Below are positions 1 through 25,022 of a stretch of 25,022 nucleotides of DNA, one piece after another. A program made the position numbers and the translations under genes. The notes beneath the pieces were generated by a model, which saw only the letters and a list, made by a program, of their open reading frames with translations, searched no databases and was not told the origin of the DNA. Position 1 is the first letter of the stretch. Every line of letters begins with the position of its first letter. The stretch lies in the IMG/VR virus record IMGVR_UViG_3300036715_000976, positions 1 to 25,022 of that record. The stretch is one strand, 5' to 3'. The stretch comes from a virus.

Positions 1-2
1 CT

Positions 3-461
3 GCATTTCAGTACCTCTGGGACAACTACCGCTTTGGGCCGGAGTACCTCCTGGTTTCAGGACGGGAATTGCTCACCATCAACCAGCTTGTCATCCAGGG
101 CGGCGGGGCTCCATTGTTCCGGTTCAACTTCGATGCGAATGCTGGCAGCGCGACGGCGTTCGAGGCTGGCCGGGTTGTGGGGTCACTCATCAATCCGTTT
201 GTCGCGGGCGGCGGCGGCCAGTTCTGCAAGCTGGTTCTCCATCCCAACATGCCAGCCGGAACTATGGTGTACCTGCGCCAGAGCAAGCCCTACCCTGTTT
301 CCAACGTGGCGAATCTCTGGGCCGTCAAAGCTCAGAAAGAGTACTATCAGGTCGAATATCCGCTGGTTTCCCCGCAATGGCAGTATGCGGTCATGTGCGA
401 AGAGGTCCTTCAGGACTACTTCCCGAAGGCCGTGTACGTCCAGAGCAACATCGGTCACTAA
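3..461 (+). CDS. Major capsid-like protein, C-terminal part (5' truncated)
   Basis: The reading frame is open from the window edge, so only about the last 152 residues are present. An in-frame TTG at 69 is internal and not a credible start. The fragment is rich in beta-type segments and aromatic residues; it has a central Gly-rich turn near GGGGQF and ends in an EEVLQDYFPKA-type segment and SNIGH. Its place directly before a head-tail connector, neck and tail genes is where a major capsid protein normally sits in siphoviruses. The assignment therefore rests mainly on gene order plus the general look of the C-terminus; a capsid decoration or auxiliary head protein is the alternative. A UUCG-loop hairpin follows the stop. 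Confidence 0.55.
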   Translation, partial: AFQYLWDNYRFGPEYLLVSGRELLTINQLVIQGGGAPLFRFNFDANAGSATAFEAGRVVGSLINPFVAGGGGQFCKLVLHPNMPAGTMVYLRQSKPYPVSNVANLWAVKAQKEYYQVEYPLVSPQWQYAVMCEEVLQDYFPKAVYVQSNIGH

Positions 462-470
462 ACTAGAGAG

Positions 471-492
471 GGGTGGGGCTTCGGCCCCACCC
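471..492 (+). terminator. UUCG-capped GC hairpin after the capsid-like gene
   Basis: A perfect 9-bp stem, GGGTGGGGC (471-479) with GCCCCACCC (484-492), is capped by TTCG (480-483), an exceptionally stable tetraloop. It starts nine bases after the stop codon. No T-tract follows (TATAGGGG), so it may act as a leaky terminator or as a 3' end that stabilises the abundant capsid mRNA rather than as a full intrinsic terminator. Confidence 0.5.
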
Positions 493-506
493 TATAGGGG
501 TTAGCA

Positions 507-719
507 ATGAAAGTGAAATCGCTGCACGGCATGGGCTCTGTATCTCATGGCGGGAAGCAGTATGACCCAGACAAGAACGGCGTTCTCGAAGTCCCGCCAG
601 AGGTGGCGGAAGCCATCAAGCCGTTTGGCTTCGTGCAATATGTGCCTGACGAAGAGCCGGAAGACCAGGACACGGCCCCCAAGCGGGGCGGTTGGCCCAA
701 AGGGAAGCCGAGGAAATAA
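507..719 (+). CDS. Small charged head-region protein, hypothetical
   Basis: This 70-residue protein starts with ATG 45 bases after the capsid-like stop, just past the hairpin. The first half (MKVKSLHGMGSVSHGGKQYD) looks like a small beta domain. The middle carries VPPEVAEAI, and the tail is acidic then Lys/Arg/Gly-rich (DEEPEDQD then KRGGWPKGKPRK). Small proteins with a basic C-terminus are common between capsid and connector genes, but I do not recognise a named family. Its stop TAA (717-719) abuts the next ATG directly, indicating translational coupling. A head-completion or accessory role is inference from position only. Confidence 0.7.
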   Translation: MKVKSLHGMGSVSHGGKQYDPDKNGVLEVPPEVAEAIKPFGFVQYVPDEEPEDQDTAPKRGGWPKGKPRK

Positions 720-1271
720 ATGACACTGTCAGAGGAAGTTGGCTACGTCAAAGACCGGATAGGCGAGAAGTCGCTCGACTATGACGCGCTGATTAGCACC
801 ATGATAGACCAGGCCCATGCGTTCATTGAGAACGAGGTCGGGCGGCCATTGTGGGGCGGCGTAGTACCGTTCACTGAGTACCTCAACGGTAGTGGCTCCT
901 ATTCGCTGGTTGTACCGGTCCCTGACATCCAATCTATCACTAGCCTTACGGTCAACGACCTGACAATACCGGCGGCGGTTGGTACGACTGACAACGGTTG
1001 GATTCTGACCGGCTCCATTCTGAATCTGCGCGGCTACTGGTTCCACCGAGGAATACGCAACGTCTGTGTAGTTGGCACTTGTGGTTTGGAGGCTCCACCG
1101 GCTGACGCAGAGAGTGTTTTGGTGGAGTTGGTGGCGCTGAAGTTTAAGCGCGGCCCGAAGATTGACTTGGGAAGCATGGCGGTCGGTGGTCAGACTACGC
1201 AGGCGTTCACCAGGGATGAACTCACGCCGCAACAGGCCAAGGCTCTCGGCAATCTGAAGAAGTGGTTCTAG
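720..1271 (+). CDS. Head-tail connector protein (HK97 gp6-like)
   Basis: This 183-residue protein has the N-terminal helical segment typical of the gp6-like connector family, with an AHAFIENEVGRPL stretch (about residues 32-44). A beta-rich middle follows (LVVPVPDIQSITSLTVND), then a C-terminal helix (ESVLVELVALKFKRG). In HK97-type phages such proteins form a ring below the portal and are added after DNA packaging. The family is usually about 100-200 residues, so the length fits. The ATG begins immediately after the previous TAA, with GAGG at 710-713 as ribosome site. It is followed after one base by the gp10-like gene, the standard neighbour. Confidence 0.75.
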   Translation: MTLSEEVGYVKDRIGEKSLDYDALISTMIDQAHAFIENEVGRPLWGGVVPFTEYLNGSGSYSLVVPVPDIQSITSLTVNDLTIPAAVGTTDNGWILTGSILNLRGYWFHRGIRNVCVVGTCGLEAPPADAESVLVELVALKFKRGPKIDLGSMAVGGQTTQAFTRDELTPQQAKALGNLKKWF

Positions 1272-1272
1272 C

Positions 1273-1794
1273 ATGTTCACGTTTGAGCTACGCGGCTTCC
1301 GGGAATTGATAGGCAGGCTAGAGGGCGAAGCCCGGACTATCGGCGCACGCACTCGCAAAGGGCTGAGGGACGCCGGGCAGATTGTGCTACAACAGGCGCA
1401 AGAAAACGCCAACGGCGCAGTGCTCAACAGACGAAGCGGGCGGCTGTACTCGGCGCTCAAAACTGTGCAAGAGGAAATGGCCGGAAGTAGCATTTCCCAG
1501 CTAGTCGGGCTGTCGCTGGCCGAAGTGCCTTATGGGGCTATCCATGAATACGGCGGGGTGATTCACCATCCGGGCTCCGAGAAGTTCCAGGTCTTCGAGG
1601 CAGACGGTACGTTGGTATTCACTCATGGCACACGGCCCCATGATATACCGATTCCTGAGCGGTCTTACTTGCGCTCGGCACTCATGGAACAGGCTGTACC
1701 TGCTTTTGAGGCGCTCAGGGATGCTATTTACTACGGACGGCCAAGCTCAACACCGGGAATGACTAGCTCAACACCAGGAGTCACTAACGTATGA
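1273..1794 (+). CDS. HK97 gp10-like neck/tail-completion protein
   Basis: This 173-residue protein begins with FTFELRGFRELIGRLEGEA, the Phe/Leu-rich start of the HK97 gp10 family. It has the family landmarks IHEYGGVI (about residues 95-102) and, later, IPERSYLRSAL. Members act at the head-tail interface, as neck or tail-completion proteins. An insertion of about 25 residues (HHPGSEKFQVFEADG...) lies between the two landmarks. The C-terminus carries two copies of a seven-residue repeat, SSTPGMT/SSTPGVT. The stop overlaps the next start as ATGA (1791-1794). Confidence 0.75.
   Translation: MFTFELRGFRELIGRLEGEARTIGARTRKGLRDAGQIVLQQAQENANGAVLNRRSGRLYSALKTVQEEMAGSSISQLVGLSLAEVPYGAIHEYGGVIHHPGSEKFQVFEADGTLVFTHGTRPHDIPIPERSYLRSALMEQAVPAFEALRDAIYYGRPSSTPGMTSSTPGVTNV
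1744..1785 (+). repeat. 21-bp tandem duplication, two copies
   Basis: Copies at 1744-1764 and 1765-1785 match at 18 of 21 positions and both begin AGCTCAACACC. They encode the paired heptapeptides SSTPGMT and SSTPGVT at the end of the gp10-like gene, keeping the frame. The second copy also supplies AGGAG (1776-1780), a possible ribosome site for the next gene. Confidence 0.8.
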
Positions 1795-2216
1795 ATCATG
1801 CTCTGATATACCCCGCTATTTACGCTGTGGCCGCGCAGGCACCGGGATTTGTGACGTTGGAGCGCAAGCTGAAACACTACGCCCGTTACACGCGGCCAGA
1901 AATGTTTCCCGTGCTCAATTTCGACCACGGCGATGAAACACCGAGGCCGATGATGAATGGCGGCCCGACACAGTGGACTCTCAGGCCGTCTTTCTGGTTG
2001 TATTTCTGGGCGGGCGATGAGAATGCCACGCCGGATGACCAAATCAATGCCGCGCTGGACTACATGACGACTGCATTCTCGCCGGTGGATGGTATGCCGC
2101 AAACGCTTGACGGGTTAGTCAACGAAGTGAATATAGACGGAACGATAAAGGTCTTCGAGGTGGCGGACGCTCCGGTTCAAATCGCCGTCGTCCCCCTCGT
2201 GGTCATAACAGGTTGA
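1791..2216 (+). CDS. Tail terminator-like protein
   Basis: This 141-residue protein lies between the gp10-like neck protein and the tail tube, the usual place of the tail terminator (lambda gpU/HK97 gp11 role), which caps the tube and joins the tail to the head. It has an N-terminal helix (MNHALIYPAIYAVAAQ), an extended segment LRPSFWLYFWAG, and a final strand VQIAVVPLVVITG typical in style for this fold. No diagnostic motif is visible, so function rests on order, length and predicted alpha/beta layout. The ATG overlaps the previous stop (ATGA); AGGAG lies 10 bases upstream. Confidence 0.6.
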   Translation: MNHALIYPAIYAVAAQAPGFVTLERKLKHYARYTRPEMFPVLNFDHGDETPRPMMNGGPTQWTLRPSFWLYFWAGDENATPDDQINAALDYMTTAFSPVDGMPQTLDGLVNEVNIDGTIKVFEVADAPVQIAVVPLVVITG

Positions 2217-2247
2217 ACTAAACGCCCATGTGGCAAAGGAGAACAAA

Positions 2248-2997
2248 ATGACACAGCCTTCTAATCCTGCACGTTACGGATTCCACACGGGGACGATGTG
2301 GACAATTCCGAGCGTGCCTGGCGCAACTCCACAGAAGTTCGGTGTGCTACAGGATGGCACGATTGATTTCGCTTACAAAGCCGCGCAGTTATACGGCCAG
2401 ATGGTCGCGCCGGTGGCGGTGGACATGTCCGAGCTAAAAATCTCCGGCTCGGCAAAATACGCCCGAATGCGTGGCTCGGTTGTCCGTGACCTCATGTTCC
2501 CCGGTCTCTCGAGTCAGAGCGCCACGGCTGCGCCGGTAATCAAAGAGGGCGAGGTGCTAACTATTACTGCTGAATCTGGCACGGTAGCCAACTCCGCCAC
2601 CTTCGTACGTGATTTGGGCGCATATTACCCCGACGGGACCCCGCTGCAATTGGTCTCAACGTTGAACGCAGTGGGGCAGTACACGGTAGATGGGACGGGG
2701 AAATATACCCTCTACACCGGCGACACGGCCACGACTATCGTGGTGGATTATGAGTACACGGGGACCACGGGAAGCGTTATCAGCGTTACGAATGCGCCCG
2801 TTGGGGTCATGCCGTCCTTCCAGTTGATTTTGCAGGTCATGAGGAACGGCCTGGCCACGGGGTTGAAGCTCTACTGTTGCCGTCCCAGTAAGCTCAATTT
2901 CCCCACGAAACTCGGTGCATACACGATTCAGCAATTCGACTTCGAGGCGAGTGCTGACGACAACGGCAATATCTTCGACTGGATGGGTGTAATCTAG
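2248..2997 (+). CDS. Major tail (tube) protein
   Basis: This 249-residue protein has a beta-rich composition. Its beginning (RYGFHTGTMWTIPS, then PQKFGVLQDGTIDFAYKAAQLYG) resembles tail tube proteins that polymerise around the tape measure. The centre (about residues 100-190) is a threonine/glycine-rich segment that may be a surface domain. The C-terminal part has LKLYCCRPSKLNFPTKLGAYTIQQFDFEAS, which fits a last tube strand. ATG at 2248 is preferred over the in-frame GTG at 2230 because AAGGAG (2236-2241) sits six bases before it. The tail assembly chaperone follows after eight bases, as expected. Confidence 0.75.
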   Translation: MTQPSNPARYGFHTGTMWTIPSVPGATPQKFGVLQDGTIDFAYKAAQLYGQMVAPVAVDMSELKISGSAKYARMRGSVVRDLMFPGLSSQSATAAPVIKEGEVLTITAESGTVANSATFVRDLGAYYPDGTPLQLVSTLNAVGQYTVDGTGKYTLYTGDTATTIVVDYEYTGTTGSVISVTNAPVGVMPSFQLILQVMRNGLATGLKLYCCRPSKLNFPTKLGAYTIQQFDFEASADDNGNIFDWMGVI

Positions 2998-3005
2998 GAG
3001 GTCTC

Positions 3006-3320
3006 ATGGTCCCAGGAGTAAAGGTCAATCTTCGGGGGGTCGAGTACACTCTGGCCCCCTTGACTCTCGCGCAATTGCGAGACGGCGGCGCGGCGGATAT
3101 TATCGCCGTGCAGGACTGCCTGAGCAAGCGGGATATTCTGACCCCTGCTTTCTTGGAAGCCGTAGCGCGGCTAGTGCACCAGTCAATTCAGGCCAATCAC
3201 CCAGCGGTAAAGCTCGAAGAGGTCTCTGGGCTGATTGACCTGAAGAACTGGCTAGAGGCGTGGAAGGCTATCCACGGGATAAGCCTTCCAAAAGTGGGGG
3301 AAGCGGAGGGAGGCGCTTAG
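3006..3320 (+). CDS. Tail assembly chaperone, short form (gpG-like)
   Basis: This 104-residue protein lies between tube and tape measure, where lambda gpG sits. It is mostly helical, beginning with a small strand (VKVNLRGVEYTLAPLTLAQLRD). A perfect AGGAGG (2996-3001), overlapping the previous TAG, drives it. The frame ends at 3318-3320, but a second frame one base back (-1) is open from 3239 and runs to 3562, which is the arrangement of a G/GT programmed frameshift. In that system the short and long proteins together load the tape measure and recruit tube subunits. Confidence 0.75.
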   Translation: MVPGVKVNLRGVEYTLAPLTLAQLRDGGAADIIAVQDCLSKRDILTPAFLEAVARLVHQSIQANHPAVKLEEVSGLIDLKNWLEAWKAIHGISLPKVGEAEGGA

Positions 3321-3562
3321 ACGAGGTAGATTGGGACGGCGAGATTGCCACGGCCGTCATTATGACCGGCTGGCAGTGGGCTGATTGCGAAGCGTTGACT
3401 CTGCCCCGATTCGCGGCTATCAGCAAGGCGTGGCGCAAGTTCGGCCCGCTCGCTCCCTACCTCAAAGCGTCTCCCGAAGAAGAGGAAGAACAATCCGTAC
3501 CGCCTGAAGTGGAGCTTGAAATGGATGCTGTCCTAAACAAGCCGGAGATTCGCCGTGCCTGA
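3260..3562 (+). CDS. Tail assembly chaperone frameshift extension (gpT-like)
   Basis: This is probably not an independent gene. It is in the -1 frame relative to the short chaperone, follows a TGA at 3236-3238 in its own frame, and has only a GTG without clear ribosome site. Read as a -1 fusion near 3296-3302, the product would be about 185 residues, with a T-like part containing MTGWQWADCEALTLPRFAAI and an acidic tail (EEEEEQSVPPEVELEMD). That length and the Trp/acidic/Leu-Pro motif match GT-type chaperones. The end overlaps the tape measure start by eight bases, giving coupling. Confidence 0.7.
   Translation: MEGYPRDKPSKSGGSGGRRLDEVDWDGEIATAVIMTGWQWADCEALTLPRFAAISKAWRKFGPLAPYLKASPEEEEEQSVPPEVELEMDAVLNKPEIRRA
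3290..3302 (+). other. Candidate -1 ribosomal slippage site
   Basis: Within the overlap of the two chaperone frames two slip-prone tracts occur: AAAA at 3290-3293 (P-site Lys codon can re-pair exactly) and GGGGGAA at 3296-3302 (P-site Gly codon GGG re-pairs exactly after a -1 slip; A-site GAA becomes GGA). Neither is the ideal X-XXY-YYZ heptamer, so which one works is unsettled; the G-tract is preferred because the following frame is open and the junction lies close to the short-form stop. Confidence 0.45.
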
Positions 3563-6299
3563 TGAACTCGACCTCAATGTAGTCATATCGGCCACGTACG
3601 CCGAATACCAAGAGGCCATGGAACAGGCGGCGGAGGCTACGCAATCAAGCGCGGAAGCTATCTCTGCCAGCCTGAATGAAGTCGCCACCTCCGCACGCGA
3701 GATTCCTATCGTCTATGGTCGAATGGCGTCCTCTGCGCAATCCGCCGCCGCCTCGGTACAGACTCTGGACGCTGCCCTTCCCTCCCTGACAGCCGCCGAA
3801 GAACAGAACTTGTTAGTGACGCATGAACTCTTTCTGGCCCGCGAAGCTAACGCTGAACAGATGATGGGCCAAATGGTACAGGCGGCGTCGGTGGAGGCAG
3901 AAGCCTGGGAAGAAAACGCTCGTAGGACCAGAGCGGCCATTGAAGAGCAAACTACCGCTGTCACGACTGGCGGAATCAACATAGAAAACATGATGATGCG
4001 GATGGTCGCCCGCATGGCTATCATGATGACGGTCATTGCGGCCATCCGTGGCGTCATTTCGGCTATAGGCGACGCAATCAGTGAGGAAAAGGACTTCTAC
4101 GATGCGGTAGAGACCAGCACCGAAGTGTTAGCAAGACAAGGTGACGCCGCCGATATTAATGAGACCAGAATAAGCAACTATGGCCGGGCTGTACAAGAGG
4201 CAGGCATAAAGGAAGCGGATTTCGCGACTATCCTTCGTGACGTAGTGCCAGTGGCCGGGAGCACGGATAATGCGCTAAACGCCGTTCAGCTTGGGCTCGA
4301 CCTGGTAGCATCTAAAGCATTGAGCGCGAAGGAAGCCGGGGCGTTACTCAGGGGATTGTTGGAGGGTGATGAAAAGTCCGTCAACAAGGCGCTGAAGAAT
4401 CTTGGCATAAACGCATCAGACGCGCAAGACGCGCTTGAAAAGCTACATGCCGCGTTTGGTGGCGGCCAGGCGGGGGCAGAAGCAGAGATTAGTACTCTTG
4501 ACCGGCTTAAACAGGCGTTGAATCTGGGCGGCGTTTTCAAGGATGCGGCCTCCGTGGTCGGTCTAGACACGCTCTGGATGACCCAGTCCGAAAAGCTCAA
4601 AAAGCATGTCACCGACCTGCAAAAAGAGGTCGAGAGGTTAAACAAGACAGCGGCGGCTGGAAAAGACAATCCGACCCTTGCTGGTTTAGCTGCTAGTAGC
4701 CAATTGCCGATTGTGACAGCGCAGTTACATGAGGCTGAAGAGGCGCTGAGAAAGTTCGAGGAGGCCAAGAAGGCCGCCGAGGAGAAGGGTGGGAAAGCAG
4801 AGGAAACGCCCATAGCGACCAATGACTCGCAGTGGGACCAGTATAATGCCGCGTTAGACCGCATGGATGAAGAGCGTAAGGCCGCAGCCGAGAAAAGGGC
4901 GCGGGAGCTAGAGCAAGAAAACAACAACTTGGCAAAATCTGAGCTAGATGTGGCTCATGCAACGGAGCAGGCAGCGGCGGCTCAACTGAAAAAAGCACAG
5001 GACATGAGCGCCGTTGATGATGCTTCCAAGAAAGCACTCGCAGCGCTCGAAGAAGAGAAAACGAAAGCTCTCGCGGTAGCAAAGGCTGAAGAAGACCGGG
5101 CCCTGGCAGAGGCTGAAAAGAATGGTGGCGATATAGCCAAGGTCCGTGAAACTTACGAAAACAAGGTGCTGGTTATAACGCAAGAATACGCGAATAGGCG
5201 CACTGCTATACAGGAAGAGGCCGCTCAGAAAGAGTTGAGCATACAGGAAGAGGCGGCCAAGGGAAATGAGGCTATAGCTAAATCAGAGTTGGACATTGCC
5301 AAGGCTTCAGAGAAAGAAGCGAGCGAGCAATACCGCATAGCAGCCGGAGCGAACGCTATCGAGGAAGGCCATATCAAGGCACAGGCTGAGATTATCAAGA
5401 GTATATCAGATATCCATGACGCAGCGCAGGCAGTGGAGACAGCGCTTACGGAAGAGCAGAACAAGGCCATTGCGGTACTGCACGCCGAGGCCCAGCAGGC
5501 GATTATCGAGGCCAAAAAGAGCGGGGCGAGCGTTGACGCCGTAAAGAAAGAGTACGCTAACAAGGAAATCGCGCTCAAAAAAGAGACGGCGGCCAAAATT
5601 GACGCCATTGAAAAAGAGTCTGCGAACAAAATCAACAAGATTGGCGACGACGTAGAGAAACACAAGGAGGAACTCAACCGCCGAGAGTTGGCTGCCGCTC
5701 ACCGAACGACTAGCGACCTATTGGGATTAGTGGGCGAGTATGGTGGGAAGACCGGCCAGACACTAGCGCAAATAGGCGGCTTCGCAGAGCAGATGTACCA
5801 GCTTTGGCGTGACGCTTCGGAACTATTCCACGCATTCGAGGAGGCCCGAAACACGAAGACGGCCATACAAGGTATTGCCACAACAAAGACGACAGCGGCG
5901 GCGCAAATAGCGGCCAGCGCGAGCGCGGGCGCGGCGGCAGCGGGTGCGTCTGTCGCTCAGGACGGCCCTTACGGGTGGATGATGGTTCCGGCTGTGGCAG
6001 CGGAGACATTCTCGGAATTGATGTCATTCCAGGCGAGTGTCGTGGCCGCTCAAGGCTATGAAGTGCCGTCGTATGCATCGCCGATTGCGCAACTGCATCC
6101 GCGTGAAGTAGTTTTACCAGCGAATATTTCGGAGGGACTGAAGCGCATGATAGCTATGGGCGCAGGCGGGGCGCAGAATAACTACATCAATATCCAAAGC
6201 ACTGACGCGAAGAGCGTCAAGCAGTTGTTCATGGAGCATAAGGGGTCTTTGGCTTCAGCATTGCGCAGCCATGCAAGAGATTTCGGGAGGGTGCAGTGA
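3555..6299 (+). CDS. Tape measure protein
   Basis: This 914-residue protein is the longest in the window and directly follows the chaperone, as tape measures do. It sets tail length and is ejected into the envelope during infection. A Met/Ile/Val-rich hydrophobic stretch lies at about residues 146-172 (NMMMRMVARMAIMMTVIAAI). A long Ala/Glu/Lys coiled-coil spans about 360-710. A typical C-terminal piece follows (HPREVVLPANISEGLKR, then NNYINIQSTD). Inside the coiled coil two related segments of about 115 residues begin with AKSELDV (residue 460) and AKSELDI (residue 575). The start is GTG at 3555 with CGGAG about eight bases upstream; the gene overlaps the chaperone extension by eight bases. 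No lytic peptidase motif is seen. Confidence 0.9.
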   Translation: MPDELDLNVVISATYAEYQEAMEQAAEATQSSAEAISASLNEVATSAREIPIVYGRMASSAQSAAASVQTLDAALPSLTAAEEQNLLVTHELFLAREANAEQMMGQMVQAASVEAEAWEENARRTRAAIEEQTTAVTTGGINIENMMMRMVARMAIMMTVIAAIRGVISAIGDAISEEKDFYDAVETSTEVLARQGDAADINETRISNYGRAVQEAGIKEADFATILRDVVPVAGSTDNALNAVQLGLDLVASKALSAKEAGALLRGLLEGDEKSVNKALKNLGINASDAQDALEKLHAAFGGGQAGAEAEISTLDRLKQALNLGGVFKDAASVVGLDTLWMTQSEKLKKHVTDLQKEVERLNKTAAAGKDNPTLAGLAASSQLPIVTAQLHEAEEALRKFEEAKKAAEEKGGKAEETPIATNDSQWDQYNAALDRMDEERKAAAEKRARELEQENNNLAKSELDVAHATEQAAAAQLKKAQDMSAVDDASKKALAALEEEKTKALAVAKAEEDRALAEAEKNGGDIAKVRETYENKVLVITQEYANRRTAIQEEAAQKELSIQEEAAKGNEAIAKSELDIAKASEKEASEQYRIAAGANAIEEGHIKAQAEIIKSISDIHDAAQAVETALTEEQNKAIAVLHAEAQQAIIEAKKSGASVDAVKKEYANKEIALKKETAAKIDAIEKESANKINKIGDDVEKHKEELNRRELAAAHRTTSDLLGLVGEYGGKTGQTLAQIGGFAEQMYQLWRDASELFHAFEEARNTKTAIQGIATTKTTAAAQIAASASAGAAAAGASVAQDGPYGWMMVPAVAAETFSELMSFQASVVAAQGYEVPSYASPIAQLHPREVVLPANISEGLKRMIAMGAGGAQNNYINIQSTDAKSVKQLFMEHKGSLASALRSHARDFGRVQ
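4932..5621 (+). repeat. Internal duplication in the tape measure coiled coil
   Basis: Two consecutive segments of about 345 bases (from 4932 and from 5277) encode related protein units. Each begins AKSELD(V/I)A, then has an Ala/Glu helix, then a KAIAV/KALAV block followed by AEAQQA/AEEDRA, and an YANK/YENK element near its end. Protein similarity is visible by eye while the DNA has diverged, so this is an old duplication. Such units change tape length and thus tail length by a fixed step. Confidence 0.6.
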
Positions 6300-7228
6300 G
6301 CACTCCGACTATCGAGTCAATCTTCCCGGCCAGTTGTAGCCCCGACGGTGGCACGTCGGTAACGATAACAGGCACTGGATTTACGGGTGCTACGGCGGTC
6401 TTTTTTGGCGATATCCCAGCCGTGTCTTTCCATGTCAATTCCGACACGCAGATTGTCGCTATAGCGCCAGCCGAGCCGTTTGGAAGCATAGTCAACGTGA
6501 CTGTTAGGGGCGTTCCTCTTCCGCCTCCGACAAATGTGACCTGCACTGTAGGTTCTGGGACCTTGCCAACAGGCACCTACTATTATCGGGTTACTGCAGG
6601 CAACGACTTCGGCGAAACGACACCTTCAGCTGAAGTGTCTCTGGCAATCACGGGGCCAGCGGGCGTGAGCATTAACTGGGATGCTGTTACAGGGGCGCTC
6701 TGGTATGTAGTCTATGGCCGGAGCAGTGGTGGTGAGTTACACCTCAACTCGTGCTCTAACCCACCTTGGCTTGATGACGGCTCTTCTACTTCTGACCCTG
6801 ACGCCCTTATGCCGACTGTGAACACTGCGGCCACAGCTAGTAACGGCTGGCCTATCTGTTTCGGCGCCGCTTTCCCGGAGTTCCCGCTATCGAATAAGAG
6901 CGTCGTTTATGGTCTAGCGGTCAAGAAGACGCCAGAGTTTTCGAGTATCGTTCAGCGCGGTATCAACGGCGGACCGGCGTTAGTTATCGGGTTCTTTCCA
7001 GCGCCGATTTACCACTATGAGATTCCGGTTGATTGTTTGACGCCTGCGCAGTTGGCGACCTTACGGGCCTTTTTCGAGTTAATGCGCGGTCAGTTAACGC
7101 CGTTTTCGTTTATTGACCCCGAAACGAATAGCCCGGTCACTGTGCGCTTTGAGACAGACCAGCAAGAGTTCGACAGGATAACAATGGGCCGTTGGAGCGG
7201 GGCGGCTATTAAATTGGTGACAGCATGA
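6296..7228 (+). CDS. Distal tail protein with N-terminal IPT/TIG and FN3-like domains
   Basis: This 310-residue protein appears to have three parts. Residues 1-72 are a classic IPT/TIG immunoglobulin-like domain (SPDGGTSVTITGTGF, then VFFGDIPA). Residues about 75-160 resemble a fibronectin-III-like unit (GTYYYRVTAGNDFGE, ending INWDAVTGALWYVVYG). The C-terminal part (about 190-310) resembles DUF2460-type distal tail proteins: FPEFPL, AVKKTPEFSSIVQRG, YHYEIPVDCLT and PFSFIDPETNSPVTVRF. The distal tail protein joins the tube to the tail tip. The extra Ig-like domains may bind cell-surface glycans. GTG start at 6296 overlaps the tape measure stop, with GGGAGG at 6285-6290. Confidence 0.7.
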   Translation: MSTPTIESIFPASCSPDGGTSVTITGTGFTGATAVFFGDIPAVSFHVNSDTQIVAIAPAEPFGSIVNVTVRGVPLPPPTNVTCTVGSGTLPTGTYYYRVTAGNDFGETTPSAEVSLAITGPAGVSINWDAVTGALWYVVYGRSSGGELHLNSCSNPPWLDDGSSTSDPDALMPTVNTAATASNGWPICFGAAFPEFPLSNKSVVYGLAVKKTPEFSSIVQRGINGGPALVIGFFPAPIYHYEIPVDCLTPAQLATLRAFFELMRGQLTPFSFIDPETNSPVTVRFETDQQEFDRITMGRWSGAAIKLVTA

Positions 7229-8064
7229 AAGCGACTGACACTGCATTCCTGAATTGGCTGAAGACTACAACTGCCTTCTGGTACGCCGACCTGTACACGT
7301 GGACTTTGGCAGATGGCACTCTTAGCCGAGGGACTAGCTGGCCGGGTGGCATATCCCCAGACTGGCAAAATATTTGGATTATCAGCACCAGTTCGATGAA
7401 ATACTCTTGCGACTTATCCGTAGATTCCGTCAAGGTAACTATCGCGCTGCCTGCTGATGGGCTATGCCCTTCTAGCGATTCTTCTGCCTACTTGCGCGCG
7501 GGCTATTTTGACGGGGCGCGTCTCCTGGTACAACGGTTATTTATGGCCGCGCCTGGGTTGGCATTTGATTCTCGCGACAATCCCATTTCGCTTTTTTCGG
7601 GGCGCGTTTCTAACGTGCAACTAGACGGAACGAAGGCGGAAATAGAAGTCAAGTCAGATTTAGAACTACTCAATATCCAACTCCCGCGAAATCTCTATGG
7701 GCCGCAATGCAGGTGGACATTGTTTGACGGCCAGTGTGGGCTGAACGCCGCTAATTATCAAGTAACAGGGACGATAGTTTCCGCAACGGCGACGCATATA
7801 GTATTGAGCAATATCGGCGGCAAGGCTGACCACTGGTTTGACCAGGGCCAGTTAACGGTGAATGGGTTGTCGACCAATGTGAAAACGCAGGTCGGGGCTG
7901 ACATAGACATCTTCCCGCCCTTCGCAGTCGCGCTGCGACCAGGCGATGCCTATACGATTCTGCCCGGCTGTGATAAAACTCTAGCGACCTGCGAATCCAA
8001 GTTTAGCAACAGGCTCAATTTCGGCGGGACTCCCTTTGTGCCGAAGCCGGAGACAGCATACTAA
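7225..8064 (+). CDS. Tail-tip hub protein, DUF2163/BR0599 family (GTA gp13-like)
   Basis: This 279-residue protein has the signature C-terminal half of the DUF2163/phage BR0599 family: NLYGPQCRWTLFDGQCGLN, then LPGCDKTLATCESKFSN and LNFGGTPFVP. In the Rhodobacter gene transfer agent the homologous gp13 is a hub component, and the conserved cysteines there bind an iron-sulfur cluster; four such Cys are present here in the same context. The N-terminal half contains the beta segments of the family (FWYADLYTWTLADGT). ATGA overlap with the previous gene and TAATG overlap with the next show a tightly coupled tail-tip operon. Confidence 0.85.
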   Translation: MKATDTAFLNWLKTTTAFWYADLYTWTLADGTLSRGTSWPGGISPDWQNIWIISTSSMKYSCDLSVDSVKVTIALPADGLCPSSDSSAYLRAGYFDGARLLVQRLFMAAPGLAFDSRDNPISLFSGRVSNVQLDGTKAEIEVKSDLELLNIQLPRNLYGPQCRWTLFDGQCGLNAANYQVTGTIVSATATHIVLSNIGGKADHWFDQGQLTVNGLSTNVKTQVGADIDIFPPFAVALRPGDAYTILPGCDKTLATCESKFSNRLNFGGTPFVPKPETAY

Positions 8065-8492
8065 TGACTGAGCAAGAAGAACGCCAGCGAGTTGTAGAGA
8101 TAGCCAGGTCCTGGTTAGGGACGCCCTATCTGCACCGTGGCAACGTCAAACAGTGCGGGGCTGATTGTGCATGGCTCCTCATAAAAGTCTTCGAGGAAGC
8201 CGGGCTCGTAACAGGTGTGGACCCCGGATACTATCCTCCAGATTGGCCGATGCACCAAGAGCATTCTATTTACCTCGACTTCGTGGAGCGATATTGCAAG
8301 CCGGTCGAAAAGCCGCAAGCCGGGGATATTGTACTTTATCACTTTGGGAAGTGTATCAGTCATGGCGCGATTGTCTCAAATTACCCTTACGTGATACACT
8401 CGCTATACCGGCAAGGCGTTGTCGAAACGGACCTTGAACATGGCCCGTGGGCCTCGCGTGTGGCGGGATTCTGGAGCTATTGGGGGAAATAA
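8064..8492 (+). CDS. NlpC/P60 cell-wall peptidase of the tail tip (GTA gp14-like)
   Basis: This 142-residue NlpC/P60 cysteine peptidase has SWLGTPYLHRG before the nucleophile region CGADCAWL (Cys35), and a GDIVLYHF then SHGAIV segment placing the catalytic His at residue 100. A third polar residue is probably the His in YVIHS. In gene transfer agents and many siphophages a protein of this kind sits between the DUF2163 hub and the large hub and cuts peptidoglycan during entry. Length matches the family. The start ATG overlaps the previous TAA, and the stop overlaps the next ATG. Confidence 0.85.
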   Translation: MTEQEERQRVVEIARSWLGTPYLHRGNVKQCGADCAWLLIKVFEEAGLVTGVDPGYYPPDWPMHQEHSIYLDFVERYCKPVEKPQAGDIVLYHFGKCISHGAIVSNYPYVIHSLYRQGVVETDLEHGPWASRVAGFWSYWGK

Positions 8493-11194
8493 TGGGGTTC
8501 ATCTTCGGGCATTCGCATTCTATGGCAACGCAGCCGCCCGACCTCAACGGGATGCACATGCAGAACTCCGCCTACGGTCTCTGCATTCCGATTGTCTATG
8601 GGGCCATGCGCGTTTCTATGAACGTAATCTGGGCTACTCCCGTGTGGGCTGTTGGTACGACACACGAGGAAGGCGGGAAGGGCGGCGGCGGCCAGAGCGA
8701 AACTACCTATGAATACTATATGGGAATCATTGGTGGCTTGTGTGAAGGCCCGATAAGAGGTGTCAAGAGATACTGGCAGGGCAAAGATGCTTACCCCTCC
8801 CTGGCGGGCGGCCATTATGGAGATGTTTTCTGGTTCATCCACAATGGGACGCAAGGCCAGGCACAAAGTGCCTATTTCAACAGTTCCTACCAATCTCAGG
8901 GGCTGGGCTATAATTCATTGGCTTATTGCTTCCGGCCCAATGTCTATTTAGGCAATAGCCCCGACTTGCCGAATTGCTCGTTTGAAATTGAAGGCAAAGG
9001 GTGCGGCAATGAGCAAGACCTAGCTTGGCCCGACGCTCTGCCCTCATTTATCATCCATGATTTGTTGACCAACCCGCAATATGGCGCAGGCTTCCCGACT
9101 AGTTCATTTGCTACAGGCTGGGGCGGCGGCTCTATTGATGCCTACTGTGATGCCGTGAGGCTGTATATTTCGGCTTCATTCGACACGCAACGCAGCGCGG
9201 CTGATATAGTCAAGGAGTTATGTTTAATCTGCGATGCCGCTCCGGTATGGACTGGAGTTGCTCTAAAAGTTCTCCCATTGTGTGACGCGCCTGTTTCGGG
9301 CTTCACGCCCGATGTGGCTCCGGTGGCTGATATTACTGAATCTGACATTTTGGAGCCTATTCAGATAACACGGACTACCCCCGCTGATGCGTACAATTCC
9401 CAGCAGGTAGAATACCTGGACCGCTCGCATGATTATAATCCCACAATAGTTGAGGCACGCAACGATGCCGCCGTTAGGACCTACGGGCTACGCCCCGCGC
9501 CGCCATTGCAGTTGCATGAAATCACTACTGTCAACGTAGCAATGCAGGTGGCACAGCTTTCTATTCAGCGTAGCATCACGCTGTTGAATAAGTACACTTT
9601 GAAACTATCGGCCCGATGGCAACTCCTAGACCCGATGGATATCATAGCGGTCAGCGATGCGCGGGAAAACATGAGCGACGCGCTTTTGCGGATACAGACG
9701 GTAACGCTCAACGAGGACGGCTCTGTCAGTATCGAGGCGGAAGACTTCATTCCTGGTACGTACACGCCTGCAATGTATGCGTCGCCCACGGTGGACCCAG
9801 GCGGTTCTCATGCCAGCGACACGACCGCAAACTGCGCTGCCCCCGTTATCTTCCCGTCGACAGCCGCTTACTCCCCGAATCAGCGTGAGTTGTGCTTAGC
9901 GACAGCAGGCCCACAGCCGCTAGAAGCCTGGACCCCCGGCCATAGTTACAGCGTTGGGAATATCGTTACCTATGGCGACCTACTATACATTTGCATAAAA
10001 GCTATCGTAAGTCAGCCCATAATAATAGGCTCTCCACTTCCCGCCTGTTACATCGCGCCATACCAACTCGCAGAGTACTGGCAAGTGTGTAGCTGGGGCG
10101 GGTGCAATGTGTGGGTGAGCACGGATAATCAGACTTACGCCAAGGTCGGGACTATCATGCAAGCGGCGCGTTATGGCAAACTCGTCGCGGAGCTTCCTCC
10201 GGGAGCAACGTTCCCCGCAGCGGATACTACGTATACCCTTAGCGTTGACCTCTCGCAAAGCGGCGGAAAGCTATTAAGCGCAAGCCAAGCTGACGCGGAT
10301 GCACTGAGAACGCTCTTGTGGGTGGACGGTGAATACTTGGCCTATGAGACGGCGCAACTAAGAAGTGTTGCTCCAACAGGACCGAATCTTTTCGACCTGA
10401 CCTACTTGCAGCGTGGCGTCTATGATACTACTTCCAAGGACCATTTGGCGAATGCCCCGATTGTGCGTTTGGATTCCGCCGTGCTTCACGTACCTTGCAA
10501 TGTAGCAACTGGCGCGACGGTCTATGTGAAATTGCAGTCATTCAATGCGGCTGGGGGAGCCCTGCAAGACCTTTCCACTCTTACGCCATACACTCATGTG
10601 GTGGACCTGCCTGCTATCGCTGCCCCGACCTCACTGGCTATTGTACAGACGGGGCAGTCACAGGCGACATATCTAGCACAGTGGACGGCGAATAGGGCGC
10701 TACGGACCCTGAGCGTCTTCCAGCGGCCATATTCAGCGACGCCAGGGAATCCTGATACTGATTCCGCCTGGACGCTGGCGCAGACGTATTCACTGGCCAC
10801 TGCGGCCCCGGATGGTTCAGTTGGTTGTGGCGCGCTCTCGCAAGCATTCACTCTCGGAGTGCTGGCAGGCCAAAGCAACGTGGCGGTACATCTTACTGAT
10901 GCCTGGGGGGAGAAATCCGCCTGGGTGGTCATAGACGGGGAGCGGCCATCAACAGTGGTCACTGCTGCCTATACGATTCAAGCGGTGGACTACATGATTC
11001 TGGCCGATGCGACAGCGGGGGCCTTTACTGTGACGTTGCCTGCCAGTGCGTCAACAGGGCAAAGCTACGTCATACAGAAAACGGACACGAGCGCGAACGC
11101 GGTAACGGTAAATGGCGTGGCATTAAACACTCAGAATGCCACAGTTACCTGGACATGGAACGGGTCAGTATGGATTATGACGGGGAGGTTTTAA
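8492..11194 (+). CDS. Central tail hub / tail-tip host-specificity protein (gpJ/GTA gp15-like)
   Basis: This 900-residue protein begins with MGFIFGHSHSMATQPPDLNG and a transmembrane-like or buried segment (PIVYGAMRVSMNVIWATPVWAVG), followed by the GGLCEGPIRGVKRYW element common to tail hub proteins. Residues about 288-385 match the phage-tail_3 region (ITRTTPADAYNSQQVEYLDR, then LDPMDIIAVSD). Later segments are FN3-like, and residues about 821-900 form a beta module (AYTIQAVDYMILADATAGAFTVTLP) often seen at fibre tips. The TAATG start at 8492 with a G-rich ribosome site is preferred to an in-frame GTG at 8447, which lies deep in the peptidase gene. It follows the GTA-like order exactly. Confidence 0.85.
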   Translation: MGFIFGHSHSMATQPPDLNGMHMQNSAYGLCIPIVYGAMRVSMNVIWATPVWAVGTTHEEGGKGGGGQSETTYEYYMGIIGGLCEGPIRGVKRYWQGKDAYPSLAGGHYGDVFWFIHNGTQGQAQSAYFNSSYQSQGLGYNSLAYCFRPNVYLGNSPDLPNCSFEIEGKGCGNEQDLAWPDALPSFIIHDLLTNPQYGAGFPTSSFATGWGGGSIDAYCDAVRLYISASFDTQRSAADIVKELCLICDAAPVWTGVALKVLPLCDAPVSGFTPDVAPVADITESDILEPIQITRTTPADAYNSQQVEYLDRSHDYNPTIVEARNDAAVRTYGLRPAPPLQLHEITTVNVAMQVAQLSIQRSITLLNKYTLKLSARWQLLDPMDIIAVSDARENMSDALLRIQTVTLNEDGSVSIEAEDFIPGTYTPAMYASPTVDPGGSHASDTTANCAAPVIFPSTAAYSPNQRELCLATAGPQPLEAWTPGHSYSVGNIVTYGDLLYICIKAIVSQPIIIGSPLPACYIAPYQLAEYWQVCSWGGCNVWVSTDNQTYAKVGTIMQAARYGKLVAELPPGATFPAADTTYTLSVDLSQSGGKLLSASQADADALRTLLWVDGEYLAYETAQLRSVAPTGPNLFDLTYLQRGVYDTTSKDHLANAPIVRLDSAVLHVPCNVATGATVYVKLQSFNAAGGALQDLSTLTPYTHVVDLPAIAAPTSLAIVQTGQSQATYLAQWTANRALRTLSVFQRPYSATPGNPDTDSAWTLAQTYSLATAAPDGSVGCGALSQAFTLGVLAGQSNVAVHLTDAWGEKSAWVVIDGERPSTVVTAAYTIQAVDYMILADATAGAFTVTLPASASTGQSYVIQKTDTSANAVTVNGVALNTQNATVTWTWNGSVWIMTGRF

Positions 11195-11616
11195 TGAGGC
11201 GCTTCGGGCAGTTTGTGATTGGGATTCTCTTGTGTGTGTACGTCATGGCGCAGGCTACGCCAAACGTGGGAATCGTTCCCGCGCCGGTGAATCTCACCAT
11301 AGAGCAAGGCAACACCTGGTCAGCATCGTTGACGTTCAAGGACGGGAACGGCGCGGCTATTGACCTGACTTCCTACACCTTCACTGCGCAGGTACGACCG
11401 TCCTATTCGTCTTCGACGGTGACGGCGACGTTCACCTGCACGGTGACGGACCCCACACACGGTGTGGCAACATTGAGCCTGACCAGTGACCAAACGGCTG
11501 CATTGCCCGCTCCCTTTACCGGCCAGTGGGATTTGTGGATGTCCACTACCAGTCCCGCCACTGCCCTGCGAGTCATGGCGGGGAATGTAACGGTCGTTCC
11601 GAGAGTGACGAGGTGA
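11194..11616 (+). CDS. Secreted-type tail-associated protein, beta-rich, hypothetical
   Basis: This 140-residue protein starts at the TAATG overlap (11194) with GGGGAGG at 11182-11188. The N-terminus is a Sec-type signal peptide: RR, a hydrophobic core (FVIGILLCVYVM) and an AQA cleavage-like site near residue 21. The rest is a beta domain of a type found beside tail-fibre genes (IEQGNTWSASLTFKDGNG, IDLTSYTFTAQVR, GVATLSLTSDQTAAL and a final VTVVPRVTR). Its position between hub and fibre suggests a baseplate or fibre-linked subunit, but the signal peptide is odd for a virion part. I do not know a named family with certainty. Confidence 0.75.
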   Translation: MRRFGQFVIGILLCVYVMAQATPNVGIVPAPVNLTIEQGNTWSASLTFKDGNGAAIDLTSYTFTAQVRPSYSSSTVTATFTCTVTDPTHGVATLSLTSDQTAALPAPFTGQWDLWMSTTSPATALRVMAGNVTVVPRVTR

Positions 11617-11618
11617 AC

Positions 11619-13376
11619 ATGAAACGGCTAATCATTCTCTGCTTTGCTCTACTCGCGCTTCGGACTCTCGCCCAGACCTGCCCGGTGAACGTGTCTGTTG
11701 CCACGTCTCCGGTGTACAAAATCACCGTGGCGCCTTTGACGCCCAATGCAGTAACGCCCATCACCGTGACCGTTTCGAGCGCGCAGAATGTCGCAGTGAC
11801 GATCAATCCGAATGTTCTCGGCCCCGCAATGGACCCGCGTTTGCCCGCGCCCGGTACGAGCGGGAATGTCTGTACGAGCGACGGGTCAAAGTGGATTTCC
11901 GCTGCACCTACGTCAGGGGGTATCACCGGCCCCACGGACTCTACCTTGACACAGACAGGTACGACCTTGGGCCTGAATCTGGCGAACGCGAACACCTGGA
12001 CGGTCGGTCAGGCAATAAATAGCGACGATGGGCTGACGTGCCAGTCACGCTCTAATTCAGACAATGTGTCGGAAGTCACCCCGGCCTTCCTTTTTGTCCT
12101 GAATGGCGGCGCTCGCAGTTGGCTCAAGGGCGACAGGTTGTCATTCAACAATGGCCAATATTATACGGACCTATTGCCTACGTGGGGAGGGGACACTTAT
12201 TCCGGCGTGTACCTGCCCTCTCATAGCGGGACCTTGGCCCTCACGAGCGATGTCATTCCCCATGTTACCCCTGGCACTTCCGGCAACGTCCTGACCTCCG
12301 ACGGCTCGAACTGGACCAGCACAACTCCCAGCGTGGCGTGGGGGAATGTCACTGGAACGCTCTCGAATCAGACCGACCTTGCTACAGCTTTGGCCGCGAA
12401 GGAGCCCAGCATTGCGCCTGGGACCGCGTCTCAATACTGGCGCGGTGACAAGACCTGGCAGCCGATTAACTGGTTGACATCCGAGAGCGACCCCGTGTTC
12501 ACCGCGTGGAAAGCGACCACTCCGCCGCTGTACACCGAGAGCGACACTCTTGCCACGGTCACTGCACGCGGCGCGGCGACTAGCGTTGCGTCCAGCTTCA
12601 CCGGCGGGCTTTCTGTGTCGGCTGTCTCCGCTGGCAGCCTCAACGTTCTGGCACCGACCACCAGCACGGTCGGCGCAATCATCAAAGGCGCGGCAGGCCA
12701 GACGGCTGACCTGCAACAGTGGCAGGATTCCACGGGCGCGGTGAGGACCAGCATAAGCGCAATTGGGGATGTTATTGTTCATGGGACTGGGTCTCACCCA
12801 GGTGGAGACGGCCCGCTCAAAATTGTGGATGCGAACAATAAAACGATATTTGCCGTCGGTGATTACACTGGGGCCACAGAAGGAGTAATTTATCTTTGGG
12901 CTCCTGCTGGACAAGGATATGGTTCGGGCATTACTTTCTACTCCGCTGGCGGCACAAAAATTGGGCTGTTCCAATTAGATGGCGCTGGCAATATGGTCTT
13001 CCGCAATAGCAATGCGGCGGGAACGTTCTTCGACTTCAATACGTCTGGCCTCTTCTTCCGAGACCACACTTATACAAAGGTAATGACATTAAGCGAGGCG
13101 GGCAATCTTAATTTTGGAAGTGCCGGTGATGTAGGGTTCTTGCGTAGCGCGACTGGCGTTATGAAAGTGACCGATGGGGGCAGCGGCGACGGCACTATCA
13201 CCGCCAAGAGCTTCCGCTTAAAAGGCTACACTGTAGCCACTTTACCCGCAGGCACGCAAGGCGACACGGCATACGTGACCGACGCGGTCGCGCCGACCTA
13301 CCTTGGCCCGTTGGTCGGCGGCGGTGCGGTCGTGACGCCGGTGTTCTATAACGGCACGGCATGGGTGGCGTACTAA
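11619..13376 (+). CDS. Tail fibre-like protein with N-terminal signal peptide
   Basis: This 585-residue protein has fibre-style low-complexity Thr/Ser/Gly sequence. Two related motifs occur, GTSGNVCTSDGSKW near residue 78 and GTSGNVLTSDGSNW near residue 217. It also has the fibre phrase GTASQYWRGDKTWQ and a C-terminal tip (RLKGYTVATLPAGTQGDTAYVTDA, shortened here to its key parts RLKGY and GDTAYVTDA, then VFYNGTAWVAY). The start at 11619 has GAGG five bases upstream. It encodes a convincing Sec signal peptide, MKRLIILCFALLAL then LAQT. Receptor binding is inferred; no chaperone-type tail peptidase is visible. Confidence 0.7.
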   Translation: MKRLIILCFALLALRTLAQTCPVNVSVATSPVYKITVAPLTPNAVTPITVTVSSAQNVAVTINPNVLGPAMDPRLPAPGTSGNVCTSDGSKWISAAPTSGGITGPTDSTLTQTGTTLGLNLANANTWTVGQAINSDDGLTCQSRSNSDNVSEVTPAFLFVLNGGARSWLKGDRLSFNNGQYYTDLLPTWGGDTYSGVYLPSHSGTLALTSDVIPHVTPGTSGNVLTSDGSNWTSTTPSVAWGNVTGTLSNQTDLATALAAKEPSIAPGTASQYWRGDKTWQPINWLTSESDPVFTAWKATTPPLYTESDTLATVTARGAATSVASSFTGGLSVSAVSAGSLNVLAPTTSTVGAIIKGAAGQTADLQQWQDSTGAVRTSISAIGDVIVHGTGSHPGGDGPLKIVDANNKTIFAVGDYTGATEGVIYLWAPAGQGYGSGITFYSAGGTKIGLFQLDGAGNMVFRNSNAAGTFFDFNTSGLFFRDHTYTKVMTLSEAGNLNFGSAGDVGFLRSATGVMKVTDGGSGDGTITAKSFRLKGYTVATLPAGTQGDTAYVTDAVAPTYLGPLVGGGAVVTPVFYNGTAWVAY

Positions 13377-13387
13377 GGGAGGCGAAC

Positions 13388-13723
13388 ATGGGATACGACC
13401 CAACTACTGAGACCAGGACCGTGGAACGCTACATTCAAGAGATTCAGCTCCACCGCGATAGCGCCACCTGCACGGTATTTGAGGGCATGGGCGAGTTATC
13501 CAGCGAGGTCAACGCGGCGGGACAGCGATTTCACAAGCCGGAATCCAACACGCGCTACGATTTCACCGTGGCGGACATGATAGCGGCTGGGCTTACGCCG
13601 CAGGCTATCCTGTCTCTGGACAACCAGATGCGCGCAATGGCCGAACAGATGGTGGCATGGGCCAAGGCCAAGGCTGAGGCCGAAGCGGCAAAGCAAGCAG
13701 CGCCGGTCACACCGGCACCATAA
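13388..13723 (+). CDS. Hypothetical protein downstream of the tail fibre
   Basis: This 111-residue protein starts at ATG 13388, five bases after a strong AGGGAGG (13376-13382) that overlaps the fibre stop region. The N-terminal half (TVERYIQEIQLHRDSATCTVFEGMG) looks alpha/beta. The C-terminal 50 residues form a helix (MIAAGLTPQAILSLDNQMRAMAEQMVAWAKAKAEAEAAK) ending in a Pro/Ala tail. Small genes here in other phages are fibre assembly chaperones or late accessory proteins; I do not recognise the family, so either role is a guess. Confidence 0.7.
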   Translation: MGYDPTTETRTVERYIQEIQLHRDSATCTVFEGMGELSSEVNAAGQRFHKPESNTRYDFTVADMIAAGLTPQAILSLDNQMRAMAEQMVAWAKAKAEAEAAKQAAPVTPAP

Positions 13724-13738
13724 AGACTGGGGGATGGG

Positions 13739-14101
13739 ATGGACGCCTATATCGGCCCGGAGCGGCGAAAAGAATGGAGGCCAGAAATGAAAGCGGAAGT
13801 GTGCCCTGTACACCCGATGATTGAAGCCACCCTGGAAGACCTGCGCAGGGGACAGGCAGAATTATTCACTGTCGCAAAGGCCACACAGAAGGACTTGGCC
13901 GAGTTATCCAGAAGCGTGACTGAGTACCAGTCTTACCACGACGGGATTGAAAAAGCGTTGGCCGACAGCCAGAAGGGCGTCAACTGGAATAGAATTGCAG
14001 AGCATCTCATCCAATGGGGCGCTATAACGGTGGGGAGTATCATACTGATACTCGCCGGTATCCATGCCGCACGGCTACTGACCATGTTCAAGGTGGGCTG
14101 A
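13739..14101 (+). CDS. Coiled-coil protein with C-terminal membrane segment (spanin/holin-like candidate)
   Basis: This protein has 120 residues from ATG 13739, or 104 from ATG 13787. The latter has an excellent GGAGG (13776-13780) six bases upstream; the former has only a G-run. After a CPVHPMIE segment, a helix (LEDLRRGQAELFTVAKATQKDLAELSRS) precedes one membrane span near the C-terminus (WGAITVGSIILILAGIHAARLL). This topology, in front of envelope and lysis genes, resembles small phage membrane proteins of the holin or spanin-like kind, but no family motif proves it. It ends one base before the next gene. Confidence 0.65.
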   Translation: MDAYIGPERRKEWRPEMKAEVCPVHPMIEATLEDLRRGQAELFTVAKATQKDLAELSRSVTEYQSYHDGIEKALADSQKGVNWNRIAEHLIQWGAITVGSIILILAGIHAARLLTMFKVG

Positions 14102-14102
14102 A

Positions 14103-14564
14103 ATGAAATACACACTCGAACGTATAGCACAGAACGAACGGATGACCTGGGGGCGGATGCTCAATCCCGATGGAGACTTTGTCTGTTACATCCTGGAGCC
14201 GGGCACCGTGGGGACGAAAGACGAAAACGGGAAACTCCACCCTTGCGTCCCGCCGGGGACCTACACGGTAGCTTGGTATTGGTCCCCGCGCTTTGGCCGT
14301 GAAATGCTTTCCCTGATTGATGTCCCTGGACGGACGGGAATTGAGATTCACGCGGGGAACAAGGCGTCCGACTCATTGGGTTGCCTCATGCCTGGGCGAA
14401 AAGGCACGTTCAATGTCTCAACGGGCGAGTGGCAGATTGTCGGAGGTGAGAGCCGACCTGCTTTGGAATCGTTGATTGCGGAATGGTCGCCGCTGTTAAA
14501 GGGTGAAGGAGTCAAACTGGACATTCAGCACAGGGTCTATGACCCGGAAAGGAGTTCTCAATGA
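14103..14564 (+). CDS. DUF5675-family protein, lysis-module candidate
   Basis: This 153-residue protein matches the DUF5675 pattern: an opening LERIAQNERMTWGRML, then CVPPGTYTVAWYWSPRFG, and the signature RTGIEIHAGN followed by DSLGCLMPG. The His-x-Gly-Asn plus Ser-x-Gly-Cys pair looks like the catalytic region of L,D-transpeptidase (YkuD-like) enzymes; that resemblance is an inference, not an established activity of this family. The neighbours are membrane and envelope genes, so a role in cell-wall cutting or remodelling at lysis is plausible. The stop overlaps the next ATG (ATGA at 14561). Confidence 0.7.
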   Translation: MKYTLERIAQNERMTWGRMLNPDGDFVCYILEPGTVGTKDENGKLHPCVPPGTYTVAWYWSPRFGREMLSLIDVPGRTGIEIHAGNKASDSLGCLMPGRKGTFNVSTGEWQIVGGESRPALESLIAEWSPLLKGEGVKLDIQHRVYDPERSSQ

Positions 14565-15094
14565 AACGAATCGCAGTGATTCTGTCGTTGTGCTTTCTGG
14601 CGGCTGTACCGATTCTGGCACAGGACGTTTGGCTAGGGACCGGCCATCTGTGGTACCCCGCGCAAGGCAATTATGCTGCCTCCGCCTGGGATACTCAGTG
14701 GCAGTTGCAGGCCGGTGTGGACTGGCGAACTGGCAAGCATCTCTCATTCACCCTCGCATACGCGCAGGACACGCTCAAAATTGAGAGTTGGGCCGAAAGC
14801 CATAACTTTACCCAGCTTCCGCCTTCCGGCCTGAAATACGGCCTCTGGGACGCGGGAGCGGGCGTTCCTTGGGATGCTGGCAAGTGGACAATCACCCCGG
14901 AAGCAGGATTCAGCATTTTGCACTACGCCGGCCACGACACTGGGGGCTTGTACGCGGGACTCTCGGTGGCGTATAATTTTACCTCCCACTGGTACGCTGG
15001 GGCGGAAATGAAATACCGGCACCTTCCGAACGTTTCCGGTGTTGGCGTGGCGAACATTGCCGAAACGGCTCTCCGTATAGGATACCGATTCTGA
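14561..15094 (+). CDS. Outer-membrane beta-barrel protein
   Basis: This 177-residue protein has a clear Sec signal peptide (RIAVILSLCFLAAVPILA, cleavage near AQ). It is followed by alternating amphipathic strands rich in Trp/Tyr/Gly, such as WQLQAGVDWRTG, LSFTLAYAQDTLKI, AGLSVAYNFTSHWYAGAEMKY and the terminal ALRIGYRF. The last residue is Phe preceded by aromatic/hydrophobic alternation, the recognition signal for the BAM machinery. About eight strands fit the length, comparable to the OmpX/Lom class. It sits inside the lysis module and overlaps both neighbours. Roles as a superinfection-exclusion, adhesion or envelope-disrupting protein are all possible; none is shown by sequence. Confidence 0.8.
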   Translation: MKRIAVILSLCFLAAVPILAQDVWLGTGHLWYPAQGNYAASAWDTQWQLQAGVDWRTGKHLSFTLAYAQDTLKIESWAESHNFTQLPPSGLKYGLWDAGAGVPWDAGKWTITPEAGFSILHYAGHDTGGLYAGLSVAYNFTSHWYAGAEMKYRHLPNVSGVGVANIAETALRIGYRF

Positions 15095-15324
15095 TGGCTA
15101 CCGAAGGATTCACTCCGTCGAATGCCGAGCAGTGGTGGTACTACCACCTCAAGAACGCTGGTAGTAGAATAGCCTTGACGGCGGCTCAGGCTGCGTATAT
15201 TCTGGCGGCTGCGTGGCCGAAGGATGACAAGGACTGGGTCTTGTTTTCCCTCTTGATGCTGGCGAATCTGGGCGGCGTCGCAATCAGCATCAACAGCGCG
15301 GGAAAAGTGGCGCTGCCAAAGTAG
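15094..15324 (+). CDS. Small membrane protein, holin candidate
   Basis: This 76-residue protein starts at a TGATG overlap with the beta-barrel gene. A moderately hydrophobic helix (RIALTAAQAAYILAAAW, about 25-41) and a stronger membrane segment (WVLFSLLMLANLGGVAISI, about 48-66) are joined by a charged loop (PKDDKD), and the tail is basic. Two short spans, small size and place before an apparent peptidoglycan-active gene fit a class II holin. The evidence is topology only. Confidence 0.6.
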   Translation: MATEGFTPSNAEQWWYYHLKNAGSRIALTAAQAAYILAAAWPKDDKDWVLFSLLMLANLGGVAISINSAGKVALPK

Positions 15325-15347
15325 GCTCCTCTCACCTCCATCCGGCT

Positions 15348-15380
15348 TGGCCGTTCCACCGGGCCTCGAAAGAACGGCCA
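15348..15380 (+). other. 9-bp RNA hairpin before the YiiX-like gene
   Basis: TGGCCGTTC (15348-15356) pairs with GAACGGCCA (15372-15380) across a 15-base loop. It ends next to the ribosome site AGAGG (15380-15384) of the following gene, and lies in the 65-base gap after the small membrane protein. No T-tract follows, so translational control or mRNA processing is more likely than termination. Confidence 0.5.
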
Positions 15381-15389
15381 GAGGCTGCT

Positions 15390-16025
15390 ATGATACGAAT
15401 CACGAAGTGGGAAGAGATTCAGCCGGGCTGTTTCTGGTCGGTCCACGAAACTGGGATTATCTCCCGCGCCATTCAGTTCTTTTCCCGTGGCCGGTATAAT
15501 CACTCCGGCTGGATTGTGGCCGTGAATGAGAACGGCCCAATCTCCCAGGAAGCGCGGAATCATATTGAGCGCCACCCATTGTCGGAGTACCGCGCCGAAT
15601 GGGAGCGCGGCGACCTTGCCGTATTCTGCCCGAATCAGCCTCAACGGGCGATTGATTTTGCCATCCGAAACGCCGAAGACCGAGTAGGGCAAGGCTACGC
15701 CTGGGCTTCGGTCGTGAATCTCGCCGTCATTCTCCCGCTCAACTGGATTGCTGGGCTGTTCAATCGTCAGGTCCCCAATCCCATCCGCCGTCACGTGTTT
15801 TGCTCGGGAGAAGTCCTTGTCGCTCTCACCGACATGGTCCTCATGGCTAACGCTCTGGGCGTTGGCAGTGGAGATTTGGGCTGGGCGATGGAAGTGCCTG
15901 ACAGGGACACCTTCACCCCGCAAGACTTGTACGACGCCGCCGCAAAAGAAGCTGCGAAAATCCCTTCCACCACCTATCCCGCAACGCAGTTATTCGCCGT
16001 CCGTAACGATTCCAGCACGCTCTAG
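15390..16025 (+). CDS. Permuted NlpC/P60-like (YiiX/YebB-type) protein
   Basis: This 211-residue protein resembles the permuted papain-fold group. An N-terminal PGCFWSVHETG is followed by the His motif RYNHSGWIV, and the Cys motif HVFCSGEVLVAL occurs late (about residues 135-146). That order, His first and Cys later, is opposite to ordinary NlpC/P60 enzymes and typical of YiiX-like hydrolases. A hydrophobic stretch (VVNLAVILPLNWIAGLF) lies between. In this context it could cut peptidoglycan peptides or lipoprotein acyl/amide bonds at lysis; which is unknown. It is the last gene before the long regulatory gap; the start is supported by AGAGG five bases upstream. Confidence 0.6.
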   Translation: MIRITKWEEIQPGCFWSVHETGIISRAIQFFSRGRYNHSGWIVAVNENGPISQEARNHIERHPLSEYRAEWERGDLAVFCPNQPQRAIDFAIRNAEDRVGQGYAWASVVNLAVILPLNWIAGLFNRQVPNPIRRHVFCSGEVLVALTDMVLMANALGVGSGDLGWAMEVPDRDTFTPQDLYDAAAKEAAKIPSTTYPATQLFAVRNDSSTL

Positions 16026-16134
16026 CACACCCAATGGGTCTGCTATAGCACACCTATAGGGACCCTATAAGGACCTTACTAAGGTGGCTATAAGGACCTT
16101 ATAACTCCCTGCAAAATCACGCCAAAGGTGTGCC
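16023..16134 (+). promoter_or_regulatory. Array of operator-like palindromes
   Basis: Within 112 bases there are near-identical inverted repeats with a single central base: TATAGGG-A-CCCTATA (16055-16069) and TATAAGG-A-CCTTATA (16089-16103), both perfect, and a degenerate copy at 16066-16080. The 14-mer CTATAAGGACCTTA occurs twice, 23 bases apart (16065-16078, 16088-16101). ACCTTA-C-TAAGGT (16073-16085) and TGCTATAGCA (16041-16050) are further palindromes. The block is flanked by GCACACC (16025-16031, 16048-16054) and its complement GGTGTGC (16128-16134). It lies immediately upstream of a strong promoter, as binding sites for a phage repressor, activator or replication initiator would. Confidence 0.7.
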
Positions 16135-16136
16135 AC

Positions 16137-16165
16137 TTGACTTTTGGGGCCGGAGGGATTATATT
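16137..16165 (+). promoter_or_regulatory. Sigma70-type promoter, early region (copy A)
   Basis: TTGACT (16137-16142), a 17-base spacer and TATATT (16160-16165). The -35, the three T's after it, the GAGG inside the spacer and the ATTATATTT around the -10 are all shared with the promoter at 24607. The operator-like array ends three bases upstream. Confidence 0.8.
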
Positions 16166-16171
16166 TGCCTT

Positions 16172-16309
16172 TGGAAAGGCCGCTGTCGGCGGCTAGGAAG
16201 AAGGGCGAAGTGGATAAGAGACACACCGAATACAAGCCGTTGCGGTCTTCGCGCCTTTCACCGCGACTGTTCAGGCCCTGGGTCCGACAGCCCCAGGGCT
16301 TCTTCATTT
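16172..16309 (+). ncRNA. Predicted short structured transcript or attenuated leader (copy A)
   Basis: A transcript from the promoter would start near 16172 and meet an intrinsic terminator at 16273-16309, giving an RNA of about 135 bases. A 5' hairpin GCCGC (16179-16183) with GCGGC (16189-16193) lies near the start. The layout matches that at 24607-24794, including a motif CCGAA then TTCACCG in the middle. It could be a free small RNA, or a leader controlling read-through into the methyltransferase gene. The ends are estimated, not measured. Confidence 0.4.
16273..16309 (+). terminator. Intrinsic terminator after the early promoter
   Basis: GCCCTGGG (16275-16282) pairs with CCCAGGGC (16292-16299) over a 9-base loop; the stem extends by A-U and G-U pairs at its base. 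TTCTTCATTT follows (16300-16309). It lies about 110 bases downstream of the -10 box and 255 bases before the methyltransferase start. Confidence 0.65.
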
Positions 16310-16429
16310 CCCACGACATAAAATGCAGTCCGAGAAATCGGCGGGTGTCTGAGTCCGTATGTCTCCTGAATCCAAAACGTACGGCTTGCGGTCTAGCAAA
16401 AAATCCAGGCAACGAGCAGGTAGTTGATC

Positions 16430-16539
16430 CTGCACCGCCCCCAGCGTCCTGGTCCAAAATCATAGAATCTGTACCGCGCTAGACTGATTCTGCTACTGCA
16501 TTGCGTCATAGTTATGATTAGGGATTGGGGGCGGTGTAG
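16430..16539 (+). repeat. Long multi-arm inverted repeat before the methyltransferase gene
   Basis: CTGCACCGCCCCCA (16430-16443) is the inverted match of TGGGGGCGGTGTAG (16526-16539) at 13 of 14 positions. Nested inside are AATCATA (16458-16464) against TATGATT (16513-16519) and AGAATC (16464-16469) against GATTCT (16486-16491). All arms are in register for one large cruciform or RNA stem. The right arm ends 13 bases before the ribosome site AAGGAG (16553-16558). No convincing gene covers this stretch. Confidence 0.6.
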
Positions 16540-16564
16540 CTTGAAGAAAAAAAAGGAGACCGAG

Positions 16565-17728
16565 ATGGAGCCGATACGTATTGACCCTGAGTTCAAAGCC
16601 TTAATTCCACCCTTGACCGATGAAGAGTATTCGCAGCTAGAAGCCAACATTCTGCGCGATGGCATTCTGGACGCCGTGAAAGTTTGGCGTGGCGAATGGA
16701 TTCTTCTGGACGGCCACAACAGGCTAGAGATAGCAAAAAAGCACGGGCTGGAATACGAAATCACGGAAGTGGACTGTGCTGACAGGGATGCGGCCATGGA
16801 TTGGATTGACCGGAATCAGTTGGGCCGCCGGAATCTCAAGCCTGACCAGCGTCACCTACTCATGGGCCGCTGCTACAACAGGACGAAGAAGGCGCATGGC
16901 GGCCAGATTCCGGGGACAAGGATAGGCAAAGATTGCCCATCCTCTACCGCCGAAGTTTTGGCTAGCGAGTTCGGTGTCTCGGCCAGGACGGTCAAGAACG
17001 CCGGGCAATTCGCGGAAGCAGTGGAAAAGACCAAGGCCGTGGACAAGTCCATTGAGAAGAAGGTGGTGGCCGGAGTTGCGCCACCAAGGGCCGCGATAGT
17101 AAAGGCGGCGGCGCTGCTAGAAAAAGCACCGGAGAAAGCAAAGGCCATCCTGAATGGGGACGCCAAGCTCACGGAAGTGCTCCGGCAAGAAAAGGCTGAA
17201 GAAATCACGAAGAAGGCCAGCTTGCCCGATGCCAAATACAGGGTGATTTATGCTGACCCGCCGTGGTCTTATGGGAATACCCAGCCCGATTACCAGCCTG
17301 AGCAACGGGACCATTACCCGGTCATGCCCCTACCTGAGATTTGCGCTCTTCCGATAGGTGATATCACCGAGGATAATGCAGTCCTGTTCCTGTGGGCCAC
17401 AAGCCCTATTCTCGAAGAAGCCTTCGAGGTCGTGAAGGCGTGGGGATTCAAGTACAAGTCTTCCTTCGTGTGGGATAAAATCAAGCATAACATGGGCCAC
17501 TACAACAGCGTGAGGCATGAGTTTCTTTTGATATGCGTCAAGGGCAGTTGCCAGCCGGAAGTTCGCAAGCTCTTTGATAGCGTAGTCAGTGAAGAGCGGA
17601 CTGAGCACAGCAAGAAGCCGGAGACATTCCGGGCCATCATTGATACGCTCTACCCAAGCGGGAAGCGTATTGAGCTATTTGCCAGAACGAAAGTGGAGGG
17701 ATGGGATGTTTACGGCAACGAAGCCTAG
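16565..17728 (+). CDS. ParB-domain / MT-A70 adenine methyltransferase fusion
   Basis: This 387-residue protein has two recognisable parts. Residues about 1-90 are a ParB/Spo0J nuclease-like domain (FKALIPPLTDEEYSQLE, then ILLDGHNRLEIAKKHG); next is an HTH-like linker (LASEFGVSARTVKNAGQFAEA). Residues about 220-387 are an MT-A70 N6-adenine methyltransferase with YADPPWSYGN; the catalytic DPPW is residues 231-234. This fusion is known in phages and prophages, where the methylase may modify phage DNA against host restriction or act in regulation. The start is ATG 16565 with AAGGAG six bases upstream; longer in-frame starts lack support. The stop overlaps the next gene by 23 bases. Confidence 0.9.
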   Translation: MEPIRIDPEFKALIPPLTDEEYSQLEANILRDGILDAVKVWRGEWILLDGHNRLEIAKKHGLEYEITEVDCADRDAAMDWIDRNQLGRRNLKPDQRHLLMGRCYNRTKKAHGGQIPGTRIGKDCPSSTAEVLASEFGVSARTVKNAGQFAEAVEKTKAVDKSIEKKVVAGVAPPRAAIVKAAALLEKAPEKAKAILNGDAKLTEVLRQEKAEEITKKASLPDAKYRVIYADPPWSYGNTQPDYQPEQRDHYPVMPLPEICALPIGDITEDNAVLFLWATSPILEEAFEVVKAWGFKYKSSFVWDKIKHNMGHYNSVRHEFLLICVKGSCQPEVRKLFDSVVSEERTEHSKKPETFRAIIDTLYPSGKRIELFARTKVEGWDVYGNEA

Positions 17729-18218
17729 CTACCCAAACGAGCGCCGCCCGGAGTCATTTGAGACCGGCCTTGCGTTCCAGGATTTCGTATGCTCTACCTT
17801 GGCGCGAGACCATATTGTGCTACAAAACTTGTGTAGCAAGAAATATCAAATGGAGGTCGGCGAGAACTTGCAGGGATTTGAAATCAAGTTTGATGAACGC
17901 AGCGGGCCGGGAAGCTATGGTACGGGGAATCTGAGCATAGAGCTATACGAGAAGAGCCGCGCAGATATGCCGTTGTGGACGCCTTCGGGGATTTTGCGCG
18001 ATGACAACACTTGGCTTTATATTCAGGGAAACTATCGGCATCTATTCATTTTCTCGAAGAAGCTCTTGCGCCAGTTGTGGGATTCTGGCAGATACCCTGA
18101 AGCTCCGGCGCTCCCGACAATCCGTAAGTTTCACCTACCCTGGAAGGACGCCGTGAAATACTGTGCCAAGTTGTATGAGTTTCGCGAGGTGATTGGGCCA
18201 GTTGTTAAGGATTCCTGA
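17706..18218 (+). CDS. Candidate PD-(D/E)XK nuclease-fold protein
   Basis: This 170-residue protein starts at ATG 17706 with GGAGG (17695-17699) six bases upstream, inside the end of the methyltransferase gene. The motif set fits a restriction-endonuclease-like fold: a helix with Glu19 (ESFETGLAFQDFV), then GFEIKFDE with the E-x-K pair Glu59/Lys61 and Asp63, then GTGNLSIELYEK with Glu79 on the following strand. The E-I-K-F-D then TGN-L-x-I-E pattern is one I associate with small phage nuclease-like proteins. The C-terminal half (LYIQGNYRHLFIFSKKLL) is alpha/beta. Cleavage activity is not shown; coupling with an adenine methylase is suggestive of a pair. Confidence 0.5.
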   Translation: MFTATKPSYPNERRPESFETGLAFQDFVCSTLARDHIVLQNLCSKKYQMEVGENLQGFEIKFDERSGPGSYGTGNLSIELYEKSRADMPLWTPSGILRDDNTWLYIQGNYRHLFIFSKKLLRQLWDSGRYPEAPALPTIRKFHLPWKDAVKYCAKLYEFREVIGPVVKDS

Positions 18219-18231
18219 AGAGGAGGAGAGC

Positions 18232-18483
18232 ATGAGCGAGAAACTGGAGGACAAATATGCGGAGACGCTATTCGACGGCTTGCTGTGGGACTGGCACAAG
18301 CATATCTATACTGACCCGGTGGTCTACGGGTGCTATCAAATCGCAGAAATGCAGAACATGAGTCAAGTTCAATGGTTAGAGTTTATGGCGTTCCAGTTGT
18401 TGTCAGCGAAGATGGACATCGAACGACAATATAAGAGACTCTTAGAGCATCAAACTATACAAACGCTGGTAGTGAGGAGGTGA
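18232..18483 (+). CDS. Small acidic hypothetical protein
   Basis: This 83-residue protein starts at ATG 18232 behind AGGAGGAG (18221-18228), 13 bases after the nuclease-like gene. The sequence is helix-rich with many aromatic residues (FDGLLWDWHKHIYTD, QVQWLEFMAFQLLSAKMD) and a basic end (VVRR). There is no recognised domain. The stop lies three bases before the next ATG. It is the first of a run of short early genes of the kind that often encode host-takeover or defence-evasion proteins. Confidence 0.65.
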   Translation: MSEKLEDKYAETLFDGLLWDWHKHIYTDPVVYGCYQIAEMQNMSQVQWLEFMAFQLLSAKMDIERQYKRLLEHQTIQTLVVRR

Positions 18484-18485
18484 GT

Positions 18486-18848
18486 ATGAACGAGGTCAAA
18501 CGTACCGAACGCGGCTGGGCAGGCCATTTCATCTCGGCGAGCCGTTGCCGCTTTCGCCGGAACACTCTGCTGGAATGCGGCGAAAAGCGGGTCGTGGTCT
18601 CAACGGTCGGAGCCATGGACAATGGCGAGCCGATAGGCTACGTTAGTTTTTACGAGACCAAAGCGTTCTGGGCCAAGAAGAACGGCATTTATTGGGATGC
18701 CAACACGTCAAAGAAGGTGCATTTCAAGAGCAAGTGGCACGTGGCGACGTTGTCGGAAAATTCCGATGCCGAGGCCAATGAGATGCACGAGGCCGTGGTG
18801 GCCGAATTGAGCGAACGACTGCAAGGCCATAAGGGAAGGAAACCATGA
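18486..18848 (+). CDS. Hypothetical phage protein
   Basis: This 120-residue protein starts at ATG 18486; GAGGAGG at 18474-18480 gives five-base spacing, better than the in-frame GTG at 18480. The opening ERGWAGHFISASRCRFRRNTL and the phrase KRVVVSTVGAM suggest a compact beta-containing domain, followed by an ETKAFWAKKNGIYWD segment and an acidic helix at the C-terminus. Proteins with a similar RGWAGHFI beginning are familiar from phage early regions, but without known function. It overlaps the next gene by ATGA. Confidence 0.7.
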   Translation: MNEVKRTERGWAGHFISASRCRFRRNTLLECGEKRVVVSTVGAMDNGEPIGYVSFYETKAFWAKKNGIYWDANTSKKVHFKSKWHVATLSENSDAEANEMHEAVVAELSERLQGHKGRKP

Positions 18849-19078
18849 GCCAGTGGGGCGTTCCATTCAAGGATACGATTTCTGGCGGGACATTCATCCC
18901 GCATCTAGCAGGCCCTGCGTTCAAGCCGATGAGCCCATGCGGCCTTATTGACGATGTTGTGCTCATTGACGTGGATAGCGGCAGGGCGCTTCAAGCACTT
19001 GCGGCATGTCGAAGACTGAAAGTGGCTTTCCAAGGGAAAGCATACGCAATCTGGCTGGAGATGAGGAGGAAAACATGA
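18845..19078 (+). CDS. Hypothetical small protein
   Basis: This 77-residue protein overlaps the previous gene by four bases and the next by four. It is glycine- and proline-rich in its first 30 residues (GVPFKDTISGGTFIPHLAG), then has a hydrophobic strand (DDVVLIDVDSG) and a helix (ALQALAACRRLKVAFQG). No family is recognised. Clean coupling on both sides and GGAAGGA upstream support expression. Confidence 0.6.
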   Translation: MSQWGVPFKDTISGGTFIPHLAGPAFKPMSPCGLIDDVVLIDVDSGRALQALAACRRLKVAFQGKAYAIWLEMRRKT

Positions 19079-19245
19079 GCGAGGAACCTGACGAGGCGTT
19101 GCGGGAGTACTGGGAAAAGGTAGAGAGGATGAAGCGACGAGAGGAATTAGAGCAAGAAGAGTGGGAGGAGGAGCGCGAGCGCAAGCGGCAAGAGGAGAGG
19201 CAGCGGGAAAGAGACGAGCGGGATTATTACGAGGATTCTGAATAG
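19075..19245 (+). CDS. Highly charged single-helix mini-protein
   Basis: This 56-residue protein starts at ATG 19075, four bases after GAGGAGG. Nearly the whole sequence is Glu/Arg/Lys (VERMKRREELEQEEWEEE and later RKRQEERQRERDERD), predicting one long charged alpha-helix or coiled coil. The purine-rich composition could in principle produce a chance frame, but the strong ribosome site and overlap with the previous stop favour a real gene. Function unknown. Confidence 0.5.
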   Translation: MSEEPDEALREYWEKVERMKRREELEQEEWEEERERKRQEERQRERDERDYYEDSE

Positions 19246-19287
19246 CTGGCACTCCCTGACAGGAATGGGCCTGCCAGGGCAGGGACT

Positions 19288-19318
19288 GGCCGGAGACTCC
19301 CTCATTTACGCTCCGGCC
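19288..19318 (+). other. 8-bp hairpin before the HNH gene
   Basis: GGCCGGAG (19288-19295) pairs perfectly with CTCCGGCC (19311-19318) around a 15-base loop, followed 13 bases later by the ribosome site of the HNH gene. A smaller stem CCTGCC/GGCAGG lies just upstream (from about 19270). No T-run follows. The remaining bases of this 98-base gap hold nothing else recognisable. Confidence 0.45.
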
Positions 19319-19343
19319 TGCTCCCGTGAAAAGGAGATTGCCG

Positions 19344-19637
19344 ATGCGAGTGCTCGATGAATCCGCTCTAAACGCCGCTCGTGGCCGCCAAGTCTGTTAC
19401 GGGTGTGGGAAATACACGGACGTGGCTCCCCACCATCTAATCCGCCGGTCGGAATTGCGGCTGGACATCCCTGAGAATCTCATTCCGCTCTGTTGGGCCT
19501 GCCATAGGGCGGTCCACGACCACCCTGATTTCGAGGCGTCTCTGGTGGCCCGTTGCCGGTCACGGGCAGAACTAGAGACCCTTGCCCGTTACCACCGCTC
19601 CAAAAGACTACTGCACTGGCTGGACGCAGCCCGCTAA
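19344..19637 (+). CDS. HNH endonuclease
   Basis: This 97-residue protein has a complete HNH core: zinc-binding C18-x2-C21 (CYGCG), the His pair HHLI at 30-31, Asn45 (ENLIPL), then C50-x2-C53 followed by His54 and His58 (CWACHRAVHD). The HNH module uses one metal ion to nick or cut DNA. Free-standing phage HNH proteins serve in packaging, homing or defence. This one stands apart from the terminase region and has a preceding hairpin and following promoter, so it may be a mobile insertion, though no intron is seen. ATG 19344 is chosen because AAGGAG (19331-19336) is seven bases before it. Confidence 0.85.
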   Translation: MRVLDESALNAARGRQVCYGCGKYTDVAPHHLIRRSELRLDIPENLIPLCWACHRAVHDHPDFEASLVARCRSRAELETLARYHRSKRLLHWLDAAR

Positions 19638-19683
19638 ATACCCTTTTGCGCATATTGTAGCATTGACGCGGATTGCAAGGCCC

Positions 19684-19712
19684 TTGACAAATCCAAAAAA
19701 AGGTACTATATT
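19684..19712 (+). promoter_or_regulatory. Near-consensus sigma70 promoter for the middle operon
   Basis: TTGACA (19684-19689), 17-base spacer, TATATT (19707-19712). The spacer is A-rich. It lies in the 119-base gap after the HNH gene, and the leader includes a small hairpin CCGCC/GGCGG (about 19722-19738) before AGGAG and the next start. Spacing and -10 box equal those of the promoters at 16137 and 24607, but the flanking sequence differs. Confidence 0.85.
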
Positions 19713-19756
19713 ATACTCAGACCGCCAAGAGGAGGCGGCCAGAGAGGAGCGAGAAA

Positions 19757-19963
19757 ATGAAAAAGGTCTTCAGAACGCGGAAAGAGGCACGAGAAAAAGC
19801 CCGCCTAATGCGGGGATACTGGACGGCTCCCCATGCGTGCCCATGGGCGATTATAGATGAGCACGGCGTGGAGCGGAGCGGCTGGGTGATAGAGTGCCAC
19901 GCGCCAGGCGCAAGCAGGCGGAGCGCGCCACTCTACCTACGGGAAGACGGATATGTCCGATAA
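19757..19963 (+). CDS. Small basic hypothetical protein
   Basis: This 68-residue protein is the first gene after the near-consensus promoter. ATG 19757 follows AGGAG (19745-19749) by seven bases. The N-terminus is strongly basic (KKVFRTRKEAREKARLMRG), the middle has CPWAIIDEHGVERSGWVIE, and the end is LYLREDGYVR, which looks like a small beta-sheet unit. No family recognised. A nucleic-acid-binding role would fit the charge but is not proven. First-gene position implies high early expression. Confidence 0.65.
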   Translation: MKKVFRTRKEAREKARLMRGYWTAPHACPWAIIDEHGVERSGWVIECHAPGASRRSAPLYLREDGYVR

Positions 19964-19973
19964 GGAGGAGGCA

Positions 19974-20249
19974 ATGAGCGAGCACAAGTGGAATGACTGG
20001 CCCGTAATTAGGAATACATACGGGCACGCAGCATGGGTGGATATTAGCTACGGGGCATTCGAGCGATGGGCGGCGGCGCGGTGCACGGGCGACAACAAGC
20101 TGGACCCCGCTCTGGCGGAGAGTTACGTGGATGCCCTAGCAGACTTGGCGGAGGCTGAGCGCAGACTCATCCCGCTGGACACGCGGGAGGATTGCCTGGC
20201 GCTGGCAGGATTGTATGTTGAACGCTGGAACGAGCATAAGGAGGTCTAA
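19974..20249 (+). CDS. Hypothetical protein
   Basis: This 91-residue protein is mostly helical. ATG 19974 is chosen over the in-frame ATG 19953 because AAGGAGGAGG directly precedes it and the previous stop lies at 19961-19963. Visible segments are an aromatic N-terminus (HKWNDWPVIRNTYGHAAWVD) and a long acidic helix (ALADLAEAERRLIPLD). No known domain. The stop TAA abuts the next ATG without a gap. Confidence 0.6.
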   Translation: MSEHKWNDWPVIRNTYGHAAWVDISYGAFERWAAARCTGDNKLDPALAESYVDALADLAEAERRLIPLDTREDCLALAGLYVERWNEHKEV

Positions 20250-20453
20250 ATGGCAAGAGGAGAAACAACAAATATGAGGCTGGCAATGCAAGAGCTAAGG
20301 GAAGGCCGGACAATGCGGCAGATTGCCCAAAAGTGGGGAATAACCGCGCAGTCCATGCGCCGAGCGGCCAAACGCAACGGCATCATCATCCGGCCTGAAC
20401 AGGAATGGGCCTATGGCCGGAAAAAGAAAGGAGAGCGCCATGTGGAATCCTGA
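20250..20453 (+). CDS. Small helix-turn-helix DNA-binding protein
   Basis: This 67-residue protein contains a helix-turn-helix at about residues 19-45: GRTMRQIAQKWGITAQSMRR, with the typical Ala-x3-Gly-Ile spacing of helix 2 and recognition helix. The rest is basic (KKKGERH at the end). It could be a transcription regulator acting on the phage promoters or the palindrome array at 16023-16134; that link is speculation. AAGGAGGT (20238-20245) gives strong initiation. The C-terminus overlaps the next gene by 14 bases. Confidence 0.7.
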   Translation: MARGETTNMRLAMQELREGRTMRQIAQKWGITAQSMRRAAKRNGIIIRPEQEWAYGRKKKGERHVES

Positions 20454-20724
20454 GCCACCCACCACCCCGGATGTCAGAGAGCCCGTTTGTCCCGATTGTG
20501 GACACTTGGAAGAGGATTGCCGCTGTGAGGCTGAATACTGCGCGGATTGCGGAGTGCTCTTACCGTGTGGAGTCCACAATTATTGCGAGATTTGCGCTCG
20601 CGAGCGGCGGCGGAAAATCTGGTGTGAATACCCGCAACTGACCGAGAAGGAGCGCGTTATTGAACAGGACCGGATGCGGAGAGCACTGGAACGGCTGAAC
20701 GCAGTCCTGGGAGGTGCCAGATGA
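20440..20724 (+). CDS. Cys-rich putative zinc-binding protein
   Basis: This 94-residue protein starts at ATG 20440 with GGAG six bases upstream. The first 60 residues contain several Cys pairs: CPDC, CRC, CADC, CGVH and CEIC, consistent with two small zinc ribbons or knuckles. The second half is a basic/acidic helix (KERVIEQDRMRRALERLNAVL). Short zinc-binding proteins are frequent in phage early regions, where they often bind DNA or host proteins, but function cannot be set. The end overlaps the next start by ATGA. Confidence 0.65.
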   Translation: MWNPEPPTTPDVREPVCPDCGHLEEDCRCEAEYCADCGVLLPCGVHNYCEICARERRRKIWCEYPQLTEKERVIEQDRMRRALERLNAVLGGAR

Positions 20725-20990
20725 ACAGGATTTTGCAGAACTTCCAAGCGGGTGTACGGGCGGCGATGTACAAAGCGCATAAAGCCGCTGGCGAGCCCTT
20801 TGCGATTTTCGAGGAGCAGCCCAAGCGTGCTTATAAGCGCCCGTCATATAAGACGCTGTACGAGGAGCAGCGCCAGCGCGCTGATGCGTTGGAAGAATCG
20901 TTGATTGCGCTCCAACGCGAACTGAGTAGCACGGAAGTTCAGGTCGTGAGGAAAGTCCGTCTTATGGAGGTGGCAGATGAATCGCAGTGA
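20721..20990 (+). CDS. Hypothetical helical protein upstream of ERF
   Basis: This 89-residue protein starts at ATG 20721 with GGGAGG six bases before. It has a basic N-terminal part (VRAAMYKAHKAAG, PKRAYKRPSYKTLYEEQ) and a coiled-coil C-terminal half (ADALEESLIALQRELSSTE). No recognised family. It overlaps the ERF gene by 14 bases, so it is co-translated with the recombination genes and may assist them. Confidence 0.6.
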   Translation: MNRILQNFQAGVRAAMYKAHKAAGEPFAIFEEQPKRAYKRPSYKTLYEEQRQRADALEESLIALQRELSSTEVQVVRKVRLMEVADESQ

Positions 20991-21660
20991 AACGATTAGC
21001 GAATTGGCGAAAGCACTGGTGGCTACGCAGTTGGAGATGGGCGTGGCCAAAAAGAAGGCCGTGAATCCCTACTATCACTCACACTACGCAGATATGGCGG
21101 AGGTGATTGCGGTCTCTCGCCCCGTGCTCAACAAACACGGGCTTGCCATTATGCAGTTTCCGAGCGCCGAGGGCGAGAAAGTGACGCTCTTGACCATGCT
21201 GGTCCATGTGTCGGGTGAGTGGATTAGCGAGTTGAACAGCACCATCCCAGGGAAAGAGCCGAAAGGCGGCGGCCCATTCATCCCGTGCAGGACGCCGCAA
21301 TCGGATGGGAGTGCCATATTGTATCTGCGTCGTTATGGCTGGCAGTCCATAATCGGGCTTGCAGCCGAAGATGAAGACGACGACGGGGAAGCAGCCGAGG
21401 GACGCTCCGAGAGTCATGCCGAGAGCGCCGCTCAGAAGGACGAGAGCGGAGAATGGACAGTACCGATGGGAAAGCTGAAGGGGACGCCGTTGTCCGCGTT
21501 GAGCAATGAAAGCGTTCTGTGGTACCGTGACTTCTACCGCAAGAAACTGGCGGAAGAGCCGGAAGGGAAGTTCGCCAAAACCAACAAATACCATCTGGAC
21601 GTGCTCGAAGCCGAGATACTACGCAGAACGCCAAAGAACGATACTGACCTCTCTTTTTGA
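20977..21660 (+). CDS. erf: ERF-family single-strand DNA annealing protein
   Basis: This 227-residue protein carries the ERF core in its first 150 residues: an N-terminal helix with ELAKALVATQ, HYADMAEVIAVSRPVLNKHG (the Tyr-Ala-Asp region), ITMQF-like IMQFPSAEG, a VHVSGEWI strand and DGSAILYLRRYGWQSIIGL, ended by an acidic EDEDDDGE stretch. ERF proteins bind single-stranded DNA and pair complementary strands in phage recombination. The C-terminal portion (VPMGKLKGTPLSALSNESVLWYRD and on) looks like a separate small domain found at the end of some such proteins. ATG 20977 has GGAGG six bases before. The RusA gene and a coiled-coil partner follow. Confidence 0.88.
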   Translation: MNRSETISELAKALVATQLEMGVAKKKAVNPYYHSHYADMAEVIAVSRPVLNKHGLAIMQFPSAEGEKVTLLTMLVHVSGEWISELNSTIPGKEPKGGGPFIPCRTPQSDGSAILYLRRYGWQSIIGLAAEDEDDDGEAAEGRSESHAESAAQKDESGEWTVPMGKLKGTPLSALSNESVLWYRDFYRKKLAEEPEGKFAKTNKYHLDVLEAEILRRTPKNDTDLSF

Positions 21661-21668
21661 GGTGAGCT

Positions 21669-22094
21669 ATGAATGAGCCTGCGATTTTCCAGATTTCTCC
21701 GGGTGGCCGCTACCGTCAGGGCCACGCCGGGGAAACGATTTTCCCCATGGCGATGGACGCATCACAGGTCGGTGCATTTTTGCAATTCTGGGACATGGAG
21801 GGCGTGCAGTTTCAACTGGTCGTTATAAAGGCCCACCAGGCGCTCCCAGAGGCTCAAGGTGAAGAGAAAGGCGCGAGGACGTATAAAACACCAGCCCAGC
21901 GTCTCCACGCGAACGGCTGGCTCAATAATCCCGATTTTAAGTCGTTTCTGGGACTGCACTCGGAGACCCCGGAGACCGTGGTCCACGAGGCGGTGAAGGC
22001 GAGGCTTCATTTAAGCTCACTGGCGGAACTCACGGACGCGGATTTCACGGCACTACAAAGCGCGTTTCTGAAGTACAAACGAGGTGGAAGATGA
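21669..22094 (+). CDS. Hypothetical protein in the recombination operon
   Basis: This 141-residue protein starts eight bases after ERF with GAGG upstream. An N-terminal beta-like part (IFQISPGGRYRQG, MEGVQFQLVVIKAHQ) precedes a helical C-terminal half with LHSETPETVVHEAVKARLHLS and a repeated Leu pattern. The family is not recognised. Position between ERF and its coiled-coil partner suggests a role in recombination or single-strand DNA handling; this is inference. It overlaps the next gene by ATGA. Confidence 0.65.
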   Translation: MNEPAIFQISPGGRYRQGHAGETIFPMAMDASQVGAFLQFWDMEGVQFQLVVIKAHQALPEAQGEEKGARTYKTPAQRLHANGWLNNPDFKSFLGLHSETPETVVHEAVKARLHLSSLAELTDADFTALQSAFLKYKRGGR

Positions 22095-22744
22095 GTGTTG
22101 AAATAGAGGTGTACGCGGAGAAAGTCAAGGAAACGGCCGTATCTGCGTTGGCGCTCGTAGAAAGAACAGAGGTCACGAATGAGGCCACTTACGCCTTCGT
22201 AGCCGAACAGCGTGCGCTGGCGGGGACGTTCATCAAAGAGGCCAAGGCCAAGATGAAGCCCATTATAACAAAGGCGCATGAGGCGCACAAAGCCGCGCTG
22301 GCCCTTGAAAAAGAACTTTGCGCCCTACCTGAACAGGTCATCAATGCGTGTGATTCCAAACTTATCCCTTACCGTGAGGCGCAAGAGGCCGCGAAACGGG
22401 CGCTAATCGAAGAGGAACAGCGCAAGGCAAGGGAGGCGCAAGAAAGAGCCTTGGCCGAGGCGCAGAAAGCTATGGCCGCTGGGGACACGGAAGCCGTAGA
22501 GGCGGCCAAGCAGGCCATTGTGGCGGCGGAGGCCCCGTTAACGTTAGCGGCGGCTCTGGACTCCACGCCCAAGGTGGCCGGAGTGAGTTATCGGACGGTC
22601 TCCGAAGTGGTCGTGGTCACGCCGTCACTCGTGCCAGATGAATATTGGGAACTGAATATGGTCAAAATCCGCGAGGACGCTTTGAACGGTGTGGTGATTC
22701 CTGGCATTGAAGTGCGGAAGAAAACGGTGGCGGTGAACAGGTAA
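22091..22744 (+). CDS. Recombinase-associated coiled-coil phage protein
   Basis: This 217-residue protein has an N-terminal region (YAEKVKETAVSALALVERTE) and a long Ala/Glu/Lys helix from about 60 to 150 (EAQEAAKRALIEEEQRKAREA). Its small C-terminal domain has the phrases GVSYRTVSEVVVVTPSLVPD and EYWELNMVKIREDAL, then IPGIEV. Proteins of this shape, with a C-terminal domain in the style of VPEEYW..IPGV, commonly accompany ERF or RecT genes in siphophages, but the biochemical role is unknown. The gene starts on the ATGA overlap with GAGG before it. Confidence 0.75.
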   Translation: MSVEIEVYAEKVKETAVSALALVERTEVTNEATYAFVAEQRALAGTFIKEAKAKMKPIITKAHEAHKAALALEKELCALPEQVINACDSKLIPYREAQEAAKRALIEEEQRKAREAQERALAEAQKAMAAGDTEAVEAAKQAIVAAEAPLTLAAALDSTPKVAGVSYRTVSEVVVVTPSLVPDEYWELNMVKIREDALNGVVIPGIEVRKKTVAVNR

Positions 22745-22757
22745 AAGGAGGTGTACG

Positions 22758-22970
22758 ATGTTCAGATGCCCGCATAATGGTGTTAATATAACAACTCAAA
22801 CGTGTCTGAATCTCCAGGAAACATGGGCGGCGGGCGAGCGGGTGGCATGTGCTGGTAGACACTGTCATCTCTACACGTGCGATATCGACAACAGTGAGGC
22901 CGCACGGCGGGAGTGGATTGAGCAACACTGCGGAGTGCGGCAGCTATTGATGAAGGAGAAAACGCCATGA
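22758..22970 (+). CDS. Five-Cys mini-protein, paralogue 1
   Basis: This 70-residue protein has cysteines at 4, 16, 31, 36 and 41, spacing C-x11-C-x14-C-x4-C-x4-C, with shared landmarks CP at the start, CL..QE.W, and C.G..C....CD. The gene at 23693 encodes the same Cys spacing exactly. A zinc-binding or redox fold is likely. After the Cys domain a helix (SEAARREWIEQHCGVRQLLM) ends the protein. AAGGAGGTG gives strong initiation. The stop overlaps the RlpA-like start. Confidence 0.7.
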   Translation: MFRCPHNGVNITTQTCLNLQETWAAGERVACAGRHCHLYTCDIDNSEAARREWIEQHCGVRQLLMKEKTP

Positions 22971-23449
22971 AGCGCCTTTGGTGGCTACCCGCTATTTTCG
23001 CCCTGGCCTGTGTGGGCCTGTACCTGTGGATGGCCCGCCTCGCCAAGGATTTACAGACGCTCGATGTGGCCGGCCCGGACCCTGCCGCTGTGGCGCGAAC
23101 TGCCAAAGAGATTGAGCAATTCAATGCGGAAAGCGCAGCTTTGCAGGCAGCCGTTGACCGGCGGCTGGCGTCCTGGTACGGCAAGGAGTTCGACGGGAAG
23201 AGAACGGCCAACGGTGAGACTTTCGACCGCTGGGCTCCGACCTGTGCGAGCCTAGACTATGCGCCTGGAACTTGGCTCAAAATCGTGGACGTGAAGACGC
23301 GGCGCTGGGTGATTGTGCGGGTCAATGACTCTGGACCTTACGTCCCTGGGCGGTCCATTGACCTATCCGAAGGCGCTGCGCATCAGCTTGGGATGCGCGA
23401 GCGTGGTGTAGCAATCGTGGAAGTCAAAGTTCTGGAGGTGAAGCCATGA
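22967..23449 (+). CDS. Membrane-anchored RlpA-like double-psi barrel protein
   Basis: This 160-residue protein has an N-terminal membrane anchor (residues about 5-23, LPAIFALACVGLYL) and an RlpA-like barrel at about 68-158: ASWYGKEFDGKRTANGETFD, VIVRVNDSGPYVPGRSIDLS and AAHQLGM. RlpA proteins are lytic transglycosylases acting on denuded glycan strands. Glu84, Asp87 and Asp121 of the active-site region are kept, but the His of the usual TAAH motif is Ser95 (TCAS). The Cys in ALAC is not a good lipobox and hydrophobic residues continue past it, so an uncleaved anchor is more likely. The gene sits among early genes, away from the lysis module. Confidence 0.85.
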   Translation: MKRLWWLPAIFALACVGLYLWMARLAKDLQTLDVAGPDPAAVARTAKEIEQFNAESAALQAAVDRRLASWYGKEFDGKRTANGETFDRWAPTCASLDYAPGTWLKIVDVKTRRWVIVRVNDSGPYVPGRSIDLSEGAAHQLGMRERGVAIVEVKVLEVKP

Positions 23450-23715
23450 CCGCTGATAAGTGCCTATGTAGATTCTGGGCACAAAACTGGTCGCCGAGTA
23501 GAAGACGCTATGCCGCGCATACACACGCGGTAGGATGCCCCTACAGGACCCGCGTAGATGAACTGGAAGAGGCCATTGCCGAATTGCTCTACGCCATGGA
23601 TACTTGGTCCACAGATGAATGTGGCTTACACCCTAGCGCCGTGGAGGCATACAGAGCGGGCCTCAAAGCCCTGGGAGTGAAGGAGAACGAGCATGAGATT
23701 TCAATGCCCCTTTAG
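23446..23715 (+). CDS. Hypothetical protein
   Basis: This 89-residue protein starts on an ATGA overlap with the RlpA-like gene, with GGAGG 8 bases before. A basic Cys-containing start (CLCRFWAQNWSPSRRRY), then HTHAVGCPYRTRVDELEEAIAELL, and an acidic Ala-rich helix. Histidines and cysteines in the first 35 residues could bind a metal ion, but no clear motif is complete. It overlaps the next gene by 23 bases. Confidence 0.6.
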   Translation: MTADKCLCRFWAQNWSPSRRRYAAHTHAVGCPYRTRVDELEEAIAELLYAMDTWSTDECGLHPSAVEAYRAGLKALGVKENEHEISMPL

Positions 23716-23923
23716 TAAGAAGGCGGTGACGGCGGAGGCGTGCCTGGAAGAGCAAGAGAAGTGGGATGACGCTGAGAAAGCGCAGTGCAACGGCGACCGC
23801 TGCGTCCACTTCGTGTGCGATTCCATATATAGTCACCGCGAGCGCCTTATCTGGATTTACCGCATGGAAATGGACCGTCAAGCGGTAGAACGGAAGGCCC
23901 CGCCACCGGCGATAGGAGCGTGA
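23693..23923 (+). CDS. Five-Cys mini-protein, paralogue 2
   Basis: This 76-residue protein has cysteines at 5, 17, 32, 37 and 42, matching the spacing of the gene at 22758. Shared residues include CP at the start, T..(A/T)CL..QE.W, and C.G..C....CD. The C-terminal helix (RERLIWIYRMEMDRQAVERK) differs from the first paralogue. AAGGAG is placed about 8 bases before ATG 23693, within the preceding gene. The two copies flank the RlpA-like and one hypothetical gene, so they arose by duplication or were gathered from related sources. Confidence 0.7.
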   Translation: MRFQCPFSKKAVTAEACLEEQEKWDDAEKAQCNGDRCVHFVCDSIYSHRERLIWIYRMEMDRQAVERKAPPPAIGA

Positions 23924-23924
23924 G

Positions 23925-24287
23925 GTGCGATACAACATTGAGCCCTGCCCGAAGCCCAGGATGACACAACGGGACAAGTGGGCCAAGCGGCCGAGCGTTA
24001 TGCGCTACTGGCAGTTCTGCAATGAATGCCAGCGTGCCAAGGTGTGGGTGCCGGAAGCGGGAGCCACAATCGTATTCTACCTTCCCATGCCAGAGTCCTG
24101 GAGCCGGAAGAAGAGAGCATTGTACGACGGGCAGCCGCATCAACAAAAGCCGGATTTAGACAATCTGGTCAAGGCCGTGTTGGATGCCATTTACGGCGAC
24201 GATTCCGGCGTCTGGGACACGCACTCCCAGAAGCGCTGGACTAGCGAGGCGAAAGGCTATTTCACCGTGGACGTTGAGCCGGTATAG
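23925..24287 (+). CDS. rusA: RusA-type Holliday junction resolvase
   Basis: This 120-residue protein contains the RusA core: KPDLDNLVKAVLDAI at residues 75-89, then GDDSGVWD. Asp77 and Asp79, Lys83 and the Asp92/93 pair match the metal-binding and catalytic residues of E. coli RusA (Asp70, Asp72, Lys76, Asp91). The length equals the family standard of about 120. RusA cuts four-way junctions, resolving intermediates made by annealing recombinases such as the ERF protein upstream. The start is GTG at 23925, one base after the previous stop, with AGGAG about seven bases before. Confidence 0.9.
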   Translation: MRYNIEPCPKPRMTQRDKWAKRPSVMRYWQFCNECQRAKVWVPEAGATIVFYLPMPESWSRKKRALYDGQPHQQKPDLDNLVKAVLDAIYGDDSGVWDTHSQKRWTSEAKGYFTVDVEPV

Positions 24288-24296
24288 GAGGAAGCC

Positions 24297-24419
24297 ATGA
24301 GTTTCCTGTTGGCCCTGGCGGCGTTGTGGTGTTTTGTAGTGGCGAGAGAAAGGAGGAGGCAGCTATGGCCAGTAATTTTTGCCGAGAGTGCCAAATTGCC
24401 AACGAGGAGGAGAGCATGA
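24297..24419 (+). CDS. 40-residue membrane mini-protein
   Basis: ATG 24297 has AGGAGG (24286-24291) five bases upstream. The product has one membrane helix (SFLLALAALWCFVVA) then a basic run RERRR. The stop overlaps the ATG at 24416 (ATGA). The second half runs through the ribosome sites of the downstream frame, so this could be a leader-like translational coupler; a small toxin or inhibitor is also possible. Confidence 0.45.
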   Translation: MSFLLALAALWCFVVARERRRQLWPVIFAESAKLPTRRRA

Positions 24420-24610
24420 AGCTGAAAAGGTGGGAAATCACTCGGACCGAGGGCGAAGAGGGCGAATTGACTGCCATAACGTTTTACGGACCCTGGCGGA
24501 ATGGCGTCAATGCCGCGTTCACCATTTACTCCGATGAGACGGCAGGGAAGCCGGAGTTCGTCGAATGGCTCTTGCGGAAGCTGAACGCAAAGCCAAAACG
24601 TAGGACTTGA
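24365..24610 (+). CDS. Hypothetical small protein with two possible starts
   Basis: The frame has two good starts. ATG 24365 (81 residues, preceded by GGAGGAGG) adds a CREC pair; ATG 24416 (64 residues, preceded by GAGGAGGAG) overlaps the previous stop as ATGA, the favoured style in this genome. The shared part is KRWEITRTEGEEGELTAITF, then NAAFTIYSDETAG and a basic end (NAKPKRRT), like a small beta-alpha domain. No known family. The end of the gene contains the -35 of the next promoter. Confidence 0.6.
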   Translation: MASNFCRECQIANEEESMKLKRWEITRTEGEEGELTAITFYGPWRNGVNAAFTIYSDETAGKPEFVEWLLRKLNAKPKRRT

Positions 24611-24635
24611 CTTTTAGCGCGTGAGGAATTATATT
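24607..24635 (+). promoter_or_regulatory. Sigma70-type promoter (copy B)
   Basis: TTGACT (24607-24612), 17-base spacer, TATATT (24630-24635), overlapping the stop of the preceding gene. Shares TTGACTTTT, an in-register GAGG and ATTATATTT with the promoter at 16137. A hairpin GACCGGCA (24642-24649) with TGCTGGTC (24653-24660) follows close to the expected start. Confidence 0.8.
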
Positions 24636-24682
24636 TAGACTGACCGGCACGGTGCTGGTCATGCTCTTGGCAGGAGCGCAAA

Positions 24683-24808
24683 ATGAAGGCGGCACACAGA
24701 CAATCCGAAAAAGGGCTAAGCGGCTTCCACCTTCACCGTTTGGCCCCAGTCCTAGCCCGCCGGGCTGCCAAACCGGCGGGCTGGGCATCATTTTGGAGGC
24801 TCCAATGA
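24683..24808 (+). CDS. Possible 41-residue basic leader peptide
   Basis: ATG 24683 has AGGAG (24672-24676) six bases upstream, and the frame ends on a TGA overlapping the next ATG (24805). The product is Arg/His/Leu/Ala-rich (SEKGLSGFHLHRLAPVLARR). An intrinsic terminator lies inside the frame, so it may be a leader whose translation sets read-through, or simply a chance frame over a structured RNA. The analogous place after the 16137 promoter has a GTG frame with a similar basic character, but it does not end at the next gene. Confidence 0.35.
   Translation: MKAAHRQSEKGLSGFHLHRLAPVLARRAAKPAGWASFWRLQ
24751..24794 (+). terminator. Strong intrinsic terminator after copy B promoter
   Basis: CCTAGCCCGCCGG (24751-24763) pairs with CCGGCGGGCTGGG (24773-24785) including one G-U pair, 9-base loop, followed by CATCATTTT (24786-24794). 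It stands between the promoter and the last gene, and its loop length and distance from the promoter match the copy at 16273-16309. Confidence 0.65.
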
Positions 24809-25022
24809 GCAAAAGAAGAACTTGTGGGACTTGTGTGCACGGTGATTTTAGCGGCGGATACCCTGTAGGCACGTGTCTAGTGGCGCGTGTCCTGTCCAAC
24901 GGGCTCGCGGATATAGGCATCCCACAGTCTATAGACCAGCGCCAGCCTATCAGATACCGCAAGATAAACGCTCTGGAAAGCGCTGCGCACTGCGTTTCTT
25001 ATGAGGCGAAGAAGAAGAGCGA
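24805..25022 (+). CDS. Cys-containing hypothetical protein (3' truncated)
   Basis: The frame is open to the window edge, giving 72 residues so far. ATG 24805 follows GGAGG (24795-24799) by five bases. The start is RRTCGTCVHGDFSGG with Cys7-x2-Cys10, then GTC at Cys24 and a later AHCVSY, so four cysteines could bind zinc. The gene lies directly behind the terminator, so its expression from the nearby promoter would need read-through. Confidence 0.65.
   Translation, partial: MSKRRTCGTCVHGDFSGGYPVGTCLVARVLSNGLADIGIPQSIDQRQPIRYRKINALESAAHCVSYEAKKKS

Follow-up and report, generated by a model that had tools for sequence, protein, structure and literature searches.

The material analysed here, which we call the window, is the whole of a linear IMG/VR fragment of 25,022 bases. 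A gene for a collar-like protein and one for a fibre-like protein sit in it between the tail hub gene, which ends at 11194, and a late block encoding a DUF5675 protein and small membrane proteins; the hub gene stop and the collar gene start share one base. The initial annotation had placed a small beta protein and a fibre, both with signal peptides, at 11194-13376, and these coordinates are exact for both genes. The features of the region are as follows, ^ marking a predicted cleavage site.

8492..11194, + strand: tail hub or tip protein (Phage-tail_3, Rcc01698_C, phrog_1101), without a leader
11182..11188, + strand: Shine-Dalgarno sequence GGGGAGG of the collar-like gene, spacer of 5 nt to the ATG at 11194
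11194-11616, + strand: collar-like gene, 140 aa
11194..11250, + strand: predicted Sec/SPI signal peptide of the collar-like protein, MRRFGQFVIGILLCVYVMA^Q, mature start QATP
11251..11616, + strand: mature collar-like Ig-type beta-sandwich, T5 p132 / LtfC-like (PF23926, phrog_1084)
11610..11613, + strand: ribosome site GAGG of the fibre gene (ATG at 11619), overlapping the end of the collar-like gene
11619-13376, + strand: fibre gene, 585 aa
11619..11672, + strand: predicted Sec/SPI signal peptide of the fibre-like protein, MKRLIILCFALLALRTLA^Q, mature start QTCP
11673..13376, + strand: mature fibre-like protein, 567 aa
13206..13373, + strand: fibre C-terminal domain YTVATLP..VTDA..PTYLG..GGG..PVFYNGTAW, common to hundreds of viral fibres
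13388..13723, + strand: small leaderless protein, also following the fibre in contigs L023, L024 and L025, with a diverged copy further downstream in L003
14561..15094, + strand: outer-membrane beta-barrel protein (OMP_b-brl, under the Pfam cut-off), signal peptide MKRIAVILSLCFLAAVPILA^Q

The barrel protein is possibly a member of the same envelope-directed set as the collar-like and fibre proteins. It is 90% identical to a copy in contig 3300037010_000803 (56 kb), and the placement of its gene downstream of the fibre is reminiscent of lambda lom. Elsewhere in the window, a DUF2460 tail protein with an IPT/TIG domain at its N-terminus is encoded at 6296-7228 and, distant from the late block, an RlpA-like DPBB lytic transglycosylase domain follows an N-terminal hydrophobic segment at 22967-23449. 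The idea that the two genes of interest are host genes at a contig edge was considered and rejected, as they lie inside the late operon, right after the hub gene.

Signal peptides were called with a strict tripartite n/h/c rule written for this analysis. Both window leaders pass it, having K/R in the n-region, a hydrophobic h-region (maximum 9-mer hydropathy of 3.3 and 3.5) and small residues at -3/-1, so that the proposed signal peptides are borne out, and the comparison with relatives described below agrees. Both leader ATGs also have the good ribosome sites ascribed to them, GGGGAGG for the collar-like gene and GAGG for the fibre gene. The rule likewise accepts five classical E. coli leaders (OmpA, MalE, PhoA, LamB and Bla), but it is passed by 11% of composition-shuffled leaders (782/7000) and, when any start up to 50 codons in is allowed, by 8.7% of other ORFs (100/1153). 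Since the rule is thus permissive, the case for the leaders is one of comparison rather than of score. Leaderless alternative starts in the window genes were considered and rejected, none of the in-frame candidates near the mature N-terminus having a Shine-Dalgarno sequence. Together with the leaders of two collar relatives, which are unlike at the DNA level but retain signal-peptide form, this excludes chance. Taken on the sequence evidence, the collar-like and fibre genes begin with what we regard as real, if predicted, Sec/signal-peptidase-I export signals. The Gln at +1 after both predicted cleavage sites is a feature of the Bacteroidetes Q-rule; frequent Gln at +1 is also seen in some bacteria outside Bacteroidetes (PMC5837995).

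The mature part of the collar-like protein matches the LtfC-like family (PF23926) just over the curated cut-off and, among PHROGs, phrog_1084 together with two that are labelled 'L-shaped tail fibre protein assembly'. A profile built from nine collar sequences and run against the PDB with hmmsearch retrieves p132 of DT57C and T5 with E-values of 2.5e-6 to 7e-6. The AlphaFold (AF2) model, with a pLDDT of 82.7, predicts an Ig-type sandwich from about residue 29 and a disordered leader with low pLDDT at residues 4-25, and the top four Foldseek matches of this model are all T5/DT57C collar chains (E-values of 1e-9 to 1e-10). Profile and model thus agree in making the mature part homologous to p132, the collar protein of T5 and DT57C. 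In T5, p132 is a twelve-membered collar that anchors the L-shaped fibre; its ring encircles the p140 ring, and a mutant lacking the fibre lacks p132 too (PMC10038345), which implies that the module is separable. The window protein may similarly form a dodecameric ring binding the fibre N-terminus. From homology and adjacency, the window pair is best read as an anchor and its fibre, the collar-type protein probably holding its neighbour.

The leader appears as an add-on to this family. Among 76 distinct rows of the family from viral contigs, 74 are leaderless, starting exactly at the first strand of the beta-sandwich, and only L002 (the same contig as L025) and L003 resemble the window in bearing leaders; a leaderless state is thus usual, though not defining, for the p132 / LtfC-like family, and these three depart from it. 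Their collar leaders, MRRFGQFVIGILLCVYVMA, MKRAAFIVLMLFYVLAFA and MRRVSLGIILAFMALLALA, differ in sequence, yet each is a signal peptide: the leader DNA is no more alike than shuffles, while the whole proteins are 82-83% identical. The fibre leader, by comparison, is near-invariant in the same three phages, and the leaders are evidently maintained in evolution. The initial annotation had named starts conserved only downstream of the leader as evidence against it. Such starts are indeed the norm in the distant family, but the close relatives all keep a leader upstream, which shows that it was added in a particular lineage and that its start has not been mis-called. The cassette of collar and fibre moves: in L025 and L003 the tail genes that precede the pair are unrelated, and in L023 and L024 the fibre is found without the collar, between capsid and connector-type genes. 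In these last two contigs the leader-bearing fibre gene (L023 1762-3441, L024 4577-6853) lies outside the tail block, among capsid and head-connector-type genes. In L003 a third signal-peptide protein, MKRLILALAILVALPMAA^Q, without a Pfam match, is encoded directly after collar and fibre at 7694-8290. Searching bacterial genome contigs with the collar alignment found no relative.

Leaders also recur among fibres. Signal peptides are present in 25 of 54 distinct proteins sharing the fibre C-terminal domain, against 100 of 1153 other ORFs (Fisher p = 3e-12) and 26 of 346 in a comparison set of ORFs of at least 300 aa. In 24 of the 25 leader-bearing fibres the cleavage region contains [AGSC]^Q, compared with 13% of comparable stretches (p = 1e-20). 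Most seem to come from Bacteroidota phages, in which the fibre gene is often the final tail gene ahead of lysis-type genes. Export is not required for this class of fibre, since the other 29 of the 54 are leaderless. Fibres whose N-terminus is of another kind bear leaders as well, of RKLLWLLVALTISIAVFP type in L023 and L024, with a weaker site and without the usual A/G/S^Q after it, and MKNALLRLILLIALPCLA^Q in L282 and L283; L281, a relative of the shaft, is leaderless.

In bacterial genome contigs the C-terminal domain was found at six loci, including Mucilaginibacter, Flavobacterium and Gluconacetobacter, none of them closely related to the window. Two are in phage-like surroundings, namely a prophage-like region of Mucilaginibacter sp. 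(L175) and a phage-like region of Gluconacetobacter asukensis (L174). At a third, in Mucilaginibacter aquariorum (L171 5384-7162), a lone signal-peptide-bearing gene with this domain stands amid housekeeping genes with no phage genes near; it is possible that this is a domesticated fibre or the source of the phage version. Among isolated phages the domain was seen only in Burkholderia phage Bm1. The matches of Bacteroidota leader-bearing fibres to isolated phages cover shaft sequence, as in the leaderless gp46 of Flavobacterium phage 11b, and none covers the leader region. No solved structure was found to match the fibre or its C-terminal domain.

Evidence that exported proteins may belong to virions comes from Cellulophaga phages, where virion status is given by GenBank record notes reading 'structural protein, experimental MS/MS'. 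About seventy MS-annotated proteins of six of these phages were examined, and only eight carry leaders. Four are consecutive in phi10:1 (gp091-094, with leaders MKKILLLLLFISASLSA^Q, MRKLLLISLFLTSVLSFG^Q, MKKTIYILSILLLTISGVSA^Q and MKHTISIVLFFILSLGLNA^Q), three are in phi18:3 of the Pachyviridae (gp085-087, two of them versions of phi10:1 proteins) and one is gp08 of phiSM; in phi10:1 and in phi18:3 they are encoded side by side. All eight have Gln after the predicted cleavage site, and none has an in-frame Met soon after it. The leaders of the gp093/gp086 pair differ by six synonymous and no non-synonymous changes. The same blocks also encode pectate lyases with leaders (phi10:1 gp095, phiSM gp09), but these have no MS note, indicating that export alone does not give rise to a virion annotation. 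The tested MS-annotated virion proteins of phi13:1, phi18:1 and phi40:1 are all leaderless, so the feature is not general in Cellulophaga phages. 'Exported' and 'in the virion' are therefore not alternatives, and by analogy with these proteins export signal and virion membership appear to coexist. The leader-bearing cassette is shared by phi10:1, of the Assiduviridae, and phi18:3 (L266 19501-22792 and L272 12545-16584). Directly upstream of the leader-bearing fibres of phi10:1 lies the gene for gp090 (L266 16893-17243), a small leaderless MS-annotated protein. Small leaderless proteins precede leader-bearing fibres in L032, L037 and L056 as well, so that gp090 could be a cytoplasmic docking partner.

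That the export of virion proteins is puzzling, as the initial annotation put it, is confirmed, and to our knowledge tailed phages otherwise complete their tails in the cytoplasm, which argues against export. Of the three solutions it offered, the coating of released virions fits best because signal-peptide-bearing tail-region proteins are MS/MS-annotated as virion proteins in Cellulophaga phages; host surface decoration and decoys fit less well. Our main reading, to which we assign a probability of about 0.5, is that collar and fibre are exported by Sec, folded in the periplasm and docked on finished particles at lysis. A T5-type fibre module, comprising a p132-like anchor and a fibre, would have acquired Sec signal peptides on both partners. 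Both proteins would be translated late, translocated by Sec and processed at A^Q by signal peptidase I, then fold and pair in the periplasm, apart from the cytoplasmic building of heads and tails. Once the lysis genes opened the cell, finished particles would meet the periplasmic pool and the module would dock on the tail, so that tail assembly would end outside the cytoplasm with components routed through Sec. Leaders on fibre and anchor alike are predicted by this model. The window hub could bind the host by itself, and the collar-fibre module may therefore be accessory. Against the model, outer-membrane vesicles can occur in virion preparations, and the MS-supported proteins are not homologous in sequence to the window fibre, with which they have in common the type of leader, the place in the tail region and the logic. 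The results suggest that in some phages tail fibres are exported and are not added to the particle until the cell bursts. We hold somewhat more tentatively, at just short of even odds, that several unrelated tailed-phage lineages route fibres (here with a collar anchor) through Sec, completing the virion extracytoplasmically at or after lysis.

The main rival is a different function for the same export signals, which we consider clearly less likely. The exported collar and fibre would reside in the envelope, occupying the receptor from the periplasm or at the surface, with any presence in virions incidental; like T5 Llp and the lambda-type Lom and Cor proteins, they would prevent superinfection and the loss of progeny on debris. 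The signal peptides themselves are consistent with this, as is the presence, a few genes further on, of an outer-membrane barrel gene that also has a signal peptide, and the free-standing gene of M. aquariorum implies that proteins of this kind can work for the cell in its envelope. In phages of Porphyromonas gingivalis, moreover, proteins with Q-rule leaders have been proposed as outer-membrane modifiers (PMC10367356). Blocking of this kind leaves unexplained, however, why the anchor partner should be exported, and why, in three isolates, MS/MS notes list eight proteins with leaders as structural components of the virion. However the fibre question falls, the barrel protein is a good candidate for an envelope blocker. 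The two functions might also be combined, with receptors masked by the periplasmic pool before lysis and most of the pool ending up in virions afterwards. Such dual use would draw on the data for both docking and blocking and on the late-gene position beside lysis-type genes, but we think it improbable.

Two further explanations dispense with export. The leader could be a hydrophobic tail-attachment segment, kept in the cytoplasm or inner membrane during assembly, in keeping with the virion annotation of analogous proteins in isolates and the existence of leaderless fibres of the same class. We find this very unlikely, since small residues at -1/-3 and Gln at +1 (24/25 fibres, 8/8 MS-annotated proteins) are signal-peptidase features that would be meaningless for a packing helix, and collar leaders have been exchanged without sequence similarity. 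Still harder to credit is an artefact, through mis-called starts or host genes at a contig edge. The source is a metagenome fragment of 25 kb and distant collar relatives do start downstream, but strong Shine-Dalgarno sequences stand at the leader ATG in the window, L002/L025 and L003, and close relatives are found in other viral contigs.

The absence of signal peptides has been used to recognise variable tail proteins as being of phage origin (PMC6199706), a criterion that breaks down if fibres are exported. Phage assembly would then also involve periplasmic folding and signal peptidase, and host-range proteins could be mixed between co-infecting phages at lysis (phenotypic mixing). The part of the literature covered yielded no account of Sec leaders on virion proteins of tailed phages. 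The MS-supported Cellulophaga phages offer a present means of testing fibre export.

Among known systems, the closest is that of p132 (LtfC-like, PF23926) and the L-shaped fibre pb1 in T5 and DT57C. The mature small protein is alike in sequence and fold, and in both cases the anchor gene adjoins the fibre gene, but a leader is absent from T5 p132 and from 74 of 76 viral relatives, whereas the window has Sec leaders on both partners. The window fibre, unlike the collar, matched no solved fibre in the searches run. The P. gingivalis phage proteins (PMC10367356) share with those of the window a phage origin, predicted secretion through the host Sec system and Gln at +1, but they are described as unknown proteins that may modify the outer membrane and not as tail or virion components. 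The proteins of Cellulophaga phi10:1, phi18:3 and phiSM are, like the window's, fibre-like tail-region proteins with an A/G/S^Q leader, in a cassette that has passed between phi10:1 and phi18:3, members of different families; they have a Bacteroidota host and no detected sequence homology to the window proteins, so the likeness is one of analogy. Finally, T5 Llp, lambda Lom and phage Cor resemble the window proteins in being phage products with export signals encoded beside receptor-binding or tail genes, but they are small lipoproteins or barrels and not parts of the virion. For membership of that class the barrel protein at 14561-15094 is a better candidate than either the collar or the fibre.

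Follow-up and report, generated by a model that had tools for sequence, protein, structure and literature searches.

A candidate second initiator site between the late and early genes of a phage

In the satellite phage P4, a single initiator, which is a primase-helicase, serves two distant clusters of boxes, ori and crr, and crr is needed in cis. In plasmids, the inc iterons let an initiator act off its origin and limit re-initiation or copy number. Among phages, two-site initiator systems are best known from SPP1 of Bacillus subtilis, in which gp38 has two binding sites, oriL within gene 38 and, 12-13 kb away, the non-coding oriR of the late region (PMC6316719, PMC3485210). An AT-rich unwinding element is part of oriR, and gp38 has been proven to bind this site at nanomolar concentrations; in the proposed model, forks stall at bound oriR and the switch to concatemer synthesis is thereby triggered (PMC6316719, PMC3485210). 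A replication initiator also acts at a site away from the origin in the Vibrio crtS/RctB system (PMC11711613).

The window analyzed here is the full length of an IMG/VR virus record of 25,022 bases, which is probably a fragment. The main genes all lie on the + strand. Head and tail genes extend to ~13.4 kb and are followed by lysis-region and unassigned genes up to 16,025; the last of these late-type genes (15390-16025, + strand) encodes 211 residues and has a 93% identical counterpart at the same place in a related contig, G001. Past 16,025 come early-type genes for a ParB-domain/MT-A70 methylase, an HNH protein, a small HTH protein (20250), an Erf annealing protein, an exonuclease-like protein, and a RusA resolvase. 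The intergenic DNA separating the late block from the early block holds an array of repeated boxes. We consider it likely, with a probability of roughly 0.6, that these are distal non-coding iterons for the phage's own initiator, most likely with a role like that of SPP1 oriR or as a late-used origin.

Like SPP1, this system combines initiator boxes inside the initiator gene with a second, non-coding cluster of direct repeats in the late region and kilobases away (here just after the last late-type gene, and 7.6 kb from the gene in G001), in a phage that has a DnaB helicase and recombination proteins. Unlike oriR, the window array has no distinct AT-rich element. The gene order also differs from that of SPP1, the distance is about 7.6-9.3 kb, and the boxes of the G001 array match two different initiators. 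P4 is similar in its single initiator with two distant clusters and differs in the kind of initiator. The crtS/RctB system and the inc iterons belong to the cell-cycle or copy control of resident replicons, whereas this array stands at a phage late/early junction.

Layout of the array

The intergenic region runs from the late-gene stop codon to the -35 box of the next promoter (16026-16136). A preliminary description had claimed two perfect palindromes, a third, degenerate one, a 14-base direct repeat, and other palindromes in this DNA, and we found all of them. The perfect palindromes, TATAGGGACCCTATA (box 1, 16055-16069) and TATAAGGACCTTATA (box 3, 16089-16103), are the only exact occurrences of TATARGGNCCYTATA in the 25-kb record. 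The degenerate one, TATAAGGACCTTACT (box 2, 16066-16080), overlaps box 1, and a weaker copy, TATAGCACACCTATA, lies at 16044-16058. The direct repeat CTATAAGGACCTTA occurs at 16065 and 16088, and the other palindromes are ACCTTACTAAGGT (16073-16085), which accompanies box 2, and CTATAG-N5-CTATAG (16043-16059). The pattern TARGGNCCYTA was found three times in the window (16057, 16068, and 16091), all inside 45 bp, whereas 300 first-order Markov resamplings averaged 0.05 per window and reached at most 1. The unit centers are 11 bp apart with one 23-bp gap. Unit starts are likewise spaced by 11 and 23 bp, and the ladder continues upstream in weaker units, so the palindromes are better read as the most conspicuous portion of a tandem, helically phased array with an 11-12-bp period than as separate palindromes. 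Its core (16043-16105, + strand) consists of overlapping 11-12-bp units with the consensus TATARGGACCY. Tandem units of about one helical turn, conserved beyond their neighbors, are what is expected of an iteron array.

The GCACACC/GGTGTGC flanks that had been described as inverted boundary boxes are also present, with GCACACC at 16025 and 16048, GGTGTGC at 16127-16133 (- strand, adjoining the promoter), and one further copy in the window at 2341. Their reading as an inverted boundary is less clear, since the GCACACC boxes partly belong to the same ladder: its members GCTCTAGCACACC and GCTATAGCACACC, 23 bp apart, take them in, as do the two degenerate units GCTCTAGCACACCCAATGGG and GCTATAGCACACCTATAGGG, also 23 bp apart (16019-16061). 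In G001, the first GCACACC copy is GTACACC, and GTGTGCCACTTGAC at the promoter-side box is retained.

We searched Rfam with the window and with the array region and found nothing credible, and no DNA similar to the array region was found in 50,697 phage records. Two IMG/VR matches to a dimer pattern (L071 and L072) are single dimers in other phages and by eye are unrelated. A reading of the palindromes as transcription terminators was rejected because their loops are one base long and no T-run follows.

Conservation and matching boxes in initiator genes

Two relatives only were found: G001 (IMGVR_UViG_3300037010_000803, 56,652 bp), to which the preceding gene and the methylase led, and L078. 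The array is at the same place in G001, and over the 63 bp of the core 62/63 positions are identical. Flanking genes are 88-92% identical between the window and G001 and the DNA just outside the core 60-77%; identity is 90.9% in the preceding gene (80.6% at third codon positions), 77.4% with 31 gap columns in the DNA past the core, 60.0% in the promoter, and 70.5% in the transcript region that follows. Taken alone, the conservation of the core is suggestive, because 3.3% of 63-bp windows across the whole alignment are conserved at least as well; its sharp edges in non-coding DNA are the stronger point.

The G001 contig (L073, L074, L075, L065, and L079) is long enough for about 1.6 genomes and holds sequence of two related phages. 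Its early region is present twice, ~35.7 kb apart and with differing sequence, as parts of those two phages. One early region carries an initiator that we call A and the other an initiator B, an arrangement that reflects either natural initiator swapping or an assembly join. Initiator A (P0001) has 281 residues, and its gene is followed by that of a DnaB-type helicase. It matched PHROG primosomal and replication-initiation families at an E value of about 1e-20, with a weak N-terminal DUF1376 match below Pfam's cut-off. Searches for relatives of initiator A in GTDB genomes and by sequence in the PDB returned none, and an AlphaFold2 model of it, with a mean pLDDT of 52, was set aside. Initiator B has a different N-terminal half, found in IMG/VR in G001 only, and a C-terminal half 72% identical to that of A.

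Each gene contains its own boxes. Gene A carries AAGGTGGATATAAGCACCTTATA and AAGGTGGTTAATAAGGACCTTATTAAGGACCTTAATAAGG, with AT-rich repeats of five bases after them, and gene B carries TGTTAACAC repeats every 10-11 bp. The intergenic array of G001 has both types, first the TATAAGGACC units that it shares with the window and then CTGTTAACAGCCTGTTAACTCGTGTTAACTCTTGTTAACTC, which is missing from the window array. In a blind search, we queried all but 135 bases of the G001 contig with its own array and set self-hits aside. For the TATAAGGACC part, the best match lay inside gene A (score 18), as did the next two (16 and 15); the best match outside gene A scored 12, and 300 dinucleotide shuffles reached at most 14. 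For the TGTTAAC part, the best match lay inside gene B (score 19, against a maximum of 16 in 300 dinucleotide shuffles). Summed matches in the cognate gene were 73 and 43, where 2,000 shuffles gave maxima of 24 and 34, respectively.

The boxes recur in the second relative as well. In IMG/VR, an exact search for TAAGGACCTTANTAAGGT, a string from the box 2 region, gave G001 twice, in the array and in gene A, and the initiator gene of the second relative (L078/L081), which carries the same boxes as the window array. Box 3, taken with the preceding TAAGGTGGC, matches gene A at 22/24 positions. Further exact matches to TAAGGACCTTANTAAGGT (L082, L084, and L085) fall in coding sequence of other phages that gave no initiator match and were discarded. 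The earlier suggestion of iterons is thus borne out insofar as a near relative has the same units inside its initiator gene and at no other place in the DNA read. Because these signals recur inside that gene, at a distance of over 7 kb, the array is most likely a further landing site for the initiator.

Box type follows the N-terminal half of the initiator, since A and B differ in that half and in their boxes and share the C-terminal half. The in-gene boxes are known from the relatives, as the window stops ahead of the initiator gene. Its last gene (24805-25020, + strand), whose stop codon is not reached, encodes a product 100% identical over 72 residues to the neighbor that precedes initiator A in G001, compared with 42-45% for the counterparts before B; initiator A is therefore expected past the contig end, and the window phage presumably carries it, with its TAAGGACCTTA boxes, beyond 25,022.

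The binders proposed in the preliminary description were the HTH protein and the ParB-domain protein, and both now seem unlikely. An operator for an unrelated phage repressor of this kind would suit the palindromic, multi-site layout, and both genes lie within 4.3 kb of the array. The HTH protein, however, is 97% identical in copy A and 94% in copy B, whose in-gene boxes differ completely, so it does not track the boxes. The early region that adjoins the array in G001 lacks the ParB-domain/MT-A70 methylase gene, and a ParB/parS partition site, which should keep company with a ParB-domain gene, is not what we find there. Such an operator would also leave the matching boxes in initiator genes A and B unexplained, and we regard it as highly improbable.

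Possible roles of the array

The preliminary description had also raised a replication origin. We found neither a distinct AT-rich unwinding segment nor a sign change in GC skew at the array. AT content is 57% in the core and 45% in the segment after it, compared with 67-72% at the in-gene site; the array has direct repeats as oriR does and, by this composition test, lacks the AT-rich unwinding element beside them. The skew analysis that had been proposed gave a slope that turns up after 16 kb with its sign unchanged; as almost every gene also points the same way, it is not diagnostic here. In this class of initiator, the classical origin lies inside the initiator gene, which we counted against an origin at the array. 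It is very unlikely in our estimation that the array is the primary origin and the in-gene boxes secondary: the G001 array does have both box types and the adjacent transcript could open or prime DNA, but AT-rich repeats adjoin the in-gene boxes rather than the window array, and in-gene linker repeats are common in related initiators that have no distal array.

We looked for distal arrays by self-comparison in lambda, Pseudomonas phages psageB2 and Shamal, Gordonia phage Gsput1, and 13 other IMG/VR loci, covering 50,000 of the 50,739 bases of psageB2, the whole of Shamal, Gsput1, and lambda, and up to 10 kb on each side of the IMG/VR loci. Within that extent, no convincing distal cluster was found in the four reference phages or at the 13 distant-homologue loci, and most of the compared loci had short repeats inside the initiator gene. 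Lambda ori, in gene O, likewise has repeats inside the gene of a two-part initiator, and lambda has no distal box cluster in this comparison. At L091, L092, L096, L098, L100, and L101, short direct repeats with periods of 11 or 24-27 bp lie in the initiator linker between the N- and C-terminal parts, and phage origins probably often lie in such linkers. This initiator family does not in general require a distal array, because related initiators do without one in the DNA examined.

A sigma-70-type promoter, TTGACT-17-TATATT (16137-16165, + strand), follows the array as had been claimed; it belongs to a phage promoter family and has a near-copy at 24607. The initiator, or a regulator of the same specificity, might activate or repress this promoter and so couple early transcription to replication, which we consider unlikely. 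A good sigma-70 promoter begins 34 bp past the end of the array, and helically phased sites ahead of a promoter suit an activator. Against this, the distance between boxes and promoter is not kept (G001 has the TGTTAAC insertion, with 31 gap columns, and a promoter only 60% identical), the boxes are clear of -35 and -10, and boxes are missing from the promoters at 19684 and 24607. An operator, as first proposed, is weakened by the same observations: a repressor's site would be looked for at other early promoters, and neither 19684 nor the near-copy at 24607 has a box.

The promoter leads into a probable structured transcript (16166-16312, + strand) that has conserved blocks in G001 and ends in a CCCTGGG-TCCGACAG-CCCCAGGG hairpin; single-sequence folding of this transcript was not significant. 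The near-identical promoters at about 16137 and 24607 (CTTGACTTTT...ATTATATTT) each precede an apparently non-coding stretch with a terminal GC-rich hairpin (16166-16312 and 24637-24800). In the first stretch, the 5' hairpin loop UGUCG could pair with the 3' hairpin loop UCCGACAG, and both are kept in G001. A search for more phages with the conserved start of this transcript returned one unrelated extra match only (L104). Downstream, a short conserved element GCAACGAGCAGGTAGTTGATCCTGC...GCGTCCYGGTCC was found at 16404-16456 of the window, L003:142-196, L078:5486-5538, and L105:867-919; three of these contigs are viral and one is bacterial. It has a possible paired frame, CCAGG/CCTGG, which is CCGGG/CCCGG in L078 and L105, and no Rfam match; with four sequences only, it is possibly an undescribed small structured RNA.

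Returning to the array as a second initiator site, we propose the following. The initiator would be a two-domain protein encoded just past the right end of the window. It would bind iterons in its own gene beside AT-rich repeats, where theta replication would start in the style of lambda ori and SPP1 oriL. Its other target would be the second array at the late/early junction, at a distance of 7.6 kb in G001 and, by extrapolation, about 9.3 kb in the window phage. There, a tight initiator complex may stall the first forks and help the switch to recombination-driven concatemer synthesis; alternatively, the array may be a late-used origin. The Erf annealing protein, exonuclease-like protein, and RusA resolvase are the kind of toolkit invoked in the SPP1 switch model (PMC3485210). 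We infer both the binding of the initiator to the array and its action there, whether fork stalling, a second origin, or transcription control. Overall, the array probably works like oriR, yet we do not file it as oriR because no distinct unwinding region was found.

The initiator could also act at the array for another purpose. The distal boxes might titrate it or pair with the in-gene origin by handcuffing and so limit re-initiation, as plasmid inc iterons do. Boxes without a distinct unwinding region, and a single G001 array whose boxes match two initiator types, would be in keeping with this; a lytically replicating phage, however, has little need for copy control, and the subset of window-phage proteins searched yielded no lysogeny or partition gene. 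We judge copy control quite unlikely. In G001, it is not certain which of the two phages owns the array, because an assembly join in the contig possibly lies at or near it. How box type pairs with initiator type is independent of that join, and the case for one phage keeping boxes for two initiators depends on it. An unlikely extension is that the distal array is a multi-specific dock, in which an initiator swap adds new boxes and keeps the old, and which serves or intercepts the initiators of co-infecting relatives.

A second two-site phage initiator system, with another gene order, conserved boxes, and a natural initiator swap, would give a comparative handle on the switch from theta to concatemer replication. 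It also offers a sequence rule, the comparison of in-gene initiator repeats with the rest of the genome, by which such sites may be found in other phages.
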